This document shows, one piece after another, positions 1 through 64,000 of a DNA stretch of 64,000 bases. The stretch is taken from NCBI GenBank assembly GCA_004298155.1, contig SCRD01000008.1:310001-374000 (forward strand). Direction: 5' to 3'. Origin of the DNA: Acidobacteriota bacterium (GTDB lineage Bacteria; Acidobacteriota; Terriglobia; UBA7540). Under the pieces are notes generated by a model. That model worked only from the letters and a program-made list of their open reading frames with translations. It did not search any database and was not told the origin of the DNA. The number at the start of each line of letters is the position of its first letter. The stretch's first letter is position 1. A program made the position numbers and the translations under genes.

Positions 1-62
1 CAAACGTCCACGCAGGCGGTGTCCTTTGTACCAATGCAAGGCTCAGCGATGATATAGGCCAT
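1..62 (-). CDS. Ferredoxin, N-terminal 20 residues only (cut by window edge)
   Basis: Reading leftward from an ATG at 62, the 20 visible codons begin MAYIIAEPCIG and place cysteines at residues 9 and 17. This matches the start of small soluble low-potential ferredoxins that carry a 3Fe-4S/4Fe-4S pair and serve as cytoplasmic electron carriers. A GGAGG lies 8 nt before the ATG, which supports the start. The remaining cluster-binding cysteines lie outside the window, so cluster type cannot be judged. The gene is divergent from the Crp-like regulator, and the two share the roughly 195-base spacer. Confidence 0.8.
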   Translation of the reverse strand, partial: MAYIIAEPCIGTKDTACVDV

Positions 63-194
63 TCTAGCTTCCTCCGCAATTATTTCCGAGGCGCTGGATT
101 ATGCCCCGTCTAAATTGAGATTAGTTGACGCGCGTGAAGATTGCGACGACTTAAGTCGGCGTCCGGGCAGGAGCGAAACCACCCTCCCAAACTA

Positions 195-224
195 ATTGGC
201 CATTATACCCCGGATTGGGCCAAT
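195..224. promoter_or_regulatory. Inverted repeat in the ferredoxin/Crp-like intergenic region
   Basis: ATTGGCC (195-201) and GGCCAAT (218-224) form a perfect 7-bp inverted repeat with a 16-nt spacer, 33 bases before the regulator start. Position and symmetry suit an operator for a dimeric regulator, possibly autoregulation by the adjacent Crp-like protein. It does not match the FNR (TTGAT-N4-ATCAA) or Crp (TGTGA-N6-TCACA) consensus, so function is inference. Confidence 0.3.
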
Positions 225-256
225 ATCTTGCCGCTTTTGCAAAGTAAGATTACGAT

Positions 257-979
257 GTGGTAGTCCTTATGACCTCGCTTGATGCCATCGCGACGCTGCG
301 TCGGGTCCCTTTTTTTGCCGTTCTCGGTGAAGAGGATCTCCGGCGCTTGGCCGGCCATTGTGTCGTCCGATTTCTCGGAAAAGAAGAACTGCTGTTTTCC
401 GAAGGCGACCGATGTGAAGGCATGTACGTCGTCCAATCTGGCGCCATCAAGGTGTTTAAAATGGCAGACACCGGCCGCGAGCAGGTCCTGGTGATCGAGC
501 GAGCGGGCTCGACGGTGGGCGAACTGCCGGTTTTCGACGGCGGCAACCTGCCCGCTTCCGCTGCAGCCCTCGAGGATTCCAGCCTGCTCTTTCTTCCCAA
601 GCGGGAGTTTCTCGACCTGTGCCGGCAGAACTCCGAAGTTGCCTTTGCTGTCATTCGGTCGCTCGCGTGGCGCTTCCGTTACCTGACTGCACTGGTGGAA
701 GAGCTTTCGCTCAAAGAAGTCAGCCACAGGCTGGCGAGGTTTTTGCGCGACCGGGCGCTATCGGCGGGGGTCCGGACGCGGCGTGGGGTCGAATTCCCGC
801 TCGAGGAATCCAACCAGCAGATCGCTGCTGAAATTGGCACTGTCCGGGACCTGGTTTCCCGAAATTTGCGCCGACTGGTCGATCACAAGATCATCAAAAT
901 GGAGCGGCGGAAAGTGATCGTGCTGAATATGGCTGACCTGGAAGAGCAGATTGCGGGGACGAAGCGCGCGGCCGGCTAA
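257..979 (+). CDS. Crp/Fnr family transcriptional regulator
   Basis: A 240-residue regulator with an N-terminal cyclic-nucleotide-binding-type beta barrel (about residues 15-130; GKEELLFSEGD and GSTVGELPVFDGG are characteristic), a dimerisation helix, and a C-terminal winged helix-turn-helix (about 175-235, containing NQQIAAEIGTVRDLVSRNLR). Length is normal for the family. The N-terminal four-cysteine cluster of oxygen-sensing FNR is absent, so it is not an obvious Fe-S sensor; the ligand cannot be read from sequence. The start is uncertain: GTG at 257 or ATG at 269, neither with a good Shine-Dalgarno sequence. It is divergent from a ferredoxin, so a redox or respiration regulon is plausible but inferred. 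Confidence 0.88.
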   Translation: MVVLMTSLDAIATLRRVPFFAVLGEEDLRRLAGHCVVRFLGKEELLFSEGDRCEGMYVVQSGAIKVFKMADTGREQVLVIERAGSTVGELPVFDGGNLPASAAALEDSSLLFLPKREFLDLCRQNSEVAFAVIRSLAWRFRYLTALVEELSLKEVSHRLARFLRDRALSAGVRTRRGVEFPLEESNQQIAAEIGTVRDLVSRNLRRLVDHKIIKMERRKVIVLNMADLEEQIAGTKRAAG

Positions 980-1128
980 CGCGGCAGACACTCGCAGGGC
1001 CCCCGGGTTTTGTTGCCTTGACGTCGACTTCCTCACTCTGTTGCGCCGCTTCTTATCAGACAATTTCCATCTTGCTTTCATCTGCTTCCTGCCCGTACTC
1101 TAGATGATTGCTTTTCATCAAGCGAGGA

Positions 1129-2181
1129 ATGTGTGTGAGCGTGCAAGCATTGCGTCTGGTTGTATTCACGGAGAGGGAAGAGGGCCCTGTCTGCGGGCTT
1201 GATCAGAAGGTGATCCGAGAGGCTGGCGGCACCATTAAATACGGCAGAGCGGGCAGCCTGGCTGATCGCGTCGCCCTGGCGAAATCAGCGGAAGTCCTGA
1301 TCGCAAGCACGGCCCCGATGCGGCGGGAATTTCTTCAGCAACTCCCGCAACTGAAGGGAATCGTGCGGCTGGGTATTGGAGTGGACTCCGTTGATCTCGA
1401 CGCCGCCACCGATCTGGGAATCGTGGTGGCGAATGTGCCGGAGTTCTGCCAGGACGAGGTGGCCGAGCATGCCCTCGGCCTGCTGCTGGCGGTGACGCGC
1501 AAGATCGTTTTGGCCGACCGGCTGACCCGCCAGGGGAAGTGGGTTGTCGGGATTCAGGAACGCATGCTGCCGATGCGGCGGCTAAGGGGCCAGACGTTGG
1601 GCCTGGTCGGATTTGGCCGCATTGCGCAAAGACTCACGGGCATGGCCAAAGCGCTCGGCCTTCGCGTCATTGCTGCAGACCCTTACGTGACGCCAGAGAT
1701 TGCCGAGGCGGCGGGTGTGAGTCTGCTGCCGCTGGAGGAACTGCTTCCGCAAGCCGACATCATTTCTCTTCATGTTCCGCTCACTTCTGAGACCCGCTAC
1801 CTGATCAACTCTGACGCCTTTGCGCTGATGAAACGCGGGGCCATCCTGATCAACACTGCGCGTGGCCCGGTGGTGGATGAGGTCGCGCTGGAAAAGGCCC
1901 TCGCGGATGGCATTCTGGGCGGCGCGGGCCTGGACGTTCTTGAAACTGAGCCACCCAGGATTCCCCATCCGCTCCTCGAGTTTGATAACGTAGTGGTAAC
2001 ATGTCACTACGCCTCGTGCAGCTTTGAGGCCTACGCCGACCTGCGCAACGGCGTTTCGGAACAGGCGGCCCAGATCCTGCGCGGCGAGTTTCCCCGGCAT
2101 CTTGTGAACATCCCTTTGAAGGGCCTGCCCCAGTGCAGGTTACGGGACCCCGGCGTGCAGTCCCAGGGCGCACAGGGTTAA
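1129..2181 (+). CDS. D-2-hydroxyacid dehydrogenase (phosphoglycerate dehydrogenase / CtBP-like)
   Basis: NAD-dependent D-isomer-specific 2-hydroxyacid dehydrogenase of about 350 residues. The Rossmann motif GLVGFGRIAQRL lies mid-protein, and the catalytic Arg (INTARGPVVDE), Glu (DVLETEPP) and His (VVTCHYAS) are all present, so it should be active. The substrate cannot be told; the C-terminal part resembles CtBP-like or short phosphoglycerate dehydrogenases without a regulatory ACT domain. Starts are ATG 1129 or GTG 1135. The GAGG at 1124-1127 is spaced better for 1135; the difference is two codons. It sits 39 bases before a second member of the same superfamily, so the two are probably co-transcribed. 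Confidence 0.85.
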   Translation: MCVSVQALRLVVFTEREEGPVCGLDQKVIREAGGTIKYGRAGSLADRVALAKSAEVLIASTAPMRREFLQQLPQLKGIVRLGIGVDSVDLDAATDLGIVVANVPEFCQDEVAEHALGLLLAVTRKIVLADRLTRQGKWVVGIQERMLPMRRLRGQTLGLVGFGRIAQRLTGMAKALGLRVIAADPYVTPEIAEAAGVSLLPLEELLPQADIISLHVPLTSETRYLINSDAFALMKRGAILINTARGPVVDEVALEKALADGILGGAGLDVLETEPPRIPHPLLEFDNVVVTCHYASCSFEAYADLRNGVSEQAAQILRGEFPRHLVNIPLKGLPQCRLRDPGVQSQGAQG

Positions 2182-2220
2182 ATCCAGGTCTCAACAGGGC
2201 AGGGGAGATCAGCAATCCAG

Positions 2221-3267
2221 ATGGCAAGAAGGCAAATGAGGAAACAGCATCGGCTCAAAGTGGTCCTCGTAGGCAATGTGGCCGCGAAGGCCGCGGACCA
2301 TCTTAAAGCCCTCATCAATGCTCCTTCAACCATTGTCCCATTTCCGATCAACCATGAAGATTCCCGGCTGCTCAAAGAATTGGCAAACGCTGATGTGGCG
2401 GTTGGGCACTTCTTCACCGAAAGGATGGCGCGCGCCGCACGGAGCCTGAAACTGTTGCAGGCCCCGAACGCCGGAGTGGATGCTTTTCGGGCCGACCTGC
2501 TTTCTCCTCAAACCACCGTTGCCAATGCTTATTTTCACGGTCCCGGACTTGCCGAGTATGTGATCATGATGGTCCTCGCTCTGCGCCGGGACCTGCTGAA
2601 TCTCGATGCGCAGTTTCGGAAAGGCGCCTGGATTGGCTCATGGACAAAGGGTGAAATTCCTCCGGAAGAGGTCTTTGGGAGGAGCCTGGGGCTGGTTGGC
2701 TATGGAACGATCGGCCGCGAAGTCGCCACGCGCGCGCGGGCGCTGGGGATGCCCATTAAGGTGATCAGCGCTCATCCGCCGAAAAAGAAACCGCGCGATG
2801 TCGACTTCTGGAAAGGTCCGGCAGCCCTGCCGCAGCTTCTGAAGGAATCCGATTACATCGTTCTTGCGTGCCCGCTGAACAAAGAGACGCGAGGCCTGAT
2901 TGGCTCGCGGGAGTTTGCGCAGATGAAGCGCAGCGCCTTCCTCATTAACGTGGCGCGAGGGGCAGTGATCCAGGAAGAAGCCTTATTTCGGGCGCTCGAA
3001 CAACAACGAATTGCGGGCGCCGCCATCGACGTATGGTACCGTTACCCGAAAAATGACAAGCCCTTCCGGCCGTCCCGTTTCCCGTTCCATAAACTGTCAA
3101 ACCTCGTGATGACCCCTCACGTTGCAGGCTGGACGCTGGGCACGCGGCAGAAGCGATTCCAATTGGTTGCGGAAAACATTGACCGGCTGGTGGAAGGAAG
3201 ACACCTGCTGAACGTTGTACAGGGGCCACGCAGGCACAGTCGCGCGGAATGGGACGCCACTAGCTGA
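2221..3267 (+). CDS. D-2-hydroxyacid dehydrogenase with atypical active site
   Basis: A 348-residue member of the D-2-hydroxyacid dehydrogenase superfamily. It has the nucleotide-binding GLVGYGTIGRE, the catalytic Arg in INVARGAVIQEE and the catalytic His in VMTPHVAGW. The segment that normally reads DVFxxEP reads IDVWYRYPKND, so the usual catalytic Glu of the Arg-Glu-His triad is replaced by Tyr. It may rely on another acid, have altered kinetics, or act on a special substrate. The ATG at 2221 is preceded by GGGGAG. It directly follows another dehydrogenase of the family but is clearly diverged from it, so it is not a recent tandem duplicate. Confidence 0.83.
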   Translation: MARRQMRKQHRLKVVLVGNVAAKAADHLKALINAPSTIVPFPINHEDSRLLKELANADVAVGHFFTERMARAARSLKLLQAPNAGVDAFRADLLSPQTTVANAYFHGPGLAEYVIMMVLALRRDLLNLDAQFRKGAWIGSWTKGEIPPEEVFGRSLGLVGYGTIGREVATRARALGMPIKVISAHPPKKKPRDVDFWKGPAALPQLLKESDYIVLACPLNKETRGLIGSREFAQMKRSAFLINVARGAVIQEEALFRALEQQRIAGAAIDVWYRYPKNDKPFRPSRFPFHKLSNLVMTPHVAGWTLGTRQKRFQLVAENIDRLVEGRHLLNVVQGPRRHSRAEWDATS

Positions 3268-3285
3268 ATTCCGGCATGAATGCTG

Positions 3286-4356
3286 TTACTGATTCGCCGC
3301 CTGCATTCGTGGCAACCGTTCTTCCACCGGCGGAAGAGCCGGCAGCGGCACGTGCGGCTCAGTCTGGTACCAATACGCTACGGAATAGTAATTGTCGCCG
3401 CGGTTGTTGGCTGTACCGTGCTCGATGGTTGCGCGCAAGGACTTGGTGAAGGGTATTGGCGAATCGAGGTGGAAGCGGTACACGGACCACCGGGCGCCCT
3501 GCCGTTCAGGGCCCACAACCGGCGCACCGAACAGGCCGTAGGCAAAAGCCTGGCCACCGAAATCCCACGCGCCGAGGAAATAATCCTCCGTGCCGGTACC
3601 ATTGATGGACGGCAGCTTCTCTCCATCGATAAAGAACATATCGTCGCCCTCGCCCCACCATCCGTCCTTATTTTCCAGCACCGACATGGTTACGCCGACA
3701 AACTGCCCACGGCCTTTGGCATCCACCCAGAGATAGTTGTTCTTGCCGTCGAGGTTTTTCCCGTCGCTCGCGACCGCAGTGCACGGAGCGCACTGGTTGT
3801 ATTCCGCGTGGAAATAGAGCGTATCTTCCGGCAGAGGATTTGAGTAGGCACGGTAATCAATGTTGAAGTATAGAGCCCGGATGGCTTCGCTGCCCTCGTT
3901 GGTGACGGTGATCCGAGCATGCCTTTTGAACGGCATGGGAAAAAAGCTGTTGAGCGCCTTGGCCTCTCCCACGGCCAGTGGAACCGACTGGTAGGCGAAG
4001 TAGTCGCCCAGGCCCAGGCCGAAGAAGTCTCCAATGGGCGCCTCGACGCTGGGATTGGCCTCGCCGTCCCAGTACATGCGCAGGACAATCTTCTTAAGAT
4101 GATAGAGTTCGGGGTCCGCAATGGTGAACCAGACATGGGTGATGGCTCCGGGCCCGGGTTCGTCAAGCACCGTAAACGTCTGGCCCGGATCAACGTGGCG
4201 GTAATCTTCATTTCCGCCTGTCCGGTCATAACTCGAGACGCGCTTTAAGACGTAAGAGTGAGGTTCAGGGAGCTGCCCAAGCCAGTCGCTGAAGTTCTGC
4301 GCCATGGCGGGCGCCGCCAGGGCGAGCATCATGATCAAAGGCGCGGCCTTCCGCAT
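3286..4356 (-). CDS. GH172 (DUF2961) family secreted glycoside hydrolase
   Basis: A 356-residue protein with a Sec-type signal peptide (KAAPLIMMLALAAPAMAQ) and a DUF2961 fold. Recognisable pieces are the N-terminal SSYDRTGGNEDY, GPGAITHVWFT, the glycine-rich GDFFGLGLGDYF and the conserved GTEDYFLGAWDF that holds a probable catalytic acid. DUF2961 was reclassified as GH172, whose characterised members act on fructofuranose or arabinofuranose linkages; the substrate here is unknown. ATG 4356 is chosen over the upstream TTG because GGAGGG lies 4 nt before it. Single gene, convergent with the dehydrogenase pair and divergent from the methyltransferase. Likely periplasmic or extracellular. Confidence 0.85.
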   Translation of the reverse strand: MRKAAPLIMMLALAAPAMAQNFSDWLGQLPEPHSYVLKRVSSYDRTGGNEDYRHVDPGQTFTVLDEPGPGAITHVWFTIADPELYHLKKIVLRMYWDGEANPSVEAPIGDFFGLGLGDYFAYQSVPLAVGEAKALNSFFPMPFKRHARITVTNEGSEAIRALYFNIDYRAYSNPLPEDTLYFHAEYNQCAPCTAVASDGKNLDGKNNYLWVDAKGRGQFVGVTMSVLENKDGWWGEGDDMFFIDGEKLPSINGTGTEDYFLGAWDFGGQAFAYGLFGAPVVGPERQGARWSVYRFHLDSPIPFTKSLRATIEHGTANNRGDNYYSVAYWYQTEPHVPLPALPPVEERLPRMQAANQ

Positions 4357-4538
4357 CGATCCCTCCAAATGCGCTCAAATTCCAGGAATTAAGTGCGGCG
4401 CGATTCTATCACAGGATGCCGGGCAAAGGGGTGATCTGGTTGCTTCTGCCTTCTGCGGGTGGTTTATACTCAAGTCAGAATGCGGCGGAGCGATTTTGGC
4501 CAGGCGGCGCCCGCGCTTGAAGTTTCTATTGAAAACCA

Positions 4539-5378
4539 ATGAAGACGCAGCATCAACCCGACCGCGCAAAAATGCGAGAACTGACCAGCGCAACCAATTC
4601 GCTGGTCAAAGTGTTTCGCCGCGCACTGGCAGAAGGCCTTACGCGTGACGGGTGGCTTTGCGGCGAAGGGCCGCACTTTCTGGAAGAGGCGCTCAAAGTC
4701 AATTCGCGGGCGGTGGTCCGCAGTGTTCTGGTTTCCGCCGAAGCGGCAAATAAGCACACAGAGTTGCTGGCCCGGCTTCCGGCAGAATCAGAGCTGGCGC
4801 AAATACCTGACCGGTTGTTTCATCAGATTGCCGGTACCCGGACTCCGCAGGGTGTCGCGGCGATTGTTGAATTGCCTGTGGCCGATTTGAAAACGGTGGC
4901 CACATCCCGGAATGCTGTTTTGGTCATCGTCTGTGGGCTCCAGGACCCAGGCAACATAGGGACCATCATCCGCAGCGCAGACGCTCTTGGGGCTTCAGCG
5001 GTTGTCACCCTGGCGGGGACGGTGAACCCGTTCAATCCCAAGTCGGTGCGGTCGTGCGCCGGCTCCATCTTCCGGATGCCTGTATTCGCTGGCATGAAGC
5101 CTGCGGACCTATTCAAGCAATTGAGGGACCCGGGAGTGCGCATTCTGGGCACGGGCCCCCGAGGCACGAAAACTCTTTCAAGCGCAAACCTGCGCGGTTC
5201 GATTGCCCTGCTCATAGGACAGGAAGCGGCGGGGCTGCCGGAGGAAATTTCACGCGAGGCGGATGAACTCCTCCGAATCCCTGTTCGCGGAGAAGCGGAC
5301 TCGCTGAACGCCGCCACAGCCACGGGTATTTTTCTTTACGAAGTTGCGAGGCAACGAAATTTTGAATATCAGCCATGA
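4539..5378 (+). CDS. TrmH/SpoU family RNA 2'-O-methyltransferase
   Basis: A 279-residue SPOUT-class methyltransferase. Residues about 15-110 form the RNA-substrate-binding region, and the C-terminal trefoil-knot domain shows the three SpoU motifs: QDPGNIGTIIRSADALGA, LIGQEAAGLPEEI and IPVRGEADSLNAATATG. It should methylate a ribose 2'-OH in rRNA or tRNA using S-adenosylmethionine; the exact nucleotide is not predictable. An alternative ATG at 4572 would remove 11 residues. The stop overlaps the start of rarA by 4 bases (ATGA), indicating translational coupling. Confidence 0.88.
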   Translation: MKTQHQPDRAKMRELTSATNSLVKVFRRALAEGLTRDGWLCGEGPHFLEEALKVNSRAVVRSVLVSAEAANKHTELLARLPAESELAQIPDRLFHQIAGTRTPQGVAAIVELPVADLKTVATSRNAVLVIVCGLQDPGNIGTIIRSADALGASAVVTLAGTVNPFNPKSVRSCAGSIFRMPVFAGMKPADLFKQLRDPGVRILGTGPRGTKTLSSANLRGSIALLIGQEAAGLPEEISREADELLRIPVRGEADSLNAATATGIFLYEVARQRNFEYQP

Positions 5379-6715
5379 GCCTGTTTGAAACACAGCCGAA
5401 GGAAACACAGGAGCAGGGCCGTCGCCCCCTGGCGGACCGCATGCGGCCTGAGACGCTGGAAGAATTTGTTGGCCAGCTCCACGTGCTGGGACCGGGCAAA
5501 CCGCTGCGGCGGCAGATCGAGCGCGACGAGCTGGGATCCATGATCCTCTGGGGGCCGCCCGGGTCAGGCAAAACGACTCTGGCGATGATTGTGGCGCGCA
5601 GGACCAAAAGCGATTTTGTGCGCTTCAGCGCTGTGCTTTCCGGCATTCGTGAAATCAAAGACGTGATGGCCGCCGCCGAGAAAACAAGCCACTACGGGCG
5701 GCGCACCATTCTTTTTGTCGACGAGATCCATCGCTTCAACAAGGCCCAGCAGGACGCCTTCCTCCCTTACGTGGAGCGCGGCGACATTGTCCTGATCGGC
5801 GCCACAACCGAGAATCCGTCGTTTGAAGTGAACGCGGCGCTGCTGTCGCGAATCAAGGTCTATATGCTCTCGGCGCTTTCCACCGATGAGGTCGTGACGC
5901 TGCTCCAGCGCGCTTTGCAGGATGAGAAGCGCGGGCTTGGCGGGCAGAACGCTGTGATTCCTGACGAACTGCTGCGGCAGATCGCCGTGTTCGCAAACGG
6001 TGACGCTCGCACGGCTTATAACACCATTGAAGCTGCGGTTGCGGCGGCTCCTCGCGACGTCGAAGGACGTGCGACTGTAACGGAAAGACTGATCGAAGAC
6101 GCCATCCAGCGCAAAGTGTTGCTTTATGACAAGGCCGGCGAGGAGCATTTCAACATCATTTCCGCTCTGCACAAATCCGTGCGCAATTCCGACGCGGACG
6201 CCGCGCTCTACTGGCTGGGACGGATGCTCGAGGCGGGCGAGGACCCCCTCTACGTCGCACGGCGGCTGATCCGCATGGCGTCGGAAGATGTGGGCATGGC
6301 CGATCCCAGGGCGCTGGAGGTGACCGTGGCCGCCATGCAGGCGGTCCACTTTGTGGGACTGCCGGAGGGTGACCTGGCTCTGGCCGAAGCCACCGTGTAT
6401 CTCGCGCTCGCGCCGAAATCGAACGCGCTCTATACGGGTTACGGCGCGGTGAAAAGCGACGCGCAGAAAACCGTGGCCGAACCCGTCCCCCTGCACCTGC
6501 GAAATGCCGTGACCGGGCTGATGGCCAACATCGGGTACGGCAAGGGCTACCAGTACGCGCACAATGCCGAGGAAAAACTGACCGACATGGAATGCCTGCC
6601 CGAAAATCTCAAAGGCCGCCGCTACTACCAGCCTACCGATCAGGGCCTCGAAAAAAAGCTGAAGGAAAAAATGCAGGCGATTGAGGAGTGGAAGCGGAAG
6701 AGGCAAGGCAAGTAG
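5375..6715 (+). CDS. rarA: Replication-associated recombination protein A (RarA/MgsA AAA+ ATPase)
   Basis: A 446-residue clamp-loader-like AAA+ ATPase acting at stalled replication forks. Walker A GPPGSGKTT is at residues 60-68, Walker B with DEIHRFNKAQQDAFLP follows at about 112-127, and the arginine-finger region ENPSFEVNAALLSRIKVY is intact. The C-terminal MgsA tetramerisation domain carries the typical ARRLIRMASEDVGMADPRAL. Length is normal. ATG overlaps the stop of the preceding methyltransferase gene as ATGA. Confidence 0.95.
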   Translation: MSLFETQPKETQEQGRRPLADRMRPETLEEFVGQLHVLGPGKPLRRQIERDELGSMILWGPPGSGKTTLAMIVARRTKSDFVRFSAVLSGIREIKDVMAAAEKTSHYGRRTILFVDEIHRFNKAQQDAFLPYVERGDIVLIGATTENPSFEVNAALLSRIKVYMLSALSTDEVVTLLQRALQDEKRGLGGQNAVIPDELLRQIAVFANGDARTAYNTIEAAVAAAPRDVEGRATVTERLIEDAIQRKVLLYDKAGEEHFNIISALHKSVRNSDADAALYWLGRMLEAGEDPLYVARRLIRMASEDVGMADPRALEVTVAAMQAVHFVGLPEGDLALAEATVYLALAPKSNALYTGYGAVKSDAQKTVAEPVPLHLRNAVTGLMANIGYGKGYQYAHNAEEKLTDMECLPENLKGRRYYQPTDQGLEKKLKEKMQAIEEWKRKRQGK

Positions 6716-6793
6716 GAGTTTGTTAAAGGCCGTTGTCCCGCCAAGCTGCGCCCTCCGTCTCGCATCCAGAGCGAACCGAGAGACCACGGCAGT

Positions 6794-6919
6794 TTGTTTT
6801 CTCTGTGCGCTCTGTGCATCCTCTGTGACCTCTGTGTTGAAAGCTTTTATTGACCGGGAGGGAAAAGATTTAACACTGAGGGCGCAGAGAAAAACTCACA
6901 GAGAGCGCAGAGAAAAAAT
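6794..6919. repeat. Imperfect inverted repeat of CTCTGTG-type units
   Basis: Left arm 6794-6840 contains four CTCTGTG/TCTGTG units (TTTTCTCTGTGCGCTCTGTG and onward). Right arm 6871-6919 contains the complementary units (CACAGAGAGCGCAGAGAAAA). The arms can pair over most of their length around a roughly 30-nt centre. This is an intergenic structured repeat, not coding, lying between rarA and a convergent CoA-binding gene. Similar CTCTGTG/CACAGAG repeats are scattered in many bacterial genomes; whether this is a mobile MITE or a bidirectional terminator-like structure is not decided by the sequence. Confidence 0.6.
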
Positions 6920-6958
6920 TTGGCCCCAGCAGGAATGGTTGGACGCGTTGGCGTAGTC

Positions 6959-7369
6959 TCAAATTCCTTCGCTGACGAAGTGCCTGGCGTATTCTTTGAG
7001 GATGCAGCGGTTCTGGACAACTTCCAGGCCAGCTTCGCGGGCGCGCCTGGCGGCGTCCTCATGCTGGACGCCTTCCTGCATCCAGATGACTCGGGCACCT
7101 TTGCGGATCGCACTTTCAACAATTTGGGGCACAAATTCCGGGCGTCGGAAGATCACGACGGCGTCAAAGCTTCCAGGAACGTCTTCGAGCGCCGAAAAAC
7201 ATTTTTCACCCAGCACAGAATCTTCGTAGGGGTTGACAGGAATGATGCGGTAGCCGTGCGATTGCATGTAAGAGCTAACGCCGTAACTGGCCCGCGAAGG
7301 TTTGGAAGACAGGCCGACAACGGCAAGCGTCTTGCAGGTTTCCAGAATGGTTTGAATCGTGTTCGGCAT
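6959..7369 (-). CDS. CoA-binding domain protein (YccU-like)
   Basis: A 136-residue single-domain Rossmann protein of the CoA_binding_2 family. The N-terminal TLAVVGLSSKPSRASYGV is the nucleotide-loop signature, and IIPVNPYEDSVLGEKCFSAL, DAVVIFRRPEFVPQIV and VIWMQEGVQHEDAARRA are typical later blocks. These resemble the CoA-binding domain of succinyl-CoA synthetase but have no catalytic partner domain; cellular role is unknown. I use ATG 7369; a GTG three codons upstream is also possible. It lies 68 bases downstream of hisC on the same strand and may be its last operon partner. Confidence 0.85.
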   Translation of the reverse strand: MPNTIQTILETCKTLAVVGLSSKPSRASYGVSSYMQSHGYRIIPVNPYEDSVLGEKCFSALEDVPGSFDAVVIFRRPEFVPQIVESAIRKGARVIWMQEGVQHEDAARRAREAGLEVVQNRCILKEYARHFVSEGI

Positions 7370-7436
7370 GGCAAACACCCAAGCCTGTGATGAACGGCCC
7401 TGAACCCATCCGTCTCATACACACTACATTATCATT

Positions 7437-8564
7437 CTACCGCTTTGTTCTTGGCGCAGCTGTTTTGGCCACGCACTCGAGGCCCTCCAGGAACTTCTCG
7501 TTGTCTTCGTGCTTCCCGATCGTTACCCGCAGCGAGGTAGGAAAACCGTAAAGCTTCATCGGCCGCACGATCACGCCTTCGTGCATCAGGCGGATAAAAT
7601 CCTCTTCGCAGTCGCGGCCCGTATCAACCAGCAGAAAATTTCCCACCGACGGAGTGTAACGAACGCCAGCAAGTGCCAGCTCTTCCGTCACAAACTTCAT
7701 TTCATGGGTGTTTGATTCCACCGAATGCGCCACATGTTCCCGGTCGTCGAGCGCGGCCAGCCCGGCTGCCTGCGCCAGACTGTTGGCGTTGAAAGGCGAG
7801 CGCATGCGGTTGAGCGCCTCAATCAGCTCGGGATTGCCCATGCCGTAGCCAAGCCGAAGCCCGGCCAGCCCGTATACTTTGGAGAACGTCCGCAAGACGA
7901 GAACGTTTCTGCCGCTGCGAACGTAATCGAGGGAGTGGGAGTAGCCGGGGTCACGAACATATTCGTAGTAAGCCTCGTCCAGCACGACGATCACGCGCGG
8001 CGGCAGCGCTGCGAGAAAGCGGTCCATGTCATCGGCGGTGACCATGCGCCCAGTGGGATTGTTGGGGTTGGCAATATAGATGACCTTCGTCCGCTGCGTA
8101 ACCGAGTGGGCGATGGCCGCCAGGTCGAAGGCATTTTCGCGCAGGGGAGTCTGCGCAAGCTCGGCGCCCATCTCCTCGATAGCGAGGCGGTAGATATAAA
8201 ACGCCGATTGGGACGTGATCCCCTGGTCGCCAGCCGTCAAAAAGGTCTTGGCCACCAGTTCAATCAGGTCCGTGGAACCTGCCCCCAGAATGATCTGCGA
8301 CATATCGAGCTCGTGGAATTCCGCCAGCTTCTTCCGCAGATAATAGCCGGCGCCATCGGGATAAAGATTCACCCGGCCTAGGGCGTTGCGGAGGGCCACC
8401 AGAGCTTTGGGCGAAGGACCCAGAGGGTTTTCATTGGAGGCCAGCTTGACGGCGGTATGGCCCAGTTCGCGCTCTACCTCCTCGATCGGCTTACCAGGAG
8501 GGTAGGGCCGAATACGTGTGACCCACGGCGGGAGCGATTCGCTGATTGAAAATCGGTGCGGCAT
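7437..8564 (-). CDS. hisC: Histidinol-phosphate aminotransferase
   Basis: A 375-residue fold-type I PLP aminotransferase. Seen: ASNENPLGPSPKA near the N-terminus, GAGSTDLIELVAKTFL, NPNNPTGRMVT, the DEAYYEY segment that contacts PLP, and the Schiff-base lysine in RTFSKVYGLAGLRLGYG. This is the HisC pattern; it catalyses the glutamate-dependent transamination step of histidine synthesis and in many bacteria also works on aromatic keto acids. No other his genes are nearby, so a role in phenylalanine/tyrosine synthesis is possible. It lies between the pseudouridine synthase and CoA-binding genes on the same strand. TATAAT is visible just upstream (minus strand). Confidence 0.9.
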   Translation of the reverse strand: MPHRFSISESLPPWVTRIRPYPPGKPIEEVERELGHTAVKLASNENPLGPSPKALVALRNALGRVNLYPDGAGYYLRKKLAEFHELDMSQIILGAGSTDLIELVAKTFLTAGDQGITSQSAFYIYRLAIEEMGAELAQTPLRENAFDLAAIAHSVTQRTKVIYIANPNNPTGRMVTADDMDRFLAALPPRVIVVLDEAYYEYVRDPGYSHSLDYVRSGRNVLVLRTFSKVYGLAGLRLGYGMGNPELIEALNRMRSPFNANSLAQAAGLAALDDREHVAHSVESNTHEMKFVTEELALAGVRYTPSVGNFLLVDTGRDCEEDFIRLMHEGVIVRPMKLYGFPTSLRVTIGKHEDNEKFLEGLECVAKTAAPRTKR

Positions 8565-8678
8565 GGCCAGTCACTCGGCGAAGAGCAATTATAAAGAAGG
8601 ATGATGGCAGAAGGAAATCGCAGAGTTTGCAGGTGTAAGCGGCGGCCACAGCAGTCCTGCCACCTGGGATTTCAGCAT

Positions 8679-9413
8679 TCACCTCTCACGGCCAGCTTCC
8701 GTTTTCCAGTGCTTCAGGCGATCAATTTCCGATGTGCTTAAATACCGGAACCGGCCGGGCGCAAGGCTTCGGTCGGTGAGGAATGCGAAGCGCACCCGCT
8801 TTAGCTTGACCACGCGCTGGCCCGCGCGCTCAAACATTCTGCGCACCTGATGGTAACGGCCTTCCACCAGGGTGATTTCATACCATGGCTTTTCGCGTTC
8901 GGAAATCATGCGAATCCTGCAGGGTTCAGTGGGACGGCCGTCCAACACGATCCCGCGTTCGAGGCGGGCCAGGTCTTTCACTGACGGCTGGCCTTCCAGC
9001 TTGACGTGATAAGTACGCGGCATCCTGGAAGCACGGGAAGTGAGAAAGTTGGTGAGTTCGCCGTCGTTGGTGAGCAGCAGGAGGCCGGAAGAATTGTAGT
9101 CAAGGCGTCCCACGGGATAGACGCGCTCCTTCACACCTTCGAGTAGCTTCACAACGGTAGGGCGGCCCTGGGGATCGTGCAAAGTTGAAACAACGCCGGT
9201 GGGCTTGTTGAGGAGAACCACCAGATGGCCGTGGCTCCTCGGCAACGGTTTGCCATCCACGAGAATCTTGTCACGGTCGGCGTCGGCCTTTGATCCCAAC
9301 TCCCGGATGACATGCCCGTTGACGCTGACACGCCCTTGCACGATCATCTCTTCGGCTTTGCGCCGTGAGGTGACACCTGCTGTGGCAATGATTTTCTGCA
9401 GCCGCTCTTGCAT
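8679..9413 (-). CDS. RsuA/RluB-family pseudouridine synthase
   Basis: A 244-residue enzyme that isomerises a specific uridine in rRNA. The N-terminal S4 RNA-binding domain (MQERLQKIIATAGVTSRRKA onward, about residues 1-60) precedes the catalytic domain with the motif VGRLDYNSSGLLLLTNDG, whose Asp is the nucleophile, and VEGRYHQVRRMFERAG later. The reading frame stays open for 70 codons upstream, but that extension overlaps scpB and lacks homology, so ATG 9413 is taken as the start. It lies 13 bases after scpB, the usual gene order in many bacteria. Confidence 0.9.
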   Translation of the reverse strand: MQERLQKIIATAGVTSRRKAEEMIVQGRVSVNGHVIRELGSKADADRDKILVDGKPLPRSHGHLVVLLNKPTGVVSTLHDPQGRPTVVKLLEGVKERVYPVGRLDYNSSGLLLLTNDGELTNFLTSRASRMPRTYHVKLEGQPSVKDLARLERGIVLDGRPTEPCRIRMISEREKPWYEITLVEGRYHQVRRMFERAGQRVVKLKRVRFAFLTDRSLAPGRFRYLSTSEIDRLKHWKTEAGRER

Positions 9414-9426
9414 AGCTCGGTGAAGG

Positions 9427-10140
9427 CTAGGGCCTGGGTTTGTCGGGCAGTGTTTGCTTTTCACCCAGGTCCCCCGTGGCCGATTCGGATTCCGTGGCTT
9501 CGGTGTTTCCCGTAGCTGCTCCTTCACTTTCGGCAGCCAGCATTTCGGCCTCGGGCATGCCGGGCCCCAGCTCCTGCTCCACTGGAAGGTCTGATCCCAG
9601 GGCCTGCCGGGCGAGCTCTTCAAACTCCTTCAGGCTTGGCAGTTCGCTGGCATCCTTCAAGCCAAAATGGACCAGAAATTCCTTCGAGGTACGGTAGAGG
9701 ATGGGGCGGCCCACCACGTTCTTTCGCCCCGCGGTAACCACAAGCTTTTTCTCAAGCAGGGTGTGGATCACTCCTCCGCAATCGACGCCGCGGATCTCCT
9801 CAATTTCCGGCACGGTCACGGGCTGGCGATACGCGATCACCGCCAGGGTTTCGAGCGCCGGCCTGGAAAGCCTGACGAGCGGCTTGAGGCTCTTGACAAA
9901 ATTTCGCAGCACTTCATGGTGTTCAGGCTTTGAGGAGAAGCGGTAACCTCCGGCGACGAGGCGCACCTCGATCCCATGGCCTGGCTGCTCATATTCCCTG
10001 ATGAGAAGTTCAAGCTGGGCCTTCACGCGGTCGCGTTCCTCGCCCTCCAGCGACTTGGCGATGGCCTCGAGCGATACAGGCTCCGGCGCAACGTAAATGA
10101 TGGCCTCGATCAATGATTTCAGTGTTTCGTCCGTCAGCAT
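9427..10140 (-). CDS. scpB: Segregation and condensation protein B
   Basis: A 237-residue kleisin-associated subunit of the SMC-ScpAB condensin that compacts and segregates the chromosome. The two winged-helix domains occupy about residues 1-165: SLIEAIIYVAPEPVSLEAI at the start and LETLAVIAYRQPVTVPEIEE, the family hallmark, in the second. The C-terminal 60 residues are acidic, Ser/Thr/Glu-rich and probably disordered. It follows scpA by 12 bases in the trpS-scpA-scpB-pseudouridine synthase operon. Confidence 0.93.
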   Translation of the reverse strand: MLTDETLKSLIEAIIYVAPEPVSLEAIAKSLEGEERDRVKAQLELLIREYEQPGHGIEVRLVAGGYRFSSKPEHHEVLRNFVKSLKPLVRLSRPALETLAVIAYRQPVTVPEIEEIRGVDCGGVIHTLLEKKLVVTAGRKNVVGRPILYRTSKEFLVHFGLKDASELPSLKEFEELARQALGSDLPVEQELGPGMPEAEMLAAESEGAATGNTEATESESATGDLGEKQTLPDKPRP

Positions 10141-10152
10141 GTTTTACCAGTT

Positions 10153-11028
10153 CTAGATTTCGCCCAGACTTTCTTCCAGGTCTGCAGCGTTCACCGAATC
10201 AACGATTTCTTCAAACCTTTTGCTCTTTGCAACGGTAATGGGGGCAAACAGGTCATCCTGCCGAAGGTGAATGGCCCGCAGCCGCACCAGTTCCAGCAGC
10301 GCCAGCAGCAGGGCGATCATTGCCTGCCGCCAGACATATCCCGCAACAAGGTCTTCAATTGAGACCGGCCCGGAGCGTTCGCGCATCACCTGCTTCACGT
10401 GTTCGATCATTTCCCTGACGGTCACCTGTTCGCGGCGAACCTGGATCTGTGGGCGCTTCTTAGCGCGCTCAAGGATTTCCCTGAAAACCGAGATCAAATC
10501 AAACACGGAGACGGCCAGTCCCGGCTCATCTTCCGCTTCTGTGAACTCATCGATACCCGGGTGCGACCAGGTGGCTTCCTCCACCGTCCGCTTGGATTTC
10601 AGCATCTCGGCGGCATTCTTGAACTGCTCGTGTTCCAGCAACCGCTGCACCAGCTCCGTGCGCGGGTCCTCTTCCTGCTCTTCGGCGGCGGCCGTGGGGT
10701 CTGGCGGCAGCAGCATCCGCGACTTGATGTAGATCAGCGTCGCCGCCATCAGGACGAACTCGCCCGCAACATCAATGTTCAATTCCTCCATCAGCCGAAG
10801 ATAGTCGAGATACTGCCGCGTAATTTTCGCGATGGGAATGTCGTAGATGTTGACCTTCTGTTTGCGGATAAGGTCGAGAAGCAGGTCCAGCGGGCCTTCA
10901 TAAACCTCCAGCTTTACCGGAGGCGCGGGCACCTCAGCGCGTGTAGTCCGCTTTGAGAGCTCTGCAGCGGATTCCGGTGCAAAATCCTCCGGAGAATCCG
11001 GGTTGGGTGGACGATTATCTTCCATCAT
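10153..11028 (-). CDS. scpA: Segregation and condensation protein A
   Basis: The 291-residue kleisin of the SMC complex. After a roughly 35-residue low-complexity head, the conserved N-terminal SMC-binding domain reads VYEGPLDLLLDLIRKQKVNI, and the helical YLRLMEELNIDVAGEFVLMA follows. The C-terminal winged helix holds LLALLELVRLRAIHLRQDD. Length is slightly above average because of the acidic N-terminal extension. Its ATG immediately follows the TGA of trpS, so translation is coupled. Confidence 0.93.
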   Translation of the reverse strand: MMEDNRPPNPDSPEDFAPESAAELSKRTTRAEVPAPPVKLEVYEGPLDLLLDLIRKQKVNIYDIPIAKITRQYLDYLRLMEELNIDVAGEFVLMAATLIYIKSRMLLPPDPTAAAEEQEEDPRTELVQRLLEHEQFKNAAEMLKSKRTVEEATWSHPGIDEFTEAEDEPGLAVSVFDLISVFREILERAKKRPQIQVRREQVTVREMIEHVKQVMRERSGPVSIEDLVAGYVWRQAMIALLLALLELVRLRAIHLRQDDLFAPITVAKSKRFEEIVDSVNAADLEESLGEI

Positions 11029-12030
11029 TCACGCCAATTTCGTTGCGGCCCTCACCTCGCGCATTGTTTCCTGCGCAACACACCTGGCTTTCTCGGTACC
11101 CGCGGCCAGCACATCCCAGACTTTTTGAGGGTCGAGCTCATAAATCTTTCGCCTCGCCTGGATGGGCGCGAGATATTCGTTCAGGTGTTGCGCCATCAGC
11201 TTCTTGCATTCCACGCAACCGATTTCAGCCGTTCTGCACTCGCGGTCGATGCGTTCGACCAGATCTGGCGGCGAAAATATCTTGTGGTGGTCGAAGACGG
11301 GGCATTTCTCCGGATCGCCTGGATCCTGCCGCCGTTTGCGCGCCGGATCGGTCATCATGCCACGAACCTTCTCATTAACCACATCCGGAGGATCGGAGAG
11401 GAAGATGGCGTTGTCATAGCTCTTGGACATTTTGCGCCCGTCGGTACCCCGCAGCCGCGGGCTCGGCGTCAACAACGATTGTGGTTCCGGAAAAACTTCT
11501 CCGTAAAACTGGCTGAACCGCCGCGCAATTTCCCGTGTCAGTTCCACGTGCGGCACCTGGTCCTCACCCACCGGAACGTAATCGGCCTTGTACATCAGGA
11601 TGTCAGCGGCCTGCAGGACGGGGTAGCCGAGAAAGCCAAAAGTATGAATGTCCCGGTCTTTGATGTTTTCGAGCTGCTCCTTGTAGGTGGGCACCCGCTC
11701 CAGCCATCCGAGCGGCGTCACCATGCCGAAAATCAGGTAGAGCTCCGCGTGCTCTGGAAGGCGCGATTGCACAAAAAAAGTTGCCTTCTCAGGGTCGAGC
11801 CCCACGGCCAGCCAGTCGGTTACCATCTCCTGGATGTTTGACTGTAACTCGGACGTGTTGGCATACTCGGTGGTCAGCATGTGCCAGTCCGCAACGAAGT
11901 GAAAGCTTTCATACTTGTCCTGGAGCTTGATCCAGTTCTGGAGCGCTCCTACCAGGTTGCCCAGATGCAATTTGCCAGTGGGCCGCATACCGCTCAGCAC
12001 CCGCGGCCGCCTGTTCATTGGCGTTTCCAT
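11029..12030 (-). CDS. trpS: Tryptophanyl-tRNA synthetase
   Basis: A 333-residue class Ic aminoacyl-tRNA synthetase charging tRNA-Trp. The HIGH-equivalent motif is PTGKLHLGNLVGAL (about residues 17-30) and the KMSKS loop is GRKMSKSYDNAIFLSD (about 198-213). The length is typical of bacterial TrpRS. A second in-frame ATG four codons in is an alternative start. First gene of the leftward operon leading into scpA and scpB; divergent from the lipoprotein gene at 12252. Confidence 0.95.
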   Translation of the reverse strand: METPMNRRPRVLSGMRPTGKLHLGNLVGALQNWIKLQDKYESFHFVADWHMLTTEYANTSELQSNIQEMVTDWLAVGLDPEKATFFVQSRLPEHAELYLIFGMVTPLGWLERVPTYKEQLENIKDRDIHTFGFLGYPVLQAADILMYKADYVPVGEDQVPHVELTREIARRFSQFYGEVFPEPQSLLTPSPRLRGTDGRKMSKSYDNAIFLSDPPDVVNEKVRGMMTDPARKRRQDPGDPEKCPVFDHHKIFSPPDLVERIDRECRTAEIGCVECKKLMAQHLNEYLAPIQARRKIYELDPQKVWDVLAAGTEKARCVAQETMREVRAATKLA

Positions 12031-12206
12031 ATGACGGAATCTCAGGGTTCTCGGTTGCCAAAAGGCAGAAAACTACCTGCTGTCTTGTGTAAGAACCAAT
12101 TTTCCATCGTAACATAGGGATGGAGCAAACGCGAAGATCGGCCGCTGAGGGGGTGGTAACCCCATACATAGCCGGCGGGGGGAGGAATCCCGCCACAGGA
12201 AATTTT

Positions 12207-12224
12207 CTGTAAACAATTTTACAG
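12207..12224. promoter_or_regulatory. 18-bp palindrome before the lipoprotein gene
   Basis: CTGTAAA-CAAT-TTTACAG is a perfect 7-bp inverted repeat located 28 bases before the ATG at 12252 and inside the trpS/lipoprotein divergent spacer. It resembles a regulator-binding site. The CTG...CAG spacing is 12, not the 10 of the Escherichia coli LexA box, so I do not assign it to LexA. Confidence 0.3.
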
Positions 12225-12251
12225 CCACCAGGCCAGACCGCCGATAGAACC

Positions 12252-12767
12252 ATGAAGGAGAAGATATTGAACAGAGCCCAAAGGATTCGAATTGCTCTGC
12301 TTGCCTCCGGCCTTGCCCTTGTTGCGTGGTCCTGTTCCAGCGCCACCAGCATGAAGCCGCCGGAGACAAAGTCAGACACAGGGCGCGCGTGGCAATTCCC
12401 CGACCTCTGGCGGTCGCTGACCACGGGGAAAGAATATTTTGTCCGGATGGATAAGAGCCACTTCTACGCGCAGTGGGTGAACCTTCCTAAGGTATCGGCG
12501 CAGCACGGAGCCTACATCCACACGGCTTGCGAACTGAAGGGATCGAAATGGGCCGGCGCCTCTGATATTTTTATGCCCTGCGTGGTTGGCGATGGGAAGA
12601 GCGAAAAGGTCGCCAATACCTGCCACCTGACCCTCGGGATCGAAATTAATTCCATCACCCAGGAGCGGATTGCCGGCCGCGCGCAGACGCTTAAGAAATT
12701 CGATTGCGGCGCCTGCAAGGTGATAGATGCCGGATGGGCGGATTTCGAGTGGGTCCCGGCGAAATAG
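12252..12767 (+). CDS. Probable lipoprotein of unknown function
   Basis: A 171-residue protein I do not recognise. It has a basic N-terminus, a hydrophobic stretch ([13 protein letters not shown]) and Cys28 in a lipobox-like LVAWSC, so it is likely lipidated and membrane anchored, although Trp at -2 is unusual. The mature part carries cysteines at 93, 110, 124, 152 and 155, suggesting disulphides in the periplasm. It is convergent with etfA (8-base gap, no clear terminator) and divergent from trpS. Confidence 0.7.
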
Positions 12768-12774
12768 CGGCAGG

Positions 12775-13770
12775 CTATTTGGACTTTGCTTTTTTTATTT
12801 CTTCTATCAGCGGCGGAACAACTTCGAAAAGGTCTCCTGCGATTCCATACGAAGCGATGTCAAAGATTGGCGCTTCGCGGTCCTTGTTGATAGCGACTAC
12901 GGTCCGGGAACCTTTCATCCCCACCTGGTGCTGGATGGCGCCGGAGATTCCCAGGGCAATGTAGAGCCTGGGAGCTACCGTCTGGCCTGAGCTTCCGATC
13001 TGGCGGTCCATGGACAGCCAGCCGTTGTCGCAAATGGGCCGCGAGGCGCCGATTTCCGCACCCAGCACATCCGCCAGCTTCCGGGCCAGTTCCAGGTTTT
13101 CGGGTTTCCTGATGCCGCGCCCCACGGCCACGATGATTTCCGCCTGGCTCAGATCGACTGCCTGCCTGGCCTCCCGGAATTTCTCCTGAGGCCGTGTGCG
13201 AATGCCTTGCGGAGAAAGGTTAACCTCGATGGGTGTAACCTTCGCGCGACCCGAACCGCGATGGACCGAATCCTCACGAAAGGCCCCTGCCTGGAATGAC
13301 ACGAAGTACGGCGGCTCTCCGCGGAACTCCACGTCGGCTGAAAATTTGCCCTGAAAAACCTGACGTATAAAGATCGTTCGCCCGCCCTCGAGGCGGTAAC
13401 CGAGGGAATCTCCAACCAGCGCGCGGTCGAGCGAAGCGGCCAGCTTGGGCGCAAAATCTCGTGCCTGGTAAGTGTGGCTGAAAATAACAAATCGAGGCTG
13501 CCGTGCTTCAATCACCTGCCGGAGGGCTAGGCTGTAACCGTCCGGCGTGTATTGGGCAAGCTGCGGCGATTCGACGGTCAGCACTTCTGCCAGATGGGCG
13601 CCAGCCAATTCTCCTGCGAGGGCCCCGATATTATCCCCCAGGATTGCGCCTGCGCAGGTTAACCCGAGTTCCGTGGCAAGTTGCTGGGCTGCGGCCACGG
13701 CCTCCCAGGCGGGGCGCGCCAGCCTGCCTTCCTGGTGTTCCGCGTAAACGAGAATTTCTTCAGGCGCCAA
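12775..13770 (-). CDS. etfA: Electron transfer flavoprotein subunit alpha
   Basis: A 331-residue FAD-binding ETF subunit. The N-terminal adenine-nucleotide-alpha-hydrolase-like domain is about 1-190, and the C-terminal FAD domain shows [18 protein letters not shown] and the signature [19 protein letters not shown], then [18 protein letters not shown]. With EtfB it passes electrons from acyl-CoA dehydrogenases and similar flavoproteins to ETF-quinone oxidoreductase. It lies 42 bases after etfB and is the last gene of the leftward lipid cluster, linking fatty-acid synthesis genes with a beta-oxidation electron carrier. Confidence 0.93.
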
Positions 13771-13812
13771 AATGTTCTTTCCGGATTGGGATGCGGTTTT
13801 CTCCGCGTACCG

Positions 13813-14592
13813 CTAGATGACCCTTGCTTCGTTTTTCAATTTATCGACCAGCCGGGCCGCAATTTCTCCCGGACTGCCTTCGATAAACTCGGTCTGCGCG
13901 ATCTTCTCTGGGACGTAAACCCGAGTCATCACCTGGCGCGGTTTCAGGGCCTCGGGGTCAAGCCCCAGGTCCTGCGCCGAGAGCTTTTGGAGCGGTTTGT
14001 TCTTCGCCGCCATAATCCCTTTCAATGTGGCGTATCGAGGTTTGTTGATACCTGATTGAATGGTCAGCACGGCCGGCAGCGGCATTTCAATCCACTGGAG
14101 CCACCCGCCTTCGAGCTCGCGTTTCACCTTGAGGTGGTCCCTTTCCGCCTGGATCTCCATCACGATAGTTGCATGAGCCAGGTCCAACATTTCCGCCACG
14201 ATCACTCCAGTTTGCGCAAACCCGAAATCGTCTGACTGGAGGCCGGCCAGCACCAGGTCAGGATTTTCTCTGCGGATGGCGGCTGCCAGAGCTCTGGCGG
14301 TCCCGTGCGCGTCAAGGTTGGCAAAAGCAGCGTCATCGAGGTGCAGTGCGCGGTCGGCCCCCTTGGCCAACGCCTCCTTGATGGCCTGGCCGGCGCGGGC
14401 AGGGCCGAGCGTGCAGACGATAACTTCTCCTCCCAGTTTTTCCCTCAACCGTAATCCCTCTTCGAGCGCGTAAACATCAGGCTCGTTCACCTCGTAGGTG
14501 ACGTCGGCTTCCTCGATCCACGTCGAAGCCGCATTCACTTTGAGGAAAGTATCACGGGACGGAACCTGTTTGAGGCAGATAACAATTTTCAT
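13813..14592 (-). CDS. etfB: Electron transfer flavoprotein subunit beta
   Basis: A 259-residue partner of EtfA. It begins MKIVICLKQVPSRDTFLKVN, the standard beta-subunit start, has NEPDVYALEEGLRLREKLGG, and includes the AMP-binding region around ALAKGADRALHLDD and LQSDDFGFAQTGVIVAEML. The ETF-beta signature EGGWLQWIEMPLPAVLTIQS follows, and the C-terminus binds EtfA. It begins 53 bases downstream of fabF on the same strand. Confidence 0.93.
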   Translation of the reverse strand: MKIVICLKQVPSRDTFLKVNAASTWIEEADVTYEVNEPDVYALEEGLRLREKLGGEVIVCTLGPARAGQAIKEALAKGADRALHLDDAAFANLDAHGTARALAAAIRRENPDLVLAGLQSDDFGFAQTGVIVAEMLDLAHATIVMEIQAERDHLKVKRELEGGWLQWIEMPLPAVLTIQSGINKPRYATLKGIMAAKNKPLQKLSAQDLGLDPEALKPRQVMTRVYVPEKIAQTEFIEGSPGEIAARLVDKLKNEARVI

Positions 14593-14645
14593 GAGAGAAA
14601 ATTTCTCCGCCGAGAAAACTTTAACCCGGGACGCGCCCTGTCTTA

Positions 14646-15887
14646 CTATTTAGAATAACGCTTCAGGAGCAGAGCTGCATTGGTGCCGCCGAACCCGAAT
14701 GAGTTCGACAACACGATGTTGACCTCCGCCCGGCGGGCCTGGTTTGGAACGTAGTCCAGATCGCATTCGGGATCCGGATTTTCGTAATTGATGGTTGGAG
14801 GAATAATCTGGTCCCGCAGGATCAGCGTCGAGACTCCTGCCTCGAGCCCGCCCGCCCCTCCCAGCAGGTGGCCAGTCATGGACTTGGTGGAACTGACCGG
14901 GATCTGGTAGGCTCGTTCTCCGAATACGGCCTTGATGGCCTTGGTTTCAAACTTGTCATTAAAAGGAGTGGACGTCCCATGAGCGTTGATGTAGTCCACC
15001 TGCCCGGGCTGTACGCCGGCGTCCTTCAAGGCGTTCCGCATCACCCTGATGGCGCCGTCCGCATCTTCCGAGGGCTGGGTGATGTGAAAGGCGTCGCTGG
15101 ACATTCCATAACCGGCGATTTCACCGAGGATTCTGGCTCCGCGCTTGAGTGCAAACCCCAGCTCTTCAAGGATCAGGATGCCTGATCCTTCTCCGATGAC
15201 GAAGCCGTCACGGTTGCAATCAAAAGGCCGGCTGGCTTTTTCGGGTTCGTGGTTGCGGACCGAGAGCGCGCGCATAGAGGCGAACCCTCCCACGCCCATC
15301 GGAGTGATGGCGGCTTCGGCACCCCCGGAAATCATCACGTCCGCATCGCCGCGCTGGATCAGCCTGAAAGAATCGCCCACCGCGTGCGCGCTGGATGAAC
15401 AGGCAGTGCATGTTGCGGAATTGGGTCCCTTGGCGCCCCAGCGGATGGAGACAAAACCTGAAGCCAGGTTGACGATGGACGCGGGAATGAAGAAGGGAGA
15501 TATTTTTCGAGGACCGCCCTTCAGCAGCTCAGTATGCTCGCGCTCGATGACGTCGAATCCCCCGATTCCGGAACCGATATAGACGCCGGCCCGCTCCGCA
15601 ATATCCGGAGTGATCTTCAGCCCTGCCTGCTCCATGGCAAACTCCGCCGCGGCCATGGCGAACTGAATGAACAGCCCCATCTTCTTCACTTCTTTTTTTT
15701 CAATAAAGCGAAGCGGATCAAACCCTTTGACTTCCGCAGCGAATGTGACTGGAAAGCCCGTGGTATCGAAGTGCGTGATGGTGGCCGCGCCGCTCTTTCC
15801 GGCAAGCAGATTCTTCCACGTTTCTTCGGTCCCCACCCCCAGCGCGCTAACCAGGCCAACCCCTGTCACCACAACTCTTCGCGCCAA
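14646..15887 (-). CDS. fabF: 3-oxoacyl-ACP synthase II
   Basis: A 413-residue condensing enzyme that elongates acyl-ACP with malonyl-ACP. The catalytic Cys163 sits in TACSSSAHAVGDS, with the two histidines in NAHGTSTPFND and SMTGHLLGGAGG, and the C-terminal NSFGFGGTNAALL. All catalytic residues are present and the length is that of FabF. It lies 27 bases downstream of acpP, the standard order. Confidence 0.95.
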   Translation of the reverse strand: MARRVVVTGVGLVSALGVGTEETWKNLLAGKSGAATITHFDTTGFPVTFAAEVKGFDPLRFIEKKEVKKMGLFIQFAMAAAEFAMEQAGLKITPDIAERAGVYIGSGIGGFDVIEREHTELLKGGPRKISPFFIPASIVNLASGFVSIRWGAKGPNSATCTACSSSAHAVGDSFRLIQRGDADVMISGGAEAAITPMGVGGFASMRALSVRNHEPEKASRPFDCNRDGFVIGEGSGILILEELGFALKRGARILGEIAGYGMSSDAFHITQPSEDADGAIRVMRNALKDAGVQPGQVDYINAHGTSTPFNDKFETKAIKAVFGERAYQIPVSSTKSMTGHLLGGAGGLEAGVSTLILRDQIIPPTINYENPDPECDLDYVPNQARRAEVNIVLSNSFGFGGTNAALLLKRYSK

Positions 15888-15914
15888 GTTTTTGCCTCCT
15901 GTGGGTCTATGCCG

Positions 15915-16163
15915 TCAGTTCTTTGCCGGTTTGGCGTGGGACTGGATGTAGTCAACGGCATCTTTAACGGTCTGGATCTTTTCGGCGTCTTCATCGGGAA
16001 TCTCAATCTCGAACGCCTCTTCGAATGCCATCACCAACTCCACGATGTCCAGCGAATCGGCCCCAAGGTCATCGACAAAATGCGCCGTGGGGGTAACCTC
16101 TGCTTCATCGACTCCAAGCTGCTCAACAATAATCTGCTTTACCTTTTCTTCAGGCGAAGCCAT
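15915..16163 (-). CDS. acpP: Acyl carrier protein
   Basis: An 82-residue acidic carrier of fatty-acyl chains. The 4'-phosphopantetheine attachment site is Ser37 in [19 protein letters not shown]. The C-terminus is slightly longer than usual and ends in lysines. An AGGAGG 9 nt before the ATG and its own near-consensus promoter indicate high expression independent of the long operon. Confidence 0.96.
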
Positions 16164-16198
16164 TGATATATCCTCCTCACCCTTACATGGGGTTGGCT

Positions 16199-16227
16199 AT
16201 TCTAACTGTGGGCCGCAGGAGCGTCAA
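16199..16227 (-). promoter_or_regulatory. Sigma70-type promoter directly upstream of acpP
   Basis: On the minus strand TTGACG (16227-16222), a 17-nt spacer and TAGAAT (16204-16199) lie 36 bases before the acpP ATG. This is a close match to the -35/-10 consensus at ideal spacing, within the 172-base fabG-acpP gap. It would give acpP-fabF(-etfBA) extra transcription over the upstream fab genes, matching the high ACP demand of cells. Confidence 0.6.
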
Positions 16228-16335
16228 GTTCCCCTATTCCGACCCTTGCAGAAACAACACGGAACGGCCAGTCAAAAAAACGTCCCGCTCTCGTTCTCGA
16301 AAGCTCTTTCCCGCTGAATTCAGTCCAAACCATCA

Positions 16336-17079
16336 TCAAGCCATGTACATCCCACCATTGACGTTCAGCACGTGGCCCGTAATATAACCGGCTTCCTCGG
16401 ACGCGAGGAAGCAGACTCCGTTGGCGACGTCCAAGTCGGTACCCATTCGCCCTGCTGGAATGAGGTCCATAAGCTTCTGGCGAATCTCTTCGGACAATCT
16501 GTCCGTCATGGGCGTTGCGATAAAGCCCGGTGCCACAGCGTTTACAGTGATTCCTCTCCGCGCAACTTCTGCAGCCACAGCTTTGGTAAGCCCGATCAGT
16601 CCCGCCTTCGACGCAATGTAATTCGCCTGGCCGGGATTTCCCGCCTGGGCCACCACCGAAGTGATGTTGATGATGCGGCCGTACCGCTGCCGCACCATGC
16701 CGGGCAACGCCTCCTTGATGCAATGGTAGGCGCCGTCCAGGTTTGTTCGCAACACAGCGTCCCAATCCTCAGTCTTCATCCGCAAAAGCAGATTATCCCG
16801 CACGACGCCGGCGTTATTCACCAGAATATCAATCTTTTTCCACGTTTCCAAAACTTTGCCGATGCCTGCCTTGATGGATTCGGCGCTCGAAACGTCTACA
16901 CTCAGCACCAGAGCCCTGCGGCCTTTTGCTTCGACGGCACGCGCTACAGCTTCCAGTTTTTCCACGTTCCGGCTGGCCAGTGCAACGTCCGCGCCTGCTT
17001 CCGCAAGCGCCAGTGCGCATGCGCGCCCGATTCCCTGGGAGGCTCCTGTCACCACGGCAACGCGTTCGTTCAAATTCAT
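16336..17079 (-). CDS. fabG: 3-oxoacyl-ACP reductase
   Basis: A 247-residue NADPH-dependent short-chain dehydrogenase that reduces beta-ketoacyl-ACP. Cofactor motif TGASQGIGRA is at residues 11-20, NNAG at 88-91, and the catalytic triad is Ser141, Tyr154 and Lys158 (NYIASKAG). The C-terminal PAGRMGTDLDVANGVCFLAS is typical of FabG. Located between fabD and acpP in the operon. Confidence 0.95.
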   Translation of the reverse strand: MNLNERVAVVTGASQGIGRACALALAEAGADVALASRNVEKLEAVARAVEAKGRRALVLSVDVSSAESIKAGIGKVLETWKKIDILVNNAGVVRDNLLLRMKTEDWDAVLRTNLDGAYHCIKEALPGMVRQRYGRIINITSVVAQAGNPGQANYIASKAGLIGLTKAVAAEVARRGITVNAVAPGFIATPMTDRLSEEIRQKLMDLIPAGRMGTDLDVANGVCFLASEEAGYITGHVLNVNGGMYMA

Positions 17080-17148
17080 CGTCGGCCTGACCTTAACAAA
17101 AAATAAACCGGAAAATTGAGTACTGATGTCCGCCTTGATTTTGCTTTC

Positions 17149-18087
17149 TCACTGTGGCTGCACCGCGCCAACCACTTCTTCGAGCGACGCCAGGTCGCCC
17201 GCCTGCCACACCGGGGCATCGCGGATAATCTGACGCATCAGTCCTGAGAGCACCTTGCCAGGGCCAGCTTCGACAAAAAAGCCCGCGCCTTCCCGGCGCA
17301 GCGCCAGCATGGAATCCGTCCACCTCACTGGCGAAGTCACCTGCCGCTTTAACCCGTCGCGAACGGCCTCCGCGCTGCGGACAATGGACGCATCCGCGTT
17401 ATTCACCAGCGGGACCTGCGGGTCGCTGATCGCGACCGCATCCAGATCTACGGCCAGCCGGTCAGCGGCAGGCTTCATCAGGCTCGAATGGAAAGGCGCG
17501 CTGACGTTCAGCAATATTGCGCGTTTTGCGCCGCGGGCCTTGGCCAGCTCAACCGCCCGTTCCACGGCGGCGCGATGTCCGGCGATTACAATCTGGGCCG
17601 GCGAGTTCAAATTGGCCGCGGAAACCACCTCGTCCCCGGCGGCATCCCGGCAAATCTCATCGATGGCGCCAGCCTCCAGCCCCAGCAGCGCCGCCATGGC
17701 TCCCTTGCCTACGGGCACAGCTTCCTGCATATATTCGCCGCGTTTGCGGACCAGGCGAAGCGCATCAGACAATCCAATCGAGCGCGCAGCTACCAGGGCT
17801 GAGTATTCTCCCAGGCTGTGCCCCGCAACATAATCAGGCCGAACGCCCTTTTCCTCCAGAACCCGCGTTGCCGCGACTGAAACAGCGAGAATGGCAGGCT
17901 GAGTATTGGCCGTCAATTGCAATAATTCCGCCGGACCTTCAAAACACAGCTTTGAGAGCGGAAATCCCAGGGCATCCTCCGCCTCCTCGAAAACCTCGCG
18001 AGCCGAGGCGAAATGTTGCGCAAGTTCGAGGCCCATTCCGGGCGCCTGCGAGCCCTGCCCCGGGAAAAGAAAAGCTATTTCGGACAA
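17149..18087 (-). CDS. fabD: Malonyl-CoA:ACP transacylase
   Basis: A 312-residue enzyme transferring malonyl from CoA to ACP. It starts with AFLFPGQGSQAPGMG, has the nucleophile Ser91 in GHSLGEYSAL, the conserved Arg in LVRKRGEYMQ and the catalytic His in APFHSSLM. Complete and of normal size. It follows fabH by 78 bases. Confidence 0.95.
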   Translation of the reverse strand: MSEIAFLFPGQGSQAPGMGLELAQHFASAREVFEEAEDALGFPLSKLCFEGPAELLQLTANTQPAILAVSVAATRVLEEKGVRPDYVAGHSLGEYSALVAARSIGLSDALRLVRKRGEYMQEAVPVGKGAMAALLGLEAGAIDEICRDAAGDEVVSAANLNSPAQIVIAGHRAAVERAVELAKARGAKRAILLNVSAPFHSSLMKPAADRLAVDLDAVAISDPQVPLVNNADASIVRSAEAVRDGLKRQVTSPVRWTDSMLALRREGAGFFVEAGPGKVLSGLMRQIIRDAPVWQAGDLASLEEVVGAVQPQ

Positions 18088-18165
18088 AAACGATTCTCCA
18101 GTTTAGCCAGGCTATTTTCAGGAGGAAGGCCATCGCGCCGTTAATTCCTGCGGCATCCGCTTCCG

Positions 18166-19146
18166 CTACCAGCGCAGTAAAACCGATCCCCACGTTACGC
18201 CCGCGCCGAAGGCGGATAACAGAATCAGGTCGCCTTTCTTAATACGGCCGCTGCGCACGCATTCATCAAGGCAGATGGGTATGGAGGCCGACGAAGTGTT
18301 GCCCACGCGGTTAATGTTTGAGTAGACCTTTTCAGCAGGTACCCCCAGGCGCTCGCGCACGGCCTCAGTGATGCGGAAATTTGCCTGGTGTGGGATGAAC
18401 AGATCAATCTCGCCGGGCTGAATGTTGGCCTGCTCCATCACTCTGCGGGAAACCTCTTCCAGGCTGCGCACGGCCACTTTAAAAAGCTCGTTGCCGCGCA
18501 TCTTGATGAAATGCTCCCGCGCCTGGACCGTTTCACAGCTTGCCGGCCGGGCTGTCCCGCCGGCGGGGATGTAGAGATGGTCCGCGTAGGCGCCATTGGT
18601 ATGGACCTCAGAAGCCAGAATTCCCGAGGAGGAATTGACAGGGCCCAGCACGCCCGCCGCCACGCCGTCTCCAAAAATCACGCAGGTGGCGCGGTCCTGA
18701 TAATCCAGGTACCGGGAAAGCAGTTCGGCGCCGATCACCAGCGCGTATTTGGCTTTTCCGGTTTTCACAAACTGGTCGACCACCGTCAGCCCAAACAGGA
18801 ATCCCGAGCAGGCCGCCGCCAGGTCAAAGGCGCAGCAGGTTGCGGCCCCAAGCTCCCGCTGGATGAGGGACGCTGTGGCGGGCAAAGGCATATCGGGAGA
18901 GATCGTTGAGCAGATAATCAGGTCAAGCTTGTCGGGAGTGACCCCGGCCATAGCCAGCGCTTTTCGCGCCGCCTTTACCGACAACTTCGAAGTGGTCTCG
19001 TTGGAAGCCGCCTGGCGCCTTTCCTTAATGCCGGTACGCTCCGTGATCCACTTGTCCGAAGTATCGACCATCTTTTCCAGGTCGAAGTTAGTGATTACTT
19101 TCTTCGGCAGGGCTGAGCCCGTGCCGAGGAAACCCGTTGCAACCAT
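18166..19146 (-). CDS. fabH: 3-oxoacyl-ACP synthase III
   Basis: The 326-residue initiating condensing enzyme that joins acetyl-CoA or another acyl-CoA primer to malonyl-ACP. Cys113 lies in AAACSGFLFGL, the His in IPHQANFRI and the Asn in RVGNTSSASIP, so the Cys-His-Asn triad is intact. It follows plsX by 20 bases, suggesting tight co-expression. Confidence 0.95.
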   Translation of the reverse strand: MVATGFLGTGSALPKKVITNFDLEKMVDTSDKWITERTGIKERRQAASNETTSKLSVKAARKALAMAGVTPDKLDLIICSTISPDMPLPATASLIQRELGAATCCAFDLAAACSGFLFGLTVVDQFVKTGKAKYALVIGAELLSRYLDYQDRATCVIFGDGVAAGVLGPVNSSSGILASEVHTNGAYADHLYIPAGGTARPASCETVQAREHFIKMRGNELFKVAVRSLEEVSRRVMEQANIQPGEIDLFIPHQANFRITEAVRERLGVPAEKVYSNINRVGNTSSASIPICLDECVRSGRIKKGDLILLSAFGAGVTWGSVLLRW

Positions 19147-19166
19147 AATGGCCCCCGAAAGCCCTC

Positions 19167-20180
19167 TTAATTCTTACTGAGCGAAGCGAGGGCAAGCTCG
19201 CTCTCAATCTTCTCGTTCACGCGGCCTTCGGAAAATTCCGCCGCGACGCGAATGGCGTTCTTGATGGCATTGGCGTTGGACCCGCCGTGGCAGATGATGC
19301 AGACTCCCTTAACGCCCAGCAGTGGCGCTCCTCCATACTCGGAGTAATCCAGCCGCTTCTTCATCCTACCGAACGCCTTTCGCGAAAGCAGATAACCCAT
19401 TTTCGACGAAAACGTGCTCGACAGGGACTCCTTCAAAAGGCTTGAAACCGTATCGACGATCCCTTCGCTGATTTTCAGTGCGACGTTGCCAATGAAGCCG
19501 TCAGCAACAATCACCTCCACGCGGCCGTTAAAGAGATCCCGGCCCTCGACGTTGCCGGCGAAGTTCAGATTCAGTTCGTTTAGACGCGCCAGGGCTTCGC
19601 GCGTTACTTCATTGCCCTTATGGGATTCCGACCCGTTTGAAAGCAATCCGACCCGCGGCCGTTCAGCGCCAAAGATCACTCGATAATAGATTTCACCCAT
19701 CACTGCGAACTGTTCCAGGTGCAAGGGCTTGCAATCCACATTTGCACCTACGTCCAGCAGGACGGAAGCTTTCCCGTTTTGAGAGGAGGGGAAAACCTGG
19801 GCCAGCGCGGGCCGGTCCACTCCTTCCAGCGTCCCCAGCAGGATTTTCGCTGTGGTCATCACCGCGCCTGTGTTCCCGGCGCTGATCAGACCGGCCGCTT
19901 TTCCGTCTCGCACCAGCCGCGCGGCCACGCGAATTGAAGAGTCCCGCTTGCGACGAAAAGCTTTGGCGGCTGCATCCTCCATGGTGACGGCTTCAGAGGC
20001 ATGCACCACTTCGATTTTGAGGCCTTTTGCTCCCCGCTTCGTCAGTTCGCGATTCAGCACATCCTGGGGGCCAACCAGCAGGACTTCCGCATATCCCGCT
20101 CGCGCCGCCTGAATCGCACCCTCCACTTCAGGCAGAGGCGCTGTGTCCGATCCCATTGCATCAACAGCAATCGCGCGCAT
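19167..20180 (-). CDS. plsX: Phosphate acyltransferase PlsX
   Basis: A 337-residue peripheral enzyme making acyl-phosphate from acyl-ACP for PlsY-dependent phospholipid synthesis. It begins [20 protein letters not shown] and contains [19 protein letters not shown] and [19 protein letters not shown], which are family hallmarks. The C-terminal [20 protein letters not shown] is complete. It lies between rpmF and fabH, the conserved order across many phyla. Confidence 0.95.
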
Positions 20181-20254
20181 GGTCTATTTGGGCCACCAGA
20201 GTGATGATCTGTATCTGCGAAGCCAGGCCAAAGCCTGGAAAAGCCTTACGCCCC

Positions 20255-20440
20255 TCAGGCCGCTTCTTCCACCAGAATTGCTTCCCGCCCGTTGTAGTGG
20301 CCGCAACGCGGGCATGCCTGGTGGGGTAATTTCGATTCATGACAGTTGGGACACTCCGAAAGAGACCGCCGCTTCAGGTGGTCATGGGCACGCCGCCGGT
20401 TGCGCCGCGCCTTTGAATGTCGCCGTTTGGGATTTGGCAT
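20255..20440 (-). CDS. rpmF: 50S ribosomal protein L32
   Basis: A 61-residue basic ribosomal protein. It starts MPNPKRRHSKARRNRRRAH and has a four-cysteine zinc ribbon (CPNC and CPRC). Thus it is the zinc-containing (C+) L32 form. It lies 142 bases after yceD and 74 before plsX, the conserved yceD-rpmF-plsX order. Confidence 0.96.
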   Translation of the reverse strand: MPNPKRRHSKARRNRRRAHDHLKRRSLSECPNCHESKLPHQACPRCGHYNGREAILVEEAA

Positions 20441-20582
20441 CTTTCCGTTTCCTTCACGTCAGGTTACCTTGCGATTCCGTCTTGCGTGCAAGGTTAATCA
20501 TATCTTCGCGTGGGCACCGGGCCGGGGTGGTTGGCAGCCCACACACCAACCCCCGGTAAAACGCGGCCAGCAGTCACCTGAC

Positions 20583-21092
20583 CTACATTTTCTTCAAGGA
20601 GGCAAAGGGTGAATCTGCAAGCTGCGAGGAACAACCGCATTCCCTGGCGTTGCGGTTTACCCCGCACACCGGACAAAGTCCACGGCAATCGGGCCGGCAA
20701 ACCATCTTCATGGGGACAGACAGGAGCACCTGTTCCTTCACCACGTCGGCCAGATTCACGCCGTCACCCGAAAAGAAGCCGACCTTCAATTCATCTTCCC
20801 CAACTTCAACTTCTTCTTCCCGGGCAATTTCCTGCATCGGCCGATAGGGCAGATCGAAATCAAGCTCAACCGGTATCTCGATTTGTTCAAGGCACCGGTC
20901 GCAAGCGGACTCGATAGCTCCCGAAACATGGCCGCGAACTCGAATTTCCCTCCCGGCCAGCTCGGCCTCAGCATCCACCTTCAAAGGCCCTGCTTGCCGG
21001 AACTCTGTCCCTTGAAAATCCAGAGCGCCCGGGAGGTAAGTTTCTGATACCGTTACCGGGTGAAACTCCAGCTGCTGGAGGGTGATTAACAC
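20583..21092 (-). CDS. yceD: YceD/DUF177 family protein
   Basis: A 169-residue member of the DUF177 family, usually encoded directly before rpmF and associated with 23S rRNA accumulation. It has CDRCLEQIEIPVELDFDL mid-protein and a cysteine-rich C-terminus (CRPDCRGLCPVCGVNRN, then CGC) that probably binds zinc. It is the first gene of the long leftward lipid operon, downstream of a strong promoter. Confidence 0.9.
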   Translation of the reverse strand: MLITLQQLEFHPVTVSETYLPGALDFQGTEFRQAGPLKVDAEAELAGREIRVRGHVSGAIESACDRCLEQIEIPVELDFDLPYRPMQEIAREEEVEVGEDELKVGFFSGDGVNLADVVKEQVLLSVPMKMVCRPDCRGLCPVCGVNRNARECGCSSQLADSPFASLKKM

Positions 21093-21118
21093 TTCAGCCT
21101 CACTCGCCCAAAACTATA

Positions 21119-21146
21119 ATTATAGCTTGCGGCCCATCCCTGTCAA
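21119..21146 (-). promoter_or_regulatory. Near-consensus sigma70 promoter of the yceD-rpmF-plsX-fab operon
   Basis: On the minus strand TTGACA (21146-21141), a 16-nt spacer and TATAAT (21124-21119) are both perfect hexamers, 27 bases before the yceD start. Such a promoter is uncommon in GC-rich DNA and fits constitutive expression of ribosomal protein L32 and fatty-acid synthesis genes. The -10 is embedded in the palindrome CTATAATTATAG. Confidence 0.7.
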
Positions 21147-21305
21147 GAAACGCAGGCAAAACAAGCACTTACTTTCAGCCACCTGACCGGCCGGTAGACC
21201 GCGTCGCCGCCCGCCTTCTCAGAGGCGATTCCCAGTCGGCAGTGTCCTTAACCCACCTTCCCTCTTGAAATTATTGCCTGAGTTGAATACAGTCTCAACT
21301 CTTGG

Positions 21306-22565
21306 GTGGAAAATATTAACAGTCTTGTCAGTGTTGCGCGCGCCGAGCTTCCACGAACCAGACTCGCCCGCTGGGCATCGGTTTTCTTTAGTCTTTCAGT
21401 CCTCACCTATCTCGTTTCTATCGCCATCACTCAGGCGTTTCTGGCTGTTTCTGGTTTACTTTTTGCCGCGCACCTCCTTCATGACCGCCCCCGCATCACC
21501 TTCCCAGCCATCAAGCTGCCGATGCTTTTCTTCTGCCTTTTTACCGTGATTTCCGTTTTCTGGGCCACAAACTCCGCCGCCGGCTGGTTTGCTGTCCGCA
21601 AGCTGGTCCTGTTTCTGATCATCCTGCTGGCCATAAACCTCATAGCGAGCAGCCGGCATCTGGTCTGGCTTTGGAAAGGCTTGTTTATCGAAGCCGCCAT
21701 CGTCGCCCTGGTTGCGGCTGTGCAGTTCGCCAGGCAATACCGCGCTGTCCGCGCAGAACATCCGCACCATGTTTACGCTTACATGATCACCACTCGCATC
21801 ACCGGACTGATGGGTGATTGGATGAATTTCGGTGGACAGCAGATGCTGGTATTTCTCGTCCTGGCGGCCTTCCTGCTGTTTGTCGTGAACGTGCGCAGAA
21901 TCTGGTGGGCAGTAGCGGCAGTTGTGGCCCTTTCCATTGCCCTCAATTTGACCCGTGGGGTCTGGCTGGGATGCTTTTTCGCCCTCGTGTACCTGCTTTG
22001 GCGATGGAAGCCCAAATGGGTCCTGGCCCTGCCAATGCTCGCGATTGTGATCTACCTTTTTGCCCCGCGGGTGGTGCATGAGCGTCTCTGGTTGGCCCTC
22101 CATCCCTCGCACGACCCGGCGCTCTCCATCCGGTTTGAAATGTGGGAGGCGGGGCTTAACATGATCAAGGCCCATCCCTGGGTGGGCGTGGGACCTAACA
22201 ACATCCCGCAGGTGTATGATCTGTATCTTCCTCCGAGGCAGGCGCCCGAAGCAGGTTTCCATGAGCACCTGCACGATAACTTTATCCAATTCGCGGCGGA
22301 GAGAGGCCTTCCATGCCTGGCAGCCTGGGCGTGGTTGATGGCCGCGCTCCTGTGGCAGGCGTGGAAAGTCCGCCGCCGTTGCCGTGCCGGCCGATGGTTG
22401 ATTGACGGAGCTATCGCCGGTTGGGTGGCTTTTATGGTGGAAGGATTTTTTGAATTTAATTTCGGCACGTCTCCCGTACTGATGGTTTTTCTGTTCGTCG
22501 TCTCAACGCCTTTCGTGGTGGAACGGCTTGAGGCCGTGGCCAGCGAGAACTCTTCGGTCCATTGA
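21306..22565 (+). CDS. O-antigen ligase/polymerase family membrane protein (Wzy_C)
   Basis: A 419-residue integral membrane protein with roughly ten hydrophobic helices, for example LTYLVSIAITQAFLAVSGLL and VLALPMLAIVIYLFAP. The large periplasmic loop holds RFEMWEAGLNMIKAHPWVG and EHLHDNFIQFAAERGLPCLA, the Wzy_C signature with the functional His. It probably ligates or polymerises surface polysaccharide from a polyprenyl carrier. The start is a GTG at 21306 without a clear Shine-Dalgarno sequence. First of three rightward envelope-glycan genes. Confidence 0.85.
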   Translation: MENINSLVSVARAELPRTRLARWASVFFSLSVLTYLVSIAITQAFLAVSGLLFAAHLLHDRPRITFPAIKLPMLFFCLFTVISVFWATNSAAGWFAVRKLVLFLIILLAINLIASSRHLVWLWKGLFIEAAIVALVAAVQFARQYRAVRAEHPHHVYAYMITTRITGLMGDWMNFGGQQMLVFLVLAAFLLFVVNVRRIWWAVAAVVALSIALNLTRGVWLGCFFALVYLLWRWKPKWVLALPMLAIVIYLFAPRVVHERLWLALHPSHDPALSIRFEMWEAGLNMIKAHPWVGVGPNNIPQVYDLYLPPRQAPEAGFHEHLHDNFIQFAAERGLPCLAAWAWLMAALLWQAWKVRRRCRAGRWLIDGAIAGWVAFMVEGFFEFNFGTSPVLMVFLFVVSTPFVVERLEAVASENSSVH

Positions 22566-22637
22566 TTGGGAGCACGACGATTCCACCTTGCTTGACTTTG
22601 CTCTCTAGTAACGTCGGCCTTTTCACCTGGATGATTC

Positions 22638-24188
22638 ATGACTGCCAATGGCCAAATATTCCGCAGTTCGGTGGTAGTGGGCATTTTTTCCTTTCTCGGC
22701 AGTTTGACCGGCATCCTGGTGGAAGTCAGTATTGCGGCCAACCTGGGGCTCTCGAAAGCCTCGGACACCTTTTATGTCGCCTTCACCGTCCCCTACATTA
22801 TTACGAACCTGATTTCCGCGACAGGGCAGTTTTCATTGGTGCCCTTTTTCTCTTCACTCGAAGCCCATCATCCCGAAGAAGAAGTCTGGCGTGGCTTCAG
22901 CTATGTGTCGAACCTGGTCTTTCTCGGCCTAAGCGCGCTGGCCCTGCTGGGTGCGATAGCCTCCCCCTGGTTGATTCGAGGGATCGCGCCCGGTTTCACG
23001 ATTGAACAAGGGAATCTTGCCACCCACTTGGCGCGCTGGCTTTTCATCATTATTATTCCAGCAGGCGTGTCGGAGATCGTACGCTCATTCTTGTTCAGCC
23101 GGCACTACTTTGCTGTTCCCTCATCGGCGAATTTCTTCCGCAACGCGACCGTGGTCCTCAGCGTTCTGTTTGGGTTCCGGCGCTACAGTTACTACAGCAT
23201 CATCTTTGGATATATGGCGGGTTATCTCCTGCAGTTTGCAGTGCTCATCGGCCAGCTTCTGATTTCCTTTCCAGTCCGTTATTCCATCAGCTTTCGAGGC
23301 TCCGGCGAAGCTTTCCGGAATTTGCGTGGAGCGGGGCTGGCCCAGATGGCGACCGCCCTGCTGTGGCAGGGCGTGGTGGTTGTCGAAAGGATCATTGCCT
23401 CGTTCCTGCCGCCCGGCACCCTTACAGCGCTCGCCTACGGACTTAAGATCATGAGCACCATTTCCGAGCTCCTGGCCGGCAGCATTGGTACAGCCGCCCT
23501 GCCGAGGCTTTCGAAGGCGGTAGCCCGGAAGGCGGTTGCCGAGGTCCGGGGCGTGTTGCGCGATACTCTGGAAATAAGCCTGGCGCTGGTGGCTCCTTTC
23601 ATGGTTTTCTGCCTGATGCTCAGCCATAACATTATTCGGCTGTTTTTTGAGCGAGGCCGGTTTACGCACGAAGCTGCCTCTCTGATGGCGCTGGTCTTTT
23701 TTTACTACTGCCTGGGCCTTCTGCCCTACGCGGCTGTGCGGCTGATGAATTTCTACCTTTTCGCCTGCAATGAAGCTGCGTCTTTTTTCCGCCTGGCCAT
23801 TTCTCAGTATGTGCTGAACATAGGGTTTGACCTTTTTTACGTCGTCGTCCTGCGCCTTGGGGCGAGAGGAATTCCGCTGGGCATGTTGACCTCCGTGGTC
23901 TTCGCCTGCGGCCTGTCCTGGCGTTGGGACCTTGGAAAGATTCGCGATGCAATTGACCGCACGCTTGGCCTGTTCGCGCTCAAAGTTGGAGTTGGATGTT
24001 TGCTCGCGGCTGTGGCCGTGTGGGGGATGCGCTTGTGGATGGCGGCGCCGCAGACAGGTCTTGGCAACTTTGTTTATCTCTGCGTCACCTGCGGAGTGGG
24101 CAGTGCAGTTTATCTGATGCTACTTCTTGTTTCGGGCATCCTGTCGCTCTCGCATTTAAGACTGTGGGATCACCCGGCACAATCATGA
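22638..24188 (+). CDS. MurJ/MviN-like lipid flippase
   Basis: A 516-residue MOP-superfamily flippase with about 14 membrane helices. The N-terminal GILVEVSIAANLGLSKASDT and GQFSLVPFFSSL and the central RIIASFLPPGTLTALAYGLK match MurJ/MviN. It may flip lipid II or, given its neighbours (O-antigen ligase and glycosyltransferase), another lipid-linked saccharide. Essential MurJ is normally elsewhere in genomes, so a polysaccharide-specific paralogue is equally likely. 72 bases after the ligase gene. Confidence 0.83.
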   Translation: MTANGQIFRSSVVVGIFSFLGSLTGILVEVSIAANLGLSKASDTFYVAFTVPYIITNLISATGQFSLVPFFSSLEAHHPEEEVWRGFSYVSNLVFLGLSALALLGAIASPWLIRGIAPGFTIEQGNLATHLARWLFIIIIPAGVSEIVRSFLFSRHYFAVPSSANFFRNATVVLSVLFGFRRYSYYSIIFGYMAGYLLQFAVLIGQLLISFPVRYSISFRGSGEAFRNLRGAGLAQMATALLWQGVVVVERIIASFLPPGTLTALAYGLKIMSTISELLAGSIGTAALPRLSKAVARKAVAEVRGVLRDTLEISLALVAPFMVFCLMLSHNIIRLFFERGRFTHEAASLMALVFFYYCLGLLPYAAVRLMNFYLFACNEAASFFRLAISQYVLNIGFDLFYVVVLRLGARGIPLGMLTSVVFACGLSWRWDLGKIRDAIDRTLGLFALKVGVGCLLAAVAVWGMRLWMAAPQTGLGNFVYLCVTCGVGSAVYLMLLLVSGILSLSHLRLWDHPAQS

Positions 24189-24261
24189 TCTGCCGCGATT
24201 GCAGCACGCGCATGACCGGCAGCAGCGATGCCACCAATATCTGTCGCGGGAATAACGAGCT

Positions 24262-25251
24262 ATGAAGTCTTATCGCGTTCTCGTTGTCACGAACCTCTGG
24301 CCCACGGAGGCTGATCCCGGTTACGGCAGCTTTGTGCAGGCGCAGATGGAATCACTGCGGCCGCTGGGCGTGGAGTTTGACACCCTGTTCATCGACGGCC
24401 GGGCCTCGCGCTGGAACTATCTTCGGGCCGTCAGCCGAATGCGCGTGCTGCTGCGGAAGGACCGGTACGACCTTGTCCACGCGCACTTCGGGCTCTCGGG
24501 CTGGGTGGCGCGGTGCCAGCTTCGAGTGCCGGTTGTGGTTTCCTTTATGGGCGATGATGTTCTGGGCCGGCCTCGTCGCAACGGCAGCATCACGGCCTAC
24601 GGCAGGTTCCTCCAGGCTTCGAGCTTCGTTCTCGCGCGGACTGTGGCCGCCAGCATCGTGAAGAGCGCGGAAATGAAGTCGAAGTTGGGGCCCGCTTCCG
24701 CCGATATCATTCCGAACGGCGTGGACCTTAACGCCTTCCGGCCTATCGACCGCAATGAGGCGTGCAGGGCGCTGGGGATCGACCCGGCAAAGAAGTACGT
24801 TGTTTTCCCCTACGATCCCGAAGAACAGCGCAAGCGTTACGACCTGATCCAGACAGCGGTGGAACAGGCCCGAGCGCAGGACCCGGCGATCGAGATGCTC
24901 CATGCGCGCAGCGTCCCACATGAGCGAATGCCGCTCTATCTGAACGCCGCCCGCGTGCTGGTGCTGGCATCAATCTTTGAAGGCTCGCCGAACGCCGTGA
25001 AGGAAGCGATGGCCGTCAATCTGCCGGTGGTGGCCGTGGACGTGGGCGACGTGAGGGAGCTGATCGACCGCACTGAAGGATGCTTTATCGTCCCACGCGA
25101 GGCGACGCCCATGGCCGAAAAGATCGTCGAGGTCTGCCGCCGTGGCGCGCGCACCAGGGGAAGGGAAGACATCGCGCGGCTCGCCATCGAGAAGGTCGCA
25201 GAGCGGGTGGTGGCGGTTTATGCTCGCGCGGTAAAAATGCCGAAATCGTGA
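24262..25251 (+). CDS. Glycosyltransferase family 4 (GT-B fold)
   Basis: A 329-residue GT-B glycosyltransferase. N-terminal acceptor domain contains TNLWPTEADPGYGSFVQAQM and DLVHAHFGLSGWVA; the C-terminal donor domain shows IIPNGVDLNAFRP and the E-x7-E type motif FEGSPNAVKEAMAVNLPVVA. It likely adds a sugar to a lipid-linked or surface glycan in the cytoplasm. Last gene before the accessory zone. It is slightly shorter than the usual 360-400 residues but shows no missing block. Confidence 0.87.
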   Translation: MKSYRVLVVTNLWPTEADPGYGSFVQAQMESLRPLGVEFDTLFIDGRASRWNYLRAVSRMRVLLRKDRYDLVHAHFGLSGWVARCQLRVPVVVSFMGDDVLGRPRRNGSITAYGRFLQASSFVLARTVAASIVKSAEMKSKLGPASADIIPNGVDLNAFRPIDRNEACRALGIDPAKKYVVFPYDPEEQRKRYDLIQTAVEQARAQDPAIEMLHARSVPHERMPLYLNAARVLVLASIFEGSPNAVKEAMAVNLPVVAVDVGDVRELIDRTEGCFIVPREATPMAEKIVEVCRRGARTRGREDIARLAIEKVAERVVAVYARAVKMPKS

Positions 25252-25299
25252 GACAGTGCAATTTTTACGCGCTGTGCCAGAATCAGACACAATTTCTCA

Positions 25300-25400
25300 A
25301 AGGGCTAAATTTTCGATCCTAAAATTATTGTATATAGTTGATTATAAATAACTTATTAAATGATGGCTTTATAAGCTCAAAATCCCATGCGTCCCATTTT
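25300..25400. other. AT-rich junction segment
   Basis: About 100 bases, centred on TTGTATATAGTTGATTATAA and continuing through ATAACTTATTAAATGATGG, are roughly 70-75% A+T in surroundings of about 60% G+C. No ORF is supported. This marks the left edge of the degenerate 25.3-29.9 kb zone and may be an insertion junction or a promoter/UP-element region for lost genes. From 25400 to 25680 I see no supportable gene. Confidence 0.4.
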
Positions 25401-25680
25401 AGGGCCCTCGTATTATATGTAGCCTACTGCGGAAGCCTAGATAACACGGAGAGTGCCGCCCGGCTCTGCCAGGAGAGATTTACTCCACGGGCGCGCCACG
25501 CGTTGCCGGATTCCCGCCAGCCCTGCTGCGAATTCGCCCCGCAGGAAGACCGCGCCTGCCCGCAGGGTCTTGCGATCGCCGCAAAAGGTCAAGGATTCAT
25601 CCGCTGCATCGAGGCGTCGTCCAAAACAATTTCGCCGCCCTCCACGTTCAGGAGAGGGCTCCCCGGCCTGGACGGAGCGT

Positions 25681-25908
25681 GTAAAGTCGTACACCGTCAC
25701 ATCCGGGTTCGGGTGGCAGTATGTGACGTATAATGCGCTGGGGCAGCGGGTGCAGGATTGCCAGGGCATTGACCCTATGACGCTGACCTACCCGCGTGAC
25801 ATATTCGGGCAGCGGACGGGGACGTTCGACCAGCATCCCAGCGCTGGCTGGACGGGCTGGGACGTTTACTGGTCGCAGGTGGCGGGGCAGCGGCTGAACA
25901 TGGGCGGT
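25681..25908 (+). pseudogene. RHS-repeat protein fragment
   Basis: Roughly 75 codons read YTVTSGFGWQYVTYNALGQR and later YPRDIFGQRTGTFDQHPS and GWTGWDVYWSQVAGQRLNM. The YNALGQRV-type repeats are the hallmark of RHS/YD-repeat proteins, which are large secreted or surface proteins, often polymorphic toxins. Neither a start, a long repeat array nor the usual DPxG-type core end is present. The frame continues upstream and downstream into unrelated sequence, so this is a remnant. It lies shortly before two coupled small genes that could descend from the same locus. Confidence 0.65.
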
Positions 25909-25938
25909 GGCGCTGGCGTTCCCAGGGCTTGGCCTCGG

Positions 25939-25969
25939 GGCTGGCGCAGAGGCGGTTTCTGTCTCTGCG
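25939..25969 (-). repeat. Hairpin repeat, copy 3 (inverted orientation)
   Basis: On the plus strand GGCTGG (25939-25944) is followed by CGCAGAG (25945-25951), an 11-nt loop and CTCTGCG (25963-25969). Read on the minus strand this has the same order as copies at 26117 and 27102: stem, loop, stem, CCAGCC. The seventh stem pair is G-C here, against T-A and C-G in the other copies. Confidence 0.6.
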
Positions 25970-26081
25970 ATTTCCCTTGGCCGGGCTGCGCATTCGTTCT
26001 GAAGTTGAGGATGGATGCGGCAGGCGAGTTCAACTCATTTTCCGGTGCTATACTGGGCGGGCACAAACGGGGATGGAGGAT

Positions 26082-26363
26082 ATGAAAATCAATCAAAACG
26101 TCCCGCTGCGCAGGATCGCAGATACTATAAGGCGAGCATCTGCGCCAGCCGCGGGATTCGGCGGCCTCTTCGGAATCAACGAGGGTCGCGTTGTTGATGC
26201 CACAAACACATACGGTGGCCTCGAGGCACACTACGACGCGTGGGGCCCGCTCAACCCGTTCCACTGGGGAGAAGCCATTCTGTCCCTGCTCTATAACACG
26301 AGGAGCCAAGCGGGGGCTGGCACCCCGTACACGTGTTCCGTCATACGAGGGTGCCATCCATGA
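26082..26363 (+). CDS. Small protein, possibly a re-started RHS C-terminal tail
   Basis: A 93-residue ORF I do not recognise. Residues 1-25 are encoded across the hairpin repeat at 26117 and are probably not native. The rest (VVDATNTYGGLEAHYDAWGP, then LNPFHWGEAILSLLYNTRSQ and a Cys-containing end) looks like a compact soluble domain such as an RHS C-terminal tail. Its TGA overlaps the ATG of the next gene as ATGA, so the two are translationally coupled. The GGAGGA before ATG 26082 is only 1 nt away, so the start is doubtful and an upstream frame is possible. Confidence 0.45.
   Translation: MKINQNVPLRRIADTIRRASAPAAGFGGLFGINEGRVVDATNTYGGLEAHYDAWGPLNPFHWGEAILSLLYNTRSQAGAGTPYTCSVIRGCHP
26117..26153 (+). 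repeat. Hairpin repeat, copy 1
   Basis: CGCAGAT (26117-26123), 14-nt loop, ATCTGCG (26138-26144), then CCAGCCGCG. The stem is a perfect 7 bp. The loop differs from copy 2 at only 2 of 14 positions (ACTATAAGGCGAGC against CCTATAAGGCAAGC). It lies inside the small ORF at 26082. Confidence 0.65.
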
Positions 26364-26812
26364 TGCAATGTCCTAGACTTTCCCACAGTCTGCTGCTTCT
26401 TGCCGCGCTGGTTGGTGCTTCTCCGAGGGTTGGGTGTGCAGGGGACATCACGATTCGCCTGATCAACGTGAAAGACGGCCAGCCGCTAGGTGGTCAACTC
26501 ATCGTATTATTTCTTGGAAACGCAAGACTAGCTTCGACCCCACGAGTAGAGATAACCACGTCTTCGGATGGCGCAGCAGTCGTCCATCTACCCAAGACCA
26601 TTCCTGACCAGGTTGCTGTCGATGTCGGAAATGGCAAGCTCCACGGCTGTGGATGGCCCTCTTTCCCGACGCGCGAGGTGATCGAACACGGCATAGTGGC
26701 CGAGAACAAGTGCGATCCCAAGGGGAAGCTGAAAGGGAAGTTCAGTGCGAAGCCCGGCGAAGTAATTGTCTTCGTCAGGTTCCTGAAATGGTGGGAGAAG
26801 ATGCAGACATGA
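26360..26812 (+). CDS. Secreted protein of unknown function, coupled to the upstream small gene
   Basis: A 150-residue protein with a signal peptide (SHSLLLLAALVGASPRVGCA, processed near the following Gly-Asp or lipidated at the Cys). The mature part, starting DITIRLINVKDGQPLGGQLI, looks like a small beta-sandwich of the carboxypeptidase-regulatory/transthyretin type, with a GCGWPSFP segment and a basic C-terminal half (PKGKLKGKFSAKPGEVIVFV). ATG 26360 has a GAGG about 9 nt upstream and overlaps the preceding stop by 4 bases. Next to an RHS remnant, an immunity-like role is conceivable but unsupported by any motif. Confidence 0.65.
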   Translation: MMQCPRLSHSLLLLAALVGASPRVGCAGDITIRLINVKDGQPLGGQLIVLFLGNARLASTPRVEITTSSDGAAVVHLPKTIPDQVAVDVGNGKLHGCGWPSFPTREVIEHGIVAENKCDPKGKLKGKFSAKPGEVIVFVRFLKWWEKMQT

Positions 26813-26879
26813 AGGGGCCGCGGGTGGCGCATCTATGAAGGGGGCGGCTGGGAAAAGAAAATAAAGAAGGCCTAACGGA

Positions 26880-27046
26880 AGCGGGTAGCGCAGAGTTGTT
26901 TTTTAACTCTGCGGGTTTTCATTTTTAAAATGATATCGCGCCACGTATTAGATTATTCCTCAACAGCCGACCGATTGAACGCCCGGGTTCACCTGAGAAA
27001 AAGCCGCAGAGTAATGCGCTGCGCGCACAACTCTGCGCTACCCGCT
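26880..27046. mobile_element. 167-bp MITE-like or BIME-like element with 20-bp perfect terminal inverted repeats
   Basis: AGCGGGTAGCGCAGAGTTGT (26880-26899) is an exact reverse complement of 27027-27046. Each end also folds alone: left stem CGCAGAGTT/AACTCTGCG (26889-26897 with 26905-26913, 7-nt loop), right stem CGCAGAGT/ACTCTGCG (27005-27012 with 27030-27037). The inverted similarity continues inward (CTCTGCGGGTTTTC against the complement of GAAAAAGCCGCAGAG). The 75-base centre is non-coding and less GC-rich. No transposase lies inside, so it would move in trans, if at all. Confidence 0.6.
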
Positions 27047-27101
27047 CATCGCGGGGACCGCGTGGAATGAACGCAAGCAAATGCCTCTCGCTTCGCGAGA
27101 C

Positions 27102-27138
27102 CGCAGACCCTATAAGGCAAGCGTCTGCGCCAGCCGCG
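27102..27138 (+). repeat. Hairpin repeat, copy 2
   Basis: CGCAGAC (27102-27108), 14-nt loop, GTCTGCG (27123-27129), then CCAGCCGCG. Same order and loop length as copy 1; the T-A closing pair of copy 1 is C-G here. It ends 41 bases before the start of the MFS gene, so it would lie in that gene's leader or promoter region. Confidence 0.65.
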
Positions 27139-27178
27139 ACATCATCTCAAGGCAGCGTGCCAACATGAGCATGACGGC

Positions 27179-28387
27179 ATGAATGCAGATCTCAATCATT
27201 CCCGAAAAACCGGAATTCACAGCATGCCGGGCGGTGTCTGGGCGCTTGGCTTCGTCAGCCTGTTCATGGATATCTCGTCCGAGATGATCCATGGCCTGCT
27301 ACCCGTCTTTCTCGTTTCCATACTGGGCGCCAGCACCGAAATGGTCGGCCTGATCGAAGGTGTCGGCGAAGCAACCGCCTCCATCTCGAAACTGTTCTCA
27401 GGATGGGTCAGCGACCGGCTGGGCAAACGCAAGGCGCTAGCCATCATTGGTTACGGCCTCGGCGCGCTTTCAAAGCCACTGTTTGCTGTCGCGCCCACAG
27501 CATCGCTGGTGCTCGTCGCGCGTTTTTCGGATCGCGTCGGTAAAGGAATCCGCGGCGCACCGCGCGACGCGATGGTGGGCGACATGGTGCCGGAGGGCCA
27601 GCGCGGCGCAGCGTACGGTTTGCGGCAGGCGCTCGATACCGTCGGTGCCTTTGCGGGACCGCTGATTGCCATCGCGCTGATGGCGGTGCTGCATGACAAT
27701 TTCCGACTCATCTTCTGGCTGGCGTTGATTCCGGGCCTGATCTCCGTACTCGTGCTGGTTCTTGGCGTGCGCGAACCGCCATCAGCAGAAAAGGACGGCG
27801 CCGAAGCACCGATCCGGCTGAGCGAAATCAAGAAGGCCAGCGCCGCCTTCTGGATTGTCGTCGGCGTAGGCGCTGTACTGACGCTGGCGCGTTTCAGCGA
27901 AGCCTTCCTCATCCTGCGCGCACAGGGAACTGGACTGGCGGAGGCTTTTGCGCCGCTGGTGCTGGTAGTGATGAATATGGTCTATTCCGTTTCCGCCTAT
28001 CCGATGGGCGTGCTGTCGGATCGTATCGACCGCAAGCTGATGCTCTCCATGGGATTCCTGATCCTGATCGCCTCAGACCTCATCCTCGCCGTCGCCCCGA
28101 ACCTTTGGGTTGTCATGGCGGGCGTAGCATTGTGGGGACTCCACATGGGCATGACGCAAGGATTGCTGGCTGCGCTTGTTGCTGACGAAGCTCCCGCAAA
28201 TCTGCGCGCCACGGCCTTTGGTGTATTTAACTTCGCTAGCGGCATGGCGCTGCTGCTGGCGAGCCTGATCGCCGGTCTTCTATGGGAGCGGATCGGCCCG
28301 TCGGCCACGTTCGTCGCCGGCGCGGTTTTTAGCGCGCTCGGGCTGGTCGTGCTGTTCCTAACGCACGCCGTCAATCGCGCAAAATGA
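27179..28387 (+). CDS. Major facilitator superfamily transporter
   Basis: A 402-residue 12-helix MFS permease. Motif A between helices 2 and 3 is recognisable as GWVSDRLGKRKALAIIGYG, with a second copy GVLSDRIDRKLMLSMGFL in the C-half. KGIRGAPRDAMVGDMVPEG is typical of a widespread bacterial subfamily of unknown substrate. Start ATG 27179 has no clear Shine-Dalgarno sequence; ATG 27224 (MPGGVWALG) is an alternative. It is flanked by repeats and gene fragments, and stands as the only intact large gene of the accessory zone, which suggests acquisition as cargo. Confidence 0.87.
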   Translation: MNADLNHSRKTGIHSMPGGVWALGFVSLFMDISSEMIHGLLPVFLVSILGASTEMVGLIEGVGEATASISKLFSGWVSDRLGKRKALAIIGYGLGALSKPLFAVAPTASLVLVARFSDRVGKGIRGAPRDAMVGDMVPEGQRGAAYGLRQALDTVGAFAGPLIAIALMAVLHDNFRLIFWLALIPGLISVLVLVLGVREPPSAEKDGAEAPIRLSEIKKASAAFWIVVGVGAVLTLARFSEAFLILRAQGTGLAEAFAPLVLVVMNMVYSVSAYPMGVLSDRIDRKLMLSMGFLILIASDLILAVAPNLWVVMAGVALWGLHMGMTQGLLAALVADEAPANLRATAFGVFNFASGMALLLASLIAGLLWERIGPSATFVAGAVFSALGLVVLFLTHAVNRAK

Positions 28388-28478
28388 CCTTGGCCTCGTG
28401 GCAATAAAACGCCGTCCCTGCCCGAATGCTAACAGGCGCCCACGGGGACGAGGGCATCGCCAAGATCATTTTCGGACT

Positions 28479-28592
28479 TCAGCCGCTCGACAGAGTAAGC
28501 GTTACTTTCGTGCCCTGGCCAACCAGACTTACAATCGCGACGTTGCCCCCGTGCAGGCGAGCGATGCTCTGCACGATCGGCAGCCCCAGGCC
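28479..28592 (-). pseudogene. C-terminal fragment of a sensor histidine kinase (HATPase)
   Basis: Reading leftward, GLGLPIVQSIARLHGGNVAI is followed by QGTKVTLTLSSG and a stop. This is the G2-box and last strand of a HATPase_c domain. Upstream of it (28593-28690) the frame holds no N-, G1- or F-box, so the kinase is truncated to its last 38 or so codons. No response-regulator gene is adjacent. Confidence 0.7.
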
Positions 28593-28717
28593 GCAGGGGG
28601 TAGCCACCGTCAGTGTTGTCCTGACCGTGGGTTCGTCGCAAGGGGAGGTGCCCACGGACGAGAATGCGCCGTCCGTAGCTACCAAACCGTGTGAATTGGG
28701 CGTAGATTAGTGCCGCC

Positions 28718-28855
28718 GTGTCGAAGGTGCACCGCCTGCGCACCACGGATCGAATCTTTTATGTGACGGTCAACCTGCGCCGTTCCGTTCAGCCGCGGGA
28801 TCAGAATGACCCAGGTGGCGCCACCGTAGCGGCGAGTTTACCTTGCCACGTGTGA
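28718..28855 (+). pseudogene. Truncated REP-associated tyrosine transposase (RAYT/TnpA_REP) start
   Basis: From GTG 28718 the frame reads VSKVHRLRTTDRIFYVTVNL followed by RRSVQP, the N-terminus typical of IS200-like REP-associated Y1 transposases. After about 25 codons the similarity ends and the frame runs into the adjacent REP hairpin, stopping at 28855. The HUH and Tyr catalytic parts are absent. The gene was cut at or by the REP sequence. Confidence 0.6.
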
Positions 28856-28885
28856 ACCCCGATGGCGGCGTAAAGCCGCCGCTAC
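28826..28885. repeat. REP-type element with GTAGCGGCG / CGCCGCTAC ends
   Basis: GTAGCGGCG (28826-28834) pairs with CGCCGCTAC (28877-28885), and GGCGGC-GTAAA-GCCGCC (28864-28880) is a perfect 6-bp hairpin. It abuts a RAYT remnant, the enzyme family known to be linked to REP sequences. From 28886 to 29211 I see no gene. Confidence 0.6.
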
Positions 28886-29211
28886 GAATCACCATCATCC
28901 AAGCCAGGCCCCAGGAATTAGTTTTCCGCAAAAGTCAAAGATAACAAACGGCCTCCGGGAAGGCTCGTGGCGAGGCTTTGATTTACGCGCACCCGGAATG
29001 TCAAAAATTTGCACTTGCATTCAGGTGATTACCCTACGGGACGATCAGGAATTTGGAGGGTCGGTTTTCCTGAGTCTCTCGGATTGATTCCCTGTGTGCA
29101 AAGCGTATCATTGCATACATTAATGGAAGGATTTGGGTCTGCCGGCGGTTGTGTCTGGAGAACCTTTCGAGGGGCGCGGGGGGCCGACGAAGCCCGGAAG
29201 ACCGCCTGCAT

Positions 29212-29249
29212 CGGCAAAAGCTAAGCCAATGATCGCAAAGCTTTTGCCG
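29212..29249. other. 11-bp perfect hairpin in the leader of the small membrane gene
   Basis: CGGCAAAAGCT (29212-29222) and AGCTTTTGCCG (29239-29249) form a perfect 11-bp stem with a 16-nt loop, 38 bases before the ATG at 29288. It is preceded by a GC-rich stretch (29150-29210) that can also fold. There is no T-run after the stem, so it is not a simple terminator. It may be a leader structure or an operator; I could not match it to a known riboswitch class. Confidence 0.4.
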
Positions 29250-29287
29250 AATTGATGGATGTTGCGGACACACGGGGGAGGTGTAGG

Positions 29288-29500
29288 ATGGCAACAAATT
29301 CTGGGAAATCGAGAGGATTGACGTTTGGCCGCAGTGGGGCGGAAGGTTTGGCACAGGAAAAGTCAAAGGGTTACGAGGACATGGGCCTGCTGCTCGCTTT
29401 GATTGTTCTGCTGGGCTGGGCAGTGTTCGTGGGCGTACGCGCCGTGGACTGGCCGTCCGTCAGCCACGCGCTAAGCGCCGTTGTGGCTTGGATTCGGTAG
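29288..29500 (+). CDS. Small single-pass membrane protein, unknown
   Basis: A 70-residue protein: a basic, Gly/Ser-rich soluble head of about 30 residues, then one transmembrane helix (MGLLLALIVLLGWAVFVGVR) and a short tail ending SAVVAWIR. ATG 29288 is chosen because GGGGAGG lies 7 nt upstream. A folded leader precedes it and a terminator follows, so it looks like an independent transcription unit. No family recognised. Confidence 0.55.
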   Translation: MATNSGKSRGLTFGRSGAEGLAQEKSKGYEDMGLLLALIVLLGWAVFVGVRAVDWPSVSHALSAVVAWIR

Positions 29501-29574
29501 GCAGATTCGCCCCGCCGACAAGCCCGGCGGGAAGCCGAAGGAAGACGCGGGAACCAGGAAGCCAGGAGACAACA

Positions 29575-29615
29575 GGCAGAAAGCTTCGAGCTGCTTGCTG
29601 CCGGGCTTTTGTTTT
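29575..29615 (+). terminator. Probable intrinsic terminator of the small membrane gene
   Basis: GGCAG-A-AAGC (29575-29584) pairs with GCTT-G-CTGCC (29593-29602) around an 8-nt loop with one A/G mismatch, followed by GGGC and then TTTTGTTTT. It lies 75 bases after the stop at 29500. Confidence 0.5.
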
Positions 29616-29888
29616 AAGACGGCTGAAAGCTGAGCGCTGGCCTCTGCCAGTGAAGTGCAGGGGATAAGGTCAGAAAGCCGCAATGCGGCTTTCCCGGTCT
29701 GCGGAATAACCTCGAAAGGTGAATCAGGATTTAGGGCCGTGGCCAATGGCGCATGGCATGAGGCACCCGCCTGTTAAAAGCAATCCCTGCCGCTGAACAG
29801 GGAAAATTAACGCTGATTATAAAGATTCAGAAGCCAGGAGCCGGAAGATACAGGGCGAGGTCTGGCGCCTGATGGCTGAACGCCTGGC
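29616..29888. other. Intergenic, nothing recognised
   Basis: Between the terminator and the stop of the large surface protein I see no supportable gene, strong promoter or long repeat. Confidence 0.5.
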
Positions 29889-32800
29889 TTATTGCACGGT
29901 GAATGCCAGCGTGGTCGAGTGCTGCAGAGTGCCGGAGACGCCGGTTACCGTCAGCGTGTAGGTCCCGGCGGGCGTACCAGGGTTCGTCACACCGCCTCCG
30001 CCGCCACCGCCACCTCCACCACAACTCATCGAGATCGCGGCCAGCAGGACCGCGCTGGCCAGCAGGGGAGCCCACCGACTCCGTTGTTTGAAGGCTATGG
30101 CGAGCGGACCCATCATCAGCAGCCACAGCAACGCAAGCCACCAATTATGGAACGCAAAGTTGCCCGGCGAGGGCGGGCCTCCTCTCGGCCACGGCGGCGC
30201 CAGCGACGGCGCGGTGGTGGTGACGGTGACCTTCACGTTCTGCGAATTCGTTCCGTCGAGCGTCACAGAGGCTGGCGAGACGGAGCAGGCGGCTCTCGTT
30301 GGCGCGCCCGAGCAGGCTAGCGTGATGGTCTGGTTGAACCCGTCTACGGGCTGCACCGCCACGGTATAGGTTGCCGTACCGCCCGGCGATACGGTGGTCG
30401 AAAATGTTCCCGAAACGGAGACCGTGAAGTCCGGTGAAGTCCCTGATCCCGTCAAGCTTATGGTCTGGTTAAAACCCGCGGCGCTGTCGTCGACATTCAT
30501 GTTCATAGCCAAGCCACCCGAATATGCCGGCGTAAAGCTGAAGGTGAATGTGCAAGTTCCCCCGGGGCCAAGGCTCGAGGGGGACAACGGACAGTTGTTA
30601 GTTTGGGTCAGGTTTCCGTTGCCATCGCCAAAGAATGTAAAGTTACCACTGGCCGGGATATAAAGCGGCAGGTCGCCGGAGTTCATTAAGCTCACAGTTT
30701 GTGTGGCCGTCTGACCAACACGCACGTTCCCAAAGCTCACGTTGCTGGACGAAAGTGTCACAGCGCCGCTATAAGCCTTTCCACCCACGAAACCAAATCC
30801 TTCCGAGCTATTGAACGCATTATCAGTCACTAGCAAACCGGGGGAAACCCCGTACTGGCCCCACATGGTAGGCGCAAAGGTAAAGGTTGCGGTGCAACTC
30901 CCTCCAGAAAGAATTGTTGAAGGAGAGAGCGGGCAGTTGTTGGTTTCAGTAAAGGGCGCGCCAAGTTCGCTGCTGATGGAAGTGATCGTCAGATCTGCCG
31001 TTCCGGTATTCGAGAGGGTTGTTGTCAGATTTGTCGAAGTCCCGACCTTCTGATAGCCGAAGTCGAGCGAAATTGGCGAGAATATGAGCAATGGCGCGAG
31101 ACCAGTTCCTGTCACGGGGATGATTTGCGGGCTGTCATTGGCGCTGTCGGCGACGGTGATTTGCTCCGCGATCGTGCCCATCACTGTGGGCGAAAATGTC
31201 ACGCTGATGTGGCAGCTGGCTCCCCCGGCAAGGGTACTCGGCTGAAGCGGGCAGTCCGTCGTGTAGTTGAAATCGCCAGGCTTGGTGATCTGTGTAATGG
31301 TCAGCGGTGCGGGGCTTGAGTTGGTCAATGTCACAATCTGCGCCGAACTGATGGTACCTACCGTCTGATTGCCGAATGCCAGGTTTGTGGGCGACAGGGT
31401 GACGGCGCCACTGAAACCCTTGCCTTTCAAATTAACAATCTGGGAGCTTCCGCCGGCGGCATTATCGGCGATGGTAACAGTCCCTGTGAGGGACCCAAAC
31501 GTCGTGGGCGTGAAGGTCACGCTGATGGCGCAGTTCGCGCCGGCCGCAAGGCCTGTGCCGCAAGTATTCGTTTCGGCGAAATTGCTGCTGGCCGTGACGC
31601 CACTGATGCTGAGTGCCGTGCTGCTGTTGTTAGTGAGGGTGACCGTCTGGGCGGCGCTGGTGGTTCCGGCCTGCTGAGGCACGAAATCAAGCGTTGGAGT
31701 TGAAAGCACGGCAGTGGGCCCCACGGGCGTTGGCAACTGGATGTCCCAGGCGCTGCGGCCGTAGGAGGCGGCCCGCAAAATACGCGTGGCATGATGCAAT
31801 TTGAGGCTCATGATAACCACGGCAGGCAGGCCGGTGCCGAGCGGCGACCAGGTGCTGCCGCCGTTCGTGGTTGCGAGCAAACCGACGTCCGTGCCCGCAT
31901 ACAGGGTGTTGGGAATGTCAGGGTCCACCACGATGTCGTTTACGGGAATGTTGGGCAGGTTGCCGCTGATGTCCGTCCAGTTTGCACCGGCGTTGGTTGT
32001 CTTAAAAACGTGGCCTTGCGTGTCGTTGAATCCTGAGTAGCCTGAAAACGTGGCGTATGCGGTCTGCGCGTTTGTCGGATTGATGGCAATGGCCGTTACG
32101 GAACGATTTGGCGTGCTGTTGGTGATATATGAGCAACAGAAACCTGATTCCGCTCCAGATGTCATCCAAAGCCTGCCATCTCCAGTGCCAATGTAAACGG
32201 TGTTGGAATCGCCGGGGGCCACAGCGATGGCCGAGACGGTTGCCATGGAATTCTGCGCTCCCGAGGTCAGGTTAGTAGAGATGGATTTCCAGGCGGCAGC
32301 GGCGTTGGTGGTTTGGTAAAGACGGTAGGTTCCGAAGTAGAGCGTGTTCGGGTCCGAAGGGTCCATGGTGAGCGGCGGAATGAAAGCGCCGTTATCGGCG
32401 CCGTCAATACCGCTATCGGCCGCCACTGCCGTCGGTGGGTTGGCGGTCAGCTTGTAGAGGAAATCGGCGGTCGACCCATTAGGAAGTGTGTTCGGGGGCA
32501 TGTACTGGCAAGTGAGGTAGAGGGTGTTCAAGTCACTGTAGTTGAAGGCCGTCTGGCCGCCATCGCCACAGCCGACATAACCCCAGGCGAGACTGCCATT
32601 GTATTCCTGAATGCCGTTGTCCTGTGAGCCGGCAAACGCTGTATTGGGGTCCGTCGGGTGCATGGACAAGCCGGGGTAAAACTGCGTGAGGGCCAGCGAT
32701 TGATTCAGGTTCGTCCAGGTACCCACTCCTGTTGAGCTGAGCGGCGTGCTCCACAGGCCGCCGTCGTTGCCAACAAGCATTTTGCTGCCGTCGCTGGAGA

Positions 32801-34247
32801 AGGCAAGGGAATGCATGTCGGGATGGATGGCGTTGCCGGCCGAATCGGCGGTGATGTCCTTCCAGGTGGACCCGCCGTCGAGCGAGAGAAAGAGCGTGCC
32901 AACGTATTCTGTGGTGGCAGATTCTGACCCTCCCAGCAGAACAATGTTCGAGTTGTTGGGAGCGACGGCCACGACGTTGTCAAAATAACACTGGGCCGTG
33001 GCCGGATCCGGGCTGCAATAGTTGGGAGCGCTGGTCAGCTGGGTCCATGAGCCGCCGCCGTTGGTGGTCTTATAAACTCCCAGAACGGACGTGCTCCCGC
33101 TAGAGCTGCTTGCTGCCCCGGCATAGAGCGTTGCAGGACTGGAAGCGGCAATTGCCAGGCTGATTCGCGCGGCGGCTGGGCCGGGAAAGGCCGTGGTGCC
33201 CGAGCCGTTGGCCAGCGTCCAGTTGAGCCCGGCGTTGGTGGATTTCCAGATGCCGTCGTTGCTGGCACTGGTAGAGGCGCCTACAGCCGCGTAAACGTTG
33301 TTGCCGTTGGCCGGATCGTACACCAGGCCCGTGATCAGATCTGGTGCAGCCGGTGTCCCCAGCACCTCGGTCCAGGTTGTTCCGCCGTTTGTGGAGCGAT
33401 ACAAACCCGTGCCGTTGCTGCACTGGAACTCGGCGTCCGCAAGCACGACCTGGCTGTTGCCGGGATCAACGGCGATGGAACCGATATAGGCGCCACCGCA
33501 GAAAGGCGAATCCGAACCGAACGGCCCGACAAACGGGCCGGACAGAAGCGTCCAACTGGCGCCTCCATTGGTTGATTTCAGGATGCCCGCCCCGGAGTAG
33601 TTGTAAAGTGCAAAGTCCTGTTCGCCGGTGCCTACATAGATGATCTGGGGGTTCTGGGGGTCGATGGCGATGGAGCCGACGGCAAGAGATGGCTGATTGT
33701 CAGTGAGCGGAACCCAGGTTGTGCCTCCATCGGTGGACTTCCATACGCCGCCCTCCGCGCCGCCCAGATAAATAGTGTTGGAGTTCGTCGGGTCAACGGC
33801 CAGCGCCGTGACTCGGCCGGAAACCGGGTTGAATTTAAATGGCGTGGAAGTCGGCCGCGGGCCAATCAGTGTCCACGCGGTTGTTGAAAGTGCTGTTGCG
33901 AATGTTGGATCTGTGGCTGGGGAAGTGGCCGAGGTTGTTGATTGCTGGTTGAACTGGCGGCGCTGGTCAGTTTGCATCTTGAGGAACTGCTGATAGGCCT
34001 TGAGCCTTGCGCCCGCCGGAATTTTCTTGTTGGGATAGGCACGCTGCTGGTAAAACCACTGCTGGCGCAGCCGAATGATGTTTGCTGATTCAGTTCGCGG
34101 CGGCTGGGTGCGTTGCTGAGTGAACGAGGCGTCCGGCGCGAGACACATGACCAACCCGAAAAGCCCAATCAGAGGCAGGTGAATCAAAGATCGAAAAAAG
34201 CGGCACGAATGCGTAGAAAAGGATGGAGCATCCCTGTGCTCGCCCAT
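29889..34247 (-). CDS. Large secreted BNR/sortilin-repeat and choice-of-anchor-D protein
   Basis: A 1452-residue surface or secreted protein. A signal peptide or anchor (LPLIGLFGLVMCLAPDASF) is at about 20-43. A Gln-rich linker leads to a beta-propeller region (about 120-835) with repeated VWKSTDGGTTW-type Asp-box/BNR units and AIDPxNPxxIYVGT segments. Four choice-of-anchor-D (ASPM-SPD-2-Hydin type) Ig-like repeats follow (about 845-1270; LSPTNLAFGNQTVGTISSAQ is one start), then another Ig-like domain and two hydrophobic helices (near 1370 and 1400). It ends with a run of ten glycines after SMSC and a short beta-rich tail. This architecture is common in Acidobacteriota; function unknown. GGGAGGG precedes ATG 34247. 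Confidence 0.85.
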   Translation of the reverse strand: MGEHRDAPSFSTHSCRFFRSLIHLPLIGLFGLVMCLAPDASFTQQRTQPPRTESANIIRLRQQWFYQQRAYPNKKIPAGARLKAYQQFLKMQTDQRRQFNQQSTTSATSPATDPTFATALSTTAWTLIGPRPTSTPFKFNPVSGRVTALAVDPTNSNTIYLGGAEGGVWKSTDGGTTWVPLTDNQPSLAVGSIAIDPQNPQIIYVGTGEQDFALYNYSGAGILKSTNGGASWTLLSGPFVGPFGSDSPFCGGAYIGSIAVDPGNSQVVLADAEFQCSNGTGLYRSTNGGTTWTEVLGTPAAPDLITGLVYDPANGNNVYAAVGASTSASNDGIWKSTNAGLNWTLANGSGTTAFPGPAAARISLAIAASSPATLYAGAASSSSGSTSVLGVYKTTNGGGSWTQLTSAPNYCSPDPATAQCYFDNVVAVAPNNSNIVLLGGSESATTEYVGTLFLSLDGGSTWKDITADSAGNAIHPDMHSLAFSSDGSKMLVGNDGGLWSTPLSSTGVGTWTNLNQSLALTQFYPGLSMHPTDPNTAFAGSQDNGIQEYNGSLAWGYVGCGDGGQTAFNYSDLNTLYLTCQYMPPNTLPNGSTADFLYKLTANPPTAVAADSGIDGADNGAFIPPLTMDPSDPNTLYFGTYRLYQTTNAAAAWKSISTNLTSGAQNSMATVSAIAVAPGDSNTVYIGTGDGRLWMTSGAESGFCCSYITNSTPNRSVTAIAINPTNAQTAYATFSGYSGFNDTQGHVFKTTNAGANWTDISGNLPNIPVNDIVVDPDIPNTLYAGTDVGLLATTNGGSTWSPLGTGLPAVVIMSLKLHHATRILRAASYGRSAWDIQLPTPVGPTAVLSTPTLDFVPQQAGTTSAAQTVTLTNNSSTALSISGVTASSNFAETNTCGTGLAAGANCAISVTFTPTTFGSLTGTVTIADNAAGGSSQIVNLKGKGFSGAVTLSPTNLAFGNQTVGTISSAQIVTLTNSSPAPLTITQITKPGDFNYTTDCPLQPSTLAGGASCHISVTFSPTVMGTIAEQITVADSANDSPQIIPVTGTGLAPLLIFSPISLDFGYQKVGTSTNLTTTLSNTGTADLTITSISSELGAPFTETNNCPLSPSTILSGGSCTATFTFAPTMWGQYGVSPGLLVTDNAFNSSEGFGFVGGKAYSGAVTLSSSNVSFGNVRVGQTATQTVSLMNSGDLPLYIPASGNFTFFGDGNGNLTQTNNCPLSPSSLGPGGTCTFTFSFTPAYSGGLAMNMNVDDSAAGFNQTISLTGSGTSPDFTVSVSGTFSTTVSPGGTATYTVAVQPVDGFNQTITLACSGAPTRAACSVSPASVTLDGTNSQNVKVTVTTTAPSLAPPWPRGGPPSPGNFAFHNWWLALLWLLMMGPLAIAFKQRSRWAPLLASAVLLAAISMSCGGGGGGGGGGVTNPGTPAGTYTLTVTGVSGTLQHSTTLAFTVQ

Positions 34248-34547
34248 ATTGTCAGGCCCTCCCGTGAAGGAAGTGACTACCCGTGGCTCATTGTGGTCGA
34301 TCTGTGGCTGCGCGGGCCTATCTCAGGAACCCCTTATCCCATATTGTGAAAGGAGGGTCAAGTGGATTTGCCCTGGGCTGGTGACTCAGTTCGGCTCCTT
34401 ATACGGGGGCACGGCCATCTCGTTCGCTTCACTCAGGGGCGGATCGACGCCCGCGCCACAAATCAATCTGAGACGCTACCGGTGCGTGAGTCACGTTGAT
34501 GGAAGCGCCCGCTATCGGGTACTCTCGAATGAGCATTCAGAAATCGG
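34248..34547. other. 300-base spacer without a supportable gene
   Basis: Divergent spacer between the large surface protein and the oxidoreductase. It contains a GC-rich inverted element near 34437-34458 (GGGGCGGATCGACGCCCGCG). A 46-codon GTG frame at 34360 has a good AGGAGG, but it reads through that element and has no recognisable content, so I do not call it. Confidence 0.4.
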
Positions 34548-35675
34548 ATGGAGGGCCGGTTACCTGTGAGTGAATCATCTTCCGTCAATCGCCGAGGGTT
34601 TCTTCAGTCTGCTGCAAGCGCGTCTCTCGCTCTGGCGGCATCGCCGGCCAGCGCCCAGAGGAAAATCACAGACGGTCGCGTTATCCGAACCGGACTGATT
34701 GGCAGGGACGGGCATTATGACATCCTGCTCAACAGTATTCCCCACCTCAAGAACGTCGAATGGACCGCCTACGCCAAAGGCAAGCCCGGCGAGGACACGG
34801 CGTGGATCAAGAAGCAGCGCGCCTGGACAGAAAAGACCCGCGTTTATGACCATTACCACGAAATGCTCGAAAAAGAAGAGCTTGATGTGGCAGGGGTTTG
34901 CCTGCCGTTTTATCAGAACGCAGGCGCCGCCATTGAAGCTTCCCACCGCCGCATCAATGTGATTTCAGAGAAGCCCGCGGCCACCACGCTCGCAGACCTC
35001 GCGCGTCTTGAGCAGGCGGTCCGCACGAGCGGTGTACACTACAGCATCATGCTCGACATGCGGGGCATGCCCATCTTCCAGGCGGCCCGCAAGGCTGTGC
35101 GCAGCGGCGCGATTGGCGAACCCATTCTGGTCTCCGGGCAGAAATCCTACGTGTGGGGAGATGACCGCCCCTGGTATTACAGGCAACGAACAACCTATGG
35201 CGGCACCATCGCCTGGGTGGGGATTCATGCGCTGGATTATATGCGCTGGGTTTCAGGGCAGGATTATACTCGGGTGGCCGCCTGGGAGGGAAATAAGGCG
35301 CATCCTCGATATCCCGGCTGCGAAGACCACGCCGGCCTCCTGTTCCAGCTCGCGAACGGAGGCACTGCGGACTGCCATCTTGATTTTCTTCGCCCGCAAA
35401 ATGCACCCACGCACGGAGATTCCCGCCTGAGGATTGCGGGTAGTGATGGCGTGCTGGAAGCATTCGAGGTTGGAAACCGCGTGAACCTGATCAGCTCGAA
35501 AGGCGCTGTGGGAGATCTTCCGCTGCCGCCCGCCGCGGACCTCTTTAGCCAGTTTATCGGGGCGCTGCGGGGCGAAACCCAGCCGCTGATTTCGGCCGAC
35601 GAGTCCTTTTCCATCACCCGCGTCTGCCTGATGGCTCGCGAGGCCGCCGACCGGCGCGCCTGGGTTGCCTTGTAG
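34548..35675 (+). CDS. Tat-exported Gfo/Idh/MocA family oxidoreductase
   Basis: A 375-residue NAD(P)-dependent oxidoreductase. A twin-arginine signal (NRRGFLQSAASASLALAASP) is followed by the Rossmann domain with VIRTGLIGRDGHYDILLNSI. The conserved EKP in NVISEKPAATTLADL and the C-terminal domain motif GGTIAWVGIHALDYMRWVSG are present. Tat export implies it is folded with its cofactor before reaching the periplasm. The substrate is a sugar or sugar derivative by family. ATG 34548 or GTG 34566 may be the start. It heads a rightward set leading into the polysaccharide genes. Confidence 0.85.
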   Translation: MEGRLPVSESSSVNRRGFLQSAASASLALAASPASAQRKITDGRVIRTGLIGRDGHYDILLNSIPHLKNVEWTAYAKGKPGEDTAWIKKQRAWTEKTRVYDHYHEMLEKEELDVAGVCLPFYQNAGAAIEASHRRINVISEKPAATTLADLARLEQAVRTSGVHYSIMLDMRGMPIFQAARKAVRSGAIGEPILVSGQKSYVWGDDRPWYYRQRTTYGGTIAWVGIHALDYMRWVSGQDYTRVAAWEGNKAHPRYPGCEDHAGLLFQLANGGTADCHLDFLRPQNAPTHGDSRLRIAGSDGVLEAFEVGNRVNLISSKGAVGDLPLPPAADLFSQFIGALRGETQPLISADESFSITRVCLMAREAADRRAWVAL

Positions 35676-35756
35676 CTTGCTGATCGCATCAGCTAATTAC
35701 AAAGGCGCGAGGGACGCCCGCGCCCGACCGCCATTCTGGGTTAAACTGCTTTGCTG

Positions 35757-36878
35757 ATGCCAGTACGTGAAAAACTCTTTGCCGCCGCCGAACGCCTGCA
35801 CGCTTATCTGCTCACGAGACATTATCGTAACGGAACATTGCGCGGCCCCGATGCCGGCGTTCGCTTCAATCTGCGGGCGTGGCGGTTCCTGAAGAGCCCA
35901 TTTGACTTCCTTCCCTGGCATGATGATTACGTCTTTATCCAGACACAGGGTTACTGGATCCTTTCAAACTGGATGCTCCATGAAGCCACAGGCGAGGCGC
36001 GCTGGCGTGATGTTGCTCTCGAAAGCACGGAGGCCACTCTCAGACTCCAGCGCGCGGATGGCGCCTGGACCTATCCGCTGCCGGAGCGCCGGCGCCTGAT
36101 CGCGACAGTGGAAGGGAACTGGGGCGCCATCGGGTTGCTGGCGTCTTACGCGCGCCGGCCGGAACCACGATTCCTTGATGGCGCCATACGCTGGTACGAT
36201 TACCTGGTTGGACACATCGGCTTTCAGCAGCACGAAGCAGGGAAGGCCATCAACTATTTTGACAAGCCGCGCGGAAAAGTGCCGAACAATTCCGTTGAGG
36301 CGGCCTGGGTTTTTGCACGGCTGTGGCAGGCCACAGGCGATGAGCGTTATCTTGAACACGTGGGCGGCATGGCGGATTTCCTGAGGAGCGTCCAGCTTTC
36401 GACGGGTGAACTGCCTTACGTGGTGGAGGGACCCTACGAGCGCGGCCGCGAGCATTATCTTTGCTATCAGTACAACGCTTTTCAGTTTCTGAAACTGGCA
36501 TGGCTGGAGCGCCTGAGGCCGACCGGACCTTTGTCGGACGTCCTTCCCGGCCTGGCAAAATTTCTGACCACCGGAATCACGCCCTCGGGCGCCTGCGCCG
36601 AAGACTGCTCGAACCGTTCGGTGGAAGTGGACTATTACACCGCGGCGATTGCGGCGGCGCTCGATGAGGCTGCGCGGCTGAAGCTGGCCGGCAGTGAACT
36701 CAGCGAGCGGGCTTACAATCGCGTGACAGCCCGCCAGAAGCGAAACGGCAGCTTTATCTATTCGAAGGGAGACTACGGATTTCTGCGCGACCGCCGGTCT
36801 TATCCCCGGCCCATGGCAATGACGCTGTTCCATCTGCTATACGGCGCGGGAGCCGGAGACGGATTTGCGAAGTTGTAG
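35757..36878 (+). CDS. Putative alpha/alpha-barrel protein (glycan-active?), unknown
   Basis: A 373-residue soluble protein rich in repeated helical pairs, such as YWILSNWMLHEATGEARWRD, AAWVFARLWQATGDERYLEH and ADFLRSVQLSTGELPYVVEG. This repeated AxxxLxxATGDxRYL pattern is that of (alpha/alpha)6 toroids in glycoside hydrolases, lyases and epimerases. No family or catalytic residue is assigned. No signal peptide is seen, so it is probably cytoplasmic. The stop codon TAG is supplied by the left end of a REP element. Position before asnB and GT genes suggests a role in polysaccharide metabolism. Confidence 0.6.
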   Translation: MPVREKLFAAAERLHAYLLTRHYRNGTLRGPDAGVRFNLRAWRFLKSPFDFLPWHDDYVFIQTQGYWILSNWMLHEATGEARWRDVALESTEATLRLQRADGAWTYPLPERRRLIATVEGNWGAIGLLASYARRPEPRFLDGAIRWYDYLVGHIGFQQHEAGKAINYFDKPRGKVPNNSVEAAWVFARLWQATGDERYLEHVGGMADFLRSVQLSTGELPYVVEGPYERGREHYLCYQYNAFQFLKLAWLERLRPTGPLSDVLPGLAKFLTTGITPSGACAEDCSNRSVEVDYYTAAIAAALDEAARLKLAGSELSERAYNRVTARQKRNGSFIYSKGDYGFLRDRRSYPRPMAMTLFHLLYGAGAGDGFAKL

Positions 36879-36924
36879 CGCCGGGCTTCAGCCCGGCAGT
36901 TGCCGACCTGAAGGTCGGCGCTAC
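36875..36924. repeat. BIME-like pair of REP hairpins between two genes
   Basis: Outer ends GTAGCGC (36875-36881) and GCGCTAC (36918-36924) are complementary. Inside are two perfect hairpins: GCCGGGC-TTCA-GCCCGGC (36880-36897) and GCCGACCT-GA-AGGTCGGC (36902-36919). The element overlaps the stop codon of the upstream gene and ends 17 bases before asnB. It may act as a transcript stabiliser or attenuator between them. Confidence 0.7.
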
Positions 36925-36941
36925 GTGTATTCAGGTCAATA

Positions 36942-38801
36942 ATGTGCGGAATTTGCGGAGTATTCAATTTCGGAACAGGTGAGCCGGCGGACCAGGCCCA
37001 ATTGAAGCGCGCCGCCGACGCTATGGCGCATCGCGGGCCGGACGATGAAGGATTTTATCTGGATGGCAACCTCGGCATCGCCAACCGGCGGCTGAGCATC
37101 ATCGACCTTCCCGGCGGCCACCAGCCGCTCTCGGACGAGGACGGAAGCCTCTGGATCACCTTCAACGGAGAGATCTACAACTATCGCGAGCTGCGGCGGC
37201 AGCTTGAAGGCCGGCACCGGTTCCGCACCGCTTCGGACACCGAAGTCATTCTCCATCTTTATGAAGAGTTTGGGACCGGCCTGTTCGAACACCTGCGCGG
37301 AATGTTTGCTTTCGCATTGTGGGACCGTCGCAAGCGACGCCTGATGCTGGCCCGCGATCGCATTGGCATCAAGCCGCTCTACTGCCTGCACGAACCCGGC
37401 CGCCTGGCATTCGCCTCGGAGTTGCGCGCGCTGCGCGAGCTGGCAACCCGGCCGCTTGAAATCGATCCGCAATCGGTCTACGACTTTTTCGGCTTTCGTT
37501 ACGTGCCCGCGCCGAACACTTTTTATCGCAACGTCAGCAAACTGCTTCCCGGCCATTTTCTCATCGCGGATTCGAACGGCTTCCGCCAGGAGCGCTATTG
37601 GGACCTGCCCGGCGAAGATGAAAAGCCGCGGGCCGCGGAGGATTATGCCGGCGAGGTGCTGGAGACGCTGCGGGAGTCTGTCCGATTGCGACTGATAGCC
37701 GACGTTCCGCTGGGAGTTTTCCTGAGCGGGGGCGTCGATTCCACGGCCATTGTGGCCATGATGTCGCACCTGGGCGTGCGGCCTCTGCGGACGTTTTCGG
37801 TCGGCTTTGAAGAGAAGGAATACAGCGAGCTGCCTTACGCGCGGCGGGTGGCCGCGCGCTTTTCCACGGAACACACGGAGGTGGTGCTGCGGGCGCGCGA
37901 CCTGGCGGATGAGCTTTCGCGGCTGATTGCCTTCCGCGAGGGGCCGGTGGCCGAGCCTACCGATGTGGCCCTCTATCGCATGTCGCTGAAGGCCGCCGAA
38001 ACCGTCAAGGTTGTGCTGGCGGGCGAAGGCAGCGACGAGCTTTTTGCGGGCTATCCGAAGTACGCGGCGGACCGCCTGGCCGGGCTGGTCTCAGCGCTGC
38101 CGCAGGAGGTGACGGGCACAATTTCCCGCTGGTTGCCTTTTCGTCAGCGGCGCGCGAAGCTGGCGATCGAGGCACTTTCAATTCCGGATGAGGCGGAGCG
38201 CTCCGCCACATGGTTCGCTTCGTTTTCACGGCAGGAACGCGAAGCGTTGTTCTCCCAGGACTTCCTGGCGCAGATTGACGTGGCGCATCCGGCGCGCGTG
38301 TTCGCGCAATATCTCGAGCAGGTGCGCGAGCGGCCGCCGTTAAAGCGCATGCTCTACGCCGATCTCAAAATCTGGCTGCCCGACAATCTGCTGCTGCGCG
38401 GCGACCAGATGACCATGGCGGCTTCCATCGAAGAGCGCGTGCCGTTTCTCGACCATAAACTGGTTGAGCTTGCGGCGCGCATTCCCGTGCGATTGCTTAC
38501 CCAGGGCTTCCGCACCAAGGTGCTGCTGCGCCAGGCGCTCAGCCCCTTCTTGCCGCCGGAAACGCTGCGCCGGCGCAAGGTGGGCTTCACCGTGCCGGTC
38601 GGCCCGTGGTTCAGGAAAACGCTCAATTCCTTTGTGGCGGACCTGCTGCTCTCGCCCGGCGCGCGCTCACGGGAATACTTTAATGCTGCGAACATGGAAA
38701 GCTTTGTGCGCGAGCACTTCGACGGCGTCCGCGACCGGCAGAAGCAGATCTGGGCGCTGGTGAATTTTGAGCTCTGGATGAGGGAACGCAGGGGAAAATA
38801 G
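36942..38801 (+). CDS. asnB: Asparagine synthase (glutamine-hydrolysing)
   Basis: A 619-residue class II amidotransferase. The N-terminal nucleophile Cys2 lies in MCGICGVFNF. The glutaminase domain runs to about 210 with AHRGPDDEGFYLDGNLGIAN and FNGEIYNYRELR. The synthetase domain has the PPi-binding loop FLSGGVDSTAIV near residue 260 and LAGEGSDELFAGYPKY. It may make asparagine or, given its exopolysaccharide neighbours, amidate a sugar acid or glycan as related amidotransferases do. Length is typical of AsnB. Confidence 0.9.
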   Translation: MCGICGVFNFGTGEPADQAQLKRAADAMAHRGPDDEGFYLDGNLGIANRRLSIIDLPGGHQPLSDEDGSLWITFNGEIYNYRELRRQLEGRHRFRTASDTEVILHLYEEFGTGLFEHLRGMFAFALWDRRKRRLMLARDRIGIKPLYCLHEPGRLAFASELRALRELATRPLEIDPQSVYDFFGFRYVPAPNTFYRNVSKLLPGHFLIADSNGFRQERYWDLPGEDEKPRAAEDYAGEVLETLRESVRLRLIADVPLGVFLSGGVDSTAIVAMMSHLGVRPLRTFSVGFEEKEYSELPYARRVAARFSTEHTEVVLRARDLADELSRLIAFREGPVAEPTDVALYRMSLKAAETVKVVLAGEGSDELFAGYPKYAADRLAGLVSALPQEVTGTISRWLPFRQRRAKLAIEALSIPDEAERSATWFASFSRQEREALFSQDFLAQIDVAHPARVFAQYLEQVRERPPLKRMLYADLKIWLPDNLLLRGDQMTMAASIEERVPFLDHKLVELAARIPVRLLTQGFRTKVLLRQALSPFLPPETLRRRKVGFTVPVGPWFRKTLNSFVADLLLSPGARSREYFNAANMESFVREHFDGVRDRQKQIWALVNFELWMRERRGK

Positions 38802-39323
38802 GGAGTAGGAAGTAGCGAGTAGGGAATAGGGAAAATGAGCAACAGCAATCGTGGAACAAATGCTAAGTCTGCCGGAGCGGCCGCCGAGAAGCTAACCATC
38901 AACTCTTACCGAGATCTGGAGGTTTGGCGGCAAGCCATGGATTTGGCGGTTGAATGTTACAAGGCGACGCAATCATTTCCCAAGGCCGAGATGTTCGGTA
39001 TTGTTTCCCAAATTCGTCGATCCGCCTCGTCGGTCCCTGCCAACGTTGCCGAGGGTCATGGCCGGGAGGGTCGCGCGCACTTCGTCCAATTTCTCAGAGT
39101 GGCTCAAGGCTCGTTGAAAGAGCTGGAGACGCATTTGCTCTTGTCTGCCCGGGTCGGGCTCCTGCACGACATGGAAAGTGACCCGATCCTCCGGCGCTGC
39201 GGGGATGTCGGGAAAATGCTACGGGGATTGATACGTGCACTGGACGCCCGCACGGGTCAGCGTTAGACGGGGATCGGCACAACGCACCGCTATTCGCTAC
39301 TCGCAATCCGCTATTCGCTAACG
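38800..39323 (+). mobile_element. Four-helix-bundle gene flanked by inverted GAGTAG/GAATAG repeats
   Basis: GCGAGTAGGGAATAG (38815-38829) upstream and CTATTCGCTACTCGC (39290-39304) downstream are inverted with one mismatch in 15. Both flanks extend the theme (GGGAGTAGGAAGTAG; CCGCTATTCGCTAACG). They enclose exactly the four-helix-bundle gene and little else, between asnB and a GT4 gene. This looks like a small inserted cassette; transposition is not demonstrated. Confidence 0.45.
38835..39266 (+). CDS. Four-helix-bundle protein (23S rRNA intervening-sequence family)
   Basis: A 143-residue member of the S23/IVP four-helix-bundle family. The hallmark pieces are SYRDLEVWRQAMDLAVECYK, FGIVSQIRRSASSVPANVAE and FLRVAQGSLKELETHLLLSA. 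Relatives are encoded in 23S rRNA intervening sequences, stand alone in many genomes, or act as Avd accessory proteins of diversity-generating retroelements. No 23S rRNA or reverse transcriptase is in the window, so this is the stand-alone type. A roughly 30-residue variable N-terminus precedes the domain. Confidence 0.87.
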   Translation: MSNSNRGTNAKSAGAAAEKLTINSYRDLEVWRQAMDLAVECYKATQSFPKAEMFGIVSQIRRSASSVPANVAEGHGREGRAHFVQFLRVAQGSLKELETHLLLSARVGLLHDMESDPILRRCGDVGKMLRGLIRALDARTGQR

Positions 39324-39324
39324 T

Positions 39325-40524
39325 ATGGACATGACTTCCGCGGCTGCTGTTTGCATCATCATTGAAAACCTGACGGTGCCCCTCGACCGGCGCATGTGGC
39401 AGGAAGCGCGCACGCTGGCCGAAGCAGGCTATCGCGTCTCGGTCGTATGCCCCACGGGCCGCGGCTTTGAGCAGACATACGAAGTGCGCGAAGGGATTGA
39501 AATCTACCGGCACAGCCTTTGGGAAGCTTCGGGACCGTTCGGGTACTTTCTGGAATACGCGATGGCCTTGGCCTCGGAATTCCGCCTCGCGTTGAAGGCT
39601 TATCGCAGGACGCGTTTTCGCATCATCCATGCCGCCAACCCGCCGGACACCATTTTCCTGATCGCACTTTTCTTCAGGCTGTTCGGCGTGCGGTTCATCT
39701 TTGACCACCACGACCTGAACCCGGAACTTTATGAGGCCAAGTTCGGCCGCCGCGGCATGTTTTACCGCTTCGTGTGCCTGGCGGAACGCCTGACGTACCG
39801 CACGGCAACCGTTTCGATTGCCACCAACGAATCCTACCGTGAAATCGCCCTCACCCGCGGCGGTATGCGCCCGGAGCGGGCGTTCATCGTCAAAAGCTGC
39901 CCTGACCTGAAAAACATTAGCGTTGGCCCGCCCAGGCCGGAACTGAAAAACGGCAGGCGCCTGATGGTGGTCTATGTGGGGGTTATGGGTCCGCAGGACG
40001 GCCTCGATCTGCTGCTGGAATCGATCCGCCACATTGTGCAGACCGCTGGCCGCGATGACGTTGCCTTTGTGCTGATCGGCTCCGGCCCGGAGACGCGCAA
40101 CCTTAAAGCATGGGCCTCTGGTCATGGCCTTGATTCCTCGGTGAAGTTCACGGGGCGTGTGCCCGACGCCGAGATGTGGGCTTATCTTTCCAGCGCCGAT
40201 TTTGGCGTCGCGCCCGATCCGAAAAACCCCATGAATGACAAGTCCACCATGAACAAGATTCTCGAATACATGGCGTTTGGCTTGCCAGTGGTGCTCTACG
40301 ACCTCACGGAGGGCCGCCGCTCGGCGGGCGATGCGGCGCTCTACGCCCGGCCCAACGATCCCGAAGACTTTGCACGGCAGATGATAAAGCTGCTCGACTC
40401 CCCAGAGCTGCGGAGCACGCTTGGTGCTCGGGCCCGCAAGAGAATTGAAGAAATCCTCAACTGGGACATCGAGAAACGCGAACTGCTCAGGGCTTATGAA
40501 ACGGCGCTGAGTGATCAAAAGTAG
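39325..40524 (+). CDS. Glycosyltransferase family 4
   Basis: A 399-residue GT-B enzyme. The N-terminus has NLTVPLDRRMWQEARTLAEA and RIIHAANPPDTIFLIALFFR; the donor domain has MVVYVGVMGPQDGLDLLLES, SGPETRNLKAWA and the MNKILEYMAFGLPVVLYDLT segment with the conserved Glu. It resembles WcaI/ExpE-like transferases that build exopolysaccharide repeat units. Downstream of the four-helix cassette; no terminator seen between. Confidence 0.88.
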   Translation: MDMTSAAAVCIIIENLTVPLDRRMWQEARTLAEAGYRVSVVCPTGRGFEQTYEVREGIEIYRHSLWEASGPFGYFLEYAMALASEFRLALKAYRRTRFRIIHAANPPDTIFLIALFFRLFGVRFIFDHHDLNPELYEAKFGRRGMFYRFVCLAERLTYRTATVSIATNESYREIALTRGGMRPERAFIVKSCPDLKNISVGPPRPELKNGRRLMVVYVGVMGPQDGLDLLLESIRHIVQTAGRDDVAFVLIGSGPETRNLKAWASGHGLDSSVKFTGRVPDAEMWAYLSSADFGVAPDPKNPMNDKSTMNKILEYMAFGLPVVLYDLTEGRRSAGDAALYARPNDPEDFARQMIKLLDSPELRSTLGARARKRIEEILNWDIEKRELLRAYETALSDQK

Positions 40525-40584
40525 CCCTGGCAGCGATTTTTGCGGCGGGCTTCTGCGCACCATTGCCTGACTTTGCACGCGAGA

Positions 40585-40690
40585 TCGCAGAAACTGCAAC
40601 ACAAGCGCCTGCGTTGCAGTTCTGCGACCGTTCGCCGAGTGGCACAGCGCCCCAATCCATGGTGGCAACTTCGTTTCCTACACGCATCGC
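40585..40690 (+). repeat. Dispersed repeat, copy A, with a 14-bp hairpin
   Basis: The segment 40605-40690 is similar (roughly 75% by eye) to the reverse complement of 42655-42746. Shared strings include CTGCGTTGCAG, CAGCGCCCC, CCCAATCCAT and TTTCGTTTCCT-CACGCATCGC. Copy A also forms a hairpin, TCGCAGAA-A-CTGCAA (40585-40599) with TTGCAGTTCTGCGA (40614-40627). Short frames crossing it are not credible genes. Confidence 0.55.
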
Positions 40691-40789
40691 GCAAAAGCTC
40701 ACGCGTGGCGTGCACGTAGCGGCCCTTACCCTGCGTGTGGACTATCAGCAGAGCCACGGGGTCTGGGGTCTTTGGGCCATTGGTGCGGT

Positions 40790-41941
40790 TCAGGGACTTG
40801 AGAACTGGCGGTGGGCAAGGCTTGGCGTCAATCTCGGGACCAGAAATTCCTGAAGGAGGTTGGTCGCAGCCCCAAAGCCGATCCCGATCAGGCCATTCTC
40901 AAGTGTTACTGCCCATCCATTGCGATTTTGCGACGGAAGATAGAGGTTGGAGATCCCGCCCGCGGCAAGGTGCCCGAGGAAGGCAGAGTAATCGGGTTCC
41001 CAGTGTCCATTGTCGCCCTTGCATATCACCGAGCGGCTGATCGCATAGAGAATTCTCGATCGAACGCTGCCGGTTCCCTTGTAGTAATAACGCGGGTCTT
41101 GTTTCAGGACTGAGGGCAGCAGCGCGTCTCCGATGAACGTGCCGATCGAAAGGGTGGCGTAAGCTGCGCCAAATCGCCTGGCGTAACCCTGCGCCCCCTG
41201 CCCATATCCGCTGTACATGCCGGTTGCCTGCTCGCCTCCCGCAAACGCCGCCGTCAGCCCAAGAGAAAACGGGTTGAAAACTGCCTTCCAGGTTAGTTGG
41301 AACTTTTGCCTGGGCGTGAGCGGGGCAGTGTGGGGGTAATACGTGACGTAGTAATTGGGGACGAAGCCAAGCACAAGTTGTTTTTCCTCTTCCTGCAGTT
41401 GATACTGGGCGACCTCGCCCTGAGAAGGCGTCACGTTGATTGAAGTTACGAGGGGTGCGAGCGCCAGCACGATTCGCGGTACCGTGTGCGTTTCACCTGG
41501 ACTCACAACCACTGAGACGGACTGCTCCTGAAACCCTTCGGCGGCAATGGTGAGCTGGTATGTCCCGGGAGCAATCTCCGGAAAAGAGAACTGCCCGTTG
41601 TCGGCTGTCCAGGCCCGAAACAGGGACTGGCCGTTGCGCGCCAGGGTTATTTGGGCTTCGTCGACCGGACCTCCATTTGGGTCGGCCACACTGCCGCTGA
41701 TGCTGCTTGCTGGTTGCTGGCTGGATGCCACGCCGGCGGTTGGCGCCGTTGCGCCCAATTGGTCAGGCGTGGCGGTTGCTGCGCCCGAGCTGGGCGCGGG
41801 CTGTGCGGTTTGTGCCTGGACAGCAGGTACACAGATGAGGAAACCCGCGCCTGGCCAGATGAATATGACCACTGCCGCAATCGTGCTCCGCACGCGTCCC
41901 GAAAGAAATTTACGAAAAAACCCTCTGCTACTGGAATCCAT
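40790..41941 (-). CDS. Secreted protein with carboxypeptidase-like regulatory domain
   Basis: A 383-residue exported protein. Residues about 20-45 form a signal or anchor (STIAAVVIFIWPGAGFLICV). A Gln/Ala/Pro-rich linker leads to a CarboxypepD_reg beta-sandwich at about 80-165 (SISGSVADPNGGPVDEAQIT; TADNGQFSFPEIAPGTYQLT). The C-terminal 200 residues contain several Gly/Ala-rich amphipathic stretches and DPRYYYKGTGSVRSRILYAI, resembling an outer-membrane-associated domain common in Acidobacteriota. Function unknown. It is enclosed by the two inverted copies of the dispersed repeat. Confidence 0.8.
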   Translation of the reverse strand: MDSSSRGFFRKFLSGRVRSTIAAVVIFIWPGAGFLICVPAVQAQTAQPAPSSGAATATPDQLGATAPTAGVASSQQPASSISGSVADPNGGPVDEAQITLARNGQSLFRAWTADNGQFSFPEIAPGTYQLTIAAEGFQEQSVSVVVSPGETHTVPRIVLALAPLVTSINVTPSQGEVAQYQLQEEEKQLVLGFVPNYYVTYYPHTAPLTPRQKFQLTWKAVFNPFSLGLTAAFAGGEQATGMYSGYGQGAQGYARRFGAAYATLSIGTFIGDALLPSVLKQDPRYYYKGTGSVRSRILYAISRSVICKGDNGHWEPDYSAFLGHLAAGGISNLYLPSQNRNGWAVTLENGLIGIGFGAATNLLQEFLVPRLTPSLAHRQFSSP

Positions 41942-42373
41942 TCGAGCCCTCGATGCCCCATTCCGATTTCCCCACTAGTGTCTGATGCAGAGTTCCAACA
42001 AAAAGAACGTATGGCTGCCGCGGTCAACGTTTGTCCTTGCCGGGCCTGGCGCGCGGGAGGCCATAGTTTGATGGTATCTGTGATTTCTGGAGAAAACAAA
42101 CGAGCGCCAGCGGAAGAGACTCCTCCAACACAGAAACTCCCGTCACACCTCCGCAGGCACGCAGGATTGATGAACTGCTTATTAACCAGCCTGCGTCGAT
42201 GCTAATCATGCGGCAAAGTGCTATCCTACAAACTCCATTTGCAAACTCTGATCAGGCGGGATATGCGCCGCGTGCGGGTTGACGCTGAAGCCCAAGCTGA
42301 CTGCGGCGATGCCGGTACGCACCAGGACCAAGAAAAAAAGAGAAGCGCCCAAAATCATAGCCGGAAGGGTCGT
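41942..42373. other. Spacer of 430 bases, no recognised gene
   Basis: Divergent promoter region between the secreted protein and the small rightward ORF. Frames here are short and without recognisable content. A minus-strand frame (42221-42388) encodes a hydrophobic stretch but has no Shine-Dalgarno sequence. Confidence 0.4.
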
Positions 42374-42577
42374 ATGGAAGAAAAACATGTGCTGGATGTG
42401 GTTTCTGCAATCCTTGCGAGCGGGATTGTGGCCCGGCGGGCGAAGGGATCGCCGAAGAACGCGGCGAAAATCTTCTTTGACGTCAGGGACGAACTGTTGA
42501 AAGGCATGCTTGATCGTGAGCTGGACAGGCTCCCGATTTACCTTACGCAAAGCTCTCCCAAAAGGGTTGAGCATTAA
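42374..42577 (+). CDS. Small protein of unknown function
   Basis: A 67-residue soluble protein starting MEEKHVLDVVSAILASGIVA, with a basic middle and KIFFDVRDELLKGMLDRELD. ATG 42374 has GGAAGGG 4 nt upstream, and the codon third positions are GC-rich like neighbouring genes, which supports coding. A longer frame upstream from 42218 lacks these features. No family recognised. Next to copy B of the dispersed repeat. Confidence 0.5.
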   Translation: MEEKHVLDVVSAILASGIVARRAKGSPKNAAKIFFDVRDELLKGMLDRELDRLPIYLTQSSPKRVEH

Positions 42578-42654
42578 CCTGCTTTGCCTGTGTGATACCG
42601 AGGCTGGCGCCGGGCCGTGCTTGGCCGCGGGGGGGCGTCCAGCTCGTGGGTTCT

Positions 42655-42746
42655 GCGATGCGTGCAGGAAACGAAATTGCCGCGATGGATTGGGGTGCGG
42701 GGCGCTGCACCACTCGATGACGGCCGCAGCGCTGCAACGCAGACGC
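42655..42746 (-). repeat. Dispersed repeat, copy B (inverted relative to copy A)
   Basis: Reverse complement is similar to 40605-40690. The pair encloses the secreted regulatory-domain protein and the small ORF, about 2 kb. Copy B lacks the strong local hairpin of copy A. Confidence 0.55.
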
Positions 42747-42796
42747 TCACACATCCTGCACAGCCTGCAACAAATTCACTACCCAAAAAATTCTTA

Positions 42797-44221
42797 TCAG
42801 CTTGCGCCGCGGCCCAGCAGGACCACGGGAATGGTTTTCAGCAGGATTTTCAAATCGAGCGTGGGGGACCAGTTGTCAATATATTCCATGTCGAGTTCCA
42901 TCCAGCGGCGGAAGTTTAGCTGATTGCGCCCTTCGAGCGCCCACAGGCAAGTGAGGCCAGGTTGCATGCGCAGCCGGCGGCGTTGCCATCCGGCGTATTT
43001 CTCGACCTCCTCGGGCAGCGGCGGGCGCGGCCCTACGAACGACATATCACCTTTCAGAATGTTGACGAGCTGCGGAAGTTCGTCGAGTGAGAACTTGCGC
43101 ATGAAGCGCCCGATGGCGGTGCAGCGCGGGTCATTCCTGATCTTGAACACAGGGCCGTCAACCTCGTTCAATGCGGCCAGCTCTTCGCGCCGCAGGTCGG
43201 CATTGGCGTGCATGGAGCGGAATTTGTAAACCATGAATTTCCTTCCTCCGAGGCCGCATCGGACCTGCCGATAAAACACCTGCCCCTTCGATGTCAGCCG
43301 GATAATCGCCGCAAGCACCAGCAACAGCGGTGAAAGGACTGCCAGCAGGACCAGCGCCATGGTGAAATCGAACGTGCGTTTCAGCAGCAACAGGTATTCG
43401 TTTTCCGGCGTGGTCGTGAAAGTGAGCAGGGGCATCTCTTCGAGGCGATCGAGATAAACGCGCGAGATGACGTGGGGGAAAAAGTTGAGCAGCACCCGCG
43501 TCTTCACTCCTTCTTCTTCGCAAAGCCGAAATGCATCCTCAATTTTTTCCATATCGCCTTTGGCCGCGGCAAAAATGACCTCGTCAATCACATGCCGGCG
43601 GACGAGTTCAGGCAACTGGTCGAGCGAATAAACCGGATACTGGCGGCGCAGGGCCGATTCGGGCTGGGGATTTCCAGCCGCCGGAACGATGCGCGCAAAC
43701 CCGAAAATCCGCATTCCGCGTTTTTCATTGGCCTCAATGGCCTTTGCAACTTCAGCCACGGCCGGCGCGTCGCCCACAAGAAGAAATTCGCGGTAGCCTC
43801 CAAAAGTGCGCCGGAGCGGATCGCCAAGCCGCCTCGCCGCCAGCCGAAAAGCGACCATGGCCAGCAGAAGGATGACGGCGTAGAGCGCCAGCAGCAGGCG
43901 GCTGATGTAGACCAGTTTGAAAGCGAAGATGGTGGCGAACAGCAAAGCAGTGCCGAGAAAAGCCGCCTTGACGGGGTCCCAAAAGGTCCGCAAAAGGTTT
44001 TCTTCCTGAATTTCGCGGTAGCTGCCTGTCGCGAGACCTACTGCGATCCAAAGAAAGACGGCGTAGGGAATAATCCAGACGTAATTCGCATCGGAATAGA
44101 GCGGCTGCGGCGTGATGGACCGCGCGCGCACCCAGAACGCCACCGCAAAACTGGCGAGTGCAAGCGCAGAATCAGCCAGCAGGTAGAGGACCCCGATCAT
44201 CTGTTTGTGGCGGGAAAACAT
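42797..44221 (-). CDS. Polyprenyl-phosphate sugar-1-phosphate transferase (exopolysaccharide initiating)
   Basis: A 474-residue membrane enzyme of the WbaP/WcaJ/CpsE type that transfers a hexose-1-phosphate to undecaprenyl phosphate, starting repeat-unit assembly. Four N-terminal helices (to about 130) are followed by a Rossmann-like CoA-binding domain (EFLLVGDAPAVAEVAKAIEA). After the helix KRTFDFTMALVLLAVLSPLL comes the catalytic domain with FMVYKFRSMHANAD, KFSLDELPQLVNILKGDMS and FVGPRPPLPEE. All key motifs are present. This identifies the region as an exopolysaccharide locus. Confidence 0.92.
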   Translation of the reverse strand: MFSRHKQMIGVLYLLADSALALASFAVAFWVRARSITPQPLYSDANYVWIIPYAVFLWIAVGLATGSYREIQEENLLRTFWDPVKAAFLGTALLFATIFAFKLVYISRLLLALYAVILLLAMVAFRLAARRLGDPLRRTFGGYREFLLVGDAPAVAEVAKAIEANEKRGMRIFGFARIVPAAGNPQPESALRRQYPVYSLDQLPELVRRHVIDEVIFAAAKGDMEKIEDAFRLCEEEGVKTRVLLNFFPHVISRVYLDRLEEMPLLTFTTTPENEYLLLLKRTFDFTMALVLLAVLSPLLLVLAAIIRLTSKGQVFYRQVRCGLGGRKFMVYKFRSMHANADLRREELAALNEVDGPVFKIRNDPRCTAIGRFMRKFSLDELPQLVNILKGDMSFVGPRPPLPEEVEKYAGWQRRRLRMQPGLTCLWALEGRNQLNFRRWMELDMEYIDNWSPTLDLKILLKTIPVVLLGRGAS

Positions 44222-44370
44222 GCGCGTCGTTCCGGCCCGATGGGCATCCCTATCTTAGCAGAACGTGGGCGCAGGAGGACGGCGGCGGCCCAGCGTCAGG
44301 CGGCATCTTTCCAGGCTGCTTTTGGACGCGCACCTCGCGGGAACAGCGACGGGCGCACCACTCACTGAAA

Positions 44371-44400
44371 AGCAGATTCTTCGCTACGCTCAGGATGATA
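44371..44400. repeat. Short dispersed repeat (ATCCTGAGCGTAGCGAAGAATC type)
   Basis: The minus strand reads TATCATCCTGAGCGTAGCGA then AGAATCTGCT. This string type recurs in intergenic spacers of many bacterial genomes. It lies between the sugar transferase and the GT2 gene and is non-coding. Confidence 0.4.
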
Positions 44401-44425
44401 TTTCCGGAACGTTTGGCCCAAACCG

Positions 44426-45613
44426 CTATGTCGCCGGAGGCTGATAGCTGCGGCCCTTCCACTGCAAGCCGGGGCCGGCGAGGCTTCTAAAGGCGGACGC
44501 CACCGAAACGGCGGAATAGAAGAGCGAGGCAATCGGCAGCGTGAAGGTGTAAAGCGGCGACAGCCCGGCAAAAACGACCACAGGACAATAAATGACGGCG
44601 CTTGCCGCACAGGCTGCCGCAGCCGCGATGAAGGCCGGATTCTGCGCCGGCGGCGTTCCGGTAAGGAGATTTGAAAGCCACAGGGCAATCAGTGAAAGCC
44701 AGGGCAGCACGGCCAGGCCATTGCCAATGGCGACACCTCCCAAAACTTTCCACAGCGAACATCCGGTGCCTTCCCAGGCGCTGCGGGCGAGCCCTTCAAA
44801 AACCTCGCGCCAGTTTTCGTACATGCGCGTACGGAATACTCCGCGCGTCACGCCGAGATAAGTGCGCCGGCCGTTGCGTTTGAAAAGCTCCGCCATGCGA
44901 AGGTCTTCAATCAGCGTACCGCGCAGGCGGGCATAGCCTCCCAGGGCCTTCAGATCATCGTGCCGCATCAGCATAAAAGCGCCTGCGGCCATGGAACGTT
45001 GCCGGCGCGGATCGTTCACCAGCCGAAGCGGAAACAGCATGAAGAGAAGAAGGCCAAACGCCGGCAGGACTACCTTTTCCGCCCAGGACTGCATTTCAAC
45101 CTCCGGCGTCAGCGACAGAAATTGCAAGCCCTTTCGCAGCCCAAGATCAACGGCCTGCTGCAGCAGGCTGGGGTGGAAAACAACGTCGGCGTCCGTGGAA
45201 AGGACCCATTCCCCAGTGGCAGCCTCTGCGGCAAGGCTCATGGCATGGACCTTGCCGTGCCAGCCGGGCGGCAGATGGTGATTGTGGATCACACGCAGCT
45301 TGCCATCAGTGCCGTGGAGCTGGGCCCACTCGTCGGCAATGGCGCCGGTAAGGTCATCAGAGTCGTCATCAACCAGGATGATTTCAAAATCCGGGTAATC
45401 GAGCTTGAGCAGGGAATCAAGCGTTGCCGGCAGCATTGCCTGCTCATTGCGCGCGGCCAGCAGGATGGAGACGCGGGGACGTTGCGATGCCGGTAACGGA
45501 GAAGAAGGTTGAGGGCGAAGAATCGTGACGCCGGTGATGTTCCAGAAGGCAAAAAGCCCCGCCGCAATCCAGACGGCGAATACGAACCAGAGAATTAATT
45601 CCAATAAGTGCAA
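44426..45613 (-). CDS. Glycosyltransferase family 2 (HpnB-like membrane GT)
   Basis: A 395-residue GT-A enzyme anchored by an N-terminal helix (LILWFVFAVWIAAGLFAFW). Catalytic motifs: RPRVSILLAARNEQAMLPAT, ILVDDDSDD, and STDADVVFHPSLL, which supplies the DxD. PPGWHGKVHAMSLAAEAATG and the C-terminal three to four helices resemble HpnB/CrtQ-type glycosyltransferases. The acceptor is probably a lipid or hopanoid-like molecule, but this is uncertain since no hopanoid genes are near. Confidence 0.85.
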   Translation of the reverse strand: MHLLELILWFVFAVWIAAGLFAFWNITGVTILRPQPSSPLPASQRPRVSILLAARNEQAMLPATLDSLLKLDYPDFEIILVDDDSDDLTGAIADEWAQLHGTDGKLRVIHNHHLPPGWHGKVHAMSLAAEAATGEWVLSTDADVVFHPSLLQQAVDLGLRKGLQFLSLTPEVEMQSWAEKVVLPAFGLLLFMLFPLRLVNDPRRQRSMAAGAFMLMRHDDLKALGGYARLRGTLIEDLRMAELFKRNGRRTYLGVTRGVFRTRMYENWREVFEGLARSAWEGTGCSLWKVLGGVAIGNGLAVLPWLSLIALWLSNLLTGTPPAQNPAFIAAAAACAASAVIYCPVVVFAGLSPLYTFTLPIASLFYSAVSVASAFRSLAGPGLQWKGRSYQPPAT

Positions 45614-45978
45614 ATGAAGCTCCTCATTGACTATAGGAAAAATTGCAAGAACTCGGCAAGTTTTGGACTGCCTTCTTGGTCACTTAAAAAGTCTCTCCCA
45701 CGCGGCGAAATCTTCCGATAGTGTTATCGTCTTGAACGCGCCTTACAGACTTGGTCGGTAAGTTTCTTGAATTCACACAGTGCCTTCTATCATTAACTCC
45801 AGTCGTTGCGAGACCTTGGGTTGATCGAATTCAAGGGCCCAGGCAACTATAGACTGCTTGGCTAAGGACCAGCGCATGGCGTTAAGCGCCCTCGGTTCTC
45901 CCTGCGTGTTGCTTAACTTGCTCTCAACCTGCAAGCTGCAAGCACGGATGAAACCTGTGCTAGACTCGAAACTCTTCC
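45614..45978. other. Divergent spacer of 365 bases
   Basis: Lies between two divergently transcribed GT2 genes. Composition is less GC-rich than neighbours, consistent with promoters on both sides, but I could not assign a convincing -35/-10 pair. No ORF or long repeat. Confidence 0.4.
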
Positions 45979-47208
45979 ATGGGCGGCATGTTCGTCACCT
46001 TCATCATTCTGGGAATTTTGCTTCTGGCGCAAAGCGCGCAATCGCTGCGCGATGGGTTCCGATTTCTCACCTATGTGCGGAGGCGCCGGGCGCAGCAGAT
46101 TGGAGATTATGCGCCGAAAGCGGCCGTGATCATTCCAGTGACGGGCGCTGATGAAGCGCTCGAAGCCAATATAGCTGCCTTCAGGGCGCAGGACTATCCG
46201 CAATACGAGTTGGTGCTGGTAGTAGGGACTGAAAAAGACCCAGCGTACGGTATGCTGAGCTCACTCTTGAAGGAGGCGGCGCGAGGTCCTGGCGGTCCAT
46301 GCAATGCGTCGCTGGTGGTGGCAGGGCCATCCCATGCGCAAGGGCAAAAAGTCCACAACCTGTTGCGGGGGCTGGACGCGATGGGTCCCGGGGCCGAAGT
46401 GCTGGTTTTTGCAGACGCGGACGCGCGGCCTGGCTCGACGTGGCTGCGGTCGCTGGTTGCGCCGCTTGCAGCCCGTGATGTGACGGTCACCACAGGTTTC
46501 CGGTGGTACCTTCCGGGCAAGACCTTTGTTTCACAACTGCGCGCCGCCTGGGACACATCCATTGCAACGTTTATGGGCGAGCATGACAGCAGTTTCCCCT
46601 GGGGCGGCTCGATGGCCATCCGCGCGGATAACTTTAAGCGCCTGCAGGTCCGTGAGCGTTACTGGGCGTCGACGGTCAGCGACGACTATTGCCTCGGCAG
46701 GGCAGTCCATGACGGTGGCGGCAGGATTCGTTTTGAGCCGCGCTGCCTGGTAGCTTCGCGGCAGGATTCCACTTTTGCCGGGTTCATAGGCTGGACTAAC
46801 CGCCAGATCATCATCACGCGGGTTTACGCCCCGCGATTGTGGGCGCTGGGTCTGGCGTCTCATTTGCTCTATTCGCTGGCGTTCGTCTGTGGCTTTTTTG
46901 TCCTGCTTGGACCTTCGGCCGCTGGATGGGAACGGATTGCAGTTGGCGGCCTGCTTGCCGTCATTCTCGGGCTGGGAATGGGGAAAGGGAAGATTCGGGC
47001 GATTGTGGCCCGCGAGATATTTCCTGAAGAGAGCAGGTTTCTCGCCAGGTACGGAAAGTGCTACTGGCATATGACGCTGCTGGTTCCCTGGGTGATGCTT
47101 TGGAATTTTGTGGTAGCGGGATTCGTACGGACCATCGAATGGAGCGGAGTTCGTTATAGGTTGCGGTCAGACCATGATGTCGAAATTGTGGGACGAGAGC
47201 GGCAATGA
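45979..47208 (+). CDS. Glycosyltransferase family 2 (ceramide-glucosyltransferase-like)
   Basis: A 409-residue membrane-anchored GT-A protein. One N-terminal helix (FVTFIILGILLLAQSAQSL), then KAAVIIPVTGADEALEANIA, the DxD-type VLVFADADARPGSTWLRSL and the acceptor motif VSDDYCLGRAVHDGG. The usual QxxRW is present only as WTNRQIIITRVYAPRLW. At least three C-terminal helices follow. It resembles GT21/ceramide glucosyltransferase homologues of bacteria, so a glycolipid product is possible. ATG 45979 could equally be GTG or a later ATG at 45988. Confidence 0.83.
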   Translation: MGGMFVTFIILGILLLAQSAQSLRDGFRFLTYVRRRRAQQIGDYAPKAAVIIPVTGADEALEANIAAFRAQDYPQYELVLVVGTEKDPAYGMLSSLLKEAARGPGGPCNASLVVAGPSHAQGQKVHNLLRGLDAMGPGAEVLVFADADARPGSTWLRSLVAPLAARDVTVTTGFRWYLPGKTFVSQLRAAWDTSIATFMGEHDSSFPWGGSMAIRADNFKRLQVRERYWASTVSDDYCLGRAVHDGGGRIRFEPRCLVASRQDSTFAGFIGWTNRQIIITRVYAPRLWALGLASHLLYSLAFVCGFFVLLGPSAAGWERIAVGGLLAVILGLGMGKGKIRAIVAREIFPEESRFLARYGKCYWHMTLLVPWVMLWNFVVAGFVRTIEWSGVRYRLRSDHDVEIVGRERQ

Positions 47209-47210
47209 GC

Positions 47211-47552
47211 TTACTTCTTCCCGGGAGGTTTGGCCTTATGGCGAATCAGGGGTCGGCTGCCGGACGCGGCTTTAGGTTTCTTAGCGGCCGGAGCTTCCGC
47301 AGGATTCGCTGAGGGCGAAACCTTGGCCAGCACCTGGTCAAAGGCCGTGGCCTTGGGAACCTTCTTCTTTTCCTTGCCTTCCAGGTAGGGATGCTCGGAG
47401 TAGCAGGTCTGGCAGATGACCTTTGCCACCTTATCGCCTACAAAGCTGGCGATGGCGTGATTCATCAGGCGCTTGCAGCGCGGGCAGTGGTCGTCAATCA
47501 GGTCGCCAAGCCGCGGAGGGCGGTTATCCAGCCATGAATTATCGGTGGACAT
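47211..47552 (-). CDS. Small zinc-ribbon protein with basic tail
   Basis: A 113-residue protein with a CPRC...CQTC zinc-ribbon (about residues 23-50) and a Lys/Ala/Pro-rich C-terminus (KKPKAASGSRPLIRHKAKPP) suited to nucleic-acid or ribosome contact. No further assignment. Its stop lies 2 bases from the stop of the upstream GT2, so the two are convergent. Confidence 0.7.
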   Translation of the reverse strand: MSTDNSWLDNRPPRLGDLIDDHCPRCKRLMNHAIASFVGDKVAKVICQTCYSEHPYLEGKEKKKVPKATAFDQVLAKVSPSANPAEAPAAKKPKAASGSRPLIRHKAKPPGKK

Positions 47553-47741
47553 ATTCGTTGCCCATTATAACCGCACAACGGTCAAATTCAAACCTGCGCG
47601 GGCAGGGATGAGGCCGGTCTGGATTCTGGCCCTGCGGCGCTTCGGGTAAATTCAGCCAACACGGTCCGTTCATCAGTGCTGGATTGCCAATGTGGAATTT
47701 TGGTGCCTGCCAAGTTAGAATCAGAATCACGAGTTCAGCCG

Positions 47742-48821
47742 ATGCCTGAGACGAAATCCGAAGCTTTCCAGCCCACAAAGATTGCCACGGCGAGTGGGCG
47801 CATCATTGCCGTGGCTATCGTGATTGCCTGTATTAATTATGCAAGCTCAATCATTATCACGCTGATCTGCGCCATCCTGATTGCTTTTGTGCTGGAGCCG
47901 GCAGTCCGTTTTCTGGAGCGGATTCACATCCCTCGCTGGCTGGGCGCTCTGCTGATGCTGATGGGCTCCATCGGACTGCTTTACCTGGTTATATACGGCA
48001 TCTATGACCGGGTGATTGCGTTCATTCAGGAATTCCCCACATACGGCGCGCCGCTCAAGCATCTGTTTGCGAGCCTCGAGGGCATGGTGAAAAATGTTCA
48101 GAAGCTGGCTTCCGGGATGGTGCCGCTTCCATCGGAGCCGCAATCAAACCTTCCTACTATCCGGCTGCAGCAGGAATCCCCTTGGGGACAGTATCTGCTG
48201 CGAGGCATCGGGTCAGTCTACACGTTTCTTGTGACGGTGATGTTTGTTCCCTTCCTGGTTTTCTTCATGCTCACTGCCAAGGGCCACATCTGGAAAGGAA
48301 CGCTGAGCCTGTTTTCAGACAGGCATCGGCAGCAGGCCGAAAACGTGATCCTCGGGATCGGCCACATGATCCGGCGCTACGTGATGGGAAACGTTCTGGT
48401 AGCGCTGATGGCGGCTGCGCTGATCACTCCAGCCTTTACTTTGATGGGGCTTCATTTTGCGATGCTGATCGGGCTGCTGGCTGCTTTGCTCAGCATGGTT
48501 CCGTACCTCGGCGTTGCCCTGGCGATGGCGCCCCCCATGATGATGGCGCTCGGACAATACACCTCGACAACTCCTTTTATCGAGATTGCTGCCATCGTCA
48601 TGGTAGTGCACTTCCTGGCCATTAACGTCCTGACTCCCAAGTTCGTTGGCCACCAGGTCAGCCTGAATGCTCTGACTGTGACGATTGCAATGATGTTCTG
48701 GGGATGGCTCTGGGGGGCAGTCGGTCTGATACTTGCTGTACCGTTGACGGCTGCCTTCAAAGCCATTTGTGACAATGTGGACAGGCTGAAACCCTGGGGC
48801 GCCTGGATGGGCGAGGAATGA
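47742..48821 (+). CDS. AI-2E family transporter
   Basis: A 359-residue permease with about eight helices, including IIAVAIVIACINYASSIIIT and LLMLMGSIGLLYLVIYGIYD. Late motifs LLAALLSMVPYLGVALAMAP and FLAINVLTPKFVGHQVSLNA are the AI-2E/UPF0118 signature. Family members export varied small molecules or act as Na+/H+ antiporters; substrate unknown. ATG 47742 is preferred to a GTG at 47676, whose extra residues have no family resemblance. Confidence 0.85.
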   Translation: MPETKSEAFQPTKIATASGRIIAVAIVIACINYASSIIITLICAILIAFVLEPAVRFLERIHIPRWLGALLMLMGSIGLLYLVIYGIYDRVIAFIQEFPTYGAPLKHLFASLEGMVKNVQKLASGMVPLPSEPQSNLPTIRLQQESPWGQYLLRGIGSVYTFLVTVMFVPFLVFFMLTAKGHIWKGTLSLFSDRHRQQAENVILGIGHMIRRYVMGNVLVALMAAALITPAFTLMGLHFAMLIGLLAALLSMVPYLGVALAMAPPMMMALGQYTSTTPFIEIAAIVMVVHFLAINVLTPKFVGHQVSLNALTVTIAMMFWGWLWGAVGLILAVPLTAAFKAICDNVDRLKPWGAWMGEE

Positions 48822-48975
48822 CCCTGCCCCAATTCTTGGGTGTCTGCTCTGCAGCGATATTTGCGCCGTGATTAAAACGCCAGTTCGCCGCCGGGTGGAG
48901 AGAAAGTCCGGTGGGAAAATTCGGAACAATCTGCCCTTGACGGCGAGGGCTCTATGAGGGAAGCGAAATCATCCA

Positions 48976-50418
48976 ATGGCCAATCAGGACTTCTCAATCG
49001 TTATTCTTGCCGCAGGTAAATCGACGCGCTTCAAATCAGAGCGTTCGAAACTTGTCCACACACTGGCAGGGCGCCCGCTTGGCGATTATGTGGTGAGCGC
49101 AGCGCTCGCGGCGGGGCCGGAATCCGTCCTGATGGTGGTGGGACATAACGCGGCTTCGGTCCGTGAAACATTAGCGCGGCCAGGGCTCACGTTTGTAGAA
49201 CAGAAAGAGCAGCGGGGAACAGGTCACGCACTAATGGTGGCGCGTCCTCAACTCGAAAAGTGCAAGGGTTCTGCGGTGGTGGTGATTGTGGGAGACGTGC
49301 CGCTTCTGCGGACGGCAACTCTGCTGGAGCTGGTTGCCGCTCACCGCAAAGCGCGGGCGTCGGCTTCCGTGCTGACCATGCGTCCCGACAGCCCGAGTGG
49401 ATACGGCAGGATTGTGCGAACCCGCGGCGGCGCCGTCCGGGCTATCGTCGAAGAGAAACTTTGCTCTTCCGCCCAGCGCAGAATCGGAGAAGTGAGTTCC
49501 GGCATCCTCTGCTTTTCACGTATCGAGCTGCTGAAACACCTCGACAAACTCTCCGACAAGAACGCGCAAAAAGAATATCTTTTAACGGACCTGGTCAGCA
49601 TCCTTAACCGGCATCATAAAAAGGTTGTGGCGTTTCCCATCGCCGATGCGCGCGAAGTCCTGGGCGTGAATGATCGGGTTGAACTGGCCCAGGTGGAGCG
49701 TATCCTGAGGATGCAGAAGGCGGAAGCCCTGATGCGCGGCGGGGTGACCATCGTCGATCCGCAATCGACATACATTGATTCCATAGTGGAAGTCGGAACA
49801 GACACCGTGATTGAGCCCGGCGTGAGCTTGCTGGGTAATACACGAATCGGAGGGTACTGCACCATCCGAGTGCATTCAACCATTGCCGATTCGGTTTTGG
49901 GCGACCGTGTGCTGGTGCGCCCCAATACGTTTGTTACTGGTTGCGTGATCGGCTCAGACGTGATTCTTGGGCCTTTTGCCCACCTGCGCGACGGCGCGGT
50001 GATTGCGGATGGTGCGCGCATCGGCAATTTTGTTGAAGTTAAGAAGTCGCGTGTGGGGCGGGGCACGCGCGCCTGGCATCTCACCTACCTCGGAGATGCC
50101 ACGCTCGGCGAGCAAGTGAACATCGGTGCCGGCACGGTAACCTGCAATTACGATGGCGAGAAAAAGAACCAGACCGAGATTGAAGATGGAGTTTTCATTG
50201 GCAGCGGAACGATGCTCGTCGCACCCGTAAAGATTGGCAAAGGATCGTATGTGGCGGCTGGGTCCGCCATCACCGCGGATGTTCCGGCGGAATCGCTGGC
50301 TGTTGGCAGGGCGCGCCAGGTAAACAAGGAAGGCTGGGTCCGCAGGCACAAAGAGCAGAGCACACAGCCGAGGCAGGAGCAGAGCCTGCCCAAGAAAAAC
50401 GGGAAACCAGCCAGGTAG
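48976..50418 (+). CDS. glmU: Bifunctional GlmU: GlcNAc-1-P uridyltransferase / GlcN-1-P acetyltransferase
   Basis: A 480-residue enzyme making UDP-GlcNAc for peptidoglycan and LPS. The pyrophosphorylase domain starts VILAAGKSTRFKSERSKLVH, has EQKEQRGTGHALMVARPQL and VIVGDVPLL. The C-terminal left-handed beta-helix has hexapeptide repeats and the catalytic His in RAWHLTYLGDATLGEQVNIG, then TVTCNYDGEKKNQTEIEDGV. Residues after 455 form a basic, Gln-rich tail. Supplies precursors for the glycan genes in this window. Confidence 0.95.
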   Translation: MANQDFSIVILAAGKSTRFKSERSKLVHTLAGRPLGDYVVSAALAAGPESVLMVVGHNAASVRETLARPGLTFVEQKEQRGTGHALMVARPQLEKCKGSAVVVIVGDVPLLRTATLLELVAAHRKARASASVLTMRPDSPSGYGRIVRTRGGAVRAIVEEKLCSSAQRRIGEVSSGILCFSRIELLKHLDKLSDKNAQKEYLLTDLVSILNRHHKKVVAFPIADAREVLGVNDRVELAQVERILRMQKAEALMRGGVTIVDPQSTYIDSIVEVGTDTVIEPGVSLLGNTRIGGYCTIRVHSTIADSVLGDRVLVRPNTFVTGCVIGSDVILGPFAHLRDGAVIADGARIGNFVEVKKSRVGRGTRAWHLTYLGDATLGEQVNIGAGTVTCNYDGEKKNQTEIEDGVFIGSGTMLVAPVKIGKGSYVAAGSAITADVPAESLAVGRARQVNKEGWVRRHKEQSTQPRQEQSLPKKNGKPAR

Positions 50419-50670
50419 ATTGCAACCACTTTAATTGGACATACGTTTGCCACCCTTTTCCGCTGAAAAAGCCCTTCGTCACACTGCATTTTTTACATTC
50501 GTCAAGTAAGAAATTCACTCGGGGTGACTTGTCTTCCTCCAATAGCTGGCTTGAAGTTAGCTGTTTCCCTACCTTTACTACACGGCAGAAGCTGGAACCT
50601 CAATTGCGGGACTTGCCGCATCGGAGTTCTGCGGCTCAACAAGTATTTTTTCATAAGTTAAGGAGGAAGC

Positions 50671-51567
50671 ATGATGTCGAATGATGATGTGCCTGTGGAA
50701 GGCAGTCCTCACAAAAGTGTCTTTGCGGGTCGAGGCCTGAACACCTGGATGAAGATCATCCTGGCAGCCTTGGCTGTGCTGGTGGTTGCAGAAATCTATT
50801 CCATCAGCCGTATTGCAGGGGTGGGAAAAGCTATTCGGACCCAAGACGCGAAAACGCGCCAGGAGCTTACCACTGAATTTAATGACCAGCTTTCAGCCAG
50901 GACGGCGGCGCTTGAACATGCTAATCAGGAGCAGCTTGGGGCGTTAAAAGTGGAATTGGACGAAGCCTCGAAGCACTTAGGCGCACAGAGTGGTGAACTC
51001 CGCCGGGCGCGCGACATGGTTTCGAAGCTGCAGACAGAACATGCGCAGCAGGTGGACGCCCTGAAGCAGGAGATTGCGCTGAAGGCCGACCAGCAGCAAC
51101 TGGGTGCGTTGAGCACGGACGTATCGAATGCCAAGACCGACCTCAACAAGACCAAGCAAAATGTCGCGGAGCTGGTGAATAACTTCGGCATGACGCGTAC
51201 GCGCTTTGGGACGCTGATTGCGCGCAACCATGATGAGATTGACGCGCTGAGGAAGCTGGGCGAGCGCGATTACTACGAGTTCACACTGGTCCGCCACAAG
51301 CCCATTCACCTGGCCAATATCGGCATGGATTTGAAGAAGACCAATAAAAAGCACCACCGCTTTACCGTGGACCTGCTGGTTGACGACGTGTGGATCCAGA
51401 AAGACCACCGGACGATTAACGAACCGATCTTTTTCACTACGCATGGCTCGCAGGCTTTCTGCGAATTGGTGGTCAACAAAGTGGACAAAGACGTCATCTC
51501 CGGATATATTAGTACACCGAAGAGCGTTGTCCACCAGATGGCTTCGCGGTCGGAGGGACCGCAATAA
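50671..51567 (+). CDS. Membrane-anchored coiled-coil protein, unknown
   Basis: A 298-residue protein: a cytoplasmic head of about 25 residues, one helix (IILAALAVLVVAEIYSISRI, about 30-50), a long coiled coil (about 60-175; QLGALKVELDEASKHLGAQS and further heptads) and a C-terminal globular beta-rich domain (about 190-295; YYEFTLVRHKPIHLANIGMD, HRFTVDLLVDDVWIQKDHRT). Type II topology puts the coiled coil and globular part in the periplasm. AGGAGG lies 4 nt before the first of two adjacent ATGs. No family recognised; possibly co-transcribed with the exported protein downstream. Confidence 0.72.
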   Translation: MMSNDDVPVEGSPHKSVFAGRGLNTWMKIILAALAVLVVAEIYSISRIAGVGKAIRTQDAKTRQELTTEFNDQLSARTAALEHANQEQLGALKVELDEASKHLGAQSGELRRARDMVSKLQTEHAQQVDALKQEIALKADQQQLGALSTDVSNAKTDLNKTKQNVAELVNNFGMTRTRFGTLIARNHDEIDALRKLGERDYYEFTLVRHKPIHLANIGMDLKKTNKKHHRFTVDLLVDDVWIQKDHRTINEPIFFTTHGSQAFCELVVNKVDKDVISGYISTPKSVVHQMASRSEGPQ

Positions 51568-51725
51568 CCTGCAGGCGGTGTTTGATCGGAGTCTAGGCCA
51601 AACGCACGCCAGTCATCCACAGGTGGGTATCGAACTTCGCGGGCAACATTCTCTTCCCGAGTCCCTGATACCAGCTGGACAGAGCGCCTGGGTCCGGCCA
51701 TGAAACTTGCTACGGAGGTTAACTC

Positions 51726-52382
51726 ATGGTCAAGCGCACTGTTCTGGCGGTCTCCTTTGTCATCTTGAGTGCGTGGGCAGGAAGGGCGGCAGATCTGACC
51801 GTTCCCCCCGGCAGCGTCCTGAATTGTAGACTTTCCCAAACATTATCCACTGCCACTAATATTCAGGGGCAGATGTTTGTCGCTACCGTGGCCGAGCCAC
51901 TCATCGTCAACGGCACTTCGATTGTTCCCGAGGGCGCCATGCTTCGTGGGCGGATCGGCAGCCTGGATCGTCCGGGGCACATCAAAGGAGTGGGCAAGAT
52001 GCTGCTAGTTCCGGAAACGCTGGCTTTTCCAAATGGACAGACTTTTACCGTGAATGCCGTTCTGCTGGAGGAGTACGGCGCGCCGGGCACCCGCATCGCA
52101 AACCCTGAAGGGGTTGTGCGCGGACCGGACGCCCGAATGCGCGATCTCAAGGAGGTCGGCATCGGGATTGGCGGCGGGGGGCTCATAGGCACCATGTTCG
52201 GTGGCCTTCACGGCGCTTTTGTGGGCGGTGTAATCGGCGGGGCTGCGGGCCTGGTGGACAGTTTTCGCCGCCGGGGTCCGGACCTTACGCTGCCTCGAGG
52301 CACGGAGCTCAAGTTTCAATTGAATCGGCAGCTTGTGGTTACGCGCACAGGTATCGCCGAATACAATCTGAGTTCGCGTTAG
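51726..52382 (+). CDS. Exported protein of unknown function
   Basis: A 218-residue protein with a clear signal peptide (TVLAVSFVILSAWAGRAADL). The mature part has a repeated beta-type module, VPPGSVLNCRLSQTLSTATN near the start and LPRGTELKFQLNRQLVVTRT near the end, which resembles the TrbI/LPXTG-adjacent type sequence seen in Acidobacteriota. Between them a Gly-rich hydrophobic stretch (GIGGGGLIGTMFGGLHGAFV) could insert in a membrane. GGAGG lies 8 nt before the ATG. No function assigned. Confidence 0.72.
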   Translation: MVKRTVLAVSFVILSAWAGRAADLTVPPGSVLNCRLSQTLSTATNIQGQMFVATVAEPLIVNGTSIVPEGAMLRGRIGSLDRPGHIKGVGKMLLVPETLAFPNGQTFTVNAVLLEEYGAPGTRIANPEGVVRGPDARMRDLKEVGIGIGGGGLIGTMFGGLHGAFVGGVIGGAAGLVDSFRRRGPDLTLPRGTELKFQLNRQLVVTRTGIAEYNLSSR

Positions 52383-52439
52383 CCTCAATGTTCTTGATTA
52401 CCGAAAGCCGGGGTGATGCAGGGCGCCGGTCAGGCTCCA

Positions 52440-53453
52440 TCAGGCGCTGATGTATTTTGCGTAAATGCTCCGCGCGACGGCCGGGTCATGAGTTCCCTTG
52501 ATGATGGCGCGGCCGTCTGTGAAAACGGTCAGCTCATAACCGTCGAAGGAAAATTTCAGCAGGAAATCATTGGCCCGAACGGTTCCAAACTGTTCCAGGC
52601 GGGCTTTCAACAGGCCCATGTCCAGCCTGCGGGAGTCGCGGTGACGAATCTGGACAGCGTCCCTTCCACAGAGCGTGGTGGGGAGTGTTTCTCCTTCCTC
52701 CAGGTAAGTAAAAACCCTTTGCACGCATGTTCTGCAATCGGAGTCGCGCTTCGGCCTGACCTGCTGCGTACGGTTGCGCCAGATATCAAATCCGAAAAGC
52801 GTCCCGTGCAATTCCTGCTCGCGCCCCAGCAGGATTTTTAAGGCTTCCGTCACCTGGATGGCAGAGGTCCATGCCGCCGCAGGCCCGATGACCCCAACCG
52901 TGTCGCAGGTTTCGTGCAAACCCGCGGGCGCTTGCGGGAAGACGCAGGAAAGGCACGGTCCACGGCCCGGAAGGATGGTCATCGTAACGGCGGAGCTTGC
53001 AACGATTGCCCCGTAAATCCACGGAATCCCCAGTTTGACGGCAACGTCGTTCAGCAAATAGCGAGCCTCGAAGTTGTCGGTGCCGTCCAGAATGACGTCA
53101 AATCCCCGCACGAGGTCTTCAATGTTGTGGCTGGTTGCGTCAGCCACTACGCCTTCTGTCAGGACTTCCGAATTAATCTCCTTGAGCTTGCGCTCCACCG
53201 CAATCGCCTTGGGAAGGCTATCCCGTGCATCGTTCTCATCAAACAGCGATTGGCGCTGCAGGTTGCTCTCCTCAACATAATCGCGGTCCACGATGCGCAG
53301 GGCGCCAACTCCCGCCCGAACCAGCGCATTTGCCTGGGCGGTCCCCAGCGCGCCGCACCCGATGATTACGGCTTTCGAGGAGAGCAACTTCTTCTGTCCC
53401 TCTTCGCCAATGGGGCTGAACAGAATCTGCCGGGAATACTTGTTTTGGTTCAT
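52440..53453 (-). CDS. ThiF/MoeB family adenylyltransferase
   Basis: A 337-residue E1-like enzyme that adenylates the C-terminus of a ThiS/MoaD sulphur-carrier protein. ATP-binding GCGALGTAQANALVRAGVG, the Arg finger in ESNLQRQSLF, and DGTDNFEARYLLNDV are present. The zinc ligands are CLSC and CRTC. The extra 75-residue C-terminal domain ends DGRAIIKGTHDPAVARSIYA, typical of one ThiF subgroup. It may serve thiamin or molybdopterin synthesis; no thi or moa genes are near to decide. Divergent from pcm; TATAAT lies upstream on the minus strand (53481-53476). Confidence 0.88.
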   Translation of the reverse strand: MNQNKYSRQILFSPIGEEGQKKLLSSKAVIIGCGALGTAQANALVRAGVGALRIVDRDYVEESNLQRQSLFDENDARDSLPKAIAVERKLKEINSEVLTEGVVADATSHNIEDLVRGFDVILDGTDNFEARYLLNDVAVKLGIPWIYGAIVASSAVTMTILPGRGPCLSCVFPQAPAGLHETCDTVGVIGPAAAWTSAIQVTEALKILLGREQELHGTLFGFDIWRNRTQQVRPKRDSDCRTCVQRVFTYLEEGETLPTTLCGRDAVQIRHRDSRRLDMGLLKARLEQFGTVRANDFLLKFSFDGYELTVFTDGRAIIKGTHDPAVARSIYAKYISA

Positions 53454-53583
53454 GCTTCAGCAGCTTTTCCTGTTCATTATAACCTTTGCGCCTGGCTGCC
53501 AGAAAATACTCCTCGACGCGGACCCTTACGCAGTGGATGATAATAGTCAGGAAGGCTTCGCAGAGTCCGGCTTTTGAAAACCT

Positions 53584-54243
53584 ATGGCCCAGATTCCCTT
53601 TGAGCCCGAGCGCCGAGCCATGATTGAGGGGCAATTGCGCCGCCGCGGCATTCATGACGAGCGTGTTCTGCAAGCCATGTTTGATGTGCCGCGCCACGAG
53701 TTTGTGCCGGAGCAACACAAACGTGAGGCCTACGAGGACCGGCCGATCGTCATCGCAGAGGGACAGACGATTTCGCAACCGTACATGGTTGCGGCAATGA
53801 CGGAAGCCGCGCATCTCAAGCCCGGAGACAAAGTGCTCGAAATCGGGACAGGCTCCGGTTACCAGGCTGCTGTTCTGGCGCAACTGGGCACTGAAGTGAT
53901 CACCATGGAGCGCATCCGGAGCCTGGCGGAATCGGCGCAAACACGGCTGTCGCGCCTGGGATATTGCAGCGTCCGGGTTATTCCGGAGGACGGCAGCGTG
54001 GGCTGCCCGGCAGCAGCGCCTTTTGCGGCCATTATTGTAACTGCCGCCGCACCAGCGGTACCGCAAGTGCTTGTCGGCCAACTGGCAGATGGAGGGCGGC
54101 TGGTAATCCCCGTTGGAACGCTTCAGTTGCAGACACTTCAGGTGATTTCAAAACATGCCGATAAACTTTTAGTCTGTGATTTAGACCCATGTCAGTTTGT
54201 TCCGCTGGTCGGCAAGCAGGCTTGGCCGGAAGGTATGATCTAG
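53584..54243 (+). CDS. pcm: Protein-L-isoaspartate O-methyltransferase
   Basis: A 219-residue repair methyltransferase that acts on damaged Asp/Asn residues. It has RHEFVPEQHKREAYEDRPIV, QTISQPYMVAAMTEAAHLKP, the SAM-binding VLEIGTGSGYQAAVLAQLG, and AAAPAVPQVLVGQLADGGRL. The length and motif order are normal for Pcm. Confidence 0.93.
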   Translation: MAQIPFEPERRAMIEGQLRRRGIHDERVLQAMFDVPRHEFVPEQHKREAYEDRPIVIAEGQTISQPYMVAAMTEAAHLKPGDKVLEIGTGSGYQAAVLAQLGTEVITMERIRSLAESAQTRLSRLGYCSVRVIPEDGSVGCPAAAPFAAIIVTAAAPAVPQVLVGQLADGGRLVIPVGTLQLQTLQVISKHADKLLVCDLDPCQFVPLVGKQAWPEGMI

Positions 54244-54363
54244 CTACAGGGGCCGCTCTTTCATGCAGCCTCGTATATACTGGCCTGGAATTGGTCTAGG
54301 AACACAGTTCTAGTTTGGATTCCCGTTGCAAATTGCGGAGTGAACGGACTATAGTCTGCCCCC

Positions 54364-55110
54364 ATGGCTGACCCCTATCTGAGCATTGTGGTCCCCGCAT
54401 TTAACGAAGCATCGCGGGTGGGAAACACCCTTGCGGAAGTGCAGAAGTACTGCGCAACAAAGCCTTTTGAGGTCGAGGTGGTGTTGGTGGACGACGGGTC
54501 AAGCGATCGCACATTGGATCTCTTCAAGGAGTTTCGAGCCCTTCGGCCGGGGACCCGAGTGCTTTGTAATCAGGCTAACCGCGGGAAGGGGTTCAGCGTG
54601 CGGCGTGGCGTTCTGGAATCACGCGGCAGCGTTGTCCTTTTCACAGATGCCGATCTTTCTGCGCCAATAGAAGAAGCGGACAAACTGCTTGCAGCGCTTG
54701 AGTCTCAAGCTGCAGATGCTGCCATCGGTTCACGCGCCCTTGACCGGACGCTTATCGGTGTCCGACAGCCCTGGCGCCGGGAATATGCCGGCCGGTTTTT
54801 CAATCTGTTGGTGCGTCTGTTTACGGGCCTGAAGATTCATGACACGCAATGCGGGCTGAAGCTGTTCCGCAGAGAATCTACGCGGCGGGCTTTTGAGTTA
54901 CAACGTGTTGACCGGTTTGGCTTCGATCCAGAGGTCCTTTTCCTCGTCCAACGCCTGGGTGGGAAGATCGTTGAGGTTCCCGTTCGCTGGAATGATAATC
55001 CCGCCACCAAGGTCCACTTTCTTCGTGATTCTGCTCTCATGTTTCTCGATCTTATCGTTCTTCGCTGGCGCGCCTGGGCCGGTTGGAATTCTGCCTCAAA
55101 TTTTCTCTAG
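54364..55110 (+). CDS. Glycosyltransferase family 2, dolichyl-phosphate hexose synthase type
   Basis: A 248-residue soluble GT-A enzyme. Motifs: LSIVVPAFNEASRVGNTLAE, VVLVDDGSSDRTLDLFKEF, FTDADLSAPIEEADKLLAAL (DAD), and HDTQCGLKLFRRESTRRAFE followed by DRFGFDPEVLFL. This is the pattern of polyprenyl/dolichyl-phosphate beta-glucosyl- or mannosyl-transferases, which make lipid-linked monosaccharide donors. No membrane helices at the C-terminus. Confidence 0.88.
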   Translation: MADPYLSIVVPAFNEASRVGNTLAEVQKYCATKPFEVEVVLVDDGSSDRTLDLFKEFRALRPGTRVLCNQANRGKGFSVRRGVLESRGSVVLFTDADLSAPIEEADKLLAALESQAADAAIGSRALDRTLIGVRQPWRREYAGRFFNLLVRLFTGLKIHDTQCGLKLFRRESTRRAFELQRVDRFGFDPEVLFLVQRLGGKIVEVPVRWNDNPATKVHFLRDSALMFLDLIVLRWRAWAGWNSASNFL

Positions 55111-55128
55111 CCGTCTCAGCTTTTTTTA

Positions 55129-55157
55129 TTGACTAAGGCGCCACAGCCTCTTAATAT
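55129..55157 (+). promoter_or_regulatory. Near-consensus sigma70 promoter of the 55.2-kb small RNA
   Basis: TTGACT (55129-55134), exactly 17 nt, TAATAT (55152-55157). Predicted start near 55164. It lies 18 bases after the preceding stop and has no protein gene of normal size downstream on its strand before the terminator. Confidence 0.65.
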
Positions 55158-55185
55158 CGGAATCACGCTAGAAAGGAGGTGATCC

Positions 55186-55227
55186 ATGCAAATTGAAAGT
55201 AACTGTAGCGAGGGTGCTGAGGCTTAG
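55186..55227 (+). CDS. 13-codon ORF behind an ideal ribosome binding site
   Basis: ATG 55186 to TAG 55227 reads MQIESNCSEGAEA. The AGGAGG is 6 nt upstream within a 15-nt perfect anti-16S match, the strongest Shine-Dalgarno in the window. The peptide is acidic and has one Cys. The stop overlaps the first base of the predicted outer stem, so ribosomes finishing the ORF would disturb that fold. It may be a leader peptide, a micro-protein, or only a ribosome-docking site. Confidence 0.45.
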   Translation: MQIESNCSEGAEA

Positions 55228-55343
55228 GCGCTCGCTGGTGCTTGTTTGTAGGACCTCTCACTAGCTAAGAGAGGATTAAAGGCACGGCGCTGTGAGCGCC
55301 AGTTCCCTGGATTTTTGGGAAGCCAATCCAAATCAGTATCCGG

Positions 55344-55381
55344 CCCCTGGTCTTGTCAGCGAAACAAGGCCAGGGGTTTTT
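55344..55381 (+). terminator. Intrinsic terminator of the small RNA
   Basis: CCCCTGGTCTTG (55344-55355) pairs with CAAGGCCAGGGG (55365-55376), 12 bp with one T/G wobble, loop of 9 nt, then TTTTT (55377-55381). It is the clearest terminator in the window. Confidence 0.85.
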
Positions 55382-55442
55382 AACTTTCCGCCGGTTTGCA
55401 GAGAACCATGCTGGTTTGGGGGATGCACTGGTGAGAATGGGG

Positions 55443-55898
55443 CTATCGATGGCTGCGCTTCGGACGTTGGCGCCTTCGTACCCACTCGAAAGCGTCTGCG
55501 ATGACTGCGGTGGCTTTGGGAGTTATTTTGTAGCGCGAGATATCCTTGCGCTCAACCCACCGTGCGTCCAGGACGTCGCTTCCCGGCTTTAACTGGCCTC
55601 CTGACGAACGGCAGACATAATCGATAATGACGTAATGGTATCTTACCCGGCTGCCATTTTTCTGGACTCGATCAACCACGGCAATCGATTCAAGGGGACG
55701 GACCCTTAAGCCCGTCTCTTCCAAGACTTCCCGCCTCACCCCGTCCGCAAGGCTTTCTCCCAGCTCGAGCATTCCCCCAGGGATGGACCATTCGCCTTTT
55801 AGAGGCTCAGTTCCCCGTTGAATTAGTAACACGCAACTGCCACGGATGACTACGCCACCGACACCCACAATGGGGTGGCTGGGATATTCACGTTTCAT
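55443..55898 (-). CDS. NUDIX hydrolase
   Basis: A 151-residue pyrophosphohydrolase. The Nudix box reads GGMLELGESLADGVRREV followed by LEETGL, matching GX5EX7REUXEEXGU. The N-terminal PIVGVGGVVIRGSCVLLIQR and later DVLDARWVERKDISRYKITP are typical of ADP-ribose or nucleoside-diphosphate hydrolases; substrate unknown. ATG 55898 has GGAG 6 nt upstream and is preferred over the GTG at 55910. Convergent with the small RNA. Confidence 0.9.
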   Translation of the reverse strand: MKREYPSHPIVGVGGVVIRGSCVLLIQRGTEPLKGEWSIPGGMLELGESLADGVRREVLEETGLRVRPLESIAVVDRVQKNGSRVRYHYVIIDYVCRSSGGQLKPGSDVLDARWVERKDISRYKITPKATAVIADAFEWVRRRQRPKRSHR

Positions 55899-56223
55899 GC
55901 CGGACTCCACGCCGCCCTTCTTACGGATTGAAAGTAAATTATACGCAGCAAAGCTTGTTTGACCTAATTGTCGAACCCGGGGATACCTTCAAACAGAACC
56001 CAGACGTTGCCAAACCTAGCCACAAAATTCTATGACATTCCGCGCATCTGGAGGTTATTAGATTTTGAGGAGGTCGAGGAGTCATGCAGAGGGAGGTATT
56101 TCGAATCCAGTTCTTGCGGCGAAAATGCGGCGAAGAAATCTTCCGGGACCCGTCAGTTGTGATGGCTGATTGCCCGGAAGCTGTTCAAAAGCAAAGACCA
56201 GGGGACATGCCCGGACAATTATC

Positions 56224-56253
56224 TTGCCAAAATTTTGGCAAATGCTTTATAAT
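56224..56253 (+). promoter_or_regulatory. Promoter overlapping an 18-bp palindrome before aroDE
   Basis: TTGCCAAAATTTTGGCAA (56224-56241) is a perfect palindrome. TTGCCA at its left edge, an 18-nt spacer and TATAAT (56248-56253) form a plausible promoter, so a repressor bound to the palindrome would cover the -35. A second perfect palindrome, AGATTTGGCCAAATCT (56295-56310), follows. Both share a TTTGGC(C)AAA core, suggesting two sites for one dimeric regulator. From 55899 to 56223 I see no gene. Confidence 0.5.
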
Positions 56254-57813
56254 AATGGAGTTCTTCACTATAAAGGGTCGGCTACCCTGGAAAAAGATTT
56301 GGCCAAATCTCCATCTCCTCGAATCTTTGTATCATTAGCGTCACCAAGTCTGGATGTGGCTGAGGCGTACATCGAGACCCTTGGCACAACCGCGCCGCTT
56401 GGTTTTGAACTCCGACTGGACTATCTCCAGGACCACGCCCGGCTGGAATCAGATTTGCACAAGATGCTGGCCCGCCTGCGCTATCCTCAAACCATCGCGA
56501 CATGCCGACGCGTAGATGCGGGTGGCCGGTTTGAGGGTTCGGTTGAAGACCAACTGGAGGTTTTGTCCGCTGCTGCCCGTGCGGGGTGTCAGTGGGTTGA
56601 CATTGAAATTGAATCCGTCAAGGCTGTGCGCAAGCCTCCGTTCAAAGATCTGGCTCCCGCAAAGGTCATTGTTTCATATCACAATTACCGCAATACTCCG
56701 GACCTAGAGGCCATTTATCGTCGCCTTGCCCGACTTCCGGTTGAGGCTGTCAAGATTGCGAGCCACGCGCAGGAGCTTCAGGACAACTTGAAGATTCTGA
56801 AGCTGCTCAAGTCCAATCGCCGCCATCGTCCCCAGCTTGTTGCGCTGGCAATGGGCAACTCAGGGATCTGTTCGCGCGTGATGGCCTTCCGGTGGGGAAG
56901 TCCATTTACGTATGCTTCGGCAGGCAACCATCATGCCGTTGCCGGCGGACAACTCGCCATAGAGAACATGCGCTCTGTGTACCACGTAGAGCATTTGGAC
57001 GAACGTACGCAATTGTATGGAGTCGTGGGAACGCATTCGGCAATGTCCCTCTCGCCGGCCATGCAGAACATTGCATTCCAGGCGAAGCGCGTGAACGCTC
57101 TCTATCTGCCATGCGAGACGGCGCGGTTGATTGACTTCCTCAAGTTCGCCCGGTCACTTAAATTTGCGGGCTTCAGCATCACCATGCCCTTCAAACGGGC
57201 AATCATGAAAGAGCTCGACTGGATTGACCCGCTGGCGGAGCAGATAGGCGCCTGCAACACCGTGGCCATTCGGCACGGCAAGTGGATGGGGTGGAACACG
57301 GATTCGGCGGCAGTGGTCGAAGTGCTCACCAAACGGCTTCGGCTTCCTGGCAGCCGGATTCTCATCCTCGGGGCGGGCGGAGCTGCGCGGGCCGGGGCCT
57401 ATGCTCTGCGGGCCGAAACGGCTGATGTCTTTATTGCCGCGCGCCGGGATGCCGTGGCAAGAAAACTCGCCCGGGCTGTTGGCGCGGAGGCCGTTCCCTG
57501 GGAGAACGCTGACAGTCTGGACGTAGATGCAGTCATTAACGCTACGCCCGTGGGGATGGCTCCCCACAGCGATGCCCACCCGATTGACCTTGCGCGGTTG
57601 CGAACGCGCGTGGTCTTTGACATGGTCTACTACCCGGTTGAAACCCGATTTCTCTCCGAAGCCCGCGGCCGCGGACTTGTCACCATTTCGGGGCTTGAAA
57701 TGCTGGTGGCGCAGGGCGCCAGGCAGTTTGAAATCTGGACAGGGCAGCCGGCTCCGCGCGCTTTGATGGAGCAAGCCATTCGCCAGTCGCTGAACCATGC
57801 TCCCCCGGGTTAA
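56242..57813 (+). CDS. aroDE: Fused 3-dehydroquinate dehydratase (type I) / shikimate dehydrogenase
   Basis: A roughly 523-residue bifunctional shikimate-pathway enzyme. The AroD half has GFELRLDYLQDHARLESDL, the His in VIVSYHNYRNTPDLEAI and the Schiff-base Lys in VEAVKIASHAQEL. The AroE half has SLSPAMQNIAFQ, the catalytic Lys in FSITMPFKRAI, WNTDSAAV, the NADP motif ILGAGGAARAGAYAL and INATPVGMAP. The AroE entry motif usually reads GxPxxHSLSPxxHN; here it is GTHSAMSLSPAMQN, so a His/Pro and the HN are altered. Start is uncertain: ATG 56242 lies between the -35 and -10 of the proposed promoter; if that promoter is used, TTG 56299 is the likely start. Confidence 0.88.
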   Translation: MLYNNGVLHYKGSATLEKDLAKSPSPRIFVSLASPSLDVAEAYIETLGTTAPLGFELRLDYLQDHARLESDLHKMLARLRYPQTIATCRRVDAGGRFEGSVEDQLEVLSAAARAGCQWVDIEIESVKAVRKPPFKDLAPAKVIVSYHNYRNTPDLEAIYRRLARLPVEAVKIASHAQELQDNLKILKLLKSNRRHRPQLVALAMGNSGICSRVMAFRWGSPFTYASAGNHHAVAGGQLAIENMRSVYHVEHLDERTQLYGVVGTHSAMSLSPAMQNIAFQAKRVNALYLPCETARLIDFLKFARSLKFAGFSITMPFKRAIMKELDWIDPLAEQIGACNTVAIRHGKWMGWNTDSAAVVEVLTKRLRLPGSRILILGAGGAARAGAYALRAETADVFIAARRDAVARKLARAVGAEAVPWENADSLDVDAVINATPVGMAPHSDAHPIDLARLRTRVVFDMVYYPVETRFLSEARGRGLVTISGLEMLVAQGARQFEIWTGQPAPRALMEQAIRQSLNHAPPG

Positions 57814-58038
57814 ACTCCCTCGGCGTTGTCATCCATCCGCGTTGCGCTCAAACACTGCCAGACATTGCATGAAACGGGCTGCAGCTGTTGCAACAACGCA
57901 GAAGTTGCTTTTCTACCCTCTGCAATTGACACAAGCCTGCCCAAAGCTTTAAGTTGGGATGAAGCCTTCAGCACCAGGGGCTGGGTCGATTTTCCCTGCT
58001 GGAATGGGTCATCGGAGCAATCCTTTGAAGGATTTGGC

Positions 58039-59037
58039 ATGTTGTTGACGCTCACATTGTCTGTGCCCGGCATTCCCGATCTTGGTATTTTCCTGGACCA
58101 CGCTATCCGCATTGTGGCAATCCTCGTTGCGGCCTACATTGCTGCCAGAATTCTCAATAAATTGATCCCCTCCATCAGGACCCGGATCCTCGAAAGGATG
58201 AAGGAGCATGGCCGGGCCGACCTTGAGACGGAGAAGCGCGCGGCCACGCTGAGCGGCATTTTCCAAAAGACGGTCGTGATCACGATCTGGCTTCTGGCGA
58301 TTGTCATGGCGCTTGAGGAATCCGGGTTCGACATAGCACCCCTCCTGGCTGGAGCTGGAGTCGTGGGCCTGGCCATTGGCTTTGGCGCGCAAAATCTGGT
58401 GCGTGACCTGGTTTCAGGGCTGTTCATTCTGCTGGAAAACCAGGTTCGGGTGAGTGACGTGGCGGTGATCAATGGCACCAGCGGCCAGGTGGAGCAGATC
58501 AATCTGCGGACAATCGTCCTTCGTGCGTTTGACGGGACCATCCACATTTTCGCCAATGGCACCATCAACACCCTGTCCAACATGACGCATGGGTACTCAT
58601 ACTATGTTTTCAACCTGGGAGTTGCATACAAGGAAGACACAGACCATGTCGTCGAGGTCCTCAAGCAGCTTGGCGACGAGATGATTCAGGACGAAAAGTA
58701 CAAACCTCTAATCCTGGCGCCGCTGGAGGTTGTGGGGGTTGATCAATTCGGGGATTCGGCGGTGGTAATCAAGGCGCGTTTCAAGACGGTCCCGGTCCAG
58801 CAATGGATCGTGGGGCGGGAAATGAACCGCCGCATTAAGAAGAAGTTTGATGAGTTGGGGATTGAAATACCGTTCCCGCACAGAAGCATCGACTGGGGTG
58901 AGGCCGGTAAGCCCTTTGCACTCCACTCGCAAGATGACCGCGAAGAATTGAAGGCCCTGATTCGCGAAGTGCTAACCGAGCAGCGATCGCATGAACAGAT
59001 TGAGAGCACACAGCTCAGACGCCCGGAGAAAGCGTAG
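58039..59037 (+). CDS. MscS-family mechanosensitive ion channel
   Basis: A 332-residue small-conductance channel. Three N-terminal helices include IFLDHAIRIVAILVAAYIAA and TVVITIWLLAIVMALE; the pore helix TM3 reads LLAGAGVVGLAIGFGAQNLV, with the beta domain after it (NQVRVSDVAVINGTSGQVEQ). The C-terminal alpha/beta part ends with EIPFPHRSIDW. ATG 58039 is chosen over an upstream frame start at 57826 because GAAGGA lies 7 nt before it and the upstream 71 codons have no family content. Confidence 0.9.
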   Translation: MLLTLTLSVPGIPDLGIFLDHAIRIVAILVAAYIAARILNKLIPSIRTRILERMKEHGRADLETEKRAATLSGIFQKTVVITIWLLAIVMALEESGFDIAPLLAGAGVVGLAIGFGAQNLVRDLVSGLFILLENQVRVSDVAVINGTSGQVEQINLRTIVLRAFDGTIHIFANGTINTLSNMTHGYSYYVFNLGVAYKEDTDHVVEVLKQLGDEMIQDEKYKPLILAPLEVVGVDQFGDSAVVIKARFKTVPVQQWIVGREMNRRIKKKFDELGIEIPFPHRSIDWGEAGKPFALHSQDDREELKALIREVLTEQRSHEQIESTQLRRPEKA

Positions 59038-59098
59038 ATGAGGCCATGGGCTGCCTCTCATAATTGAGGGAGCAACGTCTCCCGCCAGTGAGTTTCCT

Positions 59099-60616
59099 AT
59101 GGAAACGACCACTCCCAAGTTTTCTGAATTCCGTCGCCTTGCGCGCCAGGGCACCGTCGTGCCCGTTTACCGCACTATCGTGGCTGACCTGCTGAGCCCC
59201 GTATCGGCTTTCCTGAAACTCGCTCCCGGAGCTTTCAAGGGCGCCGGGCCGAACGGCAAAGGCGGTTCGCACCACAGCTTCCTCCTGGAAAGCGTAGAGG
59301 GCGGCGAGCGTGTTGGCCGCTACACTTACTTTGGCGTTGATCCCTTTCAGGTGATCACCTGCCGTGGTGACCGGATCACGCTTGTCCGCGGGCGCGAGCG
59401 GATTGAAGAGTCCGGCAATATCTTTGATTACTTAAGGCGAGTCGGGTCAAAGTACAGTTCCGTGAAGCTGCCGGGGCTCCCGCCCTTCAGCGCTGGAGCT
59501 GTGGGCTATCTTTCCTACGAAGGGGTGCGCCAGCTTGAACGGCTGCCCGCCCACGTCGAGCCTGACGTTGACATAGACGACGCGATTTTTATGTATTTCC
59601 GCACGCTCGTCGCCTTTGACCACGTCCGCCACCGCCTTTTCCTGATTTCGAATGTTCTGACCGAAGAAGATGCTGGAACACTTCGCCAGAAATACGACCA
59701 TGCCGTCCGCGAATTAGACCAACTGGAGCGCAAACTGGCGCGGCCCTTGCGCCTGCCGAACGTGCGGGCTCCCAAAGGCACGCTGCGGGTCAAGCCCAAC
59801 ATGACGCGGCAGCGCTACGAAAAAATTGTTGAGCGGGGCAAAGAGTACATCCGTGCCGGAGATGTTTTCCAGGTGGTACTGTCGCAGCGGCTCACGGTCC
59901 CGGTCCGCGTTCCGCCGTTTCAGGTTTATCGCGCGCTGCGAGTGGTGAATCCGTCGCCGTACATGTACTACCTGCAATTCGGCAAGTCCACGGTGCTGGG
60001 ATCATCGCCGGAGATGCTGGTGAAAGTAGCCGGGCGTGACGTGGAGTACCGCCCCATTGCCGGGACGCGCTCCCGTGGAAAGACAGAGGAAGAGGACTTG
60101 CGCCTCGAGCAGGACTTGCTATCCGATGAAAAGGAACGCGCCGAGCACATCATGCTGGTTGACCTGGGCCGCAATGACGTGGGCCGCGTGTCGGAGTATT
60201 CGTCCGTCCACCCGGAGCGCGTCATGTTCGTTGAGCGCTACTCCCACGTCATGCACCTGGTTTCGCTGATTAAGGGAAAGCTCCGGCCCGATGCCGACAG
60301 CTACTCGGCGCTCGCCGCCTGCTTCCCGGCGGGGACCTTGACCGGCGCGCCCAAGGTCCGCGCCATGGAGATCATCGACGAGCTCGAGCCCACGCGCCGC
60401 GGCCTCTACGGCGGCGCCGTCCTATACGCCGATTTCTCCGGCAACCTCAATTCCTGCATCGTCATTCGTACCGTGATGATCAAGGACAGCAAGGCCTACC
60501 TCCAGGCCGGCGCCGGCATCGTGGCAGATTCCGTCCCCTCGCTCGAATTTGATGAATCCATGAACAAGGCCCGCGCCATGCTAAGGGCGTTTGCAATGGC
60601 GGAAAAAGGGTTGTAA
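59099..60616 (+). CDS. trpE: Anthranilate synthase component I
   Basis: A 505-residue chorismate-utilising enzyme of tryptophan synthesis. Seen: the feedback-site SFLLESVEGGERVGRYTYFG, YKxG-like EKIVERGKEYIRAGDVFQVV, QRLTVPVRVPPFQVYRALR, IAGTRSRGKTEEEDL, HIMLVDLGRNDVGRV and the C-terminal PAGTLTGAPKVRAMEIIDEL. All chorismate-binding residues appear intact. The LLES motif indicates tryptophan inhibition. The trpG partner is not in view. No leader attenuator was seen. Confidence 0.95.
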   Translation: METTTPKFSEFRRLARQGTVVPVYRTIVADLLSPVSAFLKLAPGAFKGAGPNGKGGSHHSFLLESVEGGERVGRYTYFGVDPFQVITCRGDRITLVRGRERIEESGNIFDYLRRVGSKYSSVKLPGLPPFSAGAVGYLSYEGVRQLERLPAHVEPDVDIDDAIFMYFRTLVAFDHVRHRLFLISNVLTEEDAGTLRQKYDHAVRELDQLERKLARPLRLPNVRAPKGTLRVKPNMTRQRYEKIVERGKEYIRAGDVFQVVLSQRLTVPVRVPPFQVYRALRVVNPSPYMYYLQFGKSTVLGSSPEMLVKVAGRDVEYRPIAGTRSRGKTEEEDLRLEQDLLSDEKERAEHIMLVDLGRNDVGRVSEYSSVHPERVMFVERYSHVMHLVSLIKGKLRPDADSYSALAACFPAGTLTGAPKVRAMEIIDELEPTRRGLYGGAVLYADFSGNLNSCIVIRTVMIKDSKAYLQAGAGIVADSVPSLEFDESMNKARAMLRAFAMAEKGL

Positions 60617-60638
60617 CGTGAGTTTCTCATCCATCGAG

Positions 60639-60673
60639 GCAACATGAGGGCGAAGAAATCCTCTTCGGGTTGC
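60639..60673. other. Nested hairpin after trpE
   Basis: GCAAC (60639-60643) with GTTGC (60669-60673) encloses CGAAGA-AATCC-TCTTCG (60651-60667). No T-run follows, so it is not a classical terminator; it may stabilise the trpE transcript end. Confidence 0.35.
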
Positions 60674-60741
60674 ATTGTGCTGCCGCTAGCTGTCATAAAT
60701 ACAATCGGAAAGAGTGATGACGACTGCTTTGCGGTGGTGCC

Positions 60742-61239
60742 ATGAGACTCAAGTCACGCACAATATTATGGGGAGTTCTTCCCATCCTTGTCGCCTCTCT
60801 TTGTGTCGAGGCTGCGTCTCCCCAAACCAAGATTGCGCCTTCCGGCGATACCATCCTGGGCGCGACCTCGCCGAGAGGGAAGGCAGTTGTTACGATTCAC
60901 ACGGCCATCGTTGAAGGTGATTGCGCAAAGGCGTGCCCTGCGAGCCGTGTGTGGTGGGATTGGGGGGTAAAGCAGGTTCCCGTTGTTGAGAGTCTGAATG
61001 TCTCCGTCAGCGGCCATAAAGTGGTGGTCCCGCTTTCGGTGTACGCGTCTATGTTTGACCCAGTAGAGGCATCTCTTCGATACGAGAAAGGAAGCTTCGT
61101 ATTGCGGGTTGAAGGTGCAGATGCAAGCGAGTCTTACTTCGAGTTAGTCTACTTCAACCGAGAGGAAGTCACTGAGCTGAGGATTTATGCCACCGAGTTC
61201 CCGGAACATCCTGTGCAAATTACACACTTTTACTATTAA
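60742..61239 (+). CDS. Exported protein of unknown function
   Basis: A 165-residue protein with a signal peptide (TILWGVLPILVASLCVEAAS). The mature chain is predicted beta-rich (KAVVTIHTAIVEGDCAKACP, HKVVVPLSVYASMFDPVEAS) with a Cys pair (residues near 61 and 65) that may form a disulphide. No family recognised. Stand-alone gene between trpE and the hydrolase; 61240-61474 shows no further gene. Confidence 0.68.
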   Translation: MRLKSRTILWGVLPILVASLCVEAASPQTKIAPSGDTILGATSPRGKAVVTIHTAIVEGDCAKACPASRVWWDWGVKQVPVVESLNVSVSGHKVVVPLSVYASMFDPVEASLRYEKGSFVLRVEGADASESYFELVYFNREEVTELRIYATEFPEHPVQITHFYY

Positions 61240-61474
61240 CAACCAATTAGCCCGAATTCGTCCGCAGGTATCAAGCGTGGGCCTCTAGGTCCATGGTTCT
61301 TATTTTTGCCGTGCCGGGTAAAAGCCAAAAAATCGCAGGCCGCGAGAAGCGCAGTCTTCGCTATCGCCTTTGTGCCAGCCCCGCACCTTCATCACATGCA
61401 TTGACAAAAGTCTGCTTGGAGCGGAGACTTTCCCATGCTCATCCTGATCTGCTTTGTTGACTGGAGGTAGTTGA

Positions 61475-63724
61475 ATGCCCACACGGCGAAAATTTATTCA
61501 GACAAACATCCTTGGTGCGGCGATGGCCCTGACCGGGCGCGATGCTTTTGCGGCGGGTTTACCGTCAGTTCCGCAGGCCGCTCCGCCGGGAGATGAAGGC
61601 AAGCGGGACTTTTGGAATGACCTGCCGCGTTATCTCACCGTGCAGATGAATGAAGCCCGTGCGCGGCGCCTGGCCGAATTGCGCGCCATGCGTACGGAAG
61701 CCGATGTGCGAGCGCGAATCGAAAAAGTGCGCTCGAAGGTTTGGAAACTTATTGGCGGGCAGTTTGACAAAACTCCGCTGAAGCCGAAAATCGCTGGCAC
61801 GATTGACCGCAGCGATTACCGAATCGAAAAAGTTATCTTCGAAAGTCTTCCGGAGGTTTTTGTCACGGCGAATCTTTACCTGCCCAAAAACCGCAAGCCT
61901 CCTTATCCGGCAATCATTGTTCCGCTGGGCCATTCCGACATTGGAAAATCGTTCTACTACTACCAGTATGTCTGCCAGTCGCTGGCGAGAAAAGGTTATG
62001 CGGTGCTTCCTTTTGATCCTTTCGGGCAAGGCGAACGGCAACAGTTTCTGGATCCTCGTACCGGCAAGAGCCATTTTGGACCGACGGGTGAACACGACCA
62101 GGCGGGCCGTCCCATGCTGCTGTTCGGCTCGCAATTTGAGCAGTACCGCACCTGGGACGGCATCCGCGCCGTCGATTATCTCCTCACGCGGCCGGAAGTT
62201 GATCCGGAGCGCATTGGCTGCACGGGACAATCGGGCGGGGGAACCATGACGATGTGGCTGGCAGCGCTCGAACCCCGCATTAAAGTGGCCGTGACTTCAG
62301 ACGGGCAGAATGAAAATCTTGCCGGGCCGTCCTACGCTCCCCCAGGTGCGGTGGACGACGCTGAACAGAACATCGTGGGCAGCCTTCCAGAAGGCATTGA
62401 CCGCGGCGACCTTTTCCTGGCGTTTGCACCCAAGCCGCAGCTCATTATGTATTCCCGCACTGACTCCGGCCTGACTTATTCGCCAACGTACGTAGAGGGA
62501 ACCACAGAGATTTATAACGAGGCCCTGGCCGGATACAAGCTGATGGGCGCTGCCGACAAGGTAAAGCTTTTCGGTTCACCGCTGCCTCATGCCTATGACT
62601 TTTTCAATCGACGGGAAGCCTACAGGTGGTTTAACCGCTGGATGGGCAATGAAGATGCAGGAACCGGGGAAGCTAAGTTTGAAAATTCCCCTCCAGACGC
62701 CTTGCAGTGTACCAGCACCGGGCAGGTGCTGACTTCGTTGGGCGGCCGCTCCATTATCGACCTGAACACAGACCGTCTGCGGCAGGTTGCGCAGGCGAGT
62801 CAACCAGCCGGCACGCCGACTGAAGCGAAGGCAGCGCGCGAACGTGCGCGGGAGACCCTCAGCCAACTTCTGGGCCTTCCTGCCGTCCGAGCACCGCTGA
62901 ATCCACGAACCATTTCGTCAAACGTCTGGATGGACGGGATCGCCGTCGATGAGTTCCTGTTTTATTCCGAGCCTCTGGTGCGAGTAACGGGCTGGTTTCT
63001 GAGGCCGGCGAAGGGTGGTCCCTCGTTCCCGACAGTTGTTTTTATTTCAGAAGGAGGCAGGAACCATATCTTGTATGAAACGTCGAGCATCAGCCGTCTG
63101 GTGCGAAAGGGCGTTGCTGTTTGTGCCATTGACCTTCGCGGGCTGGGAGTTTCCACTCCGCGCAATCCTTCCGCTGGGCCGCTATTCTATCAGGACGTGC
63201 CTCTTGACGAGCGTTACGCCTGGGCGTGTTTCTGTCTCGGCAAGCCGTTCCTGGGCCAGCGGGTTTGGGACATTATCCGCTGCCTCGATTACCTCCAAAC
63301 CAGGCGCGACGTGGACCCGCGCCGCATCCTTGGCCTCGGTGAAGGAGGCGCCGCGATTGCTCTGCTCCTTTCTGCAGTGCTGGATGAGCGCCTTCACTCC
63401 GTGCTGTTTGACCGCCCGATTGCCACGTACGCGTCAATCGTGGAATCGAAAGCGTACTCTCTTAACCTCGCCTGGTTTCTGTTCGATATCCTTCGGCACT
63501 TCGACTTGCCCAATCTTACGGCGCTGCTGGCCCCGCGGCCGTGCTGGGTGCTTAACGCCACCAACTCGCAAGGGGGGGCCCTTGCCGAGTCAGAGGTATC
63601 GTCGCTTTACAGGCAAGCCGTTCGGTCGTTCAGCCAATACGGCGCCGCTGAAAGGATTCGGTTCCTGGTTCGCCCGGAGCAGGAAAGCGAGGCTGTCTTC
63701 CAGGACTGGCTTGGGACGGCTTAG
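61475..63724 (+). CDS. Tat-exported tandem alpha/beta hydrolase (acetyl-xylan-esterase-like)
   Basis: A 749-residue protein with a twin-arginine signal (TRRKFIQTNILGAAMALTG). The first alpha/beta-hydrolase domain (about 120-400) has PAIIVPLGHSD, FDPFGQGERQQF and the nucleophile elbow CTGQSGGGT with Ser253; the catalytic His is probably in SPLPHAYDF. The second domain (about 470-745) has FPTVVFISEGGRNH and VCAIDLRGLGVS, but its elbow reads GLGEGGAA with Glu623 where Ser is expected, so it is likely non-catalytic or uses another residue. GGAGGT lies 7 nt before the ATG. Probably a carbohydrate esterase or peptidase in the periplasm. Confidence 0.82.
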   Translation: MPTRRKFIQTNILGAAMALTGRDAFAAGLPSVPQAAPPGDEGKRDFWNDLPRYLTVQMNEARARRLAELRAMRTEADVRARIEKVRSKVWKLIGGQFDKTPLKPKIAGTIDRSDYRIEKVIFESLPEVFVTANLYLPKNRKPPYPAIIVPLGHSDIGKSFYYYQYVCQSLARKGYAVLPFDPFGQGERQQFLDPRTGKSHFGPTGEHDQAGRPMLLFGSQFEQYRTWDGIRAVDYLLTRPEVDPERIGCTGQSGGGTMTMWLAALEPRIKVAVTSDGQNENLAGPSYAPPGAVDDAEQNIVGSLPEGIDRGDLFLAFAPKPQLIMYSRTDSGLTYSPTYVEGTTEIYNEALAGYKLMGAADKVKLFGSPLPHAYDFFNRREAYRWFNRWMGNEDAGTGEAKFENSPPDALQCTSTGQVLTSLGGRSIIDLNTDRLRQVAQASQPAGTPTEAKAARERARETLSQLLGLPAVRAPLNPRTISSNVWMDGIAVDEFLFYSEPLVRVTGWFLRPAKGGPSFPTVVFISEGGRNHILYETSSISRLVRKGVAVCAIDLRGLGVSTPRNPSAGPLFYQDVPLDERYAWACFCLGKPFLGQRVWDIIRCLDYLQTRRDVDPRRILGLGEGGAAIALLLSAVLDERLHSVLFDRPIATYASIVESKAYSLNLAWFLFDILRHFDLPNLTALLAPRPCWVLNATNSQGGALAESEVSSLYRQAVRSFSQYGAAERIRFLVRPEQESEAVFQDWLGTA

Positions 63725-63792
63725 GAATTGGCAGGCCTGGCTCGTGGCAACGCGCCAGGGGATCAAGCAGATCATTTGCGCTGAAGTGACTC

Positions 63793-63999
63793 TTACTGCG
63801 TCCTGGGGGTATGCGCCAGCATTCCTTCAAGGCGCGCTTTCACTTCAGGCCATTCGGAGTCAATGATGCTGAAATAGACGGTGTGCCGGATGCGGCCCGT
63901 CCATGTCAGCATGTGGTTGCGCAGGGTCCCTTCTTCTTTGGCGCCCAGGCGCAGAATAGCTTCGCGTGAGCGCTGGTTCAGCGAGTCCGTTTTGAATTC
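63793..63999 (-). CDS. GNAT-family N-acetyltransferase, C-terminal part (cut by window edge)
   Basis: The last 68 codons before TAA at 63795-63793 read from the window end as EFKTDSLNQRSREAILRLGA, then KEEGTLRNHMLTWTGRIRHT and VYFSIIDSEWPEVKARLEGM. This is the C-terminal acetyl-CoA/acceptor portion of RimJ/RimL-like GNAT enzymes. The N-terminal part is beyond the window. Convergent with the tandem hydrolase. Confidence 0.8.
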   Translation of the reverse strand, partial: EFKTDSLNQRSREAILRLGAKEEGTLRNHMLTWTGRIRHTVYFSIIDSEWPEVKARLEGMLAHTPRTQ

Positions 64000-64000
64000 C

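Follow-up and report, generated by a model that had tools for sequence, protein, structure and literature searches.

Several bacterial small RNAs contain a short open reading frame (ORF) that is translated, and dual-function sRNAs or trans-acting leader RNAs such as SgrS and PhrS belong to this group. In the available parts of the literature, rnTrpL and Spot 42 likewise combine a small RNA with translation of a short ORF. The element described here resembles them, in that its own ORF is predicted to be translated.

Two Rfam families also bear on the element. In M. abscessus and M. smegmatis, ribosome reads fall on homologues of Ms_IGR-5 (RF02471) and on other sRNAs too, according to the accessible sections of one study (PMC4974804). 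In excerpts of two further papers, one S. avermitilis sRNA transcription unit out of 139 is a match to Ms_IGR-5 (PMC8780764) and RNA-seq supports Ms_IGR-5 in S. lividans (PMC8079986). According to the accessible portions of two papers, a candidate in Mesorhizobium huakuii carries the name of the second family, CC2171 (RF01867) (PMC5596092), and Rfam 15 added one covarying pair to this family (PMC11701678).

A free-standing element in Acidobacteriota

The element lies in a 64,000-nucleotide stretch of Acidobacteriota DNA (contig SCRD01000008.1), referred to here as the window. Its parts, in window coordinates, are as follows.

55129-55381, + strand: whole element, promoter to terminator T-run (sequence inspection; homologues in related genomes)
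55129-55157, + strand: sigma-70-type promoter TTGACT-N17-TAATAT (recurs in 41 of 48 distinct loci)
55129-55134 and 55152-55157, + strand: TTGACT and TAATAT, separated by a 17-nt spacer (9 of 12 matches)
55165-55185, + strand: 5' box ACGCTAG-AAAGGAGGTGATCC, including the extended Shine-Dalgarno (SD) sequence (genome pattern search; alignment A2, which used 59 of 74 listed segments)
55171-55185, + strand: SD stretch GAAAGGAGGTGATCC
55186-55227, + strand: micro-ORF MQIESNCSEGAEA, then stop (frame kept in relatives)
55186-55188 and 55225-55227, + strand: ATG and TAG of this ORF, which has 13 codons
55212-55225, + strand: 5' arm of helix P1 (GGGTGCTGA, then GGCTT), within the ORF end (predicted fold; arm comparisons)
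55254-55274, + strand: hairpin CCTCTC...GAGAGG, first named in the initial annotation (predicted fold)
55320-55341, + strand: conserved 3' box AAGCCAATCCAAATCAGTATCC with the 3' arm of P1 (relatives' sequences; arm comparisons)
55342-55381, + strand: intrinsic-terminator-like hairpin and T-run (stem 55342-55378)

An initial annotation of this DNA had proposed a promoter, a 15-nt SD, a 13-codon ORF and a terminator, and all of these are present. The terminator differs in size, given that the stem at 55342-55378 has 15 pairs with G-T allowed rather than the 12 bp first claimed. The motifs from which alternative pairings had been drawn (GGCGCTC at 55227, GGCGCT at 55286, AGCGCC ending at 55300, CCTCTC at 55254 and GAGAGG at 55269) are also found. 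Promoter-like sites of the quality seen here occur twice in 701 bases, compared with 0.3 times in shuffles, and a promoter score of at least 9 of 12 is reached in 41 of the 48 distinct Acidobacteriota and Entotheonella loci, compared with about 3% of mononucleotide shuffles. The RNA from 55164 to 55383 folds with a z score of -4.68, and none of 200 shuffles folds equally well. A pattern search of the 5.2-Mb genome finds AAGGAGGTGATCC just twice, in the window element and at locus L032, which looks like the antisense strand of the 16S 3' end and has 17 nt (TAGAAAGGAGGTGATCC) in common with the element. The original observation is confirmed, in that the parts are present and go beyond chance. 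No tRNA or tmRNA was found in the window.

The element is free-standing, as had been argued when it was set apart from ordinary attenuators. The next downstream ORF of at least 80 amino acids (55443-55910) is on the opposite (-) strand. No co-directional downstream gene recurs within about 1.5 kb in 33 related loci, and no co-directional downstream ORF of at least 100 amino acids recurs in 26 of 32 Actinomycetota loci, those that could be oriented by script; the commonest downstream neighbour in Actinomycetota is a DNA-ligase-like ORF on the opposite strand. The co-directional controlled gene that characterizes attenuators and leader peptides is not found downstream. The window ORF at 55443-55910 is of NUDIX type, and 16 of the 33 related loci also have a NUDIX-type gene, which in 15 cases lies downstream and on the opposite strand; the recurrence of this gene across families of the class may reflect positional orthology or a chance neighbour.

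Within the window, every Rfam family stays below its cut-off. Three weak families are listed for positions 55000-55500 when E values up to 10 are allowed; two of them (Ms_IGR-5 and CC2171) overlap the SD, and neither Acido-1 nor Acido-Lenti-1 is among the three. The match to Ms_IGR-5 is full-length and scores 19.0 bits where 45 are required (E 0.031 in 501 bases), and a search of the whole source genome with RF02471 returns nothing at E 0.001 or less. The initial annotation had allowed that a known Rfam class might account for the element; Ms_IGR-5 is a sub-threshold match, to a family without an explanatory function.

Relatives and the reading frame

Homologues in related genomes had been expected, and they were found. 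By DNA similarity the element is present in 29 of 61 genomes, comprising 27 of 37 from the same family (its own included) and 2 of 24 others. R1, a sequence-only model of the 5' module, matches 90 of 151 genomes of the class, in 51 of 72 genera, and 88 of the 90 have a single match; R1 was built on the ORF region and may therefore favour similar layouts. A scan with one degenerate pattern gave 114 stretches, of which 80 were listed with titles. A regular expression applied to the translations of all 114 places 46 in a type with an EV or EG end, 30 in an "MS" type (SD, start codon, then TGTC or TGTT) and 38 among others or chance matches. By record titles, the EV/EG type occurs in Terriglobia, Blastocatellia, gp4, Chloracidobacterium and Candidatus Entotheonella. 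R1 also matches 76 of 149 Actinomycetota genomes, with 62 (manual count) reaching beyond the SD, and 4 of 121 Gemmatimonadota genomes, all as fragments over the SD only. One exact pattern had no match among viral sequences in IMG/VR.

In L086 (Phycisphaerales), L095 (Thermoleophilia), and L037 and L078 (both Gemmatimonadetes), an extended SD is followed by a short ORF with no clear EV ending, and L086 and L095 have a terminator-like hairpin too. These loci are possible further lineages of the element. The element in L054, a record titled Frankia sp. RB7, resembles those of Bradyrhizobium, and the record may be mislabelled or contaminated.

The reading frame was compared in 74 distinct cores, which were chosen by requiring the ORF end and stop codon but not an open frame upstream. 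The EV frame is open in all 74, compared with 32 and 4 for the other two frames (L113 was mis-extracted). A start codon lies near the SD in 72 cores; it is ATG, GTG or TTG in 65 and ATG in 42. In a held-out set of 40 class genomes matched by R1 and unused before, the EV frame is open with an ATG in 40 of 40, and each of the other frames in 1 of 40. The frame of the ORF in the initial annotation is kept. In the first set the ORFs are 11-19 codons long. Serine is frequent in their N-terminal part, which varies in length and sequence and whose codons have a mild excess of synonymous differences (0.33 versus 0.21, from pairs that are not independent), which leaves room for a peptide function. Among 117 ORFs the E, which extraction demanded, is invariant and the next residue is V or G, with EG replacing EV in the window's family.

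The search with RF02471 was extended to 17 genomes from the scan. In the Entotheonella genome the element is the best match, at E 0.0013 (place checked), and a Streptomyces locus is matched at 8.8e-17. Weak matches (E 0.03-0.23) lie away from such elements in several genomes, and matches at E up to 10 occur in 6 of 14 control genomes, so the Entotheonella value is modest alone and the shared anatomy is the stronger basis for the link. The RNAs have the same order of parts, an SD box, an ORF ending EV(A/T)xx-stop, the P1 arms and an AAUCC box before a hairpin; an order that we defined (SD, EV-type ORF, P1 arms, 3' box, terminator) is found in both, with EG rather than EV in the window's family. 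The Ms_IGR-5-type RNA of Streptomyces encodes MSETRTREVAAG, followed by a stop. RF02471 matches 31 of 149 Actinomycetota genomes, and 29 of 30 fetched loci were analysed (L185 repeats the core of L184). The EV frame is open in 29 of 29, with a start codon in 28 (ATG, GTG, TTG, CTG, ATC or ATT) and none in L182. By these comparisons Ms_IGR-5 is taken as a real distant homologue of the window element. The family, followed through the scan and Ms_IGR-5, extends to Blastocatellia, Entotheonella and Actinomycetota, with a shared ORF end that is mostly (R/S)EV(A/T)xx-stop.

Helix P1 and other candidate folds

In the predicted fold of the window element, GGGTGCTGA-GGCTT (55212-55225), at the end of the ORF, pairs with AAGCC...TCAGTATCC (55320-55341). 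A fold involving the ORF had been anticipated by the initial annotation, and in this respect it is borne out: both arms of P1 can be named in 75 of 79 loci (lost in L009, L012, L113 and L155). The 31 3' arms of Actinomycetota and Entotheonella together were placed by eye from the motif AAUCC...ACC and the rest by regular expression; L008, L021, L030-L032, L036, other second copies, and L196 (near a contig end) were left out beforehand. Swapping of 3' arms weakens the mean pairing from -13.0 to -9.0 kcal/mol. The observed sum is reached in 0 of 20,000 permutations for all 57 distinct pairs and for the 27 Actinomycetota pairs, in 15 for the 13 pairs of the window's family and in 118 for the 16 pairs of other Acidobacteriota, statistics that ignore the relatedness of the loci. 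With 15 held-out loci added, arm positions 1-8 are paired in 65-67 of 67 distinct arm pairs, counts that use optimal duplexes and have the swap test as their control. Changes on both sides occur at arm positions 3, 4, 5, 7 and 9.

In only 40 of 75 loci does the ORF end pair better with the 3' box than with any other segment. It was located by regular expression in only 15 of 40 held-out loci, and the pairing is weak in two of the 15. The predicted probability of P1 is moderate, at 0.60 in the window's family, 0.43 in Actinomycetota, 0.24 in other Acidobacteriota and 0.15 in held-out loci, with 0.55 in a further group, and the Rfam consensus of Ms_IGR-5 (CS line) leaves the box before the terminator unpaired. 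As judged by arm comparison, the conserved helix is P1 and not the fold first proposed. The finding is more widespread than had been supposed, and the original folding story is wrong in detail.

In that story, CCTCTC paired with the SD to gate translation. Sequestration of the SD by CCTCTC or any downstream anti-SD was rejected for the window's family, where no more than 1 of 25 loci has a downstream partner for the SD that outdoes 95% of shuffles. Such partners are found in 11 of 21 loci of other Acidobacteriota, 8 of 30 of Actinomycetota, 6 of 37 held-out loci and 0 of 2 of Entotheonella, and sequestration may be real outside the window's family. The proposal of a translated ORF gated by folding therefore stands in part: the free-standing arrangement, homologues, frame and ORF-involving fold are retained, and the CCTCTC/SD gate is not. 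Two other candidates were rejected. A loop contact between GCUAG of the 5' box and a CUAGC hairpin loop has a constant 5' side, and CUAGC is missing, by eye, in at least L018, L020, L023, L025 and L026. The other candidate was closure of the SD by a ribosome positioned on the stop codon, for which the energy model gives only a small change in SD accessibility.

In the Actinomycetota loci L180, L199, L307, L315 and L323, a literal mimic of the 16S 3' tail (GGACCACCTCC in L180, L315 and L323; otherwise GGATCACCTCC or TCACCTCCTT) lies between the stop codon and the 3' box and is complementary to the SD of the same RNA. In some lineages this internal mimic could hide the SD.

Possible functions and comparison with known RNAs

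Sequence comparison demonstrates the conservation of the element and its reading frame, co-variation in P1, and retention of promoter, SD and terminator with no shared downstream gene. The reading put forward here, which we judge about equally likely to be right or wrong, is that the element is a translated, free-standing riboregulator in which a long-range helix would exclude the ribosome from the ORF end. A single-copy, free-standing RNA gene would produce a transcript of about 220 nt starting just upstream of the SD, and the SD, complementary to the entire 3' tail of 16S rRNA, would recruit ribosomes strongly. The RNA would be a tiny mRNA, with an ORF of about 11-19 codons translated by these ribosomes. 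The last codons would double as the 5' arm of P1, with the box directly before the terminator as partner, and P1 and a ribosome at the ORF end would therefore be mutually exclusive. The act of translation, more than the peptide, would decide the conformer, with either P1 closed or the 3' box free, and ribosome availability would act on the stability or trans-activity of the RNA via the conformer that accumulates. Transcription and translation in the source species, the switch, the opening of P1 by translation and the trans output are what we infer from these patterns of conservation.

Given a strict frame, a loosely kept peptide and a conserved end that also pairs, the act of translation is favoured over the peptide with moderate confidence. 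The element could instead be a small mRNA whose functional product is the micropeptide, with P1 and the terminator only stabilizing the message. The kept frame, the V or G that follows the extraction-required E in the 117 ORFs and the mild synonymous excess are consistent with this. However, the N-terminal part varies in length and sequence, the conserved end is a P1 arm as well, and the window's family, with G in place of V, still has P1; we consider a peptide product unlikely, if still worth serious attention. A decoy, in which the SD holds 30S subunits or ribosomes as a sponge or parking RNA and the short ORF is a by-product, would fit an extended SD that is unique in the genome besides the 16S antisense, as well as the CTG, ATC or ATT that is the best start in a few relatives. 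A decoy has no need of a frame, yet the frame is kept, and the start is ATG in 42 of the 74 cores and all 40 held-out loci, which makes this improbable. Poorer still are the prospects of an ordinary base-pairing sRNA that acts via its 3' box or hairpin loops and whose ORF is incidental: the free-standing arrangement with a terminator and the GCCAAUCC-type box kept beside it are as expected, but the frame is conserved over three phyla. A leader or attenuator for a downstream gene, although suggested by the short ORF, alternative stems and terminator, is very improbable, given that the next gene is on the other strand and that no co-directional downstream gene recurs in the 33 related or 26 Actinomycetota loci.

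CC2171 matches the window at 14.2 bits against a cut-off of 75 and has no match in the source genome, with Caulobacter as positive control. RF01867 lands on SD elements in 8 loci searched: Brevundimonas (98.7 bits), a Hyphomicrobiales MAG (76.9), L119 (64.6), Allosphingosinicella (53.9), Rhodobacter sp. (44.3), a Rhodobiaceae MAG (34), Bradyrhizobium (32) and Rhodobacter maris (28.7, E 0.034), of which only the first two pass the cut-off. Within the class Alphaproteobacteria it matches 39 of 190 genomes, 8 of them over the cut-off. Of 30 alphaproteobacterial loci, 28 have an SD and an 18-35-codon ORF that starts with ATG or GTG, and in 27 of these the ORF begins with MS; of the other two, L266 was put in the wrong place by the script and L291 was read from an incorrect start. 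The ORF frame in Alphaproteobacteria is not longer than the others (737, 859 and 1455 codons summed), and so no frame selection is seen. Codons 2-6 of CC2171-type loci pair with a pre-terminator segment, as CAUUGUC:GACAAUG in many. The swap test gives -7.4 versus -4.3 (0 of 20,000; 23 distinct pairs), with 9 of 33 loci dropped and automatic 3' arms that look misplaced in L048, L269, L270, L272 and L275. The ORF of the alphaproteobacterial L294 ends EVTC-stop, and several actinobacterial ORFs end EVTGC-stop; L294 may link CC2171 with the EV family.

Tentatively, the RNAs of Acidobacteriota, Entotheonella, Actinomycetota (Ms_IGR-5) and Alphaproteobacteria (CC2171) might all be versions of one ancient, stand-alone ribosome-sensor RNA, in which a long SD loads a micro-ORF and a helix between ORF and 3' box reports ribosome availability in trans. 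The unlisted acidobacterial RNA has a conserved micro-ORF and a conserved helix in common with an Rfam sRNA family whose consensus lacks that helix, and a second Rfam family has a similar plan. No report of the micro-ORF or of P1, in Ms_IGR-5 or in the element, was found in the accessible portions of the open-access literature. Databases list the distant relatives as non-coding RNAs only, and a widespread link between the ribosome and a small RNA may have been overlooked. The function of the RNA can be approached in tractable hosts such as Streptomyces, M. smegmatis and Caulobacter. If the translation-gated reading is true, the state of an RNA would be tied to ribosome supply, with no downstream gene involved, by a device of wide distribution.

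Compared with Ms_IGR-5, whose Rfam type is sRNA gene, the window element falls below the covariance-model cut-off. With CC2171 it has in common a short leader, GAAAGGAGGUGAUCC, a short ORF and a helix between ORF codons and a pre-terminator segment; CC2171 has another ORF and another helix, near the start codon. The plan is similar, and any common descent is conjectural. As for the translated ORF of dual-function sRNAs, sequence comparison finds the frame conserved across relatives. In contrast to SgrS, PhrS, Spot 42 and rnTrpL, the end of the window ORF would itself be a structural arm, and no operon follows.
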